This document shows positions 1-54,737 of a DNA stretch of 54,737 bases, one piece after another. The notes under the pieces were generated by a model. It did not search any database. It worked only from the letters and a program-made list of their open reading frames with translations, and was not told the origin of the DNA. Every line of letters starts with the position of its first letter. The first letter of the stretch is position 1. The DNA is from Dialister succinatiphilus YIT 11850 (GTDB taxonomy: Bacteria; Bacillota; Negativicutes; Veillonellales; Dialisteraceae), in contig NZ_JH591187.1 of assembly GCF_000242435.1 (NCBI RefSeq), positions 315,938 to 370,674 on the forward strand. Direction: 5' to 3'. Both the position numbers and the translations under genes were made by a program.

Positions 1-247
1 TCCGGACTTGAAGTACATGGAAGCGCTTCGCCTCGTGTTGCAGGAGTTTGCGGAGCAGCTTCGGGCAGAATATCCGTCAGAAGTCTTGCTGGTCGAATCG
101 CTCTTGGAACGATTCCTGAACGATCTGCCCGCTCTTTGGATGAGTCGTCTGCGTGCACAGAAGTGTGCGTGAATGGCTTTCGACATTCAGTTCAAGCTGA
201 TTTATCAAGGCATACGGGATGTTTTCCGTGTGCGAAGTTTGAGTTAT
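1..247 (+). mobile_element. Right end of a probable insertion sequence, copy A
   Basis: Positions 17-247 are identical, in reverse complement, to 54507-54737 at the other end of the window. Identity stops at 247/54507, which places the element boundary there, followed by unrelated AT-rich DNA on each side. The copy contains the 3' end of an open reading frame and about 75 bases of non-coding DNA before the boundary. The family is not recognised. Inverted flanking copies suggest either a multi-copy IS that broke the assembly or a pair able to recombine and invert the segment between them. Confidence 0.75.
2..172 (+). CDS. C-terminal fragment of a probable transposase (cut by the window edge)
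   Basis: The frame is open from base 2 and stops at TGA 170-172, giving 56 residues of a charged, leucine-rich helical tail ending LRAQKCA. The same tail is encoded on the minus strand at the far end of the window. Multi-copy location at contig ends and the short non-coding tail before a sharp repeat boundary are what point to a transposase; the residues themselves were not enough to name the family. A non-transposase multi-copy gene remains possible. Confidence 0.5.
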   Translation, partial: PDLKYMEALRLVLQEFAEQLRAEYPSEVLLVESLLERFLNDLPALWMSRLRAQKCA

Positions 248-314
248 TTATATATTATTTTCGGGCTTTGGGTTTGTTACGGATTATACTGGATACGATA
301 GGCTCTTCTTTTAT

Positions 315-3071
315 GTGCAATTGTTTATTATTGCACTCATGGTTTTGGCCTTGTTCATGCCTGGGAACCTGGCTAAAATATGTGGAATGTTTTTTGGAAG
401 ATGGGACCTCACATTATATTTCCTGCTTGGGACTACAATATCTGTTTCTTTCCAGGGGTTTCATGTTACTGAATTTTTATATCATCTTACAAGTTTTCAG
501 TATGCGTTAATTGAGCTTGGATTTTTCATCCCTTTCGTAGTTAGAGAATACTATCAGGTAAAAAAAGGAAGGGCGTCAGACCAGAGAGTTCCGCATTCTT
601 CCTTCTTGGATGATGCTGCCTTATATGATGGTGCTGATTTACTACAGTATGGTCCATTAGCAGAAGATTTTGCAAATAAAATTTATGATAATAAATCGCC
701 AAACAGCATGATATGGGGAGTGGAGGGACCCTGGGGCATAGGGAAATCATCATTTCTTAATCTTTGCGAGGAAAGCTTAAGGAAAAATCATCCGGGAGAG
801 GTTATTGTTGTTCGATTTAATGCATTGAAGTATAGTGGCCAATATAAAGATATATCTATTCCCCTTTCGGATACATTAAGAGAAACAGTTTATAAAACAT
901 TAAAATGCCCGGAATTGAATATACTGCTTGCACAGTATCAGAGAATAGTCAAGGGAATAAGTTTTAATGTACTGGGAATATCCATGAACTTTACTCCTTT
1001 CCCGCAGAACGAATCAAAAGTTTTTACATATATCAGTGAAATTCTAAGAAATTCAAATAAAAAATTTATCTTTGCCATTGATGATCTTGATAGATTAAAT
1101 GGAGAGGAAGTCTACAGCCTTCTTTACTCCATCAAGGAAATTTTTGACATTCCTTTCATCAATTATGTCCTTTGTTACGACCTTGATAATCTTTCAAAAG
1201 AGATGGGGACTGATAAGACTGCACAAAAGAATGTGGAGTTTTTGGAGAAGTTTGTGCAAACGAAGATTTCTCTTTTTACGCGTAAAGACGTTATTCTTCG
1301 TGTTTTGGATGAAGATATCAAAGTACTGATGAAGGATACTGATTTGGATGTGGAAGCCAATAAAAAAGCTCTGAAAGGTGTTAGAAATATTTTAACATCT
1401 GATGATGCAGCTGAATATATTCCGTTTTTTGGTGATTTGAGAAAAGTTAAAAGATATGTCAATACACTGACTGCGCTTGACATTCAACGGGTAGATTTCC
1501 CTGATTTTGATTTTGATGAGAGACAACTGACTGAACTTATACTTTTATACATGTATTGCCCGATCGTTTTCAGAAAAATATATATGATGGAATCTTGGGG
1601 ATGGAGTAGGGAATATTATTCTTCACATTATAGTTATAGTGAAAGAAAAAATGTGTCTGGCTATAAAGTTAAGTCTGAAATTTGCAATATGCGTAAGCAA
1701 TACCCTAATGCAGCATATCTAATCAAGCAATTATTTGACGTAGAGGAATCAAGTGTTACTAAGATTAATGTTTCAAATCGAGCATTACTTGAAGTAAAAG
1801 ATAAAAGAGAGTTAATGGTGTATATGGATTTAATTGTTAATAGAATTAGTAGGTCAAAGTATGAGCAATCTAACTTTTATATTAACCGTATTCAGAATTA
1901 TTTGAATGGAAAACTGGTTATTGGTGATTTATTCGATGGGCTAATGTATGAGAGATATCATGAGAATCTGTGGCGTACTTTAGCGTACAATAATTTCCCA
2001 AATTTAAGCAGAGATAGAATAGATGAAATTGTTCATTGTGGCTTAAGTAAAAGAATGCGCTATTCGTATACTGGGGATAATTTCAACATTGGTCTGAGAA
2101 ATAAAGTATTGGGTTATTTCTTGGAGCTTTTTAAGTATCTAGATATCAGCAAGTATGAGAACGAAAATAAGCAATTTATTATTGAGAAAATCTTTGGCAG
2201 TCACGGGATTATTGATATAATCTCTCAAGAAAGTCGGGGAATTTTGGGAATATATGATCTACTGCAGTTCAGGCTTCGGTGCTGCTATAGTCGTCATGTG
2301 GCACCGGGGATGGATTCTAATATCTTTGTATATGGCATCATAGGTTCATATAAGAATCCGAAATTTTCTGTAGGTTCCCAAATTGATGTTTTGGAATTTA
2401 CAAAAGAAGAGATGCGAGTTCTTAGTCAAAAATGTTTTAGCATATTTAAGCAACGGTACATCGATAAGCATATTAATTTTATGAAGGAGATTCAGGAGCT
2501 GCCCCCTGCATTATTAGATGGTGATCAGTCATTGATTAGTCAGCAGGTTGTTGATTATTCCATGGTACAGGAAATAAAAGGCGGCATGACCACATTTATC
2601 ACTTATCAAATCGGAAACAATAGTCTTGGCGAAATGGGAGTCGGATGCGGATATTATGATGAAACCCGTTCAGATGATGGACAGGGCATTCGAAAAGCAT
2701 TTTCAAAGTACTTACTGGATGATGTATTTCAGGACTCTTATTATTGGCAGAGTTTCCTCTTGATTTTGGCAAAAAATGACCAGTCATTTAGAGAATCAGG
2801 GAAAATAGGCTGCGATAGAGTGATAGAGTGCATGGGTGAAGAGCAGCTTAAATCATGGTGGCTCACTAAGGGGAAAAATATGATGAAATTAAATCTAAAA
2901 ATCGCCAATTATAAACCTCAGGTAAATGGAATAAGCAGCCAGGAAATCTTAAGGATGTATAGTGAGTCCTTTGAAGAAAGGTTTAAGTGTAATCCTGTCA
3001 TTGCAGATGAACCTGCGGGGAAGGCTGATAATGTTAAGAAATCATCAGTAGAAACTGGCCCCTTGGATTGA
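315..3071 (+). CDS. KAP-family P-loop NTPase with N-terminal membrane segments
   Basis: Product of 918 residues from a GTG at 315. Hydrophobic N-terminus with about three membrane segments (roughly residues 1-15, 33-52, 64-77), then a Walker A motif GPWGIGKS (residues 138-145) and a Walker B motif FIFAIDDLDR (251-260), the pattern of KAP NTPases, in which membrane segments associate with the ATPase domain. The remaining 600 or so residues are not recognised. KAP proteins include phage-exclusion factors such as PifA, so a defence role is plausible given the neighbouring reverse transcriptase, but it is inference. The GTG has no good ribosome-binding site, and the same frame is open upstream to codon 243, directly at the IS boundary (stop TGA 240-242 lies in the IS). 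The true start may therefore have been removed by the insertion. Composition is strongly AT-rich. Confidence 0.8.
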   Translation: MQLFIIALMVLALFMPGNLAKICGMFFGRWDLTLYFLLGTTISVSFQGFHVTEFLYHLTSFQYALIELGFFIPFVVREYYQVKKGRASDQRVPHSSFLDDAALYDGADLLQYGPLAEDFANKIYDNKSPNSMIWGVEGPWGIGKSSFLNLCEESLRKNHPGEVIVVRFNALKYSGQYKDISIPLSDTLRETVYKTLKCPELNILLAQYQRIVKGISFNVLGISMNFTPFPQNESKVFTYISEILRNSNKKFIFAIDDLDRLNGEEVYSLLYSIKEIFDIPFINYVLCYDLDNLSKEMGTDKTAQKNVEFLEKFVQTKISLFTRKDVILRVLDEDIKVLMKDTDLDVEANKKALKGVRNILTSDDAAEYIPFFGDLRKVKRYVNTLTALDIQRVDFPDFDFDERQLTELILLYMYCPIVFRKIYMMESWGWSREYYSSHYSYSERKNVSGYKVKSEICNMRKQYPNAAYLIKQLFDVEESSVTKINVSNRALLEVKDKRELMVYMDLIVNRISRSKYEQSNFYINRIQNYLNGKLVIGDLFDGLMYERYHENLWRTLAYNNFPNLSRDRIDEIVHCGLSKRMRYSYTGDNFNIGLRNKVLGYFLELFKYLDISKYENENKQFIIEKIFGSHGIIDIISQESRGILGIYDLLQFRLRCCYSRHVAPGMDSNIFVYGIIGSYKNPKFSVGSQIDVLEFTKEEMRVLSQKCFSIFKQRYIDKHINFMKEIQELPPALLDGDQSLISQQVVDYSMVQEIKGGMTTFITYQIGNNSLGEMGVGCGYYDETRSDDGQGIRKAFSKYLLDDVFQDSYYWQSFLLILAKNDQSFRESGKIGCDRVIECMGEEQLKSWWLTKGKNMMKLNLKIANYKPQVNGISSQEILRMYSESFEERFKCNPVIADEPAGKADNVKKSSVETGPLD

Positions 3072-3432
3072 TTAGGTGATATTTATATGCTTCATGTCTC
3101 TTGAATAAAAGTGGAACACTAAATGGTAAATCATCGATATTTGCTAGCGGCAGGCAAATTTTACCAAGCAGCGTCGGGTTAAAATCGCCACTTGGAGGCG
3201 GGAAAATTCAGCCAATATTGGACAAAGAAAAACATCAATGAATATGACGCCGCTTCAGAGCTGCCATATGCTCGTAAGAACCAGGCGATGGGGAGCCAGA
3301 GAATACACGGGAGAGAGCCGGTCATTTCATTTGGATGATGCTCTTCGGCATTAGCTGCATTTCCAGGGGGGATTATGCTTATTTCTTAAGAATAGGGTGT
3401 GGCTCTTTGGTGCGTATCGTGAACAAAGATAG
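3072..3432. other. Non-coding gap after the KAP gene
   Basis: No convincing gene on either strand. The stretch is more GC-rich than its flanks around 3140-3330 and is probably decayed mobile-element DNA, because a transposase remnant follows immediately. Confidence 0.4.
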
Positions 3433-3707
3433 GTGGTTCTCATGGTGCGTAGTATTTTTGTTTCTGTTTCCGGTAATTTCGAGGGAAAGTTATTTGTACA
3501 GCTTCTAGCATTGATTTACCGTTCCTACATCAAAAAGCAAATGGACGAGAATGGACTGTACAAGAAGTATACGATGCAAACACTGCTGGATGATTTGGAT
3601 ATAATTGAGCTTTACAGGCAGTCTAAAAAGCTCATTATCTCCTTTTAGAGATAGCAGAGAAGCAGATGGCTCGGTATGATGCAATGGGAGTTGTAATTCC
3701 GAAATAG
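3433..3707 (+). pseudogene. C-terminal remnant of a DDE transposase, frame-broken
   Basis: Reading from about 3451, residues FEGKLFVQLLALIYRSYIKK and then LYKKYTMQTLLDDLDIIE match my recollection of the C-terminal end of IS1634/IS4-type DDE transposases. The frame stops at 3648, but the next frame continues with EIAEKQMARYDAMGVVIPK to TAG 3705-3707, which is the usual end of that family, so a frameshift lies near 3645. No catalytic part of the transposase remains upstream. It marks an old insertion between the KAP gene and the reverse transcriptase unit. Confidence 0.6.
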
Positions 3708-3790
3708 ATATAATTTCACGGGACTTCAGGCTCTTATGGCGCGTAATACTCACATACTTGCTGCATCCCTTTACTTCTCTTAAAATGCGA

Positions 3791-3818
3791 TTGAATTTAT
3801 TTCTACTTTGCGTATAAT
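3791..3818 (+). promoter_or_regulatory. Sigma-A promoter for the reverse transcriptase leader
   Basis: TTGAAT (3791-3796), 16-bp spacer, TATAAT (3813-3818). Transcription would begin near 3825, about 370 nt before the reverse transcriptase start codon, which leaves room for a long non-coding leader RNA. Confidence 0.6.
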
Positions 3819-3825
3819 ACAAATA

Positions 3826-4198
3826 AGGGCTATTTGATTTTTATATTTCATCTCGGTCCGGTGACGATGTCTTATGAGACATCGGATAGCTTTAACAATG
3901 TCAAGGCTCCTTTCAGAATGGTGGTAATCATCCTGAAACGTGAAAGAAATGCATTTCTTTCACGTTTCAGCGGACACTTGCTACGCGGTATGAATTCGAG
4001 CAAGGCTAGCAGGTACTCTGCAAACGCAGTAATTGCCTGTAATGTGGTGGCTGGTGATTCTGTCTCCAGTATATCACAGAGAATTAAACATGTTGGATAG
4101 GGGAGTAATCCGGTTTGCTTTTCGTCCCATTAGCTATAAGGATCTATCCACCTTGGCTAGTGGGATTTTTAAGTGGGGCTTATGTAAGGATGTTGCAT
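3826..4198 (+). ncRNA. Structured leader RNA of the reverse transcriptase (candidate DRT ncRNA)
   Basis: Between the promoter and the reverse transcriptase start lie five consecutive hairpins: CGATGTCT/AGACATCG with a 4-nt loop (3865-3884); a 16-bp stem with TGCA loop (3934-3969); CTTGCT/AGCAAG (3977-4004); CAGG/CCTG enclosing CTGC/GCAG (4010-4039); and CTGGTGAT/ATCACAG with one bulge (4051-4079). An RNA upstream of the RT gene serves as template in several antiviral reverse transcriptase systems, notably DRT2, where a template is copied repeatedly into concatemeric cDNA. The frame 3834-4100 has no internal stop. The RNA assignment is inference from structure and position; ends are approximate. 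Confidence 0.5.
3934..3969. repeat. 36-bp perfect palindrome
   Basis: Starts TGAAACGTGAAAG, is centred on ATGCAT and is identical to its reverse complement over 36 bases. As RNA it forms a 16-bp stem with a TGCA loop. No T-run follows, so it is not an ordinary terminator. It is the strongest element of the leader described at 3826-4198. Confidence 0.85.
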
Positions 4199-5608
4199 AT
4201 GGATGCAGATATCGAAATTAGAAAAGAAATCGAAGGGAAAAATATTTCTTATATCCATTTTGATCGTAGAATAAAACTGACAAATCATTTGTGGTGTTGC
4301 ATTACAAATAAACAGTGGGTGCTAAGGCATGGTTTTTATCCTTTTATTCATTTTAAACGGCCTAAGTACCATAAGTCTTGGTCGACGGATTCTTCAGGAA
4401 AACGAATTTGGAAAGACGAAGGGCCAAAATATAGGGATATACTCTATGCAGCACATAAAGATGCATGGATTTACAGATACTATGGAGCCCTGTTTAACAG
4501 AAAGTATAACCGGTATTTAGGGAATAGGAATATTGATGATTGTTCTATTGCGTATAGGACAAACAAGAAGGGAAAATCAAATATTTCCTTTGCAGAGGAA
4601 GCGTTGGCTTTTATTAAGTTCCATAAGCCTTGTTATGTTATCATAGGTGATTTTACACATTTTTTTGATTTTCTTGATCATGCTTACCTGTTGAACCAGA
4701 TTCGTTACGTTTTGGACAGCCAGTATATTCCTGATGATATATATTATGTATTGAACTCTCTCCTGCATTACAGTTATGTTGATTACGAAGGGATTACTTC
4801 CTATAAAGGGATGACACATCAACAGCTTTGCCAGTGTCAAACAGTTTTGACAAATCAGGAATTCCGGATTCTCTCAAGAAAGAAACAGAGAGAATCTAAA
4901 GACGACAAGTTTATTATAAAGGTAAATAGAGAACATTTCGGTATTCCGCAGGGGTCACCCATGAGTGGGGTACTGGCGAATATCTATATGATTCAATTTG
5001 ATGAAAAGATTTTTGAATTAGTGCAGTCGTATCATGGAATATATCGCCGTTATTCTGATGATTTTATTATTGCTATTCCGGAAAAGTATATAACGGAAGA
5101 ACAATATCAACAAATGATTCATCAGTTGCAGGAAATTTTTAACCAGAGAAGTACAAATACAGGAAAGTATCTGGTTAAATTATCACCGGAAAAAACTAAG
5201 AAATATCGTGTTAGTGCGAACTTGATTATTTACAATGAGCAAAAGGAGCATGGTATCATTTCCTTTTTAGGGTTTTCATACGATGGAAAGAGTGTTTATA
5301 TTAAAGACAGCTCTGTAAGGCGTTATTATAGTCATGCTTATAGTAAGGCTGATCACGTTGTGAAGCAAAATGCCCAGCTTAGCCAGCTTAAGAAGAATAA
5401 AAGGAGAACTACAAATTTATATACGTTGTATAGCATATCTGGATTGTATAGAAATAGCAGTAAGTCTAAGCGAGGATCAAATTTTCCGGTGTATTCCCAA
5501 AGGGCACATTTTATCTTCCAAAAGAATTTCAAGAGTGAAAATCAAACCGGCCTCGTAGCCCAAAGGCATATGAGACAATTAAGAAAACGACTTAATTCCC
5601 CAAAATAG
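4199..5608 (+). CDS. Reverse transcriptase of the unknown-group/DRT (defence) class
   Basis: Product of 469 residues. The frame opens earlier, but ATG 4199 has AAGGA eight bases upstream and is preferred. RT motifs in order: ILYAAHKDAWIYRYYG-type motif 0; IIGDFTHFFDF with catalytic Asp at about 151; GIPQGSPMSG (PQG at 250-252); RRYSDDFIIAI (YSDD at 285-288, the catalytic pair). There is no maturase domain, so it is not a group II intron RT, and no retron VTG motif was seen. The N-terminal 100 residues and a basic C-terminus extend the core. Size, single-gene layout and the structured RNA upstream are closest to what I know of DRT2 (UG2) antiviral reverse transcriptases, but subclass needs a phylogeny. 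AT-rich composition and neighbouring transposase debris suggest horizontal acquisition. Confidence 0.8.
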   Translation: MDADIEIRKEIEGKNISYIHFDRRIKLTNHLWCCITNKQWVLRHGFYPFIHFKRPKYHKSWSTDSSGKRIWKDEGPKYRDILYAAHKDAWIYRYYGALFNRKYNRYLGNRNIDDCSIAYRTNKKGKSNISFAEEALAFIKFHKPCYVIIGDFTHFFDFLDHAYLLNQIRYVLDSQYIPDDIYYVLNSLLHYSYVDYEGITSYKGMTHQQLCQCQTVLTNQEFRILSRKKQRESKDDKFIIKVNREHFGIPQGSPMSGVLANIYMIQFDEKIFELVQSYHGIYRRYSDDFIIAIPEKYITEEQYQQMIHQLQEIFNQRSTNTGKYLVKLSPEKTKKYRVSANLIIYNEQKEHGIISFLGFSYDGKSVYIKDSSVRRYYSHAYSKADHVVKQNAQLSQLKKNKRRTTNLYTLYSISGLYRNSSKSKRGSNFPVYSQRAHFIFQKNFKSENQTGLVAQRHMRQLRKRLNSPK

Positions 5609-5860
5609 CAGATTAGGGATATTTAGAAATGGTAAATAGGGGGGAATAACTCTGTCGGAAAAAGATGAGCGTCGCTTTTGCACTGTTGTTTTAATCTCCT
5701 GATACCTGCTTGAGAGGGAGATGCATTATGTTATTATAGCATTTTAACAATTTGTCAAACTTGGGCTTCTTATTAATGGATTCTTAAATACAAGTTGGCG
5801 CCTATGGGGAACATTCTTGTTATATGGGCATTTTGTGTATTCGTAAATATGAGGTAAACT

Positions 5861-6421
5861 ATGGACCAAGATTCTAAGCATCTTTCTTCACAGGATGAGC
5901 AGAAGGGAAAGGCCAACACTCCGAATGATAAAAGTATTGCTATTATTGTTGAAGCAGCAGCGAAAGAGTATGCTCGTCAGACTGAAACATACGATAAAAT
6001 CTACCAAAGGTCCAGTTTTGCTTTGGCTGCTTGCGGTATTTTTATGGCTGTAATGGCAAGGTTTATCAATACAAACACTGTGTTGAATGCGTTGAAATCA
6101 ATTTTTGTAATTGGTGTACTTGACAGGACTTTCTTTTTAGGGACCGGCTTCCTTATGCTTCTTATCTCTATGATGATGTTTCTTTGGCTCTTACGCGGTA
6201 AGCGTATGGAAGCTTTGGGTATTGAACTAGTGGAGAATTTGGATGTAGAAAATAGGGGAGAGATTGAGTCTTATAAATGGCTGAAAAATGGATATATTAA
6301 GGCTATCAAATCCATAAAGATTAAATCGTCTGTAAAGCAGAAACAGTATAATAGGGCTCTGAATGTCCTCCTCATATCTTTAGTTTTGTTTGCAATCAGC
6401 TTTCTTGTACAGGAGGTATAA
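5861..6421 (+). CDS. Small membrane protein, SLATT-like architecture
   Basis: Product of 186 residues; ATG preceded by GAGGT with suitable spacing. About 50 soluble N-terminal residues, two closely spaced membrane helices (roughly 54-72 and 88-111), a charged segment of about 50 residues, and a third hydrophobic stretch at the C-terminus (about 166-183). Two helices followed by a soluble helical domain resemble SLATT and other two-helix effectors found in bacterial conflict systems, but I cannot confirm the family. Its stop codon is one base from the start of the next small gene, whose ribosome-binding site lies within the last codons of this one, so the two are translated together. The same AT-rich accessory segment contains the reverse transcriptase. 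Confidence 0.65.
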   Translation: MDQDSKHLSSQDEQKGKANTPNDKSIAIIVEAAAKEYARQTETYDKIYQRSSFALAACGIFMAVMARFINTNTVLNALKSIFVIGVLDRTFFLGTGFLMLLISMMMFLWLLRGKRMEALGIELVENLDVENRGEIESYKWLKNGYIKAIKSIKIKSSVKQKQYNRALNVLLISLVLFAISFLVQEV

Positions 6422-6422
6422 A

Positions 6423-6557
6423 ATGAATTTCTTTGTGCGTTCGGATGAGGATAGTGATAAAGATACCGGTTCCAGCACTACGGGTTATCCTAGTGAAAGT
6501 ACGATTATCGAAACACGTAGTGGAGATAAAAGTGGACATAGTTCCAGAAATAGATAA
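6423..6557 (+). CDS. 44-residue hydrophilic protein, translationally coupled to the membrane protein
   Basis: ATG 6423-6425 to TAA 6555-6557. GGAGG sits 6-8 bases upstream inside the end of the preceding gene and the two genes are separated by one base, a classic coupling arrangement. The product starts MNFFVRSDEDSDKD and is rich in Ser, Thr, Asp and Gly, with no hydrophobic segment and probably disordered. No family recognised. It could be a partner or inhibitor of the membrane protein; that is inference. Confidence 0.55.
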   Translation: MNFFVRSDEDSDKDTGSSTTGYPSESTIIETRSGDKSGHSSRNR

Positions 6558-7127
6558 TGAGTGATTGCCGTAGGCGAGCAGAATTCGGCGGCTAAGGAAG
6601 TTCGAGTGTGAATTTTCTAACTTATGGCGTTGAGGTATGAAGATTGAAATATGGAGGCTGCTATATTGTTCCACTGCAAAGAAACCCGGTGTCTCCAAGC
6701 TTCCCATCATGCCCAATGAGTTCGGTGTCTGCATGGTCTACGGCCGCTGCTGTACGAGGTACGACGGCGCGCGCCAGGCATGAGTCTCCCGTCATTTCTG
6801 CCCTATAGGGAATTTTCTGGAGTCCTGAGTTTCTTTGTGGTTTTCAGCTTACGCTGATTTTTTTACCTTTCCGGAAAAGGCGAAGGGAGAAAGGCGGTAC
6901 CCTTTTTGAATTCTGGCATTCCCTTCCTGCATTTCCTATGGTCATCTTGGAAATATATGGAATGCTTTCTTTCAAAACCGCGGGCCTTTTCATGTCCCTC
7001 TACTATATAAATAACGGCAGGCTGCGATTTTTGAAAATTATAGAAATTTTTACTGTTTTTTACATGTAGCCGGATTGACCGGAAAAATATCTTCTCTGGT
7101 CTCAGGAGATTCAGAAAGAATGTAAAT
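6558..7127. other. Gap with possible decayed coding DNA
   Basis: No intact gene. Around 6660-6782 the sequence is GC-richer and one frame reads through about 40 residues (including KKPGVSKLPIMPNEFGV) to TGA 6780-6782, perhaps the tail of a decayed gene. 6790-7120 is AT-rich with nothing recognisable. Confidence 0.35.
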
Positions 7128-7128
7128 G

Positions 7129-7176
7129 AAAAATCCTATCGGATGTGGATAGTATCTCATACTCGATGGGATTTTT
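7129..7176 (+). terminator. Hairpin with T-run upstream of the zinc-ribbon gene
   Basis: AAAAATCCTATCG (7129-7141) pairs with CGATGGGATTTTT (7164-7176) with one G-U. The stem sequence resembles that of the terminator after the zinc-ribbon gene (7514-7559), so the gene sits between two related terminators. Confidence 0.6.
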
Positions 7177-7232
7177 AACATGCATCGATCATTTAAAGCT
7201 TTCAGTCCGTGAAATGTTCTCGAAAAGATTTG

Positions 7233-7261
7233 TTGACAGAGGTCCGGTCAAGACATATAAT
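7233..7261 (+). promoter_or_regulatory. Perfect consensus sigma-A promoter
   Basis: TTGACA (7233-7238), 17-bp spacer, TATAAT (7256-7261): both hexamers and spacing match the consensus exactly. It lies 43 bases ahead of the zinc-ribbon start codon, and an alternating TA/CA run (about 7259-7287) fills the leader. Confidence 0.85.
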
Positions 7262-7303
7262 ACATACATATACATATATACATATATCAAAGGGGCGATT
7301 AGA

Positions 7304-7513
7304 ATGGCTGGGAAAATGTGTCCAAACTGTGGAAGACTTACTTTTTTTCAAACCCTCACCGGTCGGAAATGCACGAAATGTGGATATGAAATGATTCTTG
7401 CACCGAATGGCGGAAAAGGCGGACGTGGAACAAAATGCCCAAACTGTGGGAAAATGACAGTTTTCAATAACCGCTGCCAGAATTGTGGTGCTACCTTTAA
7501 AATGGGGAAATGA
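7304..7513 (+). CDS. Small double zinc-ribbon protein
   Basis: Product of 69 residues from ATG 7304, with AAAGGGG about 9 bases upstream; the in-frame region further upstream overlaps the promoter and is not coding. Four CxxC knuckles (CPNC, CTKC, CPNC, CQNC) make two zinc ribbons joined by a Gly-rich linker (NGGKGGRGTK). No catalytic domain. The protein may bind nucleic acid or another protein, but function is unknown. It is transcribed alone from a perfect consensus promoter and bracketed by similar terminators. It marks the right end of the AT-rich accessory segment. Confidence 0.75.
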   Translation: MAGKMCPNCGRLTFFQTLTGRKCTKCGYEMILAPNGGKGGRGTKCPNCGKMTVFNNRCQNCGATFKMGK

Positions 7514-7559
7514 AAAATCCCATCAACTATGAAATACTTTTCAAAGTTGATGGGATTTT
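7514..7559 (+). terminator. Intrinsic terminator of the zinc-ribbon gene
   Basis: AAAATCCCATCAACT (7514-7528) pairs perfectly with AGTTGATGGGATTTT (7545-7559); starts directly after the stop codon and ends in a T-rich tract. Confidence 0.85.
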
Positions 7560-7563
7560 ATTC

Positions 7564-7884
7564 TTTATCCATCAGGGATATCCGATTATTTGCTGACTGG
7601 TGCAGCATTAATCTGTACAATAGGGATAACAACAGGAAATGAAGAATCCCTTTGAAAGGGCAGGATGAAGCTTCATGTTGCAGAGATAAAAACAAACCGA
7701 ATGAGATGAGTCTTCAAATCTGCAAGAATCGTAGGCTGTCTCGGCGCTGTCTGATATGCTTCCCTGATGAGTGCACAGGAGGGAGCAGCCTCTTTTATAA
7801 TAGATTTCTGTTATCTATCTCTCTTGTAGCAGTTGAGTACAGGGGGATACAGGTGGTATGCTGGAATATATAAGGAGTGCTGGG
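7564..7884. other. Gap before rmlB
   Basis: No gene seen. A TATAAT at 7796-7801 is a possible -10 for rmlB but has no convincing -35. Base composition changes here from AT-rich to the balanced composition of the rest of the window. Confidence 0.35.
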
Positions 7885-8856
7885 ATGACTATCCTAATCA
7901 CTGGCGGCGCCGGATTTATTGGATCCAATTTTATCTTTTACATGATGAGGAAGTATCCGGACTATCGCATCGTCTGTCTGGATAAGCTGACTTATGCGGG
8001 AAATCTGTCTACTCTGGCACCTGTGATGGATAAGCCGAATTTCCGCTTTGTGAAGATGGATATCTGCGACAGGGATGCCGTATATGGCCTCTTTGAAGAG
8101 GAGCATCCGGATGTGGTGGTGAATTTCGCGGCAGAATCCCATGTGGACCGGTCCATTCTGAATCCGGAAATTTTCCTGGAGACGAATATCATCGGTACTT
8201 CTGTCCTCATGGATGCCTGCAGGAAGTATGGCATCGGCCGCTACCACCAGGTATCCACCGACGAGGTATATGGGGATCTGCCCTTGGACAGACCGGATCT
8301 TTTCTTTACGGAAAAGACACCCCTTCATACCAGCTCTCCCTACAGCAGCTCCAAGGCAGGAGCGGATCTTCTGGTGGGCGCCTACCATCGTACCTACGGC
8401 CTGCCGGCTACCATTTCCCGCTGCAGCAATAACTACGGACCTTACCAGTTCCCGGAAAAGCTGATACCTCTCATGATGATGAACGCCCTGAAAGATAAAC
8501 CCCTTCCGGTGTATGGGGATGGGAAAAACGTAAGGGACTGGCTCTATGTGGAGGACCACTGCAAGGCCATCGACCTGATCATCCATAAAGGCACCGTAGG
8601 GGAGGTCTACAATATCGGCGGCCATAATGAAATGGCAAACATCGACATTGTGAGGCTTATCCTCAAAGAACTGGGAAAACCGGAAAGTCTTATCACCTAT
8701 GTGACGGATAGAAAAGGACATGACCGGAGATATGCCATTGACCCCGCAAAGATCCATAAAGAACTGGGATGGCTTCCGGAAACGAAATTTGCTGATGGCA
8801 TCAAGAAGACTATCCGCTGGTACCTGGATCATAAGGAATGGTGGATGGGAAGATGA
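7885..8856 (+). CDS. rmlB: dTDP-glucose 4,6-dehydratase
   Basis: Product of 323 residues. ATG 7885 is chosen over an in-frame ATG nine codons earlier because AAGGAG lies 8 bases ahead and the protein then begins [13 protein letters not shown], as the family does. NAD-binding GGAGFIG at residues 7-13, catalytic STDEVYGD (Asp126, Glu127) and YSSSK (Tyr153, Lys157) mark an extended short-chain dehydratase. The enzyme converts dTDP-glucose to the 4-keto-6-deoxy sugar, an early step to dTDP-rhamnose or other deoxysugars for surface polysaccharide. The partner genes rmlA, rmlC and rmlD are not in this window; rmlB stands alone between an accessory segment and a repeat-rich gap. Confidence 0.93.
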
Positions 8857-9570
8857 GATTTGAGGAGGGCAGAGGGAAAGGTTGACGGCCCTTCGGGCCG
8901 AGGGGTTTTATAAGCCGCCTGCGGCGGTCACGTCAGCATAGAGTATCTATTCTCTCCGCTTACCTCGTACACCCTTTCCCGCTACGCGGGACTTCCCCTC
9001 AAGGGGAAACGAGAGCGTTACGGGATTGGCTTTCTTTGTCATGTGCCTTGATAGGCGGTCTGCTGACTGGCTCACTGCGTTCGCCACCCCCTATCCGGCT
9101 ATGCAGGGGGCGGAATAGGCTTTACTATGCTTTCCTGCAGAGACATTGTCCCATTGCTAAACATCCATAGTCCCACCACGGAGTGGTGTCAAGGGGACGC
9201 AAGAACGTTATGTGCTTTACTGTGAGGCCATTGAAGCAAGTGGCATGGCGGTGGGAGATTTCTCGGCTTCGCTCGAAATGACGGGGAGGGGAGGTCTCGG
9301 CTAACGGCTGACGACTGTTGGCTTCCGGCGTGCCTTCGGCAATCCCCCCTCGCCACTGCGTGGCCCTCTCCCCCCTGACAAGCAGTGGGGCGCAAGAGAG
9401 TATATAGGCGCTCGCCACCCGGTCTCGTTCGGGGTGGGCAGGTCAAATGGAGTGAGGGCTTTTGCCAACTCAAAACGTGAATTCCCCTTTGAAGTGGATA
9501 AGGGGCTGTCGCCCTTTGAGCGAAAGCAGATACAATCTTCGCCGGCAGGCGGCTATGTCCCTTGCCCGCA
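8857..9570. repeat. Repeat-rich intergenic region with GC palindromes
   Basis: About 700 bases without a credible gene. It opens with TTGAC-GGCCC-TTC-GGGCC-GAGGGGTT (8882-8909), a member of the TTGAC-hairpin-GAGGGTT family also seen at 17162, 17222, about 17500 (inverted) and 34745 (inverted). Further short palindromes such as GCCGCCTGCGGC follow. Open frames here are accidental. Confidence 0.6.
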
Positions 9571-9598
9571 AAAAAAGACCGCCGGAGCGGTCTTTTTT
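9571..9598. terminator. Bidirectional terminator next to exonuclease III
   Basis: AAAAAAGACCGC (9571-9582), loop CGGA, GCGGTCTTTTTT (9587-9598): perfect 12-bp stem with A and T tracts on both sides. It lies four bases past the stop of the minus-strand exonuclease gene. Confidence 0.9.
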
Positions 9599-9602
9599 CA
9601 TA

Positions 9603-10367
9603 TCAGCATTCCAGGTCCAGTTCCACCGGGCAGTGGTCGCTGCCCAGGATATCGGAGTGGATGGAGGCGCCTTTGATGTGGTCTTTCCATACGCTGGAGA
9701 CGAGGAAGTAGTCGATTCTCCATCCCACGTTTCTTTCTCTGGCTTTGGCAAAGTAGCTCCACCAGGAGTAGGCGTCTTTTTCATCGGGATGGAGGTGACG
9801 GAAGGAGTCGGTGAAGCCGGCGGCAAGGAGGTCTGTCATACGGCCTCTTTCTTCATCGGTGAAGCCGGCATTTTTATGGTTGGAGGCGGGGTTGGCGATA
9901 TCGATGTCTTCGTGGGCCACGTTCAGGTCGCCGCAGAGGATCACCGGCTTTTCGGCGGCCAGTTTTGTCATGTATTCTTTCATAGCTTTTTCCCAGGTCA
10001 TGCGGTAGGAAAGGCGCGCCAGTCCCCGCTGGCTGTTGGGGGTATAGCAGCAGAGAAGGTAGTGGCTTCCGAAGTCGGCGGTAATGAGCCGCCCTTCCTG
10101 GTCGTGTTCTTCTATACCCAGGCCGTAGGTGACGGAGAGGGGCTCTTCTTTTGTGAAGATGGCGGTACCGCTGTATCCTTTCTTTACGGCGCTGTTCCAG
10201 TACTGGTGATATCCCGGCAGTTCCAGCTCGATCTGATGGGGCTGCAGTTTGGTTTCCTGCAGGCAGAAGCAGTCTGCATCAAGGGCATTGAAAGCGTCCA
10301 TAAAGCCTTTTTTTATGCAGGCCCGAAGTCCGTTTACGTTCCAGGAAATATATTTCAATGTTTTCAT
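9603..10367 (-). CDS. xthA: Exodeoxyribonuclease III / AP endonuclease
   Basis: Product of 254 residues, the usual family length, starting MKTLKYISWNVNGLRA; AAGGAG precedes this ATG. The frame is open further upstream but that stretch is low-complexity repeat. Endonuclease/exonuclease/phosphatase fold: Asn10 and Glu38 (LQETK) bind metal, CGDLNVAHEDID holds the central Asp/Asn pair, and GSDHCPV carries the catalytic His near the C-terminus. It incises DNA at abasic sites and trims 3' ends in base-excision repair. It is monocistronic, with its own terminator downstream. Confidence 0.95.
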   Translation of the reverse strand: MKTLKYISWNVNGLRACIKKGFMDAFNALDADCFCLQETKLQPHQIELELPGYHQYWNSAVKKGYSGTAIFTKEEPLSVTYGLGIEEHDQEGRLITADFGSHYLLCCYTPNSQRGLARLSYRMTWEKAMKEYMTKLAAEKPVILCGDLNVAHEDIDIANPASNHKNAGFTDEERGRMTDLLAAGFTDSFRHLHPDEKDAYSWWSYFAKARERNVGWRIDYFLVSSVWKDHIKGASIHSDILGSDHCPVELDLEC

Positions 10368-10429
10368 GGGAGTCTCCTTATTTAAATAGTTAGATATACT
10401 GTATCTATTATACAGGGGAGAGGAGAATT

Positions 10430-10515
10430 TGAAAAGGTGGGAATGGGGAATGGGGAATCGAGATCGGGATCGGGGTCGGGATTGGGATCGGGAATCGGGA
10501 GCCGTCGGCGGGCAG
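10430..10515 (+). repeat. Degenerate G-rich repeat array 1
   Basis: Tandem degenerate units such as GGGAATGGGGA, GAGATCGGGATCGGGG and GGGAATCGGGAGCCGTC. The same units recur at 12360-12560 and 27815-28030. G-rich on the plus strand, upstream of a minus-strand gene. Confidence 0.8.
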
Positions 10516-10557
10516 CAGGCTGCCATTTGGTCAATTTCCGTGAAAATGAATGTATAC

Positions 10558-10604
10558 AAAAGGAGCTGTGAAAAAATAGTCATCATTTTTTCACAGCCCC
10601 TTTT
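10558..10604. terminator. Long-stem terminator, GGCTGTGAAAAAATG family
   Basis: Stem of about 20 bp with one A-C mismatch, GCTGTGAAAAAAT (10565-10577) pairing with ATTTTTTCACAGC (10585-10597), flanked by A and T tracts. It terminates the UPF0210 gene on the minus strand. Near-identical hairpins occur at 19589, 25713, 47352 and 54355. Confidence 0.85.
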
Positions 10605-10618
10605 TTCACCATATTCTA

Positions 10619-11977
10619 TCAGTTGGTGAGGGATCTCATGGGGGCGGGAATCTTTCCGCCGCGGTTGATGAATTCGTCGGCCCGGAATTTGTTGATTTCC
10701 AGGACAGGGGCATAGCCCATGAGGCCGCCGAACTGAACCATGTCGCCCGGTTTCTTTCCCGGTACGGGAATGAGGCGGGTGGCAGTAGTTTTGTTATTGA
10801 TCATGCCGATGGCTGCTTCGTCAGCCAGGATGGCGGAGATGGTGGAAGCCGGGGTGTCGCCGGGAATGGCAATCATGTCAAGGCCTACAGAGCAGACACA
10901 GGTCATGGCTTCCAGTTTTTCCAGGCAGAGGCTGCCTTTTTCTACGGCCTGAATCATACCCAGGTCTTCGCTTACCGGAATGAAGGCGCCGGAGAGGCCG
11001 CCTACGCTGGAGGAAGCCATGAGGCCGCCTTTTTTCACAGCATCATTCAGGAGGGCCAGGGCGGCTGTAGTTCCCGGGCCGCCGCAGCTTTCAAGGCCCA
11101 TTTCTTCCAGTACCTGGGCCACGCTGTCGCCTACGGCGGAGGTGGGAGCCAGGGAAAGGTCGATAATGCCGAAGGGAGCATGGAGTCTTTCGGTGGCAGC
11201 TTCGGCTACCATCTGTCCCAGACGGGTAATCATGAAGGCGGTGTTTTTAATGGTGCGGGCTACCACGTTCAGGGGAGCGCCTTTCACGTCTTCCAGGGCT
11301 CTCTTTACCACGCCGGGGCCGGAAACGCCTACATGGATGGCGGTGTCCCCCTGGGTGACGCCATGGAAAGCACCGGCCATGAAGGGGTTATCTTCCACAG
11401 CGTTGCAGAATTCCACCAGCTTGGTGCAGCCATAGGCGTCCTGGTTTTTGGTGAGTTCTGCTGTTTCTTTCACCACTTCTCCCATGCGTTTGACTGCATC
11501 CATATTGATGCCGGCTTTGGTGGAGCCTACGGCTACAGAGCTGCAGATGCTCTTTGTGGAAGCCAGGGCTTCAGGAATGGAGTCAATGAGGATTTTATCG
11601 GCCGAAGTCATACCCCTGTCTACCAGGGCGGAGAAGCCGCCCAGAATGTCAACGCCTACTTCATCGGCTGCTTTCTGCAGGGTCTTTGCAATGGACACAT
11701 AGCTTTTGGCCGGAATGCCGCCGGCAATGAGGGAAACAGGGGTAACGGAAATACGGCGGTTGATAATAGGCACGCCGTATTCTCTGGAAATATCATGGCT
11801 CACTTCCGTCAGATGTTCGGCTTTGGTGCAGATGGTGTCGTAAATCTTGCGATTCAGGGTCTTTTCATCATCGGAAACGCAGCCTAAAAGGGAAATGCCC
11901 ATGGTAATGGTGCGCACGTCCAGTTTGTTCTGGTCAAACATGCGCTCAGTGGCCAGGATTTCTTCAATATCGAGCAT
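10619..11977 (-). CDS. UPF0210 (DUF711) family protein
   Basis: Product of 452 residues, full length for UPF0210, starting [20 protein letters not shown]. Family features are a TMGISLLGC-type N-terminus, the RRISVTPVS segment, and Gly-rich loops ([29 protein letters not shown]). The biochemical activity of the family is not established. It is normally encoded next to the small ACT-domain protein UPF0237, as here: that gene lies 11 bases upstream on the same strand, so the two form an operon. Cytoplasmic, without membrane segments. Confidence 0.9.
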
Positions 11978-11988
11978 GGCTCCCCCTT

Positions 11989-12261
11989 TCAGATACGGTG
12001 CATGGCATAGAAAATATCAGCCAGCTGGGCCCGTACATCGACGCCCAGTTCTTTTCCCAGGGCGCCCAGTTCATCCTGGACTTCCTTTAAGGAACCTTTG
12101 GCCTTTTCCATGTCGCAAATCAGGACCATATCAAAAATATCGCCAAGAATGGTTTGGGAAATGTCGAGAATATTAATATTTTCCTTTGCCAAAGCTGCCG
12201 CAACACCGGCAACAATGCCTACACGGTCAGCACCGATTACAGTGACTACGATTTTTTTCAT
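11989..12261 (-). CDS. ACT-domain protein UPF0237
   Basis: Product of 90 residues from [19 protein letters not shown]; the ATG at 12261 has AAGGAG upstream and is preferred over an earlier in-frame codon. The protein is essentially one ACT domain (beta-alpha-beta-beta-alpha-beta), with the ligand-binding turn [15 protein letters not shown] domains bind amino acids or other small ligands, so this is a likely sensor for the adjacent UPF0210 protein. First gene of the two-gene operon. Confidence 0.9.
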
Positions 12262-12359
12262 ACATCTGCTCCTTCCGTATTTCATTCCATAGAAATCAGA
12301 CGCTGCAGCCCATTTTCCTGAAAGTATCCTTCTGCAGAATGTCTTTTCTCATTATAGCA

Positions 12360-12561
12360 TATATGGGGAGGGGGATGGGGAATCGGGACTGGGGACTGGG
12401 ATCGGGATCGGGATCGGGATTGGGAGCGGATAGCGGATAGCCGAGACTGGGGGCTGGGGAATGGGGAATCGAGACTGGGGAATGGGGATCGGAAGCCGGG
12501 AGCCGAAAGCCGTCATCCGATAGCCGATAGCCTAGACTGGGGACTCGAGAATCGGGAGCCG
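12360..12561 (+). repeat. Degenerate G-rich repeat array 2
   Basis: Two hundred bases made of GGGGACTGGGGA/ATCGGGATCGGG units followed by AGCCGATAGC units. The plus strand has many runs of three or more G separated by 1-6 bases near 12366-12422, a pattern compatible with a G-quadruplex. The array runs right up to the stop codon of the minus-strand MATE gene. Confidence 0.8.
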
Positions 12562-13917
12562 TCAGCGGCTCTTTCTGCAGCCGGGCTGCCGCCTGACATA
12601 TTTTTTATAAAGGAACACACAGATAATGACAGACAGAAGGGATCCTGCCGGTGCAGCCATGCCCATGGGGTAAAGGGGGGATGGGAAGAGGAGGGCGGCG
12701 GCATAGGTGCCGGGGATGCGGATAGTGAAGATGGAAATCACATTGTGGATGAAGGAGAAGGCCGCTTTCCGGCAGGCTGCAAAATAGCCGGAGAAGCAGA
12801 AGTGGATGCCGGCAATGGCGCAGTCTGCCACATAGGATTGGAAGTAGTCGTTCCCCATGGCAATGACGGCGGTTTCTCCCGGTACGAAGAGGGCTACGAT
12901 TTCAGGGGCTTTGAAATGGATGAGGAGGATACAGAGAAGGCCGAAAGCGACACAGACGGTAATGCCATAGCGGAGGGCCTGTCTGCTTCTTTCTGTCAGA
13001 CCGGCGCCCAGGTTCTGGGCGGCCGTAGCCGATACAGTGGACATCATGGCAGAGGGTACCAGGAAGAGGAAACTGATGATCTTTTCTACGATGCCAACAG
13101 CCGCTGCGGCTTCCACGCCGCGGCTGTTGGCGATGGCGGTGATAATGAGGAAGGATACCTGAATGAGGCCGTCCTGGCAGGAAATGGGAACGCCGATGGA
13201 AAGGATGCGGCGGGTCCATTTTTTTCCGGGAAGAAAGGAGCGGCGGTTCAGGGAAAGGGGGGCCAGCTTCCGATAGAGGTAGACGAAGGAAAGGACCACG
13301 CTCACCACTTCACTGGCAAAGGTGCCCCAGGCAGCGCCGGCGGCGCTCATGTGGAAGGAGCCGATGAGAAGGTAGTCCAGAAAGATATTGACTATGCCGG
13401 AAATGGCAATGAAGGTCATAGGGGCTTTTGTGTTTCCCATGCCCCTGAAAAAGCCGCTCACTGTGTTATACAGTACAATGAGGGGCACTCCGGCAAAGCA
13501 GATGGTCAGGTAGGCTCGGGTATCTTCCAGCGCTTCCGGCGGTGTCTGCAGCAGCTCCAGAATGAAGGGCATGGAGAGGAAGAGAAGTCCAGTGAATACA
13601 AGGGAGAAGGGGATGAAAAGGGCAGCGGCGCTTCCCATGAGGCGGAACGCTTCTTTTTCATCTTTCGCGCCCAGGGCCCGGGCGATGGAAACGGCGCTGC
13701 CGATGGTGAGGCCTGCAATCATGACGATGATCATGTGCATGACCTGGCTGCCGATGGATACGCCGGTAACGGGGGCGGCGCCATAGTACTGGCCGGTAAT
13801 GAAAAGATCCGCCATGCCGTAGAAGGTCTGGAGGAAGCAGGCTGCCAGATAGGGAATGGCAAAGCGCATCATTTTGGGAAAAAGGGGTCCCCGGGTCAGA
13901 TCATTTTGAAGTATCAT
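12562..13917 (-). CDS. MATE-family multidrug/Na+ exporter
   Basis: Product of 451 residues with about twelve hydrophobic helices, typical MATE length. The N-terminus LTRGPLFPKMMRFAIPYLAA and the following YGMADLFITGQYYGAAPVTGVSIGSQ segment are characteristic, and the second half repeats the fold (residues 230-440). These inner-membrane antiporters expel drugs or metabolites using Na+ or H+. A LysR regulator lies immediately upstream on the same strand, separated by a hairpin, and may control it. The stop codon lies at the edge of repeat array 2, so the last residues (QPGCRKSR) may have been altered by repeat insertion. Confidence 0.9.
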   Translation of the reverse strand: MILQNDLTRGPLFPKMMRFAIPYLAACFLQTFYGMADLFITGQYYGAAPVTGVSIGSQVMHMIIVMIAGLTIGSAVSIARALGAKDEKEAFRLMGSAAALFIPFSLVFTGLLFLSMPFILELLQTPPEALEDTRAYLTICFAGVPLIVLYNTVSGFFRGMGNTKAPMTFIAISGIVNIFLDYLLIGSFHMSAAGAAWGTFASEVVSVVLSFVYLYRKLAPLSLNRRSFLPGKKWTRRILSIGVPISCQDGLIQVSFLIITAIANSRGVEAAAAVGIVEKIISFLFLVPSAMMSTVSATAAQNLGAGLTERSRQALRYGITVCVAFGLLCILLIHFKAPEIVALFVPGETAVIAMGNDYFQSYVADCAIAGIHFCFSGYFAACRKAAFSFIHNVISIFTIRIPGTYAAALLFPSPLYPMGMAAPAGSLLSVIICVFLYKKYVRRQPGCRKSR

Positions 13918-13931
13918 GGTGATTTCCTTAT

Positions 13932-13978
13932 AAAAAAAGACAGAATATTCTTATTTCAAAAGAATATCATGTCTTTTT
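13932..13978 (-). terminator. Hairpin between the LysR gene and the MATE gene
   Basis: AAAAAGACA and ATATTCTT (13937-13955) pair with AAGAATAT and TGTCTTTTT (13961-13978) around a short loop, with a 2-nt internal mismatch. It lies past the LysR stop and before the MATE start, so it may end the regulator transcript or limit read-through. Confidence 0.65.
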
Positions 13979-14008
13979 CAGAAAGTAAAAAGAAGAAAAA
14001 TCGTCGAT

Positions 14009-14857
14009 TCAGCACTTTTTTTCATGGAAATAGGAAATGAAGCGGCGAAGGGAAGGGGATACGTGGGATGGCCTGTATACCAGACAGGTCCATTCTTCAA
14101 AGCAGGGAGGCAGGGGGAAGGCGCAGAGATTTTCACTCTGGCCCGGCGGGAGGGGAAGAATGGAAAAGCCGCCGCCCAGGGACAGGCGGAGGAGCTGCTC
14201 CGTATAGTTTGATACCTTCTCGCTCTTTGCAAAGGAGGTGTGGTACACTTCCTCAAATTTCTTCCGGCAGCTGTCCACATAGGAAGGACTGTGAGATTTC
14301 GTCAGGAAGGAAAGGGAACCAATGAGGCGGGGGATATCTTTGTACTTTTCGCTGCTGGATACAGAGCATACCAGGCACTGGGGAACGGGCATAAGGGGAA
14401 TGGTGGCAAACCGTTTGGGAAAAGCAATGGCGTCGGGGCCTATGATTCCGTCCAGGGCCCCTTCATCAAGGGCGTTTTCCAGCTCCGGTACCGGTGCCAT
14501 ATGGTAGGACAGTCTGATTTGAGGAAAAGATTTCTGCAGGTCCGGGAGGAAATCAAGGCCCCTGTATTCCTGGGATGCAAGGCCCAGACGGCAGAGGGCT
14601 TTTGGTGCGGCAAGAGAGGAAAGAAGGGCCTCATAGTCTCCATGAATTTTTTTCATGCCTTCATAAAACTGCCGTCCTTCCTTTGTAAGAGAAAGTCTGC
14701 TCCTGGAACGAAGGAAAAGGGTGCAGCCCGTTTCCTTTTCCAGCTGGGCAATGTACTTGCTCATGGTGGTCTGGGCAATGTGGCACCGATCGGCGGCTTT
14801 TGTAAAACTTTCGGATTCTGCGGCCGCAAAGAAATAGTACAGTTTATCAATATCCAT
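14009..14857 (-). CDS. LysR-family transcriptional regulator
   Basis: Product of 282 residues starting MDIDKLYYFFAAAESESFTKAAD; a GGAGG-like site precedes it (AGGCTTC context), and the longer frame upstream is unlikely. N-terminal winged helix-turn-helix (residues about 3-60, with CHIAQTTMSKYIAQLEKETG as recognition region), then a two-lobed effector domain. LysR proteins bind a small ligand and usually control a neighbour. The MATE exporter directly downstream is the obvious candidate. The effector is not predictable from sequence. Confidence 0.88.
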   Translation of the reverse strand: MDIDKLYYFFAAAESESFTKAADRCHIAQTTMSKYIAQLEKETGCTLFLRSRSRLSLTKEGRQFYEGMKKIHGDYEALLSSLAAPKALCRLGLASQEYRGLDFLPDLQKSFPQIRLSYHMAPVPELENALDEGALDGIIGPDAIAFPKRFATIPLMPVPQCLVCSVSSSEKYKDIPRLIGSLSFLTKSHSPSYVDSCRKKFEEVYHTSFAKSEKVSNYTEQLLRLSLGGGFSILPLPPGQSENLCAFPLPPCFEEWTCLVYRPSHVSPSLRRFISYFHEKKC

Positions 14858-14991
14858 AGAAGCCTCCCAGCATGACGTTCTTATGTGCATTATATCACGG
14901 CGGGCAGCGGGAAGGGGCAGGAAAAGGAGCTGCCCGGGGATGGTCTGTGAAAATGGGTGATTTCTGGAATCTACCAATGCTTCCTGTTCTG

Positions 14992-15000
14992 TGATACAAT
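14992..15000 (+). promoter_or_regulatory. Extended -10 promoter for the EptA-like sulfatase
   Basis: TGATACAAT, an extended -10 element; no clear -35. It is 62 bases ahead of the start codon. Similar TGnTATAAT elements precede trmB, the radical-SAM gene, the MFS gene, sppA, glmS and the acyl-CoA dehydrogenase. Confidence 0.5.
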
Positions 15001-15061
15001 AAATCAGTTATGACTGTTTCATTTTGTAAAAAATTTTTATTATATAAAAGGTGTAAAATCC

Positions 15062-17158
15062 ATGAATCATACAAAGAGCGGTTCCGAAAGAGAGACTCGG
15101 AAGACGAAAGACCATATGAAAAAAGAATACCGGGAGAGCCATATTTCTTCTCCTCTGCAGAAGGAAAGTCCCGGCCACTGGAAACGGTGGTGGGTGGCTG
15201 CCACGCTGATTCCTTTCTGTCTGGCGTTCTTCCTGTCCTGGTATTTTGGCGCTCCCGGCGGATATGAACCCTTTTCCCAGGTGAAGGTATTTCTTCTCTT
15301 CCTGCAGGTGGGATTTGTGACGGCCTACTTCATCCGCCATCATTTGAAGAGAGCTGCCGTCCATCTCTGGCTGACCATTGGCTTCCTGTGGCTTTTGTCC
15401 CTTATCGTGCCTTATCTGGCGTCCCAGACGGAGGTGCTTCTGGATATGTCCGATGTGAGCGGCGAGCTTTCCACACCGCTCTACCTCTTTGTGTCCTGCC
15501 TGTCGGCGGCCTGGATTCTGCCGGGGAAGGCGCGGATGATTGCCCGCATAGCCTGCGTGGTGCTGATTATCCTTTATATCCTGGTGCAGTTTACCTACAT
15601 TGGTTATTATGTGATTACCCACTCCCTCATTTCTATTAATATGCTGCTGGCTCTGGCCCAGACGAATCTGGCGGAAACCATGGAGTATATTGAGGTGAAT
15701 ATTCCCTATGCGGAAATCGCAGCCGGTGTGGCAGCGCTTCTCATTCTGGGCTGGCTCATTTTCAAAGCAAGCCGTTTCAGCTTCAACAGGGAGCAGGTGT
15801 CCAGAAAAACCTGGTTTGGCATGCTCCTCCTTTTCTTTGTGAATGTGGGACTTTGCGCCCTTTCCATCGGCGGTACCAGGCTGGCCCATGTGTATTATGA
15901 AACCTATGAAACCCTGCACAGCTTTTCTGATTTCCAGAAAATGGTGAATGCAAGGCGTCATATGCATATTGCAGACAGGGATATCGTGCGGCAGCTGAAG
16001 GCTGCACCGGACGGGGTCTATGTGCTCGTTATCGGGGAATCCCTGACCAGGGACCATATGAATGTGTACGGTTATTCCAGAAAGACTACGCCCTTCCAGA
16101 CGGAAGCGGCAGCCGATCCGCATTATGTGTTCTTCAATCACGGCTATTCCTGCTATACCCAGACGGTGCAGGTGCTGACGGAAGCGCTGACGGAAAAGAA
16201 CCAGTACAATGATATGAATCTGGCAGAAGCCTATTCCATTATCGACCTGGCAAGGGAGGCAGGCTTTAAGACCACATGGATTTCCAACCAGTCCCGTTTC
16301 GGTGTCTGGGATACGCCGATTGGCGCCATCGGTTCGGCCTGTGATGACCAGTACTGGATCAATTCCTACGTAGGCACCGACGTGGTGACTAAGGATTATG
16401 ACACCGCCCTCATTCCCTACCTTCGGAAAGTGGATCCCAATAACCGCCGCCAGCTGATCGTGGTGCACCTCATGGGCAGCCATGTAAGCTACTGGGATCG
16501 GTATCCGTCGGAATTCTACCATTGGCCCAGGAATCCCGGAAATACTAGAAGTACTGCGGAAATCATGAATGATGAGTATGATAATTCCGTCCTTTTCAAT
16601 GATTACGTGATGGAAAATATTATGAACGAGGCTACCAACTGGCTCCACGCTGACAGTGTGCTCTATTTCTCGGACCACGGGGAACAGGTGACGGAAAGAC
16701 CGGGACACAATGCGGATCAGTTCGACTACACCATGGTCCATATTCCTTTCTGGATTTACACATCCGATGCCTACAGGGCTTCCCATCCTGTGGAAATGAA
16801 GTCCATGTTGGAAAGAAGAAATATGCCTTTCTCCAACGATATGCTCTATGATACCTTCATGGGCATCATGGGCCTCACCGCCGCTCATTACGATCCCACT
16901 GCCGACATCTTCTCTCCCCGCTTCGATAAAGATGTGACCACCCTGATGACCATGTATGGCAATGTGATGATTCGAAACGACGTGGAACAGCTTGGGAGCG
17001 ACCAGGCCTTCATGGATGAGCAGTGGAACAGGCAGATTGCAGACAGAGCCAGGGCCGATGGAAACAGGAGCTTTGACTGGGACAATTTCCACCAGATTCC
17101 TATTTCTGCCCAGCCTATGCCGGAGGTAGAAAATTCCGGTACCAGCCAGGAAGAATAA
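15062..17158 (+). CDS. Phosphoethanolamine-transferase-like sulfatase (EptA/CptA type)
   Basis: Product of 698 residues; ATG 15062 with AAAGGTG upstream. A charged 40-residue N-terminus is followed by five or so membrane helices (about 43-260), then a periplasmic alkaline-phosphatase-fold domain. Motifs: VIGESLTRDHMNVYGYSRKTTP (metal site and family signature), SCYTQT at the expected position of the nucleophilic Thr, LMGSHVSYWDRYP and YFSDHGEQV. Members transfer phosphoethanolamine to lipid A or core sugars, which lowers negative charge and can give polymyxin resistance. The exact acceptor cannot be told from sequence. The C-terminal 60 residues are hydrophilic. Monocistronic. Confidence 0.88.
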   Translation: MNHTKSGSERETRKTKDHMKKEYRESHISSPLQKESPGHWKRWWVAATLIPFCLAFFLSWYFGAPGGYEPFSQVKVFLLFLQVGFVTAYFIRHHLKRAAVHLWLTIGFLWLLSLIVPYLASQTEVLLDMSDVSGELSTPLYLFVSCLSAAWILPGKARMIARIACVVLIILYILVQFTYIGYYVITHSLISINMLLALAQTNLAETMEYIEVNIPYAEIAAGVAALLILGWLIFKASRFSFNREQVSRKTWFGMLLLFFVNVGLCALSIGGTRLAHVYYETYETLHSFSDFQKMVNARRHMHIADRDIVRQLKAAPDGVYVLVIGESLTRDHMNVYGYSRKTTPFQTEAAADPHYVFFNHGYSCYTQTVQVLTEALTEKNQYNDMNLAEAYSIIDLAREAGFKTTWISNQSRFGVWDTPIGAIGSACDDQYWINSYVGTDVVTKDYDTALIPYLRKVDPNNRRQLIVVHLMGSHVSYWDRYPSEFYHWPRNPGNTRSTAEIMNDEYDNSVLFNDYVMENIMNEATNWLHADSVLYFSDHGEQVTERPGHNADQFDYTMVHIPFWIYTSDAYRASHPVEMKSMLERRNMPFSNDMLYDTFMGIMGLTAAHYDPTADIFSPRFDKDVTTLMTMYGNVMIRNDVEQLGSDQAFMDEQWNRQIADRARADGNRSFDWDNFHQIPISAQPMPEVENSGTSQEE

Positions 17159-17586
17159 AGGGTTGACACGCCCTGCGGGCGTGAGGGCTGATGGGCCCGT
17201 CGGGCCCAAGGGGGCGTAAGTTTGACAGCCGCCTTTGGCGGCTGAGGGTTTTGGTGGCCGCTTTGCGGCAGTATATAGCCCCTTCCTTGGGAAGAGGCTC
17301 CTGCTCTTTGCCATGAGACATGGGTGACACAAATACCAGTCCAGCAACGCTGACTTTATAAATATCGCCCCCTAAAGGGGAAACGACTCACTACATTTTG
17401 CGCGTCGCTAGCGCTCCTTCAAAATGTGTTCGCTGTGCACCGACAGGGCGATACCACAACCCTCAGCAACAAAGGTGCTGTCAAACCTAAGAACCCTCCG
17501 GCCCGTCGGGCCGGTCAATCTTAAGACCCTTCTTCTTCTGAACCCGGGCCGCAAAGGCCCCTTGTGACAAATCTTTCGGGCTGTGA
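17159..17586. repeat. Cluster of TTGAC-hairpin-GAGGGTT repeats
   Basis: About 430 non-coding bases. Two direct units, TTGAC-ACGCCC-TGC-GGGCGT-GAGGGC (17162) and TTGAC-AGCCGCC-TTT-GGCGGCT-GAGGGTT (17222), are followed by unrelated sequence and one inverted unit near 17495-17530. The palindromic arms differ between units while the flanks stay the same, so pairing rather than sequence is conserved. Confidence 0.7.
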
Positions 17587-17592
17587 TACTAT
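17587..17592 (+). promoter_or_regulatory. -10 element of the trmB-ftsW operon
   Basis: TACTAT preceded by TGA (extended -10), with TGACAA at 17565-17570 as a possible -35. Its position shows that an in-frame ATG at 17593 lies at or before the transcription start, so the ATG at 17647 is the more likely start of trmB. Confidence 0.5.
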
Positions 17593-17646
17593 ATGAATAA
17601 ATCAGGATATACATTTCCTGTATTTCCCAAGGAGGATATCAAATAT

Positions 17647-18297
17647 ATGAGGCTTCGCAGGAAACCGTGGATTGATGAAGCAATCAAAGAATACACAGAT
17701 ATTTTGTATCTGGAGGAACCGACCGACCAGAAAGGAAAGTGGCGAAGCGTATTTCCCCATCCGGAAAATGAGCTCCATGTGGAATTTGGCACCGGCAAGG
17801 GACAGTTTATTTCCGGCATGGCTGCTATCCATCCCCAGGTGAATTTCATCGGCATGGAGGTGCAGGAAGGGGTCATTTACTATGCTGCCAAAAAGACGGC
17901 AGAAAAAGAACCGCCGCTGACTAATGTGCGCTTGATTCTGGGCGATGTGAGCGAAATCCTGAATATCTTCGGCGAAGGGGAAGTGGATGTGATTTATCTG
18001 AATTTCAGCGATCCCTGGCCTAAGAAACGGCATGCCAAGCGTCGTCTCACCTACAGGGATTTCCTGAAACGGTATGCCCTTATCCTGAAGGAGGGCGGAG
18101 AAATCCGCTTCAAAACCGACAATAAGGACCTTTTTGATTTTTCCATTGAAGAATTTAAAGCGATGGGCTGGGAACTTTCCCATGTGACCTATGACCTTCA
18201 TGCCGCTCCGGTGGCAGGGGACGTGGAAACGGAATATGAGGAAAAGTTCTCCAGAAAGGGGAATCCGGTATGTCGTCTCGTAGCGAGACGTCCCTGA
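17647..18297 (+). CDS. trmB: tRNA (guanine-N7-)-methyltransferase
   Basis: Product of 216 residues. ATG 17647 follows AAGGAGG by 11 bases and gives the usual family start MRLRRKPW; an ATG 18 codons earlier overlaps the promoter. SAM-binding EFGTGKGQFI, the family signature NFSDPWPKKRHAKRRL and FKTDN near the C-terminus identify TrmB, which methylates G46 in the variable loop of many tRNAs. The 3' end overlaps the start of ftsW by 28 bases in another frame, so the two genes are co-transcribed and probably coupled. Confidence 0.93.
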   Translation: MRLRRKPWIDEAIKEYTDILYLEEPTDQKGKWRSVFPHPENELHVEFGTGKGQFISGMAAIHPQVNFIGMEVQEGVIYYAAKKTAEKEPPLTNVRLILGDVSEILNIFGEGEVDVIYLNFSDPWPKKRHAKRRLTYRDFLKRYALILKEGGEIRFKTDNKDLFDFSIEEFKAMGWELSHVTYDLHAAPVAGDVETEYEEKFSRKGNPVCRLVARRP

Positions 18298-19577
18298 TTG
18301 ATATGAAGTATGCGCCCCGGGCACTGCAGAAGATGTTCATCGTGGCAGGCATACTGATTATCCTGGGGGCTTTTAATGTATACAGCTCTACCTATTATAT
18401 GAATATGGAGTCCGGTGCCAATCCCTACAGCCATATCCTGAGGCATCTGGTTTTTCTGGGAGTGAGCAGCCTTCTTGCATTCATCCTGTCAAGGGTGAAT
18501 TACCATGTGATTAAGAAGGGGGCTTTCCTGTGGTGCCTGGGCACCATTGGTCTTCTGGCTCTTGTCATGGTGGCAGGACGGACGGTGAATGGGGCTACCC
18601 GCTGGATTTCACTGGGACCTTTTTCACTCCAGCCTTCGGAAATTGCCAAAGTCACCGGCCTGGTCTGGGCATCGGCCCATCTGGCCAAAAAGATTGATGC
18701 CCGCATGGGCATGTCCATTTTCGGACACCTGCTCCTGCCGGTGGCGGGACTTTTCATTCCCTCCCTAAGGAAAAAGAAGAGTGCCACCTTTGCCGGCCTT
18801 TTTCATTATTTCACCCCGCTCTACATGCCCCTCATCATGGCGGTGCTGGTGCTGAAACAGCCTGATATGGGTACCGCCGGCATGATACTTATTTTTCCGG
18901 GGCTTCTCTACATCATAGCAGGCATGCCTCTTCTGGAAATCCTGCTGTCCTTAGGGATTTCCTTTATTCTTTTCCTGGGGCTTGCCATTGTGGCGCCCTA
19001 CCGCATGGCCCGGCTGGTGGTGCTCCTCCATCCGGAAGACTATGCCCAGGGCATGGGCTACCAGACCATGCAGAGCCTCATTGCCGTGGGCTCCGGCGGC
19101 ATTCTGGGCCAGGGCATGGGGGAGGGATTCTCCAAATTCCTCTATCTGCCGGAACAATATACCGATTTTGCCTATGCCGTATTCAGTCAGGAGTATGGCT
19201 TTATAGGCTCCGCTGCCCTGCTCTGCCTGTACCTGGCTTTCATGCTTTACGGGCTGTCAGTGGGCAGAAAACTGAAAGAAACCTATCCGGCCCTTCTGGT
19301 ATACGGTCTGACCCTTCTGATTTCCGTGCAGGGCCTGGTGAACATTGCCATGGTTATCGGCTGGTTTCCGGTCACCGGCATACCACTGCCCTTCATCTCC
19401 TTCGGCGGCACATCTCTTCTCATGAACATGGCTGCCCTGGGTCTCATCTGGGGTACTGCTACCCAGAGCCTTCGGGAATATGATGAACAGGAAAGAAGAA
19501 AACGGATTGCCGCCATGGAAGGCCGTCCTCTTTCCTTCGGCGAACTGTCGGGCTCCGTTTACGGTTCAAGGTCTTGA
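18270..19577 (+). CDS. ftsW: FtsW/RodA-type peptidoglycan glycosyltransferase
   Basis: Product of 435 residues with about ten membrane helices. AAGGGG precedes ATG 18270, which lies inside the end of trmB. SEDS-family motifs: FNVYSSTYY in helix 1, GATRWISLGPFSLQPSEIAK, LKQPDMGTA (catalytic Asp loop) and PLPFISFGGTSLL before the last helix. SEDS proteins polymerise lipid II; the C-terminal GGTSLLMNMAALGL and the ending resemble FtsW (division) more than RodA (elongation), but no other division gene is nearby to settle this. A basic insert SLRKKK at about residue 168 lies in a cytoplasmic loop. Transcription ends at the long hairpin that follows. Confidence 0.85.
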   Translation: MSSRSETSLIDMKYAPRALQKMFIVAGILIILGAFNVYSSTYYMNMESGANPYSHILRHLVFLGVSSLLAFILSRVNYHVIKKGAFLWCLGTIGLLALVMVAGRTVNGATRWISLGPFSLQPSEIAKVTGLVWASAHLAKKIDARMGMSIFGHLLLPVAGLFIPSLRKKKSATFAGLFHYFTPLYMPLIMAVLVLKQPDMGTAGMILIFPGLLYIIAGMPLLEILLSLGISFILFLGLAIVAPYRMARLVVLLHPEDYAQGMGYQTMQSLIAVGSGGILGQGMGEGFSKFLYLPEQYTDFAYAVFSQEYGFIGSAALLCLYLAFMLYGLSVGRKLKETYPALLVYGLTLLISVQGLVNIAMVIGWFPVTGIPLPFISFGGTSLLMNMAALGLIWGTATQSLREYDEQERRKRIAAMEGRPLSFGELSGSVYGSRS

Positions 19578-19588
19578 AACCAAATCAA

Positions 19589-19634
19589 AAAGGGGCTGTG
19601 AAAAAATGGTAACTCATTTTTTCACAGCCCCTTT
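19589..19634. terminator. Long-stem terminator, GGCTGTGAAAAAATG family
   Basis: Perfect 20-bp stem, 19589-19608 with 19615-19634, loop GTAACT, core GGGGCTGTGAAAAAATG. It terminates trmB-ftsW and is one of five related hairpins in the window. Confidence 0.92.
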
Positions 19635-19732
19635 GACGGTCTCAGAGAGGCGGGGTGCATACAATGTCTCTTACAGGCAGATACTATGGATGAATCGGTG
19701 TTTTCTCGGAGGAAAGCTTCACAGGGAAAGGG

Positions 19733-20251
19733 ATGATGGAAATGAAAGAAAAAAGATTACTGCAGGTGTATGCCTTTTTCAAGGGAGATTCGAAACCTTC
19801 TTTCCTTCTCCAAAAAGCGGCTTCTTCCCTTTCCGGGGAAGGGGTGGACCTATCTTTGACTTTGGCAGGGGACATGGAGGAAAGGTCTGTCGAAGGGGGC
19901 CGGGAAGGCAGCATCCTTGCTTTTTTCGATACGCCGGAAAAAGCGGGCCGCTTCGCCTTTTCTGCCGGCAGGGCAGGGGGAAAGGGTCTTTCCCTCTATG
20001 GCGGAACGCCCTTTGGCATCAGTCTGGCAGAGGCCAATGTACTGTCCTTCTTTCAAAAGGAAGAGTTCCATTCTGCTTTGATTTACACTGCTGACTGGGC
20101 CTTTCCCATTATTTCTGACAGGGACCTGGAAAAGAGGGGGGCTCCCTTTCTTTTATCCCTGTACAGAGGCCTCATGCTCTATGCCGCAGGGAAAGAGGAT
20201 ACTCTCCTGGGCGCCATGGACAGGGGAAGAAGGTTACCGGAAAGACGCTGA
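19733..20251 (+). CDS. Uncharacterised 172-residue protein
   Basis: Starts MMEMKEKRLLQVYAFFKG after GGAAAGG; the preceding terminator isolates it from ftsW. The product appears soluble and mixed alpha/beta, with no signal peptide or membrane helix. Segments such as GKGLSLYGGTPFGISLAEANVLSFF look like ordinary globular sequence, but no motif is recognised. Codon use matches the neighbours. Probably a real gene of narrow distribution; a second overlapping frame in the same region is less plausible because it lacks a ribosome-binding site. Confidence 0.55.
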   Translation: MMEMKEKRLLQVYAFFKGDSKPSFLLQKAASSLSGEGVDLSLTLAGDMEERSVEGGREGSILAFFDTPEKAGRFAFSAGRAGGKGLSLYGGTPFGISLAEANVLSFFQKEEFHSALIYTADWAFPIISDRDLEKRGAPFLLSLYRGLMLYAAGKEDTLLGAMDRGRRLPERR

Positions 20252-20327
20252 GTCAAGGAGTACTGATAAGTGTGACCTTTGATTTCCCTTTCCTGGGTGG
20301 AGGGGGAGTGATAGGGAGAGAGGCTCT

Positions 20328-20588
20328 TTATTTTCTGAAATATCTCTTAGCCAGGCTCCAGGCAAAGCCGAAGGATTTCTGGAAGAGCCACAGATAGAGG
20401 GCTTTTTGGGGATGAAGAATCCAGTAGGCCCTGGTGATGGGTTCCAGTGGCTTTAATACGGCGGGGGTGGAAGAATCGGGCCTTGCCATTTCTTCGATTC
20501 TGTTTTTTGCTTTCGGCTTTAATTTTTTGGATACCACAGCGGCAGCCATAGCCAAAAGAAGTGCTTTTACCAGTTTAGACAGATTCAT
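20328..20588 (-). CDS. Small protein with one N-terminal membrane helix
   Basis: Product of 86 residues from MNLSKLVKALLLAMAAAVVSKKLKP; AGGAGG lies 7 bases upstream of this ATG, favouring it over an earlier codon. One hydrophobic helix (residues 5-19) is followed by a basic, Pro-containing tail that ends WSLAKRYFRK with aromatic residues (AYWILHPQKALYLWLFQKSFGF). No family recognised. It points away from the CydB-like gene, with which it shares the intergenic promoter region. Confidence 0.6.
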   Translation of the reverse strand: MNLSKLVKALLLAMAAAVVSKKLKPKAKNRIEEMARPDSSTPAVLKPLEPITRAYWILHPQKALYLWLFQKSFGFAWSLAKRYFRK

Positions 20589-20771
20589 AGGTATCCCTCC
20601 TGTGCCAATCAGTTTCACTTGATTTGTTATTTTTATCATAGCAGATTCAGGGGAGGAGTTCAAAACGGAGACGCCCTGTTTTCTTTTTGACAGTTAAAAA
20701 TTTTGTTGCAGTCCTTCCTGTTGTGGTATACTTTTAAAGGGTGTTATCTTTAATCATCATTGGAGGATTTT

Positions 20772-21716
20772 ATGAACGCTGATTCGAATGTATTGCTTTT
20801 GCCACTCTGCTTTTTCGGATTATACATGATCCTGGAAGCAGCGGATTGGGGCCTGTGCCTTTCTGCACCGCTGGTATGCCGCAGCCGGGATGAAAACAGG
20901 GCGGTGCTTGGCCTTCTTCGTCCCTGTCTGGACGGTAATGAACTCTGGTATTTCCTGGGGCTCTTCATGATGGGAGCCGCCATTCCCGGTGTTTCGGATA
21001 ATTTATTTCACACGGAAAATATTGTCCTCATCCTGCTGGTGGCAGCAGGGGCTCTTCTTCGCATGGCAGCGTCCCTTTTCAGAAATTCCTGCAGCCAGCC
21101 GGCGGTGATGAAGGTAATTTCTGTCTTTTCCTATGCAGCCCTTGCGGTGATGGGACTGGCCGGTTCTTCCCTTCTCATGAATGACGGTTCTCAATTTTCC
21201 ATTCTTGGCATTTTCTGCGCTCTTTGGATGATTCTGGCTGCTTTCCAGCTGGGCACCCTGTATGGGGCGGTGAAGGCGGTGAATCCCCTGGCAGAACGGT
21301 TCCGCGCCGCTTTTCTGGTATCCAGCGTTCTCACCGTGGCGGTATACATCATTCTGGCCATCCTTCTTAAGAGTCATGCCGGTGATTCCAATACCTACGG
21401 CAGCTTCTTCTGGATCAGTCTGGTGGCCACAGCCATTCTCTTTGTGGCAGCCTTCTTCATGACCCGTATGCGCCATGTGAAAGTGGGACTGGCAGCGGCG
21501 TATGTTTCTTCTTTCTTTGCCATTGCCATTTACCTTTCGGCCTATGCCGCTGTTCTTCCTTCCCTTTTTACGGTGGAAGTGGATTCCCTGAAGCAGGCCA
21601 TGGACGGCATGCCGGGGACGGCTCTTCTGGTGATTGCCTTTGTGTGGACCCTGGGGGCCTTCCTGTGGAGGCAGATTCGCAAAAAAGAATATTATGAATG
21701 GAAAGATCATGTATAA
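20772..21716 (+). CDS. CydB-like membrane protein (cytochrome bd oxidase subunit II-like), without a CydA partner
   Basis: Product of 314 residues from ATG 20772 (GGAGG 6 bases upstream). Eight or nine membrane helices. The start resembles CydB: FGLYMILEAADWGLCLSAPLV matches the Y-x-x-L-(D/E)-G-x-D-x-G pattern, and LRPCLDGNELWYF matches the conserved WDGNEVW. The canonical Gly of DG is Ala here and helix lengths vary, so it is divergent. CydB supports quinol oxidase assembly with CydA, which normally lies directly upstream; none is present in the window. It may pair with a remote CydA or have another role. A 58-residue gene follows within 15 bases. Confidence 0.6.
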   Translation: MNADSNVLLLPLCFFGLYMILEAADWGLCLSAPLVCRSRDENRAVLGLLRPCLDGNELWYFLGLFMMGAAIPGVSDNLFHTENIVLILLVAAGALLRMAASLFRNSCSQPAVMKVISVFSYAALAVMGLAGSSLLMNDGSQFSILGIFCALWMILAAFQLGTLYGAVKAVNPLAERFRAAFLVSSVLTVAVYIILAILLKSHAGDSNTYGSFFWISLVATAILFVAAFFMTRMRHVKVGLAAAYVSSFFAIAIYLSAYAAVLPSLFTVEVDSLKQAMDGMPGTALLVIAFVWTLGAFLWRQIRKKEYYEWKDHV

Positions 21717-21731
21717 TGGAGGATGATACTA

Positions 21732-21908
21732 ATGGGTGAACTTTTCAAGACACAGCATACGATTGATGAAATGCTGGACCGCATGGGTGTGAAAATCGTG
21801 CTGGATTCAGAACACCTGACGGAAGAGGATAAGTTTGAAGCAGAAAAACAGGGCTCTTCTGTGGTTCTGAAAAAAGTAGAAAAGAAGGATACAGAAGAAA
21901 AGGAATAA
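21732..21908 (+). CDS. 58-residue charged protein in operon with the CydB-like gene
   Basis: ATG 21732 has GGAGG 9 bases upstream, overlapping the end of the previous gene region, so the two are co-transcribed. MGELFKTQHTIDEMLDRMGV begins a short helical protein ending in a Lys/Glu run (VEKKDTEEKE). No membrane helix and no recognised domain. A terminator follows. The position after a CydB-like protein recalls the small accessory proteins of bd oxidase operons (CydX), but those are membrane peptides and this is not. Confidence 0.65.
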   Translation: MGELFKTQHTIDEMLDRMGVKIVLDSEHLTEEDKFEAEKQGSSVVLKKVEKKDTEEKE

Positions 21909-21917
21909 GGTCCATAG

Positions 21918-21948
21918 AAAAAGCAGGCTTGGAAGGCCTGTTTTTTTT
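21918..21948 (+). terminator. Intrinsic terminator of the CydB-like operon
   Basis: AAAAAGCAGGC (21918-21928) pairs with GCCTGTTTTTT (21936-21946) and is followed by further T residues. Confidence 0.85.
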
Positions 21949-22021
21949 ATGGAAGTTTTACTGGAACAACCATTCTGTTTTGTGATATAATGAATCGAGA
22001 AAAAATGTTCTAGGAGGAAAT

Positions 22022-23266
22022 ATGGATATCGGAGAAAAACTGGACATTCTGGCAGATGCGGCCAAGTACGATGTATCCTGCTCATCCAGCGGCTCCAGCC
22101 GGGCCAATGCAGGGGGACTGGGAAATGGCCATAAGAGCGGCATATGCCATACCTGGACTGCCGATGGCCGCTGTGTGTCTCTTTTAAAAATACTGATGAC
22201 CAATTCCTGCATTTATGACTGTGAATACTGCGTGAACCGGCGGAGCCATGATACGAAGCGGGCCATGCTGACGCCGGAAGAAATCGTGACGCTCACCATT
22301 GAATTTTACAAGAGAAACTACATTGAAGGCCTTTTTCTTTCCTCCGGCATTATCCGCTCCCCCGACTATACCACGGAGCTTCTGATCCAGGTGGCCCGGC
22401 TGCTTCGGGAGCGGGAGCATTTCAACGGCTATATCCACATGAAAGGCATACCGGGCACGGATCAAGCCCTTCTCAATGAACTGGGACGGTACGTGGATCG
22501 GGTCAGCGTGAATATAGAGCTGCCGTCAGAAAAGTCCCTCCGCCTTCTGGCGCCTCAGAAAACAAGAAATGCCATCCTTGCACCGATGAAATTTTTCAAA
22601 GAATCCATCGAAGTGCACAAGGAGGAAAAGAAACATTTCAAAAAGGCTCCCTCCTTCGTGCCGGCCGGTCAGACGACCCAGCTCATTGTGGGGGCCAGCG
22701 GAGAAAGCGACCGGCAGATCCTCCTTCTTACCCAGGGCCTTTACCGGAAAGCCGCCTTGAAAAGGGTGTACTATTCCGCCTATGTGCCGGTGATGAAGGG
22801 AAAGAATCTGCCTGCCTTAAGGCGGCCGCCCCTTTCCCGGGAGAACAGGCTTTACCAGGCAGACTGGCTCCTTCGGTTCTACCATTTCCAGGCAGAAGAA
22901 ATCCTTACGCCGGAGGAACCGGATTTTGATGAGGAGCTGGATCCCAAATGCACCTGGGCCCTGAGGCACAGGGAACTCTTTCCTGTAGAAATCAACCGGG
23001 CCTCTTATGAAATGATTCTCCGGGTGCCCGGCATCGGCGTGAAAAGCGCTCTCCGCATTGTCAAACTCCGGCGTTACGGGAATCTTTCTTTTGAAGATGT
23101 AAGAAGGGTGGGTATCGTCATGAAAAGGGCCCGTTATTTCATGACTGTGAACGGCCGCTATTACGGCGGGATTTCTCTTGACAGCCAACAGCTCCGCAGC
23201 CGCCTGATTTCCAGGACAGCCGTAAGGGAAGTGCGGGAAATGAGTCTTTTTGATACCCAGAGTTGA
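22022..23266 (+). CDS. Putative DNA modification/repair radical SAM protein
   Basis: Product of 414 residues. The radical SAM cluster motif is CIYDCEYC (Cys63, Cys67, Cys70), preceded by a conserved N-terminus (KYDVSCSSSGS, and GICHTWTADGRCVSLLKIL). The C-terminal part has a helix-hairpin-helix (RVPGIGVKSALRIVKLRRYG, about residues 334-353), a DNA-binding element. This matches the family annotated as putative DNA modification/repair radical SAM protein, which is encoded together with a partner of the TIGR03915 type; that partner follows 12 bases downstream. Substrate and chemistry are unknown. An extended -10 (TGATATAAT, 21983-21991) lies upstream. Confidence 0.88.
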   Translation: MDIGEKLDILADAAKYDVSCSSSGSSRANAGGLGNGHKSGICHTWTADGRCVSLLKILMTNSCIYDCEYCVNRRSHDTKRAMLTPEEIVTLTIEFYKRNYIEGLFLSSGIIRSPDYTTELLIQVARLLREREHFNGYIHMKGIPGTDQALLNELGRYVDRVSVNIELPSEKSLRLLAPQKTRNAILAPMKFFKESIEVHKEEKKHFKKAPSFVPAGQTTQLIVGASGESDRQILLLTQGLYRKAALKRVYYSAYVPVMKGKNLPALRRPPLSRENRLYQADWLLRFYHFQAEEILTPEEPDFDEELDPKCTWALRHRELFPVEINRASYEMILRVPGIGVKSALRIVKLRRYGNLSFEDVRRVGIVMKRARYFMTVNGRYYGGISLDSQQLRSRLISRTAVREVREMSLFDTQS

Positions 23267-23278
23267 GGAAGGGATACC

Positions 23279-24064
23279 ATGTATTTCTTTTATGACGGAA
23301 CCTATGTGGGCTTTTTGACCACCGTTTATGAAATCTACCACCACGGTACCAGCCATTTGGAAGGCATTCTGATGGAAGGGGGAGAAGTGCCCCTTTTCGG
23401 TGCCCAGAGCATTGTCATCACCCGCCTGCCGGATGCGGAAAAGGTGGCGGCGGCCTTTGAAAAGAAGTGCGGCAAAGAAGCGATGCGCTGGATGTACCGG
23501 GCCTTTCTTTCCAACGAAGAAGGAAAGGAAATGAAAATCTTCTATTTTATGAAAGAAGGATTTAAGCGGGAGAAGAAGATTTATACCTGCCGGAAAGAAC
23601 CCTGGGTGCAGGATATTCTTGCCATGTGCCGGGAAGTGGGAAACGAAGCAGAAAAATTTCGGGGTATTCTCCGGTTCAGCGAACTGGATGACGGCATGCT
23701 CTATGCGGTCATGAAGCCGGACCACCACATTCTCCCCCTCCTGGCTGTCCATTTCCAACAGCGGTTTTCCCAGAAACGCTGGGCTATTTACGATAAGGGA
23801 CGCCGGGAAGCGGCCATCTACGAAAACGGCCATCTCTTCATGGGCATGGTGGAACAGGAAGACCAGCAGGTCAGATACAGCGGATCAGAAGAAGATTTCC
23901 GCCGGCTGTGGAAAAACTACTATCGCCATATGGGCATTGAAGAAAGAAGAAATCCAAGGGAAAGAAGAAATTTCCTCCCCAAGAAATACTGGGGTCTTCT
24001 GACGGAAATGGAAGATCCCTATAACCGGTCGGATCTGCCGCTGAAAGGGGAGGAAAAGCGATAG
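23279..24064 (+). CDS. TIGR03915-type putative DNA repair protein (DUF4130)
   Basis: Product of 261 residues starting MYFFYDGTYVGFLTTVYEIY, a start typical of this family. The central part contains the DUF4130 pattern (LRFSELDDGMLYAVMKPDHHILPLLAVHFQQRF and WAIYDKGRREAAIYENG), related to uracil-DNA-glycosylase-like repair proteins. The gene follows the radical SAM gene with GAGGAAGG as ribosome-binding site, so the pair is an operon. The last 35 residues are basic. The exact lesion handled is unknown. Confidence 0.87.
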   Translation: MYFFYDGTYVGFLTTVYEIYHHGTSHLEGILMEGGEVPLFGAQSIVITRLPDAEKVAAAFEKKCGKEAMRWMYRAFLSNEEGKEMKIFYFMKEGFKREKKIYTCRKEPWVQDILAMCREVGNEAEKFRGILRFSELDDGMLYAVMKPDHHILPLLAVHFQQRFSQKRWAIYDKGRREAAIYENGHLFMGMVEQEDQQVRYSGSEEDFRRLWKNYYRHMGIEERRNPRERRNFLPKKYWGLLTEMEDPYNRSDLPLKGEEKR

Positions 24065-24152
24065 AAGCGGTTTGGCAATCCGTTGATTGCAAGTCGGTGC
24101 CGACAGAGGGATGCGTTCATCTTTCTGCAGAACTGATGTCATGAAAAAGCAC

Positions 24153-24183
24153 TTGACTTGAAGTTCACTTTAACTTGTAGAAT
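24153..24183 (+). promoter_or_regulatory. MerR-type promoter with 19-bp spacer
   Basis: TTGACT (24153-24158) and TAGAAT (24178-24183) are separated by 19 bp, which is too long for normal activity but typical of promoters twisted open by MerR-family activators. The spacer contains the dyad TTGAAGT-TC-ACTTTAA (24159-24174), one mismatch from perfect. It precedes the metallophosphatase lipoprotein. No MerR gene is in the window. Confidence 0.6.
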
Positions 24184-24247
24184 AGTATCATTGATTTTAT
24201 CCATTGATTTTATCATCATAGAGACATAAAAATAAAGGAGAAACAGA

Positions 24248-25534
24248 ATGAATCAGAAATGGACAGCCCTGCTTGTGGCTTTAGGACTGACTGCTGCCGT
24301 CACTGCGGGCTGTGGAAACCAGGCGGCCCCTTCATCCAGACAGGCCGCTTCCGGCCCTGTGACGGAGACCATGAAGCCCTTTAACGTACACCAGGTGGTG
24401 GCAGGAGACAATGAAAAGGGACGGACTGTCATGTGGGAAATGCCTACGGATAAGGAAAATTCTCTGGAATATAGAAAGAAAGGAACCGAAACCATTTACA
24501 GCGTTTCCGCTTCCGGTGAAAGGCTGGAAGGAAATCGGGGCATTTCTAACGGCACTGTATATACAGCAGAGCTGAAGGGGCTGGAAAAAGGGACGGATTA
24601 TGAATACAGAACAAGGGAAGAAAACCGGGTGAGCTCCTGGTATCCCCTTCATACCGATAATGGAGGCCCTTTCAAGGCCATTGTGACCTCTGATTCCCAA
24701 AGCTCCGATTATACGGACTGGAAGAATCTGATACATCAGGCAGCTAAGGACAATCAGGACGCGGCTTTCATGATTGCTCTGGGAGATCTGGTAGACAATG
24801 GGGAAGATGAATACCAGTGGCAGACCTGGTTTGAAAGCAGCGGGGATCTTCTTTCCCGCATCCCCGTAGCACCGGCGCTGGGCAACCACGAAGCCTACTC
24901 TCTGGACTGGAAGAATCATATGCCCCAACGCTATCTCACCCATTTCAATCTGCCCGATAATGGAAATAAGAATTTGAAAAACCATTACTATTCCTTCGAC
25001 TGGGGCAATGTGCATTTCACCGTACTGGATACATCGCTGTATGAAGAAAAAGAGTGGCTGCCGGATCTGTATGAAAAAGAAAAGGTATGGCTGGAAAAGG
25101 ATCTTCGGGAAACAAAACAGAAGTGGAAAGTGGTGCTCATGCACAAAGATCCTCTGCAGTATGGCTTTGCTGATGAAAATCGTCCCCACCGGGAAGAGGG
25201 CTTTTCGGAAGAAGGACAGGCCTTCATGCCTTTCTTTGACAAGTATGGCGTGGATCTGGTGATTTCTGCGCACCTGCATACCTATCGGGACAGAGGTCAT
25301 ATCTATGATTTCAAGCGGTCCGACAAGGGGCCGGTATATGTCATTGACGGCCTTTCCGGCAACGTACGCTATCCGGATCTGTGGAAACAGCATGCACTGG
25401 ATCAGTACGTGGCTCCCCAGCCGGAAAGTGATAACTATTCCATTCTGGAAGCGGATGGCAGCCAGTTGACCCTGACCGGTTATCTCCCCGACGGTACCAA
25501 ACTTCACGAAACAGTAGTTAAGAAGGGAGAATAG
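24248..25534 (+). CDS. Metallophosphoesterase lipoprotein, purple-acid-phosphatase-like
   Basis: Product of 428 residues. Signal peptide with lipobox (LTAAVTAGC, acylated Cys about residue 21), then a fibronectin-like N-terminal domain (about 40-135, GTDYEYRT) as in purple acid phosphatases, then a calcineurin-like phosphoesterase domain with VTSDSQ, GDLVDNG, GNHE, VLMHKDP and SAHLHTY metal-binding motifs. It would act in the periplasm or at the membrane as a phosphatase or nucleotidase; the substrate is unknown. It is monocistronic, with a MerR-type promoter upstream and a terminator shared with the convergent queG gene. Confidence 0.9.
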   Translation: MNQKWTALLVALGLTAAVTAGCGNQAAPSSRQAASGPVTETMKPFNVHQVVAGDNEKGRTVMWEMPTDKENSLEYRKKGTETIYSVSASGERLEGNRGISNGTVYTAELKGLEKGTDYEYRTREENRVSSWYPLHTDNGGPFKAIVTSDSQSSDYTDWKNLIHQAAKDNQDAAFMIALGDLVDNGEDEYQWQTWFESSGDLLSRIPVAPALGNHEAYSLDWKNHMPQRYLTHFNLPDNGNKNLKNHYYSFDWGNVHFTVLDTSLYEEKEWLPDLYEKEKVWLEKDLRETKQKWKVVLMHKDPLQYGFADENRPHREEGFSEEGQAFMPFFDKYGVDLVISAHLHTYRDRGHIYDFKRSDKGPVYVIDGLSGNVRYPDLWKQHALDQYVAPQPESDNYSILEADGSQLTLTGYLPDGTKLHETVVKKGE

Positions 25535-25712
25535 GGATAGGCATACCGATTCATTCAGCGGCCCGGGAAATATAAGAATTTTCCTGCTGCGGTGTCATGG
25601 ATTTACTGCAGGCCATGAAAGTACAGGAATCACAGGAAATCATCATTGTATAGGACGCCTGCCCTTTCCAGCTGCTTTCTCTGGAAGGCAGCTGTAGGAA
25701 ACAGGAAAAACC

Positions 25713-25759
25713 AAAAGAGGCTGTGAAAAAATGGTAATCATTTTTTCACAGCCTCTTTT
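25713..25759. terminator. Long-stem bidirectional terminator, GGCTGTGAAAAAATG family
   Basis: Perfect 21-bp stem, 25713-25733 with 25739-25759, loop GTAAT, flanked by A and T tracts. It lies between two convergent genes and touches the queG stop codon. Confidence 0.92.
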
Positions 25760-26643
25760 TACTTTTCATGAACTATATGCCAGTTTCGGAGAAGTACTTT
25801 TTTCCCTCTCCAGGCGAAGGCGTAATTTTTATAGGTTTTATCGAAGGCTCGGTTGGACATGGATTCCATCATTTCTTTTGTGAGGAAGGGAATCCGGTTT
25901 TCCCGGATTTCAGGAAGGGGAGAAGGCGGCGCTTTCCTGTTGTAGGGGCAGCAGTTCTGGCAGCCGTCGCAGCCGAAAATAAGGGGAGTTTTTCGGATGA
26001 TGTCCTGCTCTTCTTCGGTGAGGTCTTCTTTTTTCTGGGTGAGATAGGATTTGCAGTGCCAGGGGTTGAAGGGCTCTTTCCCTATGATTTTCCCAGGGCA
26101 GGCCCTTTCACAAAGGCGGCAGTCTCCGCAGGAAAGGGTGAGGGGGGTATCGGGGGAAAGGGGAAGGGTGGTGAGAATGGCGCCGATGGTGACATAGGAA
26201 CCGTACACCGGATGGATGAGGCAGTGGTTTCTTCCGAAGAAGCCCAGCCCTGCGGCGTAGGCCAGCCACCGGTCCACCATGGGGGACGTGTCGGTGAGAG
26301 CTTTGAAACGGGCCTGGGGAAAGGCTTTTGCTGCCACCTCTATGATGCGGTCCATGTACCGGTGATTGACCCGGTGATAGTCTTCGCTTCGGGCGTAGAG
26401 GGCAATGTTTCCCATTTCCCTTTCTTCCGTTTTATAGGGAAATAGAATGACAAAGAAAGAGCGGGCACCGGGAAGGAGGCTTTCCGGCGAAAGCCGTTTT
26501 TCTGCTTCCGCCGGTGCGAAGGGGACGGGGCCGGCTTTGGAGAGAGCCTGAGAAAGGTCCTTTGAAAAATCAATGCTGCAGGCGCCGCAGGCGGTGAGCC
26601 GAAGAGATCGGGCGGTTTCCAGGAAAAGTGTTTTCGGATCCAT
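25759..26643 (-). CDS. queG: Epoxyqueuosine reductase, short form
   Basis: Product of 294 residues. The N-terminal half is the cobalamin-binding DUF1730 domain (SFFVILFPYKT, YARSEDYHRVNHRYM, DTSPMVDRWLAYAAGLGFFGRN), followed by two [4Fe-4S] motifs, CGDCRLCERACP and CDGCQNCCPYN. QueG removes the epoxide of epoxyqueuosine in tRNA and needs cobalamin, which fits the corrinoid genes cbiZ and cobO in this window. It is shorter than the roughly 370-residue enzymes because the C-terminal HEAT-repeat part is absent, a known variant. A terminator separates it from the zeta toxin gene upstream. Confidence 0.88.
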   Translation of the reverse strand: MDPKTLFLETARSLRLTACGACSIDFSKDLSQALSKAGPVPFAPAEAEKRLSPESLLPGARSFFVILFPYKTEEREMGNIALYARSEDYHRVNHRYMDRIIEVAAKAFPQARFKALTDTSPMVDRWLAYAAGLGFFGRNHCLIHPVYGSYVTIGAILTTLPLSPDTPLTLSCGDCRLCERACPGKIIGKEPFNPWHCKSYLTQKKEDLTEEEQDIIRKTPLIFGCDGCQNCCPYNRKAPPSPLPEIRENRIPFLTKEMMESMSNRAFDKTYKNYAFAWRGKKVLLRNWHIVHEK

Positions 26644-26665
26644 GGGAATTTCCTTTGAAATGAAT

Positions 26666-26692
26666 AAAGCGGCGCTTTCAGGGCGCCGCTGC
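26666..26692 (-). terminator. Terminator of the zeta toxin gene
   Basis: GCGGCGC (26669-26675) pairs with GCGCCGC (26683-26689); on the minus strand the stem is followed by TTTATT. It lies three bases past the zeta stop codon. Confidence 0.7.
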
Positions 26693-26694
26693 TT

Positions 26695-27735
26695 TTATTT
26701 AACCATTCGTCTGGCCAGAAGTTCGCTGACCCTCTCCGTAGGCATATCATCACTGTCGTAAAGAAGTCCCTTGGGACTCTTGATGATGAGTCGGTCCATG
26801 AGATTCTGACTGATGAGGTCATTGGTGGCAGAGAGGAAGGCCATGCAGGCTTTGTCGTGATAGTCCTTCGTAATGAGCCGGGAAAGGCCGGGAGCTTTCA
26901 GCCGCTGCTGAAGGAAGAGCTGATGAATCGCTTTCCAGCTTTCCTTTTTCGGGCAGGCCCGAAGGAGTACGCAGATTTCATAGCCCATGTCTTTCAGGTA
27001 AGAAATATAGTCCAGCGTATGGGCCACGTTTTCCAGAGAACCTTCCTGGAGGATGTGGTACCGGCCTTCTGCAGCCTTTTTCATGGTCAGGTCCGACAGG
27101 TATTTCCCCTGTTCTATGGAAAAGCAGGCGCAGTACTGGCCGTATTTCTTAAGCAGCTGCCGGAAACGGGGGTGGAATCCCCGGAAATTATCACTCATGG
27201 ACTGGATGATATTACCGCCGTACTCTTCGATAATCATGGAAGACATGCGGGTTTTTCCGGAACCGGGCTGTCCGGCAATGATGAAGGCCATGGGGTGCTT
27301 CTGATTTCCCGTTTTGTTTTCCTTCACCGACGGCCAAACAGTGCGCTCAAAGAGGTCATTCATTTCATCCTCATGAAAGCCGCTTTCCCTCTCAGCCATC
27401 TGGCGGGCAAGCTTCATGTTCACCGGACGGAAAATCTGGTCCGTCATGTAACGGGTTTCTATATTATATGCTTCCTGGAGCATGCCTACCTGGGTAGACA
27501 TGGGAAGACCGTGTCCTTTGCGGAGCTCAATGAGTGACATCTCGCGGATGGTGGTGCGCCAGAGACTGTACAGACGGGACTCATCAGCCCTGTCGATTTC
27601 CACTTCATCTTTCACGGTCCAAAGCAGGTTGTGGATGGTGGTAAAAATTTCCGCATTCACTTCCAGTTGGATTCCCATAGGGGTAATTTCCGCAGATTCA
27701 CTTAATTCGCTGATTGTCCGCTCGTCATAGGGCAT
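26695..27735 (-). CDS. Zeta-toxin-family kinase with N-terminal extension
   Basis: Product of 346 residues. Residues 1-145 are a helical extension of unknown function. Then a zeta-toxin domain: Walker A GQPGSGKT (155-162), the SDNFRGFHP motif (181-189) with the expected D-x-x-R-x-x-H-P pattern, and a long kinase-like C-terminus (VLLRACPKKESWKAI). Zeta toxins phosphorylate UDP-N-acetylglucosamine and block cell-wall synthesis; plasmid versions are neutralised by a separate epsilon protein. No small epsilon-like gene is adjacent: upstream is a repeat array and downstream a terminator and queG. The extension may take the antitoxin role, as proposed for some chromosomal zeta proteins; that is inference. 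Confidence 0.82.
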   Translation of the reverse strand: MPYDERTISELSESAEITPMGIQLEVNAEIFTTIHNLLWTVKDEVEIDRADESRLYSLWRTTIREMSLIELRKGHGLPMSTQVGMLQEAYNIETRYMTDQIFRPVNMKLARQMAERESGFHEDEMNDLFERTVWPSVKENKTGNQKHPMAFIIAGQPGSGKTRMSSMIIEEYGGNIIQSMSDNFRGFHPRFRQLLKKYGQYCACFSIEQGKYLSDLTMKKAAEGRYHILQEGSLENVAHTLDYISYLKDMGYEICVLLRACPKKESWKAIHQLFLQQRLKAPGLSRLITKDYHDKACMAFLSATNDLISQNLMDRLIIKSPKGLLYDSDDMPTERVSELLARRMVK

Positions 27736-27814
27736 AGCCTGACCAACTCCTTTTCTAAATACAATATACTATTATCAATCATAACAAAGAGCAGGGGATT
27801 TGTCTATTTTTTTA

Positions 27815-28030
27815 ATGGGGAGTGGGGAATGGAGACTGGGGAGTGGGGACTCGGGAATGGGGAGTCGGGAGCCGATGTAGGGACCAGCTGTCCGCTATCC
27901 GCTTACCGCTTTCCGAATTTGCTTATCGTTTTTTTAAATGATTTGAACAACCAACTGGGGACTCGGGAATTGAGAATCGGGAGCCGTCAGCGGACAGCCG
28001 ATAGCGGATAGCCGGGAATGGGGATTGGGG
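27815..28030 (+). repeat. Degenerate G-rich repeat array 3
   Basis: GGGGAATGGAGACTGGGG-type units at 27817-27870 and 27956-28030, separated by CCGCTATCCGCTTACCG and AT-rich DNA. The units AGCCGATAGCGGATAGCCG also occur in array 2. Again G-rich on the plus strand, between two minus-strand genes. Confidence 0.8.
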
Positions 28031-28064
28031 AAGCGTTTTTTCATGGATAGACCGATTTCTGATT

Positions 28065-28859
28065 TTATCGGTTTTCTTTGGATAGGGATTTCTTTAATTG
28101 TTTCAAATCTACGGCATCCGGTGTCTGCAGGAGGGGCGATGAGTTCCAGGGGTGGTCATATTTCACAAGACATTCGGTAACCGATTCATAGGCTGCTTTT
28201 GCCAGGGCGGCGCCCAGTTCGGAGAAGGGGCCGGCGTCGGTGAAGAGAGGGCCGCTGGGGTCGGTGATGAAGGTAATGCCGTCGGTGCCGGTTCCGGTGG
28301 CAGGAAGACCGTTATTGACATCGGCAATGCCCAGGTCCTGAAGGGCGGCGGTTTTCCCTTCGGTCAGGGTGATGAAGGCCCTGGCCATAATGCCGTCGGG
28401 GAGGCGGCCTTTCAGGAGTACCATCATGTTGATGGTGCCCAGGGGCGCAAAGCGGCCGTCCTCTTCCCGGTAGAGGGCAGGGGAGGAGGCGCGGCAGGCA
28501 GTCTTCTCCACGCCGCCGGTGGTTACAATTTCCACGGTTACCGGGCCGGTTTGGATGATTTTATGGGAATAGAGGCTTACAGTGGCAGCGGTAAGGAGGA
28601 CGGCGCTTTCTTCGGGATCCGCAGTCAATCTTCTGGCACACTCTTCCAGATAGGCTGATACGGAGCCGCCGGGGAAGTCTTTTTCCGATGGGTAATAGTG
28701 AGTGAGCCTGTGGTTTAAGGCATAGCGAATGGTTCTGAGTCCACCGCCGTAAATGGCGGTGGAAAGGGAGCTGAGCGGCCGGTTTGAGCCAATGAGCAGG
28801 TTATCGTCTGATACGGACAGAAAACATCCTGGAATGGCAAGTTCTATTTCTTCCATCAT
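28065..28859 (-). CDS. cbiZ: Adenosylcobinamide amidohydrolase
   Basis: Product of 264 residues; AAAGGAG precedes the first of two adjacent ATGs. Conserved segments of the CbiZ family: LSTAIYGGGL near residue 35, LLTAATVSLYSHK, EIVTTGGVEKTACRAS, GTINMMVLLKG, AFITLTEGKTAALQDLGI and the C-terminal ATGTGTDG. The enzyme cleaves the nucleotide loop from scavenged corrinoids to give adenosylcobyric acid, allowing the cell to rebuild its own cobamide. It fits with cobO (about 49.4 kb) and the cobalamin-dependent queG here. It is transcribed away from the neighbouring 447-residue membrane protein. Confidence 0.87.
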   Translation of the reverse strand: MMEEIELAIPGCFLSVSDDNLLIGSNRPLSSLSTAIYGGGLRTIRYALNHRLTHYYPSEKDFPGGSVSAYLEECARRLTADPEESAVLLTAATVSLYSHKIIQTGPVTVEIVTTGGVEKTACRASSPALYREEDGRFAPLGTINMMVLLKGRLPDGIMARAFITLTEGKTAALQDLGIADVNNGLPATGTGTDGITFITDPSGPLFTDAGPFSELGAALAKAAYESVTECLVKYDHPWNSSPLLQTPDAVDLKQLKKSLSKENR

Positions 28860-28902
28860 ATTCTCCTTTGCATTTATAGTAATGTTATTATACTATGGGT
28901 AC

Positions 28903-28942
28903 CATGGTATGATTGAAGTGAATCCGAAAATATGATACCATG
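28903..28942. repeat. Inverted repeat in a divergent promoter region
   Basis: CATGGTAT (28903-28910) and ATACCATG (28935-28942) form a spaced inverted repeat between the divergent cbiZ and 447-residue protein genes. The 24-bp gap suggests an operator rather than a terminator. Function is unproven. Confidence 0.4.
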
Positions 28943-28982
28943 TAACTGAATTTATGTCAGTTTATGAGAATGAGGAGATTTC

Positions 28983-30326
28983 ATGGTTATTATTCCTTAT
29001 ATAGTGCTCGCTGCGGTAGCAGCGCTTTTCTTTGCCGTTTCCTACTTCATTATCTGCGGTTTCCCCATGAAGCGCAGAAAAGCAGAAGAAATGGAGAACG
29101 GAGTGGAGGAAAAGAAGGGGCTTCCTGATTTGGAAAAGGAGAAGAAGCCTCCTGTCCATAAGGCCGCTCCCGTGGATGATGCTACCCGGATTATTCCTGT
29201 GAAACCGAAGCGCCCCGCTCCCGTGCGTTTTGATGAGGAGGAAGAGGAAAAGACGAAAGTGTTCACCAGGAAGGATTTTGGCGAATCCAAAGCCCGGGAT
29301 GCCTTCTCTGCTGCCAGTACCGGCAGTCCGTTCCCGCCGGAAAAAGAACCTCATGTGTTTACTTCGGCGCCGGATCTTACATCGCTGGAGGAATACTTTG
29401 TCCGTCATTTCCTGAACCGCTACGGTGCTGTTTCTTCTACGGTGGAGCAGGATACCCGCCGGGTCACCCAGCATCTCATCGAAGGGCTCCATATGAAGAA
29501 CCGGGAAGCTGTGGATACGCTGACCCATATTATGGTGCAGGAAGCCATGCAGAACGCCCAGCGCACCTATGTGATGATGCCTACGCCGACGGTGCTGGAA
29601 ATGGTGACCGATGCCTTTTCCGACGTAGCCAGAGGCAGCCGGTCTGATACGAAGACTATCCTGGCCTATGATGCACTGAAGGCCATGCCCCGCATGGAGG
29701 AAAGTGAATTCCATGCCCTGGCGCTCCTTCTCATTTTCCACTATTCCAGAAATACGGACAATGTGGATGCAGAACATTTGAGAAAGTATGCGGAAAAGTA
29801 CATTACGCCCTTCCTTTACAAGCTGCCCGATGAGTATACAGGCTATCAGCAGCTGGAGTATCTCCACTGCGTATCTCTGGCCAATAAGGACATTCCCTTC
29901 GGCCAGGTGCTTCATGAATCCTATCCTTTGATTTTCGCCTTCCGGGGCTGCATGAAGAGTGAGCTGGCTTCGGTGTACAGCGCCTGGCCGGAAGGCACTT
30001 TGGTGCCCAGTCTCTATAATTCCTATATCAAGCCGGCGGCAGTGGATGAATCCACCCTGGCAGGTCTCTTTGATGACATGGGTCTGGATGATGAGGTTAC
30101 CAGAAGGAGCATCCTGGCGCTGGTGGAATCCCGTCCTGTGAATTATGACCGGAAGGAAATGGGATATATTCTCAGCAAGGTGTCCCCGGATCTGGAGAAG
30201 CTGCAGAATATCTGGGATAACAGCATGATCCGCCGTTCTTCCCTCACTCTGATGGGCATGTACATTGCAAAAATCTGTATCCGTGAAACCATTGGCGAAG
30301 ATTTCGATCTCAGCCACTGGATGTAA
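28983..30326 (+). CDS. Uncharacterised membrane-anchored protein, 447 residues
   Basis: ATG 28983 with GAGGAG upstream. One N-terminal membrane helix (about 3-27), a charged, Pro/Lys/Glu-rich linker (about 30-125), then a helical cytoplasmic domain starting LEEYFVRHFLNRYGAVSSTV. The domain has no catalytic motif that I recognise. It resembles in general layout the LPO_1073/Vpar_1526-type proteins known from Veillonella and others, but that link is from memory and weak. It has its own terminator downstream. Probably a conserved Negativicutes protein of unknown role. Confidence 0.7.
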   Translation: MVIIPYIVLAAVAALFFAVSYFIICGFPMKRRKAEEMENGVEEKKGLPDLEKEKKPPVHKAAPVDDATRIIPVKPKRPAPVRFDEEEEEKTKVFTRKDFGESKARDAFSAASTGSPFPPEKEPHVFTSAPDLTSLEEYFVRHFLNRYGAVSSTVEQDTRRVTQHLIEGLHMKNREAVDTLTHIMVQEAMQNAQRTYVMMPTPTVLEMVTDAFSDVARGSRSDTKTILAYDALKAMPRMEESEFHALALLLIFHYSRNTDNVDAEHLRKYAEKYITPFLYKLPDEYTGYQQLEYLHCVSLANKDIPFGQVLHESYPLIFAFRGCMKSELASVYSAWPEGTLVPSLYNSYIKPAAVDESTLAGLFDDMGLDDEVTRRSILALVESRPVNYDRKEMGYILSKVSPDLEKLQNIWDNSMIRRSSLTLMGMYIAKICIRETIGEDFDLSHWM

Positions 30327-30381
30327 CTCCATGATAAAAAGAGCTTCCTTGCGCCGGTTGGCTTTGGATTGGGGAATATTC

Positions 30382-30414
30382 AAAATCTGCCGTCCTGCGG
30401 CAGATTTTCTTTTG
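30382..30414 (+). terminator. Intrinsic terminator
   Basis: AAAATCTGCCG (30382-30392), loop TCCTG, CGGCAGATTTT (30398-30408), followed by CTTTTG. Ends the 447-residue protein gene before the serine dehydratase operon. Confidence 0.85.
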
Positions 30415-30500
30415 TTTCCAAAAAGCGGGGCAGGGATTGGATTTCATAAGTCTTTTGACGGAGTCGTCAACGTTTCTATCATTTGAAAAGGTGGGGTAAC

Positions 30501-31163
30501 ATGGGAATCTTTGATATCATTGGACCGGTGATGGTAGGGCCTTCCAGCTCCCACACCGCCGGAGCGGCCAGAATCGGGCAGACCGCCCGGGCTATCCTGG
30601 GGGAACCGGTGAAGGAAGCCAGAATCACGCTTTACGGGTCCTTTGCAAAAACCGGCAAAGGCCATGGCACCGACCGGGCTCTGGCAGCAGGCCTTATGGG
30701 CTATTCGCCGGACAGCGGCACCATTCGCGATGCTTTGAACATAGCGAAAGAGAAGGGCATCGATATTTCTTTCTATCTTTCGGAAGAGGATATGGGCCAT
30801 CCCAATGTGGCCAGGATTGAAGCCTACGGCATTCACGGTGCCCATGTGGTGGTGGTGGGCCGCTCCCTTGGCGGCGGCCGCATTATGGTGACCAATATCG
30901 ACGGTTACGATGTGGAAATCACAGGGGAAGAGTATACCCTCCTCACCAGGCACTATGATAAGCCCGGGGTGGTGGCAAAGGTGTGTGAAGAGCTGGCTAA
31001 AGAGAAGATTAATATTTCCACCATGCGTCTTTTCCGCAAGGGCAAGGGAAGCGATGCGGTCATGATCATTCACACTGACCAGCCTGTACCTCCGGCAGTG
31101 GCGGAAAAAGTGAAGAATTCCAACGAGAACATTACCTACGTCATGGCTTTGGATATTATTTGA
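30501..31163 (+). CDS. sdaAB: L-serine dehydratase, beta subunit
   Basis: Product of 220 residues from ATG 30501 (AAAGGTGGGG upstream), starting MGIFDIIGPVMVGPSSSHTAGAARIG, the standard beta-subunit signature. The C-terminal 70 residues are an ACT domain (YDKPGVVAKVCEELAKEKINI), a likely serine-sensing or dimerisation module. With the alpha subunit 10 bases downstream it forms the two-chain iron-sulfur enzyme that deaminates serine to pyruvate and ammonia, a significant amino-acid catabolic route in anaerobes. First gene of an apparent operon reaching the heptosyltransferase. Confidence 0.95.
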   Translation: MGIFDIIGPVMVGPSSSHTAGAARIGQTARAILGEPVKEARITLYGSFAKTGKGHGTDRALAAGLMGYSPDSGTIRDALNIAKEKGIDISFYLSEEDMGHPNVARIEAYGIHGAHVVVVGRSLGGGRIMVTNIDGYDVEITGEEYTLLTRHYDKPGVVAKVCEELAKEKINISTMRLFRKGKGSDAVMIIHTDQPVPPAVAEKVKNSNENITYVMALDII

Positions 31164-31173
31164 GGAGGGCTTT

Positions 31174-32055
31174 ATGGAATATCATTCTATGAAAGAACTG
31201 TTTGCCGTGGCAGACGCAGAAAAATGCTCTCCCGGCATTATTGCCTGCCGTGTGGAAGCAGAAGAAAGCGGGAAAAGTTATGAGGAAATCTGGGCCCGCA
31301 TGAAATATACCATTCCTATTTTCAGGGAGTCCATCCAAAAGGGACTGTCCGATACCTCCAAATCAGCCAGCGGCCTCGTGGGCGGCGATGCAAACCGCCT
31401 GTTTACCGGACACATGCGCTTCATTTCCCCTCTGTGCCAGCGGGCTGCCTCCTATGCCATTGCTACGGCGGAGGCCAATGCGAAAATGTACCGCATCGTA
31501 GCCTGCCCTACAGCAGGCTCCTGCGGCATCGTTCCCGCTGTCCTTTCTGCGGTGGCGGAAGAAACCAATGCTTCCATGTATGACATCACCTGCGCCCTCT
31601 TTACAGCCGGCGCCATTGGCAGGGTGATTGCAGAAAAGGCATCCATTGCCGGTGCCGTAGGGGGATGCCAGGCCGAATGCGGCGCCGCCTGCGGCATGGC
31701 CGCGGCAGCTGCGGTGGATCTTCTGAAAGGGTCCACCAGGCAGATAGGAAATGCCTTTGCCCTGGCTCTGAAAAATATACTGGGTCTGGTATGCGATCCG
31801 GTAGGGGGACTGGTGGAAGTGCCCTGCGTGAAGCGAAACGCCTTTCACGCAGTCCATGCCCTTCTGGCGGTGGAAATGGCCATGAACGGCATCGAAAGCG
31901 TCATCCCTCCCGATGAGGTAATCGAGGCCATGGGGGACGTGGGACGACGCCTCCCCGTAGAATTGAAGGAAACTAGCCGCGCCGGCCTGGCAGTTACGAA
32001 GACAGGCCGCAGAATCAATGAGGAAATCCTGAAAAAGTCGGCTATGGTGAAATAG
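31174..32055 (+). CDS. sdaAA: L-serine dehydratase, alpha subunit (iron-sulfur)
   Basis: Product of 293 residues. Conserved blocks: SASGLVGGDA, CPTAGSCGIVPAVL, GAVGGCQAECGAACGMAAAAA and LVCDPVGGLVEVPCVKRNA; the cysteines of these blocks ligate the oxygen-sensitive [4Fe-4S] cluster that activates the substrate hydroxyl, replacing pyridoxal phosphate. Full length. Eleven bases separate it from hldE, which joins amino-acid catabolism and LPS-core genes in one transcript. That is probably a chance of gene order rather than a functional link. Confidence 0.95.
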   Translation: MEYHSMKELFAVADAEKCSPGIIACRVEAEESGKSYEEIWARMKYTIPIFRESIQKGLSDTSKSASGLVGGDANRLFTGHMRFISPLCQRAASYAIATAEANAKMYRIVACPTAGSCGIVPAVLSAVAEETNASMYDITCALFTAGAIGRVIAEKASIAGAVGGCQAECGAACGMAAAAAVDLLKGSTRQIGNAFALALKNILGLVCDPVGGLVEVPCVKRNAFHAVHALLAVEMAMNGIESVIPPDEVIEAMGDVGRRLPVELKETSRAGLAVTKTGRRINEEILKKSAMVK

Positions 32056-32066
32056 CAGGAGTATCT

Positions 32067-33521
32067 ATGCAGCAGGACGGAGTACGTTTTTTAGAAAAAG
32101 AAATCACAGAGATTAAAGTGGCAGTGATTGGCGATATGATGACTGACCGCTATATTACAGGCAGGGTGAATCGCATTTCTCCGGAGGCTCCGGTGCCGGT
32201 GAACCTGGTGGAATCCCAGCGGGAAGTACCCGGCGGCGCTGCCAATACGGCAGCCAATCTGGCGGCTCTTTCCTGCCAGGTCTATGCCTGCGGTATGAAG
32301 GGCCATGATGCGGACGGAGCGGTGCTTACCTCCCTCATGGAACAGGCAGGCATTGATATGTCCGGTATGATTTGTGCCGAGCATTACCACACCACTGCCA
32401 AAATACGGATCCTTGGCGCCCGTCAGCAGATGATGCGCCTTGATTACGAGGAAAAGAAGAATCCTTCTCCTGAAGAATGCTGTTTTGTGCTGGAATGGCT
32501 GGAAAATCTTCTGGCCCGGGGTCTTGGGGTCATTGTCCTTTCCGATTACGGCAAAGGCATGATTACCGCCGGACTTTCAGAAAAGGTGATTGCTCTTGCC
32601 CGGACATATAAGGTACCGGTGCTGGTGGACCCCAAGGGGTCCGACTGGACCAAGTATGACGGCGCCTTTGGCATTACGCCTAATCTGAAGGAACTGTCGG
32701 ACTGCGTGGGCAGAGAAATTCCCAATGATGACAAGGCAGTGGAAGAAGCAGGGAAGAAAGTGCGGGAAAAGTACCATCTTACCCATCTTTTTGTCACCCG
32801 GTCGGAAAAGGGCATTACCTGCATCAGCGAAAAGGGTGCCATTCATCGGGCTTCCGCCGCCCAGGACGTCTTCGACGTATCCGGCGCCGGTGATACGGTC
32901 ATGGCTGTCACCGCCTCCGCCGTGGCCGCAGGTCTTCCGATGGATACTATTCTGGAACTGGCCAACAAAGCCGCCGGTATTGCGGTTTCCAAAGTAGGGA
33001 CCTACCAGGTCCGGCGGGAAGAACTGATCAGAGCCTGGAACAGGAAAGGGGAAGTACGTCTTTCCTACCAGCCTCTGACCTGGAAAGAAGCGGAACAGAA
33101 GGTACGTTTCTGGAAGGAGAGGGGTGAAAAGGTGGTTTTCACCAATGGCTGTTTCGATATCCTTCACCGGGGTCATTTGACCTATCTGCAGCAGGCCGCT
33201 TCCCTGGGGGACCATCTGATTGTAGGCCTGAACAGTGATGAATCGGTGAAAAAGCTGAAAGGTCCCGAACGTCCGGTAAACAGCGAAGAAGACAGAAGTT
33301 TCATGCTGGCCTCCCTTCGGAGTGTGGATGAAGTGGTTATTTTCGGTGAAGATACACCGGAAGAGCTGCTGTCCCATCTGAAACCGGATATTCTGGTAAA
33401 AGGCGGAGACTACAAAGTAGAAGAAGTGGCAGGAAGGCAGTATGCAGGGGAAGTGAAAATCCTTCCCTTCGTGGATGGTTACTCCACCACCGGCCTCATT
33501 CATAAGATTCGCAGGGACTAA
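32067..33521 (+). CDS. hldE: Bifunctional heptose-7-phosphate kinase / heptose-1-phosphate adenylyltransferase
   Basis: Product of 484 residues. N-terminal ribokinase-like domain (about 1-320) with PGGAANTAANLA and DVSGAGD (catalytic Asp276); C-terminal nucleotidyltransferase domain with FTNGCFDILHRGH (358-370), the HxGH motif. HldE makes ADP-D-glycero-D-manno-heptose for the LPS inner core, and its intermediates can activate host innate sensing. This is direct evidence of an LPS-type outer membrane in an otherwise Firmicute-like gene set. The heptosyltransferase follows three bases later. A phosphatase (gmhB), isomerase (gmhA) and epimerase (hldD) are not in the window. Confidence 0.95.
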   Translation: MQQDGVRFLEKEITEIKVAVIGDMMTDRYITGRVNRISPEAPVPVNLVESQREVPGGAANTAANLAALSCQVYACGMKGHDADGAVLTSLMEQAGIDMSGMICAEHYHTTAKIRILGARQQMMRLDYEEKKNPSPEECCFVLEWLENLLARGLGVIVLSDYGKGMITAGLSEKVIALARTYKVPVLVDPKGSDWTKYDGAFGITPNLKELSDCVGREIPNDDKAVEEAGKKVREKYHLTHLFVTRSEKGITCISEKGAIHRASAAQDVFDVSGAGDTVMAVTASAVAAGLPMDTILELANKAAGIAVSKVGTYQVRREELIRAWNRKGEVRLSYQPLTWKEAEQKVRFWKERGEKVVFTNGCFDILHRGHLTYLQQAASLGDHLIVGLNSDESVKKLKGPERPVNSEEDRSFMLASLRSVDEVVIFGEDTPEELLSHLKPDILVKGGDYKVEEVAGRQYAGEVKILPFVDGYSTTGLIHKIRRD

Positions 33522-33524
33522 GCC

Positions 33525-34598
33525 ATGGAAGAAAAACATTATCAAGTGGACCTGACAAACAAAACCATTGTCCTCATTTACATGCTCTATTTCGGAGACA
33601 TGGTTTCCATTTCCCCCTTTCTGGAAGTGCTCCGCCGGGAAGCGAAGGGCTCCAGAATCATCCTTGTCATGGATGCCCGTTTTCAGGAATCGGTGAAATA
33701 CAATCCCAACGTGGATGAAATCATTCCCTTTGACCGCCACGGTAAGGAAAAGGGGATGGCTGCCACCTGGAAGCTGGGAAAGAAAATCGGAAAACTTCAT
33801 CCGGATATCCTTCTGACCCTCCACGGCACCACCAGAAGCACCCTCCTGGCCCTGGCCATGGGGCCAAAGCACTGGGGCGGAGAAGAGGGGACCCGGATAG
33901 ATTCCTTTTTCATGGACTGGCCCATGACCATTGAAACTTATAATTCCCATGCCGTGGACAAGTATCTGAAGGTACTGGAAAGGCTGGGGGTGAAAGATCT
34001 TCATCACAGCGGCATGCGTACCTTTACTTCTCCGGAATGGGACAGGAAGGCCCGGGCGTTTTATGAATCCCGGGGCATTCAGCCGGGTGACAGGCTGGCA
34101 GGTTTTTCCGTGGGAAGTTCCACGGCAGAAAAGAACTGGCCTGCAGAAAAATACGGACAAGTGGCTGACCATTTTGCGAAAAAAGGGCTGATTCCCGTTT
34201 TCTTCGGCGTGCCCTCGGAAATTCCTCTCATTGAAAAGGCAGTAAGCGCCATGGAATCGAAAAGGTACATTGTGGCAGCAGGAAAGCTCTCCATGGGCGA
34301 ATTCATGGCAGCTGCCGGGCGCTGCTCTCTGGCTTTTACCAACGACAGTGGTCCCATGTACGTGTTCGACAGCCGGGGTGTACCGACCATTGCCATGTTC
34401 GGCCCCAGCAACGCCAAATTCCACCATCCCCTGGGCCCCTGCTCCAAAGCCCTTTCTTCCTGGGATATGCCCATGGGACCGGAACATGTGAATAAAACCA
34501 TAGCTTCCGGAAACTATACTCCCATTTCAGAAATCACCACAGAAGAAGTGATAGCGGCGGGAGAAGAGGCCCTGACTAAGTCGGAAAAGATGAAATAG
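33525..34598 (+). CDS. Glycosyltransferase family 9, LPS heptosyltransferase
   Basis: Product of 357 residues. N-terminal YMLYFGDMVSISPFLEVLRRE is the usual GT9 start (normally GDxVxxxP), and the C-terminal half has AGFSVGSSTAEKNWPAEKYGQVADHF and FTNDSGPMYVF...GVPTIAMFGPSN, the ADP-heptose-binding region. It is three bases after hldE, so it uses the ADP-heptose made by its neighbour to build the LPS core. Which heptose position (WaaC, WaaF or WaaQ type) cannot be assigned from sequence. A hairpin terminator lies 240 bases downstream. Confidence 0.9.
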   Translation: MEEKHYQVDLTNKTIVLIYMLYFGDMVSISPFLEVLRREAKGSRIILVMDARFQESVKYNPNVDEIIPFDRHGKEKGMAATWKLGKKIGKLHPDILLTLHGTTRSTLLALAMGPKHWGGEEGTRIDSFFMDWPMTIETYNSHAVDKYLKVLERLGVKDLHHSGMRTFTSPEWDRKARAFYESRGIQPGDRLAGFSVGSSTAEKNWPAEKYGQVADHFAKKGLIPVFFGVPSEIPLIEKAVSAMESKRYIVAAGKLSMGEFMAAAGRCSLAFTNDSGPMYVFDSRGVPTIAMFGPSNAKFHHPLGPCSKALSSWDMPMGPEHVNKTIASGNYTPISEITTEEVIAAGEEALTKSEKMK

Positions 34599-34734
34599 CG
34601 TGCTGGCAGGATATGATGGAACCAGGCTCTATCTGCGAAGGAAGACAGGGCATAAGCACCGGACAGGCACGCCCTTTCCACAGGAGAGGCCATATCCCTG
34701 CGGCGAAGCCGCCACCACAGCCCTCGGACTGAAA

Positions 34735-34800
34735 GGTGTCAGACTTAAGAACCCTCCGGCATGGAGGGCTGGTCCATTTTAAGAACCCTCGGGGCGCAGC
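34735..34800. repeat. Inverted TTGAC-hairpin-GAGGGTT unit
   Basis: Contains CTTAAGAACCCTCCGGC (34744-34760) and a second AAGAACCCTCGGGGC (34781-34795); the same CTAAGAACCCTCCGGC string occurs near 17490-17505, so both are copies of the family in opposite orientation to 8882 and 17162. Between 34599 and 34841 no gene is seen. Confidence 0.65.
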
Positions 34801-34841
34801 ACCGTCCCCTTTCCCTGCGGCACCTTTTTCCTATTTGCATG

Positions 34842-34874
34842 AATGCTTTCTTATGATGGAGAAAGCATTTTTTT
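34842..34874 (+). terminator. Terminator of the sda-hldE-heptosyltransferase operon
   Basis: AATGCTTTC (34842-34850), 10-nt loop, GAAAGCATT (34861-34869) and a T-run. Confidence 0.8.
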
Positions 34875-34882
34875 GTTGAATA

Positions 34883-34891
34883 TGATATAAT
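34883..34891 (+). promoter_or_regulatory. Extended -10 promoter for the MFS gene
   Basis: TGATATAAT directly after the preceding terminator; no good -35 is possible in the terminator T-run. Confidence 0.55.
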
Positions 34892-34936
34892 CTACATGCA
34901 AATATAAAAATATTTCTATCAATTACGGGAGGCTCT

Positions 34937-36154
34937 ATGCACCTTCTTTCTCTATTTCCTGCGCTGCAGGTCAGAAATTATCGAATATTCTGGATGACCC
35001 AGTGGATTGCGCTGATTGGATTCTGGCTTCAGCTCACTGCCCAGCAGTGGCTGGTATATACCATGACGGATTCTGCTTTTCTGCTGGGGCTGCTGGCTGC
35101 CTGCCAGTTTGCACCCAGCCTTTTTTTCACCCTTTTTACAGGGCTTTGGATTGATAAGCACAATAAACGGAAAATCCTTCTGGGAACCCAGCTTTTCTAC
35201 CTTCTTCAGGCATCCCTTCTGGGTCTTCTTTTGTGGACCGGCCATGAAACCTATGGCTGGATACTGTTCTTTGCTTTCTTCATCGGTACCATTGACAGCT
35301 TTGACATGCCTGCCCGCATGGCCTTCATGCCGGAGCTGGTGGGGAAAAAGGCTCTTCACAGCGCCATCAGCCTGAACTCTGCCAATTTCAACATTACCCG
35401 TATGGCTGGTCCTCTTCTGGCAGCGTTCCTCTTGAAATATCTTTCCTACAGTACTATTTTCTTCATGAATGCCCTGTCCCTGATACCCATTATTTTTGCC
35501 TACAGCCGCATGGATGTGAATTCCGTCATCACTACAATGGAAGAACGGCATCCTCTCCATGAAATCAGGGAAGGTCTGATGCAGGCGAAAAACAATCCTC
35601 TCATCTACAAGAACCTTATTGCCGCCGGCATTGTGAGCGGGCTCATACTGAACATGGGCACCTACGGGCCTCTTTTTGCAGACCGGGTGCTTCATGCCGG
35701 TATTGACGGCTTCGGCTCCATTCTTTTCGCAGCCGGTGCCGGTTCCATGGTCAGCGGTCTTCTAGCAGGGGCGTCCCGGAATCATCTTTCCCATGGTATG
35801 ATTTTCGGATCCGCCATCCTCTGCGGCCTGCTCCTCATGGCAGTGAGCTTTGTGCCCTATTTCATCCCGGCCCTGATTCTTTTCGGACTTCTGGGCTTTT
35901 TCGTCATCGCCTTCATTGTGAACTGCAATACGGTGATCCAGATGGCATCGCCCAAGGAATTCCTGGGCCGCATCATGGGACTCTATACCTTCGTATTCCT
36001 GGGAAGTGCGCCCTTTGGCTCCCTGCTGGTGAGCGCCATTATTGAAGGGGTGGGGACTTCCCTGGGCCTTTGCCTGGTAGGAGCTTTGGAAATCGCACTG
36101 CTTCTTCTCTTCGCACGGCCTGTCAAGGAAAAGAAGGCGTTGATTCATTCATAG
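34937..36154 (+). CDS. MFS transporter, EntS/transmembrane-effector type
   Basis: Product of 405 residues with about twelve membrane helices. ATG follows GGGAGG. The start PALQVRNYRIFWMTQWIALIGFWLQLTAQQWLVY is typical of the MFS_3 group, and the loop between helices 2 and 3 (GLWIDKHNKRKILLGTQ) is the MFS motif A (GxxaDrxxrk). Proteins of this group export siderophores and other small molecules; substrate unknown. Monocistronic, flanked by terminators. Confidence 0.88.
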   Translation: MHLLSLFPALQVRNYRIFWMTQWIALIGFWLQLTAQQWLVYTMTDSAFLLGLLAACQFAPSLFFTLFTGLWIDKHNKRKILLGTQLFYLLQASLLGLLLWTGHETYGWILFFAFFIGTIDSFDMPARMAFMPELVGKKALHSAISLNSANFNITRMAGPLLAAFLLKYLSYSTIFFMNALSLIPIIFAYSRMDVNSVITTMEERHPLHEIREGLMQAKNNPLIYKNLIAAGIVSGLILNMGTYGPLFADRVLHAGIDGFGSILFAAGAGSMVSGLLAGASRNHLSHGMIFGSAILCGLLLMAVSFVPYFIPALILFGLLGFFVIAFIVNCNTVIQMASPKEFLGRIMGLYTFVFLGSAPFGSLLVSAIIEGVGTSLGLCLVGALEIALLLLFARPVKEKKALIHS

Positions 36155-36316
36155 AGCTGTCCTCATCAGGATTTGTATGCATGGCGGTTCATGGCACTTC
36201 TTACCTAGCCAGGCACCCTTATTTTTCTTGAAGCAGCTATAAAATTCTTCTTAAGCAGGCTCCTTGCCTTTTAATACGGTTTCCGCTATACTATGGACAT
36301 AGAATTTCAGAAAGGC

Positions 36317-36382
36317 AAAGGCGCTGATAGAAATCAGTGCCTTTTTGCTTTCGGCGAAGATGCTGCCCCATGGCAGCATCTT
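36317..36382 (+). terminator. Two tandem terminators
   Basis: First: AAAGGCGCTGAT (36317-36328), loop, ATCAGTGCCTTT (36333-36344) with one G-U, then TT. Second: AAGATGCTGCC (36357-36367), loop, GGCAGCATCTT (36372-36382) plus TTT. Both lie in the 300-base gap between the MFS gene and the peptidase gene; otherwise the gap holds nothing clear. Confidence 0.8.
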
Positions 36383-36424
36383 TTTGTTTATGGGGGATTG
36401 AATGGATTATTATTTTATATAGTA

Positions 36425-36443
36425 GACAGGAAGATTTCCTGTC
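36425..36443 (+). promoter_or_regulatory. Hairpin directly upstream of a ribosome-binding site
   Basis: GACAGGAA-GAT-TTCCTGTC, a perfect 8-bp stem with 3-nt loop. Four bases later comes AGGAGGTG, the ribosome-binding site of the next gene. It may affect translation or mRNA stability. Confidence 0.5.
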
Positions 36444-36458
36444 AAACAGGAGGTGTTG

Positions 36459-37244
36459 ATGATGCGAAAGCCAAAGATCGGGGTTATGCCGCTGTGGGAC
36501 GAAGAAAAGGAAAGTATCTGGATGCTGCCGGGATACATGGATTCCATTAAAGAAGCTGGCGGAATTCCCGTCATTCTTCCTCTTCATCTGACAGAAGAGG
36601 AATTTGGAGACATGGCAGAGGACTTTGACGGGTTCCTCTTTACCGGCGGACAGGATATATCGCCTTCCCTCTATGGCGAAGAGAAACGGCCGGTCTGCGG
36701 GCCGGTGTGCCCGGCACGGGATGAGCTGGAAACTATGGTGTTCCATTACTGCTGGGATCATGATGTGCCGGCTCTTGGTATCTGCCGGGGCCTGGAACTG
36801 ATGAATGCTCTCTTGGGCGGCAGCCTGTATCAGGACATTGCTGCTGAATGTCCCACCCTTCATGCTCCGAACCATGTCATGGACTTTGCCTATGACTGGG
36901 TGGCTCATTTCAACAGCATCCTTACCGGAAGCCCTCTCTATGAAAGACTGGGTGTGAACTTCCTGGGCGTGAATTCTCTTCACCATCAGGCAGTGAAGAA
37001 GCTGGCGGAATCCCTGAAGCCCATGGCCGTATCGGAAGACGGTTTGGTGGAAGCGGCCTATGCACCGTCTAAGAAATTCCTCTGGGCTGTACAGTGGCAT
37101 CCGGAATACTCCTATACCTACGACGGCTTGGATATGGCTATTTTCGAAGCCTTCACCGAAGCCGCCGGCAGCCGGACGGTTCACGGCCTCTCACCTTTCC
37201 TCCCGCCGGACCTCACCACCCATGACACGATTCGCCTGGGGTAG
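36459..37244 (+). CDS. Class-I-glutamine-amidotransferase-like peptidase (PuuD/C26 family)
   Basis: Product of 261 residues from ATG 36459 (another ATG follows directly). Peptidase C26 layout: GIPVILPLH, DGFLFTGGQDISPSLY, catalytic Cys in GICRGLELMN, and the His/Glu pair in QWHPEY. Members hydrolyse gamma-glutamyl bonds, for example gamma-glutamyl-GABA in putrescine breakdown or gamma-glutamyl peptides. No putrescine genes are near, so the substrate is open. A strong hairpin (37269-37307) follows. Confidence 0.88.
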   Translation: MMRKPKIGVMPLWDEEKESIWMLPGYMDSIKEAGGIPVILPLHLTEEEFGDMAEDFDGFLFTGGQDISPSLYGEEKRPVCGPVCPARDELETMVFHYCWDHDVPALGICRGLELMNALLGGSLYQDIAAECPTLHAPNHVMDFAYDWVAHFNSILTGSPLYERLGVNFLGVNSLHHQAVKKLAESLKPMAVSEDGLVEAAYAPSKKFLWAVQWHPEYSYTYDGLDMAIFEAFTEAAGSRTVHGLSPFLPPDLTTHDTIRLG

Positions 37245-37268
37245 GGGATAATAAATAATATATGATCA

Positions 37269-37495
37269 TTAAAAGTGGCGTCTTTGAAAGAAGGACGCCA
37301 CTTTTAAGGTGCGGTCAGAGGCACCGGGGTGCCGGATTAAAGGGGCGGTCTTCTTCCTTTAAAAGGAGAGAGAATGCTGCGAAGGAGGTGCCTGCTCTCG
37401 CACCCAAAGGGCGCCCTGCCTCTTGCATTCTCTTTTTCTTTCCCATACAATAAAGGATACCTGTAAAGCAGGACAGGTATCCTTTATTGTTTTTC
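37269..37495 (+). promoter_or_regulatory. Three-hairpin region ahead of azlC (terminator plus possible attenuator leader)
   Basis: (1) 37269-37282 pairs with 37294-37307, a perfect 14-bp stem (TTAAAAGTGGCGTC), terminating the peptidase gene. (2) AGAGAATGC (37369-37377) pairs with GCATTCTCT (37425-37433), enclosing a GC-rich, structured loop and followed by a T-run. (3) 37447-37464 pairs with 37473-37490, a perfect 18-bp stem followed by TTTTT. The third ends 13 bases before the azlC ribosome-binding site, leaving no room for a promoter, so azlC must be read through it. This suggests attenuation. It is not a T-box or a riboswitch that I recognise. Confidence 0.6.
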
Positions 37496-37507
37496 TAAGG
37501 AGGGCCT

Positions 37508-38221
37508 ATGAATTCCTCTTCGTCTCCGGTATGGAAAGCACTGCATGAGGCTTTTCCCTGCACCATTCCCATATTTGCAGGGTTCTGGTTTATTGCCTTT
37601 GCCTATGGCTTTTATATGTATACCCTGGGCTTTTCTTTTATATATCCTACCCTTATGGCTATGTTCATATTTGGCGGTTCTCTGGAATTTGTGACGGTAT
37701 CCATGCTGCTTTCTTCCTTTGCGCCCTGGCAGACGCTGGTGGTGGCACTGACGGTACAGGCCCGGCATCTGTTTTATGGTCTGGCCATGCTGGAAAAGTA
37801 CAGGGGAACGGGATGGAAGAAACCTTTCCTGATTTTCTGGATGTGTGACGAAACTTTTGCACTGAACTATTCCGCCACCATTCCTTACGATGTGGACAGG
37901 GGCTGGTACTATTTCTGGGTGTCTTTCCTGGATTATACCTACTGGGTTTCCGGCGCCATGATCGGCGGCCTGCTGGGATCCCTTGTTTCTTTTGATACAA
38001 AAGGCCTTTCCTTTGTGATGACTACCATGTTCCTTGTGGTATTTCTGGAGCAGTGGCTGAAGGAGGGAAAGCATTACACGGCCCTCATCGGCCTTGCCGC
38101 TTCGATACTCTCCCTTCTTTTCTTCGGAAAGGATGCCTTCATTATACCTGCCATGGCAGGTATGCTTCTGGTGCTTACCCTGCTTAGAAAGCCCATAGAG
38201 AAAGCGGGTGGATTTTTATGA
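37508..38221 (+). CDS. azlC: AzlC branched-chain amino acid exporter subunit
   Basis: Product of 237 residues; AGGAGG seven bases upstream. Start [33 protein letters not shown] and segments [12 protein letters not shown] and [16 protein letters not shown] are typical of AzlC. Around seven membrane helices. With AzlD it exports branched-chain amino acids, including the leucine analogue azaleucine. The last four bases overlap the start of azlD (ATGA), so translation is coupled. Expression appears to depend on read-through of a terminator immediately upstream. Confidence 0.92.
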
Positions 38222-38553
38222 CGTCCATGCCTTTGTGGCAGCAGATAGCGACCATAGCTCTCTGCGTTCTGGGAACCATGACTACCCGGTTTCTTCCATT
38301 TCTGATTTTCAAACCGGGAAGCCGTCTTCCCGGCTATGTGAAATACCTGGGGAAAGCACTTCCTTCCGCCGTTTTTGCCCTGCTGGTGGTGTACTGCCTG
38401 AAGGATGTTTCCCTCCTCTCCGGCAGTCACGGCATTCCGGAAGCTCTGGGCATGGGGCTCACGGCTCTATTGCATCTCTGGAGACGGCAGATGCTTCTCT
38501 CCATGGCAGGGGGCACACTTTTTTATATGTTTCTGGTGCAGTATATCTTCTGA
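38218..38553 (+). CDS. azlD: AzlD branched-chain amino acid exporter subunit
   Basis: Product of 111 residues with four membrane helices. [17 protein letters not shown] and [20 protein letters not shown] are conserved AzlD features. It is the small partner of AzlC and overlaps it by four bases. A terminator shared with the convergent tRNA gene follows 45 bases downstream. Confidence 0.92.
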
Positions 38554-38597
38554 CGAGAAGAATCAGCAGCTCAGGGAGAAAAGGGAAAACATGGCAC

Positions 38598-38628
38598 AAA
38601 AAAAGAGTACCTGTAAGTACTCTTTTTT
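38598..38628. terminator. Bidirectional terminator between azlD and tRNA-Glu
   Basis: AAAAAGAGTAC (38600-38610), loop CTGTAA, GTACTCTTTTT (38617-38627), with A and T tracts on both sides. Confidence 0.88.
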
Positions 38629-38631
38629 CCA

Positions 38632-38707
38632 TGGTGACCGGTATGGGATTCGAACCCATACTCTCTGCGCTGAGAACGCAGCGTCTTAACCGTTTGACTA
38701 ACCGGCC
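38632..38707 (-). tRNA. tRNA-Glu (anticodon CTC)
   Basis: On the minus strand the 76-nt sequence folds as a cloverleaf: acceptor GGCCGGT with ACCGGTC (one G-U), D-arm, anticodon stem CTGCG/CGCAG enclosing TTCTCAG so that the anticodon is CTC, T-arm ATGGG-TTCGAAT-CCCAT, and an encoded CCA end (38632-38634). CTC reads GAG codons for glutamate. Confidence 0.92.
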
Positions 38708-38718
38708 ATGTATGACTT

Positions 38719-38747
38719 ATTATACATGAATCGTCGCCTGAATGCAA
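38719..38747 (-). promoter_or_regulatory. Promoter of tRNA-Glu
   Basis: On the minus strand TTGCAT (38747-38742), 17-bp spacer, TATAAT (38724-38719), eleven bases from the mature tRNA 5' end. Confidence 0.8.
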
Positions 38748-38814
38748 GAGTTCTATTGGAGGAAAAAGATTCTCCATCTCCTGAGATTTATGAAAGACGG
38801 GCTCCCTCCGGGTG

Positions 38815-38823
38815 TGCTATAAT
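38815..38823 (+). promoter_or_regulatory. Extended -10 promoter for sppA
   Basis: TGCTATAAT, an extended -10, 59 bases before the start codon. Confidence 0.5.
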
Positions 38824-38881
38824 TTCTGTAAGCTGATTTTGATATGGATGAAATCATCATTTCCTGAAGAGGAGGCAGGTT

Positions 38882-39832
38882 ATGAATATAGAAGCAAAAA
38901 GAAAATATATGCTGCTCTGCATTGTGATTCTGCTGATTGCAGCCATTGCGGCAGGGACTTCCGATTTCTGGAAGGACAGCGGCGTGGAAAACGCCAAGCA
39001 GGGCTATGTGGCGGTGATTCGTATAGATGGCCCCATTTACGGCGGCCCTGACACTGATTCGATTCTCTCCGGCAGCAGCGGTGTGACCAGTGAGCAGATT
39101 ATGAAAGAGTTCCAGACGGCCCGGAAGGATCCCCAGGCCAAGGCCATCCTGGTGCGCATCAACAGCCCCGGCGGTTCTACGGGAGCTACCCAGGAAATTG
39201 CAGAGGAAATGGATAAGATCAGGAGCAGCGGCAAACCCATTATTATTTCCATGGGAGATATGTGTGCTTCTGCCGGCTACTGGCTGGCCAGCAAGGGCAA
39301 TTACATCTTTGCATCTCCTGCCACGATTACCGGCAGCATTGGTGTGTACATGGATTACACCAATGTGGAAGATCTGATGGACAAGCTGGGCATTAAAAAT
39401 GAAAAAATCAAGAGCGGCGCCCATAAGGATATCCTTTCCATGTACCGTCCCATGACGGGGGAAGAAAAAGAAATGGTGCAGACCATGGTGGATGATATTT
39501 ACAACCAGTTTGTACAGACTGTGGCAGACGGACGCAAAATGGATGAAAATAAGGTACGCTCCATTGCGGATGGCCGGATTCTCACCGGCAAGCAGGCCCA
39601 GGACCTGGGACTGGTGGACGCCATGGGCAATTATTACGACGCTTTGAGCTATGCAGCTTCCAGCGGCGGCATTCAGAGTGAAAATATTCCGGTGAAAAGT
39701 TATGGCAGCGGTGTTTCCCTGAAGGGCATCCTTTCCGGCGAGGCCAGAAATCTGTCCGGTGTCTTTGGAAAGGCGCTGGCCGATTCCTTCAAGGAGTCTG
39801 TGGCAGGCTCTTCTGTGCCGTCTATGAAGTAA
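38882..39832 (+). CDS. sppA: Signal peptide peptidase SppA (S49 family)
   Basis: Product of 316 residues; GGAGGCAGG upstream. One N-terminal membrane helix (about 9-25), then a single S49 protease domain as in Firmicute SppA. Key segments: RINSPGGSTGATQEIAEEM, MCASAGYW with nucleophile Ser130, TITGSIGVY, and KSGAHKD with general-base Lys182; the 52-residue spacing equals that of the Bacillus Ser/Lys dyad. It degrades leftover signal peptides in the membrane. The Yip1-like gene follows within 11 bases. Confidence 0.93.
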   Translation: MNIEAKRKYMLLCIVILLIAAIAAGTSDFWKDSGVENAKQGYVAVIRIDGPIYGGPDTDSILSGSSGVTSEQIMKEFQTARKDPQAKAILVRINSPGGSTGATQEIAEEMDKIRSSGKPIIISMGDMCASAGYWLASKGNYIFASPATITGSIGVYMDYTNVEDLMDKLGIKNEKIKSGAHKDILSMYRPMTGEEKEMVQTMVDDIYNQFVQTVADGRKMDENKVRSIADGRILTGKQAQDLGLVDAMGNYYDALSYAASSGGIQSENIPVKSYGSGVSLKGILSGEARNLSGVFGKALADSFKESVAGSSVPSMK

Positions 39833-39842
39833 GGAGGATTGT

Positions 39843-40433
39843 ATGAATCAGTTACTTGATATGGCTATGGCCCTCATCATATCACCCCGGCAGGCCTTGA
39901 TGGAAATCACTAACGAGGAAAAGCTGAAAGAAGGATTCTTCATCTGGATATTTGTGGTGCTTCTCATGGCCCTCTCCCTGTTTCAGCAGGGGCCGGGGCT
40001 GGTGATGCAGTTTCTTCTCATGGTTCTCTTCATGGGGGCAGCCCTCCTGGTGCACAGCGCAGTGATCGACTATATTTCCGGCTTCTGGGGCGGCATGGGT
40101 ACCGCCAGAGGTATTACGGCAGGATTCATGGCGGCTTCTCTGCCCATGGCCTTTTCTGTTTTCTTTACCTTTCTGGCCGAAGCGGGGTTGGGCGCTCTGT
40201 CCGGCATAGGAAGCTTTGCCATCTGGATCTGGTCTTTCTACCTGGATGTGACGGCCATTGGACAGAATTATCGTTTCCGCCCGGGAAAATCTTTCCTCAT
40301 TGCCTTAACCCCTTATATCCTCATTGTGATTTTCTTCATCGCCCTCATGGCCCTCGGTGTGGCTGCGGCGGTGGAAGGGATTGCCAATATGCAGGATATG
40401 CAGAGTCTTGAATCTATGATCACCCAGATGTAA
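39843..40433 (+). CDS. Yip1-like membrane protein
   Basis: Product of 196 residues with five membrane helices. Starts MNQLLDMAMALIISPRQALMEI, where the pattern of a short amphipathic helix plus P-x-x-A/T before helix 1 fits bacterial Yip1-domain proteins. No catalytic motif. Co-transcribed with sppA (10-base gap, AAGGAGG). A palindromic hairpin lies 17 bases downstream. Function unknown. Confidence 0.72.
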   Translation: MNQLLDMAMALIISPRQALMEITNEEKLKEGFFIWIFVVLLMALSLFQQGPGLVMQFLLMVLFMGAALLVHSAVIDYISGFWGGMGTARGITAGFMAASLPMAFSVFFTFLAEAGLGALSGIGSFAIWIWSFYLDVTAIGQNYRFRPGKSFLIALTPYILIVIFFIALMALGVAAAVEGIANMQDMQSLESMITQM

Positions 40434-40450
40434 AATAGAATCAAATAGTT

Positions 40451-40488
40451 GGCAGAGGCGCCGGAAATCATATCCCGGCGCCTCTGCC
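40451..40488 (+). terminator. GC-rich hairpin after the Yip1-like gene
   Basis: GGCAGAGGCGCCGG (40451-40464) pairs perfectly with CCGGCGCCTCTGCC (40475-40488), but only a weak T-rich tail follows. Confidence 0.65.
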
Positions 40489-40515
40489 TGTTCAATTTCA
40501 AAAAGATACGGTTTG

Positions 40516-40524
40516 TGATATAAT
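40516..40524 (+). promoter_or_regulatory. Extended -10 promoter for glmS
   Basis: TGATATAAT. The leader to the start codon is only about 90 nt, and no glmS ribozyme core was seen in it. Confidence 0.6.
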
Positions 40525-40618
40525 ATGAAACGTATGTATAACTTGGATTGGATACACGCAGTTTCCCTATACAAATGAAAATCTTGAATCAGTATGAATA
40601 TAAGGAGGAATACCATTT

Positions 40619-42445
40619 ATGTGCGGTATTGTAGGTTATGTAGGCAGTGGAAATGCCACGAATTTTCTGATTGACGGACTCCGCCGCCTGGAATACAGAG
40701 GATATGATTCTGCAGGCATTGCGGTTTATGAAAATGGAAAAATCAACATTGAGAAAAAGCAGGGCCGCCTGGTGAATCTGGAAAACGAGCTGAAAAAGCA
40801 TCCTCTCCAGGGCCATATCGGCATCGGACATACCCGCTGGGCTACTCACGGCAAGCCTTCCGACAGAAATGCCCATCCTCATGGAGACTGCCACAATCAT
40901 TTTGTGGTGGTTCATAATGGTATTATTGAAAACTATCTGACTCTGAAAAAGGACCTTATGGAAAAAGGCCACGTTTTCAAGTCCGAAACGGACACGGAAG
41001 TGGTAGCTCATCTTCTGGAAGAACTGGACGATGGCAATTTCCTGTCTACGGTCCGCAAAATGCTTTCCATCATCGAAGGCTCCTACAGCCTTGTGATTAT
41101 GGACAGCTCCTATCCTGACACCATTATCTGCACCAAGAAGAACAACCCCCTCATCATCGGTCTGGGCAAAGGAGAAAACTTCATTGCCTCCGATATTCCC
41201 GCTGTGATTAACCATACCAGGGACATCTACATTCTGGATGATGAAGAAGTGGCGGTAGTGAAAGCTGACCAGGTCTCCATCCTTGACAGAGATGGAAAAC
41301 CGGTGAAGAAAGAAATCCAGAAAGTGACCTGGTCTGCCGAAGCAGCAGAAAAGGGCGGTTATCCCCATTTCATGCTGAAGGAAATCTTCGAACAGCCCAA
41401 AGCAGTCCGCGATACGGTGCAGATCCATCTGAACAAAGACGGCTCCGTCACATTCCCTGATCTGGGCTGGACAAAGGAATGCTTTGAGAATATTGACAAT
41501 ATTCTTATTACGGCCTGCGGCACCGCCTACCATGCAGGTCTGGTGGCCAAGCACTACATTGAACGGTTCGTAAAGATTCCGGTTTCTGTGGAAATCGCGT
41601 CGGAATACCGCTACAGCAAACCCCTGACCACCAATCGCACCCTCTGCATCGTAGTGAGCCAGTCCGGCGAAACCATCGATACCCTGGAAGCACTGAAAGA
41701 AGCAAAGAAACATGGCGCCAAAAGTCTGGCCGTGACTAACTCCATCGGCTCCTCCATTGCCCGGGAAGCAGACCATGTCGTCTATACTCTGGCAGGGCCG
41801 GAAATCGCCGTAGCTTCTACCAAAGCCTATACCACCCAGCTGGTGGCACTCCTCATGCTGGCCCTGTACATGGCACAGCTCAGAGGCACCATTTCCATGG
41901 ACCTCATCCATAAGATTACTGATGGATTGAAAGACCTGCCCAAGCAGATTGAAAAGGTACTGAAAGAAAAGGACCATATGGCTGAAGTGGCAGACCGTCT
42001 CATCAAAGCCCATGACATTTTCTATCTGGGCCGTTCCATCGACTATGCCATCGCCATGGAAGGGGCACTGAAACTGAAAGAAGTATCCTATATCCATGCA
42101 GAATCCTACGCAGCCGGCGAACTGAAACACGGCACCCTGGCCCTCATCACCGCCGATACCCCTGTGATTGCCGTAGCTACCCAGGATGCGGTAAGCTCCA
42201 AAATGTACAGCAATATTCAGGAAGTCAAAGCCCGGGGCGCTGAAGTCCTCGGCATCGGCTATGAAGATGATAAAGAACTGGGCAAGTACACCACGGAAAC
42301 CGTACGGATTCCCAGAGTGGACTTCTTCATTGCCCCCATTCTGTCCGTCATTCCTATGCAGCTTCTCGCATACTATACCAGCGTGAAGAGAGGAAACGAT
42401 GTGGATAAGCCAAGAAACCTGGCAAAATCAGTGACCGTGGAATAA
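40619..42445 (+). CDS. glmS: Glutamine-fructose-6-phosphate aminotransferase
   Basis: Product of 608 residues, normal length; AAGGAGG upstream. N-terminal class II amidotransferase domain begins MCGIVGYVG with nucleophile Cys2 exposed after Met removal, followed by HTRWATHG and the ENY/TDTEV segments. The C-terminal half holds two SIS domains (TACGTAYHAG, SQSGETIDTLEA) and ends DKPRNLAKSVTVE as in all GlmS. It makes glucosamine-6-phosphate, the entry to UDP-GlcNAc for peptidoglycan and lipid A. Monocistronic. Confidence 0.97.
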   Translation: MCGIVGYVGSGNATNFLIDGLRRLEYRGYDSAGIAVYENGKINIEKKQGRLVNLENELKKHPLQGHIGIGHTRWATHGKPSDRNAHPHGDCHNHFVVVHNGIIENYLTLKKDLMEKGHVFKSETDTEVVAHLLEELDDGNFLSTVRKMLSIIEGSYSLVIMDSSYPDTIICTKKNNPLIIGLGKGENFIASDIPAVINHTRDIYILDDEEVAVVKADQVSILDRDGKPVKKEIQKVTWSAEAAEKGGYPHFMLKEIFEQPKAVRDTVQIHLNKDGSVTFPDLGWTKECFENIDNILITACGTAYHAGLVAKHYIERFVKIPVSVEIASEYRYSKPLTTNRTLCIVVSQSGETIDTLEALKEAKKHGAKSLAVTNSIGSSIAREADHVVYTLAGPEIAVASTKAYTTQLVALLMLALYMAQLRGTISMDLIHKITDGLKDLPKQIEKVLKEKDHMAEVADRLIKAHDIFYLGRSIDYAIAMEGALKLKEVSYIHAESYAAGELKHGTLALITADTPVIAVATQDAVSSKMYSNIQEVKARGAEVLGIGYEDDKELGKYTTETVRIPRVDFFIAPILSVIPMQLLAYYTSVKRGNDVDKPRNLAKSVTVE

Positions 42446-42459
42446 GAAATACATGGGGC

Positions 42460-42491
42460 ACAGGCATCCTTCGGGGCCTGTGCCTTTTCTT
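42460..42491 (+). terminator. Terminator of glmS
   Basis: GGCACAGGC (42460-42468) pairs with GCCTGTGCC (42479-42487), followed by TTTTCTTTC. Confidence 0.85.
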
Positions 42492-42570
42492 TCTATCAGA
42501 CACGGTTGCGGAAACCTGTTTTTAAGCATAAAATAAAGAAAGTATATTTCATGGATAGGAGTTGTCATAT

Positions 42571-43632
42571 ATGAAGAAGATTATTTTAACCGGCGACCGT
42601 CCCACCGGACACCTTCACGTAGGTCACTATGTAGGATCCCTCAGAGAACGGGCAGCCCTCCAGAATTCCGGCAAGTTTGATGAAATTTACATCGAAATTG
42701 CTGACGCCCAGGCCCTGACGGACAATGCGGATAATCCTGAAAAAGTCAGGAAAAACGTACTCCAGGTCGCTTTGGACTACCTTTCCGTAGGTATCGACCC
42801 CGAAAAGTCCAATATCTTTATCCAGTCCCTGGTACCGGCCCTGCCGGAACTGACCATGTACTACATGAACCTGGTCACCGTATCCCGCCTGGAAAGAAAC
42901 CCCACGGTGAAAGCGGAAATCCAGCAGAAACATTTCGAAGCCAGCATCCCCGCCGGCTTCCTCTGCTATCCTGTCAGCCAGGCAGCTGACATTACCGCCT
43001 TTGACGCCACTACCGTGCCGGTAGGGGAAGACCAGGAACCCATGCTGGAACAGACAAGGGAAATCGTACGGAAATTCAATGATATTTATGGCGAAACCCT
43101 GGTGGAGCCGGAAATTGTCCTGTCCACCAATAAAGCAAGCCTCCGCCTGCCCGGCATCGACGGCAAAGCCAAGATGAGCAAATCCATCGGCAACTGCATT
43201 TATCTCTGCGAAAAACCGGAAGACATTGAAAAGAAAGTCATGTCCATGTTTACCGATCCCACCCATCTTCGGAGAGACGACCCGGGCCACGTGGAAGGGA
43301 ACCCCGTCTTCACCTACCTGGACGCTTTCTGCAAAGATGAATATTTCGCAGAATTCCTGCCGGAATACAAGAACCTGGACGAAATGAAAGAACACTACAC
43401 CAGAGGCGGTCTGGGAGACGTCAAAGTCAAACGGTTCCTTAACAACGTGATGCAGGCAGAACTGGCTCCTATCCGTGAACGCCGCCAGCACTGGGAACAG
43501 CACCTTGATGATGTGGTGGATATCCTCAGGAAAGGCACAGAAAAAGCGGCTGCCAAAGCCGATGGCACTCTCCAGAGAGTGAGAAAGGCTATGCGGATTA
43601 ACTACTTTGAAGATGGCAACCTGTTAAAATAA
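42571..43632 (+). CDS. trpS: Tryptophanyl-tRNA synthetase
   Basis: Product of 353 residues from ATG 42571 with AGGAG nine bases upstream. Class I signature [13 protein letters not shown] (HIGH-like) near residue 12 and KMSKS in [30 protein letters not shown] and the DPG-containing segment also fit TrpRS. It charges tRNA-Trp. The 125-base gap upstream was checked for a T-box leader and none was recognised. Own terminator downstream. Confidence 0.94.
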
Positions 43633-43650
43633 AATCATATCTGTATAAAG

Positions 43651-43677
43651 GACGAAGGCTTCGGCCTCCGTCTTTTT
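43651..43677 (+). terminator. Terminator of trpS
   Basis: GACGAAGGC (43651-43659) pairs with GCCTCCGTC (43664-43672), one mismatch, followed by a run of seven T. Confidence 0.8.
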
Positions 43678-43679
43678 TT

Positions 43680-44158
43680 ATGCTGCAGGAAAAGGGGCAG
43701 CGGAAGAGGGGATGAGGGGACTAGGCATATGTATTAAGTTCATATATATCCACAAAGGTTAGAAATAAATTAATTAATAGTAACTTCAGGTAACTAATTA
43801 ATTTTAAAACCCCTTTTTATAAGGTATATGAACAAATTGCTTTTTACATCAATGTTCAAATAGATATAAGGAAATAGGCAGAATTACTACAGTATCATCG
43901 CTTTTTTATTATTTCAATAGGGCGGTTTTATCATTTATAACTTTTCAAAGATGAAGGTCGTGCTCTACTTTCAAAACTTTCGAGGCGTATCGATAAATAC
44001 TATTGCATTCGGGGAGGCAATGCATTAACATAAGACATATTAATTTTCTTGTGGTTTATGGGATTATATCTTTTTTCTGTATAGGATTTTGTATTTTCTT
44101 CGTGTCACCTGGCCATAGACCGGCAGTCTGTGTACCATTTTTGATCAAAGGAGATTTC
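43680..44158. other. AT-rich leader of the autotransporter locus
   Basis: About 480 bases without a gene, markedly more AT-rich than its flanks from 43730 on. It contains an imperfect inverted repeat, AAATTAATTA (43767-43776) with AATTAATTT (43796-43804), possibly regulatory. AAAGGAG ahead of 44159 is the autotransporter ribosome-binding site. Confidence 0.45.
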
Positions 44159-45724
44159 ATGAATAAAGTTTACAAGGTGGTTTGGAATCGCACAAAACAT
44201 TGCTACGTTGTAGTTTCTGAACTGGCGAAACGGACAGGTGACGCGCCTGCTGAACAGCACGCTGAAGCTGTCCGGTGGAGCTGATACCACGAAGCTCACC
44301 GACGAAAACATCGGCGTAGTAGCCAATAGCTCTGGTGATGGTCTTGATATCAAGTTGGCTAAGGACCTGACGAATATCGACAGCATCACTATGACGGGCG
44401 GCCTCACGCTCAATAGCGCCAATGGTTCGTCGACAATCACGGGCCTGACGAATAAGAGTGTCAATTTGCCTGACTTTGGCAAAGCTGGCCGGGCTGCTAC
44501 AGAAGAACAGCTGCAGCAGGTGAAGGGCAGTATCACTGACGCTCAACAGGGCGGCGGCTTCGGCTTGGCAGATGACAAGGGGAATGCTGTCAAGGCAGAC
44601 CTCGGCAGTACCATTGGCCTCCATGGGGATGGCAATATCACGACTGCTGTTTCCGACGATGGCAAGTCGCTTAACATCGGCCTGAAGAAAGATGTTGACC
44701 TCGGCAATGATGGCTCCATCAAGGCTGGCGGTGTGACCATTAACAATAAGGGTATTGATGCAGGCAGTCAACAAATTACGAATGTTGCCAGCAGAGCTAC
44801 TGGAAAAATGATAAGGGCAACGCTGTTTACGGCAATGATTCTAACGCGGCCAATATCGGCGATGTGAAGACCCTTGCCGGTGAGGCTGCCAAGACGGAAA
44901 TTGGCAAGCTGGGCAGCCGGGACTTTGTCGGAGACGACGGAGAAACCGTCTCCAGAGGTCTGGGCGAATCCATGAAGCTGTCCGGCGGCGCGGATACTAA
45001 GAAACTCACGGATGGCAACATCGGTGTGGTGGCCGCTGAGGACGGCCTGGATATCAAGCTGTCCAGTGAACTTACAGGGCTGACCAGCGTTACCACAGGA
45101 AATACCACCATGAGCAGTGATGGAATCAAGATTGCCTCTGCCGGTGAAGGTACCCATGCCGTGGAAGTTACAAACAGCAATATCTCTATGGGCGGCCAGC
45201 AGATTCACGATGTGGCACCGGGGACCAGTGATACCGATGCGGTGAATGTAAGCCAGCTGAAAGGTCTGGTCAGCGGCGTAGATGGAGCTGTCAACAAGCT
45301 GAACAATCGCCTGAACCGGGTTGGCGCCGGGGCAGCTGCTCTGGCGGCGCTTCATCCGCTGGATTTCAATCCGGAAGAAAAGTGGAACTTTGCTGCCGGT
45401 TTCGGGCACTATGTGAATGCCAATGCCGGTGCCATCGGCGCCTTCTACCAGCCCAATGAAGATACCCTCTTCTCCCTGGGCGGCAGCTGGGGTGGCGGAG
45501 AAAACATGGTCAATGCAGGCGTCAGCATCCGCCTGGGCCATGGAAACTCCATCATAGGTTCCCGTACCGTTATGGCCAGAGAAATCATAGCCTTGAAGCA
45601 GCAGGTGGAAGCACAGAACCTGAAGCTTAAGGAAAATGAAGATTTGAAGGCCCGACTTGCCAAACAGGACCAGGAAATCGCAGAACTGAAAGCTATGGTT
45701 CTTAAGCTGGCGGCTAAAGGCTGA
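44159..45724 (+). pseudogene. Trimeric autotransporter adhesin (YadA-like), frame-broken
   Basis: Three consecutive frames belong to one gene. 44159-44284 starts MNKVYKVVWNRTKHCYVVVS, the extended signal peptide region (ESPR) of large autotransporters, but breaks off near residue 25. From about 44232, in the +1 frame, come stalk repeats (LKLSGGADTTKLTDENIGVVA) to about 44800. A third frame (KNDKGNAVYGNDSNAANIGDVKTLAGE, then 44864-45724) carries a second stalk repeat (LSGGADTKKLTDGNIGVVA), a neck (DAVNVSQLKG), a coiled coil and the YadA anchor barrel (EEKWNFAAGFGHYVNANAGAIG to SIRLGHG). After the barrel there is an extra heptad-like coiled coil (about 45 residues). The signal peptide core is missing, so the gene looks like a deletion relic or a silent cassette. 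Confidence 0.82.
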
Positions 45725-45741
45725 TTTCATAGATGCAGAGT

Positions 45742-45789
45742 AAAAACACCCGAAAGTGATTCTGAAAGAGTCACCTTTCGGGGGTTTTT
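45742..45789 (+). terminator. Terminator of the autotransporter locus
   Basis: CCCGAAAG-TGA (45749-45759) pairs with TCA-CTTTCGGG, one bulged base, and GGGGTTTTT follows. Confidence 0.75.
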
Positions 45790-45854
45790 ATATGGTCTTT
45801 ATCTGCCCGCAGCGCTGCGAACAGGGCAAGGTGTTCTGCTCTATTCCATGATAA

Positions 45855-45899
45855 AACCCCTGGCGCCCGAAAATCAGCGATTTCCAGACATCAGGGGTT
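45855..45899 (-). terminator. Terminator of nhaA
   Basis: AACCCCTG (45855-45862) pairs with CAGGGGTT (45892-45899); on the minus strand the stem is followed by TTAT. It lies 26 bases past the nhaA stop. Confidence 0.65.
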
Positions 45900-45925
45900 C
45901 AGTAAGGCGCGGGAATTGTCATCAC

Positions 45926-47140
45926 CTATCCCTGGATTTTTTCCATTTCGGAAAGAGGCAGAGTGTCTCTCCCTTTAGAGCCGCTTATGAGAAACACCAG
46001 GGTACCTGCAGCAGCAGAAATGGTGGAAGCCATAAGAATGGAAAATTTGGCCAGGTTCAGGAGGCCGGGATCCGTGAAGGCGATGGAGGCAATGAAGATG
46101 GACATGGTAAAGCCGATACCGCCGAGCATGCCGGTAGCTGCCAGCTCCCGGGGAGAGGCTTTGCCGGGAATGTCTATATGGCCTATTTTATGGAGAAGGT
46201 AGACAGAGCCGAAGATGCCTACCGGTTTTCCAAGGAAGAGTCCCGCCAGAATGCCCCAGGGGAGGGGGGAAGTAAAGTCCAGAGAAGCAAGGGAAATTTC
46301 TACGCCCGCATTGGAGAGTGCAAAAACGGGCATGATGAGATATGCAGACCAGGGGTGAAGTCTCTTCTCCCACTGATGAAGCATGGATACTTTGCAGTTC
46401 CCTTCTGCCGGAATAGAAAAGCCCAGAATGACTCCGGCTATGGTGGGGTGGATGCCGGCTTTCAGGAAAAAGTACCATGCCACAAGGCCTAAAGCTAGAT
46501 AGGCCGGGAAGAAACGGATTTTCAAGCGGTTTAAAAGGAATGCGCCGGCAAGAGCTGCCAGTCCGGAAGCCAGGGCTATCCATGCAAGGTCCGTGCTGTA
46601 AAAGAGGGCGATGACGACAATGGCGCCTAAATCATCTACAATGGCCAGGGCCGTCAGGAAGACCACCAGCCCCGGCGGTGCGCTTCTGGCTGCCAAGGTC
46701 ATAATGCCCAGGGCAAAAGCAATATCGGTAGCCATGGGAATGCCCCAGCCGCCGGAGGTTTCCGTGCCAAAATTCAGAAGGCTGTAAAACAGGGCCGGTA
46801 CCAGCATGCCGCCCAGTGCCCCGCAGACGGGAAGAATCATGGCAGATTTGGTGCGGAGTTCTCCATAGAGGAATTCCCGTTTGATTTCCAGGCCCACCAG
46901 GAAGAAGAAAACGGCCATGAGCCCGTCATTGACCCAGTGAAGAAGTCCCATTTCCAGGGAAAAAGGTCCTATGCCGATGGCGATTGGCGTGTGAAGGCTG
47001 TGCTCATAGGCGCCGCCCCAGGGAGAATTGGCTATGATGACAGCCAGGATGGCACATATGAGAAGAATGACACCGCCCGATGCTTCGGAACGCAAAAAGG
47101 AAAGAAATGTGGTGCTCAGGGATTCGATTTTTCGTCTCAT
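45926..47140 (-). CDS. nhaA: Na+/H+ antiporter NhaA
   Basis: Product of 404 residues with about twelve membrane helices; AAAGGAG before the ATG. Start RSEASGGVILLICAILAVIIANSPWG, then WVNDGLMAVFFFLVGLEIKREFLYGEL, PMATDIAFALG and TALAIVDDLGAIVVIA, the last with the paired Asp residues that bind Na+. It exports sodium in exchange for protons and maintains pH. Monocistronic; the AT-rich 265-base gap upstream should hold its promoter. Confidence 0.95.
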   Translation of the reverse strand: MRRKIESLSTTFLSFLRSEASGGVILLICAILAVIIANSPWGGAYEHSLHTPIAIGIGPFSLEMGLLHWVNDGLMAVFFFLVGLEIKREFLYGELRTKSAMILPVCGALGGMLVPALFYSLLNFGTETSGGWGIPMATDIAFALGIMTLAARSAPPGLVVFLTALAIVDDLGAIVVIALFYSTDLAWIALASGLAALAGAFLLNRLKIRFFPAYLALGLVAWYFFLKAGIHPTIAGVILGFSIPAEGNCKVSMLHQWEKRLHPWSAYLIMPVFALSNAGVEISLASLDFTSPLPWGILAGLFLGKPVGIFGSVYLLHKIGHIDIPGKASPRELAATGMLGGIGFTMSIFIASIAFTDPGLLNLAKFSILMASTISAAAGTLVFLISGSKGRDTLPLSEMEKIQG

Positions 47141-47351
47141 AGTCAGCTCCTTTCAAGAAAACGAAATATTCTATTCAAATAATAGCATATAATACATATA
47201 ATGTCATTACACATTACGAAATATTTATGTATTGCATTGAATACTATATATTTAAATGAATTTGATAAATAATAGATAGGTACAGGACTGGGAGGACGGG
47301 CTTCATCCTGCTTTTTTGTCCCGGGAAGTTTTTGGAAAGATGGCAGAAAAA

Positions 47352-47394
47352 AAGCTGTGAAGAAATGGGGGATATCCTCATTTCTTCACAGCCT
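47352..47394. terminator. Hairpin of the GGCTGTGAAAAAATG family, after ptsI
   Basis: GCTGTGAAGAAATG (47354-47367) pairs with CATTTCTTCACAGC (47379-47392), a perfect 14-bp stem with compensating changes relative to the other family members (AAG for AAA and CTT for TTT). It ends ptsI on the minus strand. Confidence 0.85.
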
Positions 47395-47407
47395 TAGAGG
47401 CGGTTCT

Positions 47408-49036
47408 TTATTTACTTAAATCAATGGAACGGATCTGCTTCCGCAGGGGCAGTACAGAGTAGGGGGCTACGGAGAATTCGTCCACTCCCATGCGGAGGAA
47501 GGTTTCGGTGATGGAAAGGTCGGAACCCAGTTCACCGCACATGCCTACCCAGATGCCTGCTTTGTGAGCATTTTCCACGGTCATCTGAATCAGTTTCAGT
47601 ACTGCCGGATGGTGGGGATTAAAGAAGTCAGAAAGGACGCGGCTTGTTCTGTCTACTACCAGGGTGTACTGGGACAGGTCATTGGTGCCGATGGAGAAGA
47701 AATCTACTTCTTTGGCCAGTTTGTCGCTGATTAAGGCAGCTGCCGGCGTTTCTACCATAATGCCTACTTCCATATGATGGTCATAGGCGATGCCCTTCTT
47801 ATCCAGTTCCATTCTGACTTCGTCCAGGATTTCCCGAGCCTTCCATACTTCCCATACCGAGGTAATGAGGGGGAACATGATGGCTGCTTTGCCAAAGGCG
47901 CTGGCCCGGAGAATGGCACGGAGCTGGGTCTTGAAGATTTCCGGCCGCTTCAGGCAGATACGGATGGCCCGCATGCCCAGGGCAGGGTTTTCTTCCTTCG
48001 GCAGATGGAAAGCAGAGGCTTCCTTATCAGCGCCAATATCCAGGGTACGGATGATGACGCGCTTACCGGCCATGGTTTCGATGGCCAGTTTGTAAATATT
48101 AAACTGTTCCTCTTCACTGGGGAGAGTGTCTCTTCCCATGTAGATGAATTCACTGCGGAAGAGGCCGATGCCTTCGGCATCATTTTTCAGAACGGCAGCC
48201 AGGTCGGAGGCGGAAGATACATTGGCTGCCACTTCCACCCGGTGACCATCTACGGTTTCACTGGGAAGGCCTTTCAGCTGCTGCATCAGTTCCTTCAGCC
48301 GTATGCTCTGGTCCTGTTTCTCCTTCATCACTGCCAGAATGCCCGGTGTGGGATCCAGATACACCGTTCCGGAGAATCCATCAATCACAGCTGTTTTGCC
48401 GTCAAAGGAGTCATCCACTTCTGTGCCGGTAGCTACGATGGCAGGAACGCCCAGTGCCCTGGCCAGAATGGCAGTGTGGGAAGTGGGGGTGCCTTCTTTT
48501 GTAACGAAGCCCAGAATTTTTTTGGTATCCATCTGGATGGTCTCGCTGGGGGTGAGGTCATCGGCATAGAGGATACAGGGTTCATCGCCGGCAAACATGG
48601 CTTTTTTCTGATGAAGGGTACGCAGGAGGATGCGGGCGATTTCCTGCACGTCTGCTACGTGGGCCTGCATGTATACATCAGTTCCGCTGCTGTAAATCTG
48701 GGTGAAGTTCTTTTCAGCCTGGGAAATGGCAGATTCTGCATTGATGCTCTGACTGCGGATCATGGAGCGGACGGCATCTACAAATTCCGATTCTGTCAGC
48801 ATCTGCTGGTATACTTTGAAAATGGAAGCATTATCCAGACCCACATGGGACACCGCCTCCTGATAGAACTGGTTCATTTTGGCAGAGGCGGTATTTCTGG
48901 CAGAATCGAACCGGGCCACTTCGGTTTCCGGGCGGTCTACCTTCGATTCTTCTACGCTGAATTCTTTATGACGGAATACCCGGAGTGGTCCGATGGTAAC
49001 CATACCGGAAATGCTTTTACCTGTAATTTTTTCCAT
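47408..49036 (-). CDS. ptsI: PTS enzyme I (phosphoenolpyruvate-protein phosphotransferase)
   Basis: Product of 542 residues from ATG 49036 (AGGA nine bases upstream; an in-frame TTG is slightly earlier). N-terminal HPr-binding and phosphohistidine domains (GTPTSHTAILARALGVPAIV, His is the phosphorylated residue), then the PEP-binding barrel with LFRSEFIYMGRD, MRAIRICLKRPEIFKTQLRAILRAS, GIMVETPAA, DFFSIGTNDLSQYT and the C-terminal Cys in VGMCGE. It starts the phosphate relay for sugar uptake. The HPr gene ptsH, often adjacent, is not here. It lies 33 bases after cobO on the same strand and may share its transcript. Confidence 0.95.
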   Translation of the reverse strand: MEKITGKSISGMVTIGPLRVFRHKEFSVEESKVDRPETEVARFDSARNTASAKMNQFYQEAVSHVGLDNASIFKVYQQMLTESEFVDAVRSMIRSQSINAESAISQAEKNFTQIYSSGTDVYMQAHVADVQEIARILLRTLHQKKAMFAGDEPCILYADDLTPSETIQMDTKKILGFVTKEGTPTSHTAILARALGVPAIVATGTEVDDSFDGKTAVIDGFSGTVYLDPTPGILAVMKEKQDQSIRLKELMQQLKGLPSETVDGHRVEVAANVSSASDLAAVLKNDAEGIGLFRSEFIYMGRDTLPSEEEQFNIYKLAIETMAGKRVIIRTLDIGADKEASAFHLPKEENPALGMRAIRICLKRPEIFKTQLRAILRASAFGKAAIMFPLITSVWEVWKAREILDEVRMELDKKGIAYDHHMEVGIMVETPAAALISDKLAKEVDFFSIGTNDLSQYTLVVDRTSRVLSDFFNPHHPAVLKLIQMTVENAHKAGIWVGMCGELGSDLSITETFLRMGVDEFSVAPYSVLPLRKQIRSIDLSK

Positions 49037-49069
49037 TCTATGCAATCCTTTCTTTTTCCGCAGGGGAAA

Positions 49070-49645
49070 TCAGTCTTCGATTCCTTCCCTTCCCATGACA
49101 CCTTTGTCATAGTAGTGGCGGATTTTTTTCATTTCAGTAATGAGGTCGGCAGCATCCAGAATATAGGATGGAGCGTTGCGGCCGGTAAATACCAGTTCCA
49201 CCTCCGGACGGCGGGCAGCAAGGATTTCCTTCGTGTCCTCCTCGGTGGCCAGGTCATACCAGCAGGCCATATTGTATTCATCCAGGATAACCACATCGTA
49301 GGGGCCGGAAACGGCACCGATGGCGTCATCAATGCCTTTCCGTATCATATCCCGATATTCTTTGGGCGGATGACCGGCAGGATACACCACCAGCTTGTCG
49401 CCCCAGGCCTTGATTTCTTCTTCCGTAAGCATGCCTTCTTTAGCAATGAAATAAGGTTTACCCAAAGTAATAAGGGTGATGCCGTCAAGGCTTTGGAGCA
49501 CTTTCTGCTCCGAGTAGGCCAGAGATTTCATGAACTGGATGATGCATACCTTTTTCCCCGCACCTATGGCGCGGATGGCAAGACCGATGGCAGCCGTGGT
49601 TTTCCCCTTGCCGTCACCGGTATACACTTGAATGTAACCTTTCAT
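49070..49645 (-). CDS. cobO: Cob(I)yrinic acid a,c-diamide adenosyltransferase
   Basis: Product of 191 residues; the second of two adjacent ATGs (49645) has the best spacing from AAGGAGG. Starts MKGYIQVYTGDGKGKTTAAIG, where GDGKGKTT is the P-loop of the CobO/BtuR family, followed by VCIIQFMK, YDVVILDEYN and ELVFTGRNAP. It transfers adenosyl to the cobalt of corrinoids, needed for both synthesis and salvage of adenosylcobamides. Together with cbiZ and the B12-using queG it supports corrinoid use. Followed by ptsI on the same strand. Confidence 0.94.
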   Translation of the reverse strand: MKGYIQVYTGDGKGKTTAAIGLAIRAIGAGKKVCIIQFMKSLAYSEQKVLQSLDGITLITLGKPYFIAKEGMLTEEEIKAWGDKLVVYPAGHPPKEYRDMIRKGIDDAIGAVSGPYDVVILDEYNMACWYDLATEEDTKEILAARRPEVELVFTGRNAPSYILDAADLITEMKKIRHYYDKGVMGREGIED

Positions 49646-49784
49646 CATATCCTCCTTATCAGAAAATATCATTTGGAAGGGATATTTCTATCGAATTAAA
49701 GAATAGATTGGTCATTCTTTCATTACCCTATTATACAATGGATAGAAGGGAAACAAAAGGCGATGATTCCGATTTCATCCATGG

Positions 49785-49814
49785 AAAAACCGCCATGGAA
49801 ACCATGACGGCTTT
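49785..49814 (-). terminator. Terminator of the TVP38-like gene
   Basis: On the minus strand AAAGCCGTCATGG, 3-nt loop, CCATGGCGG then TTTTT; two bases past the gene's stop. Confidence 0.75.
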
Positions 49815-49816
49815 GG

Positions 49817-50509
49817 TTACAGACATTTGTTGTTAAAACAGCGTCTTTTTTTGTACATTTTATGAATGATATAAGCAGCCAGAAGGAGGAAAAGAAGCAC
49901 AATGAAACGAGTGCCGTGCTCCGAGAAATAAATGAGGTCATGGCCCAGCCATACTTCAATGATTACAGAGGGAATCTTGCCGATGAGGGTAGATTTCAGA
50001 TGCTCCCGGCTGGTGAGCTTGCTTAAGACGGCAATGGCAGTGAAAAGAATATTGGGTGAATAGGGAATAGCCCTGGCCAGAGCCATATTCTTCACACAGC
50101 TGTATTTGTCCAGCTTGGTAAGCATATGCTTCTTTTCAATCAGACGGCGGGCTTCCTTACGGAAGAAGATACGTCCGATATGGAAACTGATTTCAATGCC
50201 GATGACTTCTCCCACCCAGGAAATGAAAATCCCCGGAAGCAGGCCGAAGAGCGCTCCATTCACTGTAAGGAAGGGAATCGTAGGAATCCCGAAGACATTA
50301 CAGAAAATGAGCAGACCAATGCTCACAAGAAAAGCTCCGTACCCGAAGGATGAAATGTAATCCGCCAGACCGTCCACATCGCCTGCCATGGTGAGGTGGA
50401 TGGTATGGTAATAAAATTCAGGATAGTACATACGAACCAGGTAAACGGATATGACGGCAGCAGCAATCAGAATCAAAAGTCCGATAAGCTTTTTACATTT
50501 GTCAATCAT
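49817..50509 (-). CDS. TVP38/TMEM64-family membrane protein
   Basis: Product of 230 residues with five or six membrane helices. Central block FGIPTIPFLTVNGALFGLLPGIFISWVGEVIGIEISFHIGRIFFR matches the SNARE-associated/DedA-like signature (with the G-x-x-x-G and F/Y-x-x-G-R pattern), and RAIPYSPNILFTAIAVLSKLTSREHL is the second conserved loop. The superfamily includes lipid scramblase and undecaprenyl-phosphate flippase candidates; function of this member is not known. A structured 5' region lies upstream. Confidence 0.85.
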   Translation of the reverse strand: MIDKCKKLIGLLILIAAAVISVYLVRMYYPEFYYHTIHLTMAGDVDGLADYISSFGYGAFLVSIGLLIFCNVFGIPTIPFLTVNGALFGLLPGIFISWVGEVIGIEISFHIGRIFFRKEARRLIEKKHMLTKLDKYSCVKNMALARAIPYSPNILFTAIAVLSKLTSREHLKSTLIGKIPSVIIEVWLGHDLIYFSEHGTRFIVLLFLLLAAYIIHKMYKKRRCFNNKCL

Positions 50510-51141
50510 AATGTATCCTTTTAGCCGCCCACAAGCCGGAAATCGGCGCAGTCATCTGTCCCGGCGGAGCGGCGTACCGGACAGATATATCTTATGGTTC
50601 TCGTTTCAGTCAGTTGTAAGCTTTAGAAAAGCAGTGTTTATTGTAAGCGATTTGTCAAGATTATGCAAATACCTTTTCTTATCTCATATATTATAATACA
50701 GGGTCATCAGATTTTCCAATATACATAGCAGACTATATAAGTTTAGAATACCGATAAAATCGGGAGTTTTGCAATTCGTTTCCATTGGCAGCTATGAAAA
50801 ATCAAACAGAGGGATACGTTACTGCTTCATGGCAGGGGAGCATACCGGAAAAGAGAGAGGGCGGACAAAGAGGGGGAAAGGTAAAAAGGCTGCAACGCCC
50901 TGCCTGGCTTTTCATGGTTCATGATGAGGTCAATCTAAGGGTCTTCATACATCAAAGGACAGGCCCTGCCATGGTTTTTCAGAAATGACACCGTTTCGCC
51001 CCCTTATATGCTATCTTTCCTTTTATGGATTCCCAGTGAATTTTTAGGCATAAATCTGTTATAATGAGAAGGACATATTTCTGCAGGAGCTGCAGACAGA
51101 TTGAGAACCTTTGTTTTTTTTGATTCGGCAGGTGTTGGAAA
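50510..51141. other. Divergent intergenic region, 630 bases
   Basis: No credible gene. The first 80 bases hold structured DNA: GCCGG-AAAT-CGGC near 50535 and ATCTGTCC-C-GG (50554-50564) pairing with CCGGACAGAT (50577-50586). On the minus strand these form the leader of the TVP38-like gene. 50785-50988 is open but has no family match or good start. TGTTATAAT at 51057-51065 is an extended -10 for the acyl-CoA dehydrogenase. Confidence 0.5.
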
Positions 51142-52278
51142 ATGGATTTTAACTTGACAGATAAGCAGAAGGAACTGGTAGGGCTGGCCCGTGATATTGC
51201 GCAGAAGGAAATCGCACCCAGGGCCCTTTCTATCGATAAGAGCGGTGTTATGGATGAGGAGCTGCTTCGAATTTTGAAGCAGTCCGGCATGACGGCTCTG
51301 TCGGTTCCCAAGGAATTCGGCGGTGCCGGACTGGATCTTTTGACCATTGCCATGATCAGTGAAGAACTGGCCAAAGGATGTGCCGGCGTGGCTACCGTAT
51401 GTGCTGCCAATTCCCTGGCTTCATTCCCGGTGCTCATTGCAGGCAGCGATGAACAGAAGAAATCCTATTTCGACTGCCTGAATGAAGGGGGCATGAGCTG
51501 CTTTGCCCTTACGGAACCGGGGGCCGGTTCCGACGCCGGCGCCGTTTCCTGCCGAGCTAAGAAGGTGGACGGCGGCTATGTACTGAATGGGACCAAGTGC
51601 TTCATTACCAATGCACCTATTGCAGATAAAATCACTCTCTTTGCCAATACAAGAGAATCCGGCGGCATCCGGGGGCTCACTGTTTTTTCCGTAGATAGAA
51701 ATACCAAAGGTATTTCCATGGGCAAGGAAGAAGATAAAATGGGTATCCGCGCTTCCGCAACTTCGGAAATCATTTTTGATGACTGCTTCGTGCCTGCTTC
51801 TACCAGGCTTGGAAGGGAAGGCATGGGATTCCGCATCGCCATGGAAACGCTGGAAAAATCACGACCGGTAGTAGGGGCTATTTCTGTGGGTATTGCCCAG
51901 GCTGCGCTGGAAAATGCAATCCATTATGCGCACCAGAGAAAGCAGTTCGGACAGAAAATCGCTTCCTTTGAAATGGTGCAGCAGATGATCGCCGACATGG
52001 TGACAAAGACGGAAGCAGCCCGGGCTCTGGTGTACAAAGCCTGCTGGATGCAGATGACCGGTGATAAGAAAGCATCTCTTTTCTCCGCCATGTCAAAATG
52101 CTTTGCTTCCGATACAGCCATGGAAGTCACCACCACCGCCGTACAGGTTATGGGCGGCAATGGATATTCCCGGGAAAATCCGAACGAAAAATATATGCGT
52201 GACGCCAAGATTATGCAGATTTATGAAGGAACCAACCAGGTGCAGCGTCTTGTGATTGCCAATGCGGCTATGTACTGA
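51142..52278 (+). CDS. Acyl-CoA dehydrogenase (short-chain, butyryl-CoA type)
   Basis: Product of 378 residues, typical length. FNLTDKQKELVGLARDIAQKEIAP at the start, CFALTEPGAGSDAGA (FAD-binding), KCFITNAPIAD, AALENAIHYAHQRKQFGQ, QVMGGNGYSRENPNEKYMRDAKIMQIYEGTNQVQR, the last with catalytic base Glu362. It oxidises a saturated acyl-CoA or, run in reverse with electron-transfer flavoprotein, reduces crotonyl-CoA. Electron-transfer flavoprotein genes and other butyrate-pathway genes are not in the window, so its direction is unclear. Monocistronic. Confidence 0.93.
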   Translation: MDFNLTDKQKELVGLARDIAQKEIAPRALSIDKSGVMDEELLRILKQSGMTALSVPKEFGGAGLDLLTIAMISEELAKGCAGVATVCAANSLASFPVLIAGSDEQKKSYFDCLNEGGMSCFALTEPGAGSDAGAVSCRAKKVDGGYVLNGTKCFITNAPIADKITLFANTRESGGIRGLTVFSVDRNTKGISMGKEEDKMGIRASATSEIIFDDCFVPASTRLGREGMGFRIAMETLEKSRPVVGAISVGIAQAALENAIHYAHQRKQFGQKIASFEMVQQMIADMVTKTEAARALVYKACWMQMTGDKKASLFSAMSKCFASDTAMEVTTTAVQVMGGNGYSRENPNEKYMRDAKIMQIYEGTNQVQRLVIANAAMY

Positions 52279-52387
52279 TCAGTGGGCGGTTTCTTATTCT
52301 TTACAGACGGGAAATGCATGAATGTCAGTACCGGCCGGAGAGAAACATCCTCCTTATTCTGACTTCATCCAGCCGGGCAAAAAAAGC

Positions 52388-52416
52388 TTGCAATCTATGG
52401 ATATTCTGTGTATAAT
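52388..52416 (+). promoter_or_regulatory. Promoter ahead of the amtB leader
   Basis: TTGCAA (52388-52393), 17-bp spacer, TATAAT (52411-52416). Transcription would start near 52423, about 20 bases ahead of a hairpin with terminator shape (52442-52475), and 230 bases ahead of amtB. Confidence 0.65.
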
Positions 52417-52441
52417 AATCAGCATAGTTAAACAAAAGGCA

Positions 52442-52475
52442 AAAGGGCCTGCGTACTTTTGTATGCAGGCCCTTT
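52442..52475 (+). terminator. Hairpin in the amtB leader
   Basis: AAAGGGCCTGC (52442-52452) pairs with GCAGGCCCTTT (52465-52475), flanks GTAC/GTAT partly extending the stem; only CTATG follows, so the T-run is poor. It ends acyl-CoA dehydrogenase transcripts or forms an attenuator in the amtB leader. A second hairpin, CAGAGG/CCTCTG, lies at about 52541-52564. Confidence 0.6.
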
Positions 52476-52651
52476 CTATGTTGGAGGTGCTGGTCATGAT
52501 GTGGCATTGAGCGAAAGGGCAGATAAAAACGGTATAAAAGCAGAGGGGCCCGGGAAACTCCTCTGTATAATTTCATAAAAATGGGTGATGGCGCTGCTAT
52601 GGGAATTTCAGGGATTCCAGGCGGCTTTTTTTATTTTTCAGAAAGGAATTT

Positions 52652-53965
52652 ATGACTATGCGCAAATATCTTTTACCGGCATTTCTGGGAGCCTGTTTCC
52701 TTCCAGGAATGGCCATGGCGGCTGATGAAGGAAGCAGACTGAACGGGGCGGACATGGCTTACATGGCCATTTCCACACTGCTGGTGCTCATTATGACTCC
52801 GGCTCTGGCTTTTTTCTACGGTGGTCTGGTACGCCGTAAGAACACCATTAATACCATTATGATGTCCATGGTATGTCTGGCTATCTTTACCGTACAGTGG
52901 TTTGTCTATGGGTATTCTCTTTCCTTCGGCCCTGATGTGGGCGGCATCATCGGCAATCTGGACTGGGCCTTTTTCCATGATGTAGGCATGGCAGCCAATC
53001 CGGATTATTCTGAAACCATTCCCCATATCCTATTCGCCCTGTTCCAGATGGCTTTTGCCATCCTCACGCCGGCCATCGTCAGCGGCGGTATTGTGGAAAG
53101 GACCCGTTTCCCGGCCTATTGTATTTTTATCCTTCTCTGGGGCACTCTGGTATATGATCCCATGTGCCATATGGTATGGGGCGTGGGCGGCTTCATCCGC
53201 AATATGGGAGCCCTTGACTTTGCAGGGGGCACGGTCATTCATGTCACCTCCGGCTTCTCTGCTTTAACTGCGGCCATTCTGATCGGCAGAAGAAAAGGGT
53301 ATGGCATTCTTTCCCTCCGCCCTCACAATATTCCCTATGTCTGCCTGGGCGGCAGCTTCCTGTGGCTGGGATGGTTCGGGTTTAACTCCGGCGCTGGCCT
53401 TTCGGCCAACGATGTGATGACGCAGGCCCTGGCCAATACAGGCATTGCCTCCTGTACGGCCGGTCTGGTGTGGATTGTTATTGAAGAAATCATTCACAAG
53501 AAAATGACGGCCCTGGGTCTTATGACCGGCATCCTCACCGGCCTCGTAGGCATTACACCGGCCGCAGGCTTCGTAGATGCCGGCGCAGCCTTCTTCATTG
53601 GTATCACCACACCGCTCATCTGCTATTTCTTCGTTTCCTTCGTCAAATCCAGACTTGGCTATGACGACTCTCTGGACGCCTTCGGCTGCCATGGCATGGG
53701 CGGCGTATGGGGTGCTCTGATGACAGGTATTTTCTGTACTAAAACCATCAATGATGCCGGTGCCGATGGCCTTCTCTACGGAAATCCCGGCCAGCTCATT
53801 CCTCAGGTGACAGGCATTGTGACCGGCATCATTGTGGCCGTAGTTATGACTACCTTGATTATCAAAGTGCTGGGGATTTTCATGAAAGTCCGCGCTACTG
53901 CTTCTGAAGAAGCCCAGGGCCTGGACCTTATCGACCATGGTGAAAGAGCGTATAATAAATTGTAA
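52652..53965 (+). CDS. amtB: Ammonium transporter AmtB
   Basis: Product of 437 residues; AAAGGA upstream. A cleavable signal peptide (MRKYLLPAFLGACFLPGMAMA) precedes eleven membrane helices, as in diderm Amt proteins. ADMAYMAISTLLVLIMTPALAFFYGGLVRRKN, FGCHGMGGVWGALMTGIF (His of the pore pair) and HVTSGFSALTAAILIGRR are signature segments. It conducts ammonium/ammonia across the inner membrane and is blocked by the PII protein encoded 12 bases downstream. Confidence 0.96.
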   Translation: MTMRKYLLPAFLGACFLPGMAMAADEGSRLNGADMAYMAISTLLVLIMTPALAFFYGGLVRRKNTINTIMMSMVCLAIFTVQWFVYGYSLSFGPDVGGIIGNLDWAFFHDVGMAANPDYSETIPHILFALFQMAFAILTPAIVSGGIVERTRFPAYCIFILLWGTLVYDPMCHMVWGVGGFIRNMGALDFAGGTVIHVTSGFSALTAAILIGRRKGYGILSLRPHNIPYVCLGGSFLWLGWFGFNSGAGLSANDVMTQALANTGIASCTAGLVWIVIEEIIHKKMTALGLMTGILTGLVGITPAAGFVDAGAAFFIGITTPLICYFFVSFVKSRLGYDDSLDAFGCHGMGGVWGALMTGIFCTKTINDAGADGLLYGNPGQLIPQVTGIVTGIIVAVVMTTLIIKVLGIFMKVRATASEEAQGLDLIDHGERAYNKL

Positions 53966-53977
53966 GAGGTGAAACCT

Positions 53978-54349
53978 ATGAATACAGATAAGAAAATCTA
54001 CAAGGTGGATGCGGTTATCCGTCCTGAAAAGCTGGAAGAACTGAAGGACAAGCTGTATGAAATCGGTGTTACCGGTATTACTGTTACTGAAGTCTACGGC
54101 TGCGGCCTCACCCATGGACAGGAAGAAATCTATAGAGGAAATGTACTCTCGGTGAACCTGCTTCCGAAAATTAAAATAGAAATTGTTATTTACGAAACAC
54201 CTCTGGAAAAACTGATTCAGACCATCCGCGACACCTGCAACACCGGTCATGTGGGAGACGGTAAAATCTTTGTATCCGAACTGACCACCGCTGTCAAAAT
54301 CCGCACAGGAGAAAGAGGCGGCGCTGCCATTATCGATGACAAGGCATAA
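53978..54349 (+). CDS. glnK: PII nitrogen-regulatory protein (GlnK/GlnB family)
   Basis: Product of 123 residues from ATG 53978 (AAGAGGTG upstream). PII core: KVDAVIRPEKLEELKDKLYEIGVTGITVTEVYG, T-loop CGLTHGQEEIYRGNVLSVNLLPKIKIEIV and C-terminal GHVGDGKIFVSELTTAVKIRTGERG. The usual uridylylated Tyr51 is replaced (YRGNVL instead of YRGAEY), while the earlier Tyr of YRG remains, so control by uridylylation is unlikely. Coupling to amtB and the T-loop suggest direct gating of AmtB according to ATP, ADP and 2-oxoglutarate. Symbol is assigned from the amtB linkage. Confidence 0.93.
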   Translation: MNTDKKIYKVDAVIRPEKLEELKDKLYEIGVTGITVTEVYGCGLTHGQEEIYRGNVLSVNLLPKIKIEIVIYETPLEKLIQTIRDTCNTGHVGDGKIFVSELTTAVKIRTGERGGAAIIDDKA

Positions 54350-54354
54350 GTGAA

Positions 54355-54396
54355 CAAAAAGGGCTGTGAAGAAGGGGAAATCATTTTTCACGGCTT
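54355..54396. terminator. Degenerate hairpin of the GGCTGTGAAAAAATG family, after the PII gene
   Basis: GGCTGTGAA (54362-54370) pairs with TTCACGGCT (54388-54396) with one G-U; AAAAA before and only a weak T-tract after. It ends the amtB-PII operon. Confidence 0.65.
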
Positions 54397-54506
54397 GAGG
54401 TAAGCATCGATTGATTGGCCTGCAATTCCGGCTTTGCTCCGGATGGTGAAATATGATTCATGAAATGCAGGCTCCTGGATCAGCAGCGCTTTCCCTTAAA
54501 CTATAT

Positions 54507-54737
54507 ATAACTCAAACTTCGCACACGGAAAACATCCCGTATGCCTTGATAAATCAGCTTGAACTGAATGTCGAAAGCCATTCACGCACACTTCTGTGCA
54601 CGCAGACGACTCATCCAAAGAGCGGGCAGATCGTTCAGGAATCGTTCCAAGAGCGATTCGACCAGCAAGACTTCTGACGGATATTCTGCCCGAAGCTGCT
54701 CCGCAAACTCCTGCAACACGAGGCGAAGCGCTTCCAT
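54507..54737 (-). mobile_element. Right end of a probable insertion sequence, copy B
   Basis: Reverse complement of 17-247 without a mismatch over 231 bases. Boundary at 54507, followed inward by AT-rich DNA and the PII operon terminator. The two copies point toward each other, with transposase C-termini facing inward. Confidence 0.75.
54582..54737 (-). CDS. C-terminal fragment of a probable transposase (cut by the window edge)
   Basis: Minus-strand frame open from 54737 to stop at 54582-54584, encoding 51 residues identical to the tail at 2-172 (MEALRLVLQEFAEQLRAEY to RLRAQKCA). The rest of the gene lies outside the window. The ATG at 54737-54735 is internal to the gene, not a start. Confidence 0.5.
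   Translation of the reverse strand: MEALRLVLQEFAEQLRAEYPSEVLLVESLLERFLNDLPALWMSRLRAQKCA

What the first reader, a model, noticed from the sequence alone, without database searches (positions are those of the whole stretch)
3791..5608. Candidate DRT-type antiviral reverse transcriptase with a structured leader RNA
A 469-residue reverse transcriptase with GDFTHFFDF, PQG and YSDD motifs stands alone behind a promoter (3791-3818) and about 370 nt of leader containing five successive hairpins. It is neither a group II intron RT nor recognisably a retron. In antiviral DRT systems an RNA adjacent to the RT gene is essential, and this layout fits. Seen: motifs, promoter, hairpins. Inferred: DRT class and defence role.
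Basis: partly seen in the sequence, partly recalled or inferred. Interest (0 to 1): 0.85.

Follow-up and report, generated by a model that had tools for sequence, protein, structure and literature searches.

The report
DRT2 defence system hiding a gene
This is a bacterial antiviral reverse transcriptase (type DRT2) with an RNA in front of it that appears to hide a repeat-encoded toxin gene, which becomes readable only when the enzyme copies the RNA round and round; its relatives across the Bacillota do the same with different 'jump' sequences from those described so far.

Summary
The reverse transcriptase (RT) at 4199-5608 is a DRT2 (UG2) RT: PADLOC Drt2 E=5e-111, and the predicted fold best matches the solved K. 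pneumoniae DRT2 (9c0i, E=9e-30). The leader is a DRT2 ncRNA. A covariance model trained on 21 relatives without the window hits it at 4083-4172 (E=2.4e-4). Its pseudoknot and tower helix covary strongly (22 of 24 pairs, pseudoknot 7 of 7).

Copying 3892-4083 (192 nt) with jumps between two TTAA copies would rebuild TTGACA-N17-TATACT across the junction and leave one endless antisense frame of 64 codons, predicted helical.

The same logic holds across Bacillota DRT2s, where the Tang 2024 preprint found Neo hard to annotate. Repeat lengths locked by the junction promoter are multiples of three in 24/31 (p=6e-7), and all 24 are open (3.7 expected). Full criteria are met by 34/69 leaders versus 0.05 in shuffles. 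Jump motifs differ by lineage (ATTG, GTGA, GTAT-like; ACA in the proteobacterial clade).

So this is a known defence class with a variant jump signal. cDNA synthesis, Neo translation and defence were not tested. The window's neo lacks the usual ATG.

The parts
3791..3818 (+). promoter of ncRNA and RT (TTGAAT-N16-TATAAT)
   Evidence: same position as promoters in homologous leaders
3826..4172 (+). DRT2 ncRNA (ends approximate)
   Evidence: fold z=-7.35; 3' scaffold found by model R1 trained without the window
3826..3893 (+). 5' handle hairpin (MFE; compact alternative 3865-3884)
   Evidence: homologues have a stem of 6 or more pairs just upstream of the -35 box
3892..3895 (+). jump site 1, TTAA
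   Evidence: 4-nt identity to 4084-4087 at exactly 192 nt
3892..4083 (-). template; its reverse complement is the 192-nt neo repeat unit (64 codons, one endless open frame: LCDILETESPATTLQAITAFAEYLLALLEFIPRSKCPLKRERNAFLSRFRMITTILKGALTLLI)
   Evidence: all criteria met by 2 of 20,000 shuffles of the leader
3899..3904 (-). -35 element TTGACA of the junction promoter
4068..4073 (-). -10 element TATACT, preceded by TGA, of the junction promoter; 17 bp from the -35 only after a 192-nt jump
3907..3913 (-). candidate ribosome-binding site AAAGGAG, 8 nt before an in-frame TTG (3898-3896)
   Evidence: weaker than the RBS-ATG of most homologues
4084..4087 (+). jump site 2, TTAA
4095..4100 (+). pseudoknot 5' strand GGATAG
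4124..4136 (+). tower helix 5' arm GTCCCATTAGCTA
4144..4149 (+). pseudoknot 3' strand CTATCC in the tower loop
4154..4166 (+). tower helix 3' arm TGGCTAGTGGGAT
4199..5608 (+). DRT2 reverse transcriptase, 469 aa
   Evidence: PADLOC Drt2 5e-111; PDB 9c0i by sequence 2e-36 and by fold 8.7e-30

Best explanation
A DRT2 (UG2) abortive-infection system. The RT binds the pseudoknotted ncRNA transcribed just upstream of it. It copies the template 3892-4083; on reaching the 5' end, the cDNA end (...TTAA) re-pairs with the second TTAA at 4084-4087, and copying starts again. This gives head-to-tail 192-nt repeats. Once made double-stranded after a phage trigger, each junction carries a strong promoter (TTGACA-N17-TATACT), and the transcript encodes a stop-less repetitive, mostly helical protein (Neo, 64 aa per repeat) that halts growth. 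Shown here: RT class, ncRNA scaffold, repeat length, open frame, junction promoter and their conservation in relatives. Inferred from the K. pneumoniae system: cDNA synthesis, second-strand synthesis, transcription, translation, toxicity and defence.
For: RT: Drt2 models 5e-111 and 1.4e-70, next best RT_UG39 4e-18; all 38 aligned members match Drt2; fold to 9c0i TM 0.76/0.83, next best E 6e-12. ncRNA: 97.2% of cells paired, 22/24 pairs with double changes, sliding control 30-48%; independent hit on the window E=2.4e-4. Neo in window: N=192, open frame, 4-nt jump homology, 17-bp promoter; 2/20,000 shuffles; confident helical AlphaFold model from a single sequence, pLDDT 85.5. Neo in relatives: N multiple of 3 in 24/31 with frame ignored, 24/24 open vs 3.7 expected, jump homology peaks at the predicted offset; 34/69 vs 0.05 under full criteria, N mod 3 split 34:2:2; hydrophobicity 0.76 vs 0.04. 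Positive control: three proteobacterial-type leaders give 117 nt with ACA, the published values.
Against: The window's neo frame lacks the ATG after the junction seen in most relatives; the best start is a TTG with AAAGGAG. NCBIfam's Drt2 cut-off is not reached (291 vs 390 bits). In the window the sense frame of the template is also open; in relatives it is open in only 10/60. Codon-position bias between related templates is weak (p=0.04). The published ACA jump would give 181 or 193 nt here and break the frame. 10 of 70 leaders gave no neo call.
Confidence: 0.85

Rival explanations
1. A DRT2 system whose effector is the repetitive DNA itself, or another product, and not a translated Neo; the open frame is incidental.
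For: No canonical ATG in the window frame; the sense frame is open too; weak synonymous bias.
Against: Length multiple of three and openness hold across relatives far above chance; hydrophobic bias as published for Neo; confident helical model.
Confidence: 0.08
2. A decaying DRT2 copy: RT and ncRNA intact but neo expression lost.
For: Missing ATG; -10 is TATACT, not TATAAT; no relative within the genus.
Against: RT intact with all catalytic motifs; scaffold, -35, 17-bp spacing, frame and jump homology are all kept, and a 64-codon open frame is expected in only 7% of shuffled templates.
Confidence: 0.06
3. Another RT class (group II intron RT, retron, AbiA/K/P2, DRT9 or DRT10-like with the downstream membrane protein as effector).
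For: An ORF with two hydrophobic stretches lies downstream at 5861-6421.
Against: All scores are far below Drt2; group II RTs separate from it in the tree (long branches); the ORF has no SLATT match and is absent beside other DRT2s.
Confidence: 0.01

Closest known systems
DRT2 of Klebsiella pneumoniae (KpnDRT2; PDB 9c0i; PMC12039810, PMC11100668)
   Same: Lone RT behind a pseudoknotted ncRNA; RT fold; template between handle and pseudoknot; junction promoter with 17-bp spacing; stop-less antisense frame; hydrophobic helical repeat.
   Different: Only about 25% RT identity (24% in the structural alignment); 192-nt instead of 120-nt repeat (64 vs 40 aa); TTAA instead of ACA jump homology; TTG with AAAGGAG near the repeat end instead of an ATG after the junction.
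Bacillota DRT2 relatives found here (e.g. L002, L003, L041, L061, L109)
   Same: RT 32-40% identical over the full length; handle, pseudoknot, tower, junction promoter, open frame with repeat a multiple of three.
   Different: Jump homology ATTG, GTAT, GTGA and others; repeats 117-204 nt; most carry RBS-ATG in the neo frame.
DRT10 (PMC12632851) and DRT9 (PMC12483538)
   Same: RT plus ncRNA; repetitive or homopolymer cDNA as part of defence.
   Different: Other RT classes; DRT10 makes tandem-repeat DNA and DRT9 homopolymer DNA, both protein-primed (abstracts); no junction promoter or Neo is described there as far as read.

Membership tests
DRT2 | RT of the UG2/Drt2 clade | tested here: met
   PADLOC Drt2 5e-111, next family 4e-18; fold best match 9c0i; NCBIfam Drt2 is the top model but below its curated cut-off, 291 vs 390
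DRT2 | YxDD catalytic motif intact | tested here: met
   YSDD; D287, D288 and D151 invariant in the alignment
DRT2 | pseudoknotted structured ncRNA directly upstream | tested here: met
DRT2 | repeat unit divisible by three with a single endless antisense frame | tested here: met
   192 nt, one open frame
DRT2 | sigma70 promoter rebuilt across the repeat junction | tested here: met
   TTGACA-N17-TATACT
DRT2 subgroup close to KpnDRT2 | ACA-1/ACA-2 jump motifs | tested here: not met
   ACA pairs give 181 or 193 nt, out of frame; TTAA fits instead. Other Bacillota DRT2 also lack it, so it marks the Kpn subgroup, not the whole Drt2 family.
DRT2 | RBS and start codon in neo just after the junction | tested here: inconclusive
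   no ATG there; TTG with AAAGGAG elsewhere in frame
DRT2 | rolling-circle cDNA, Neo protein, phage defence | not testable with these tools
   needs wet-lab work
retron | retron-class RT | tested here: not met
   retron models at best 1.2e-9 in PADLOC; NCBIfam retron models far below their cut-offs
group II intron | group II intron RT/maturase | tested here: not met
   TIGR04416 65 bits vs cut-off 300; separates from group II RTs in the tree; no intron RNA in the Rfam scan

The most novel reading that the evidence does not exclude
Bacillota DRT2 systems, this one included, broadly make Neo genes by rolling-circle reverse transcription, but the jump signal is not ACA. It is any short self-homology at the exact repeat offset, free to drift between lineages (ATTG, GTGA, GTAT, TTAA), and repeats reach 204 nt. 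This would explain why Neo was hard to annotate outside the Kpn group.
Probability: 0.8. Interest if true: 0.68.

Novelty: new variant of a known kind. Interest (0 to 1): 0.6.

Why it matters
The authors of the Tang preprint left open whether divergent DRT2 clades use another mechanism because Neo was hard to annotate there (PMC11100668). A rule that ignores ACA and locks on to the junction promoter recovers the hidden gene in dozens of Bacillota and predicts exact repeat lengths and junctions, each directly testable. It widens the set of genes that exist only after reverse transcription, shows which part of the jump mechanism is fixed (homology at an offset) and which drifts (its letters), and gives many diverse Neo proteins for asking what Neo does. 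I could not check whether the final Science version of that paper or its supplement already covers these clades.

Tried and rejected
DRT10/SLATT idea from the downstream membrane ORF: no SLATT match, not conserved. ACA-based template: wrong lengths. The search for related loci with the single protein found nothing; the alignment query worked. Searching the genome for a second ncRNA copy with R1 at the strict threshold returned nothing, not even the window copy, so it is uninformative. Empty-site comparison in a same-genus genome failed: no synteny. Synonymous-substitution test of neo gave only a weak signal (p=0.04). The transposase-remnant idea for 3072-3790 got no Pfam match. The Neo model has no significant PDB match.

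Full report
OBSERVATION. The window carries an RT ORF at 4199-5608 (469 aa) with the motifs described, a TTGAAT-N16-TATAAT site at 3791-3818 and a 373-nt leader that folds far better than shuffles (z=-7.35). The promoter hexamers alone are not more frequent than chance. The five-hairpin description is only approximate.

CLASS. PADLOC Drt2 models score 5e-111 and 1.4e-70, and the next family (RT_UG39) scores 4e-18. NCBIfam Drt2 is the best model but below its curated cut-off (291 vs 390 bits), as expected for a divergent member. By sequence the closest solved structures are K. pneumoniae DRT2 (9c0i and others, 2e-36). An AlphaFold model built on 38 relatives (pLDDT 88.5) matches 9c0i at E=8.7e-30 (TM 0.76/0.83); the next match is DRT9 at 6e-12. 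In a tree of 77 RTs the window groups inside a large Bacillota DRT2 clade, apart from group II intron RTs and from the ACA-type group, although its exact sister is weakly supported and its branch is long.

RELATIVES. The RT has no relative in its genus among those held and only 35-39% identical ones in its order. An alignment query found 80 loci in GTDB genomes and 9 in viral contigs; three more came from phage records and 27 from plasmids.

ncRNA. Leaders of relatives share a layout: promoter, handle hairpin, TGTCAA, variable template, ATTATA-like box, then a scaffold in which a 5-8 nt segment pairs with the loop of a 10-13 bp tower helix, i.e. a pseudoknot. On 21 relatives without the window, 97.2% of cells pair, 22 of 24 pairs show changes on both sides (0/500 shuffles reach this), and all 7 pseudoknot pairs covary with 100% paired. 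Sliding the partners drops pairing to 30-48%. A covariance model from these 21 finds the window at 4083-4172 as its best hit (28.5 bits, E=2.4e-4; next 15.7 bits) although the pseudoknot is not modelled, and finds many held-out relatives. This is the architecture of the KpnDRT2 ncRNA as published (PMC12039810).

HIDDEN GENE. In KpnDRT2 the template is copied repeatedly; the junction rebuilds a sigma70 promoter with 17-bp spacing, and the antisense concatemer has one stop-less frame whose length is a multiple of three. Jumping there uses ACA motifs. In the window, ACA pairs give 181 or 193 nt and break the frame. If instead the -35 (TTGACA, - strand 3904-3899) and -10 (TATACT, - strand 4073-4068) are required to be 17 bp apart across the junction, the repeat length is fixed at 192 nt without choosing a jump point. 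192 is a multiple of three; one antisense frame is open over all 64 codons; and a TTAA identity sits at exactly that offset (3892-3895 and 4084-4087), placing the template at 3892-4083. All four conditions together occur in 2 of 20,000 dinucleotide shuffles of the leader. AlphaFold on the antisense segment alone gives a confident three-helix model (pLDDT 85.5), in line with the helical Neo proposed for KpnDRT2.

TEST IN RELATIVES. Taking only leaders where the promoter boxes give a unique choice and ignoring reading frame, the repeat length is a multiple of three in 24 of 31 (p=6e-7); all 24 are open where 3.7 are expected; and jump homology of 4 nt or more peaks at the predicted offset (15 leaders, against 0-6 at other offsets). 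Requiring promoter plus homology but not frame, lengths fall 34:2:2 into the three classes modulo 3. The full criteria are met by 34 of 69 non-redundant leaders against 0.05 in shuffles. Positive control: three viral-contig loci of the Kpn type yield 117 nt and ACA, as published. The neo frames are hydrophobic (mean 0.76, shuffled 0.04), and the sense frame is open in only 10 of 60. In Bacillota the homology is ATTG in 17 sequences, GTGA in four and GTAT-like in seven, clustered on the RT tree.

LIMITS. The window's neo frame has no ATG where most relatives have RBS-ATG; the best start is TTG with AAAGGAG at the end of the repeat. Synonymous bias between related templates is weak. 10 of 70 leaders gave no call at all. 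In the table of selected relatives, homology and frame were used to choose among alternatives, so only searches are free of that bias. The criteria for the window's own shuffle test were set after the window had been looked at; the relatives are the independent test. No experiment was done; triggering by phage, translation and toxicity are carried over from KpnDRT2.

CONCLUSION. This is a DRT2 system (new member, divergent clade) and a variant in its jump signal and repeat length. It answers, in silico, a point left open in PMC11100668: that divergent DRT2 clades might use other mechanisms because Neo was hard to annotate.

Noticed in passing
window 315-3071: 918-aa KAP-family P-loop NTPase (Pfam 2.6e-37), weakly PifA-like in PADLOC (1.4e-31); a possible further phage-exclusion gene just upstream of DRT2, not conserved beside other DRT2s.
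   Followed up: partly
window 5861-6421 and 6423-6557: 186-aa protein with two hydrophobic stretches, no family match, followed by a 44-codon ORF; function unknown.
   Followed up: partly
window 3072-3790: Non-coding stretch with broken frames that read like the end of a degenerate transposase, but no Pfam match.
   Followed up: partly
window 3933-3970 (approximate): The template contains a perfect inverted repeat GAAACGTGAAAGAAATGCATTTCTTTCACGTTTC, so the neo DNA would also form a 17-bp hairpin in each repeat; its role is unexplained.
   Followed up: no
L005 3700-4050 (reverse strand): A relative from the window's order has an IS30-like element inserted about 33 codons into its DRT2 RT, leaving the ncRNA scaffold and RT start upstream of it.
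   Followed up: partly
L130 2924-4760 and 12826-14156 (same genome, upstream of the window): A PDC-M12A/B candidate defence pair (1e-116, 4e-45) and a phage holin plus GH25 lysin lie upstream, suggesting that DRT2 sits beside a prophage and other defence genes.
   Followed up: partly
L130 15236-15938: About 700 bases directly upstream of the window are masked (N) in the held genome.
   Followed up: no
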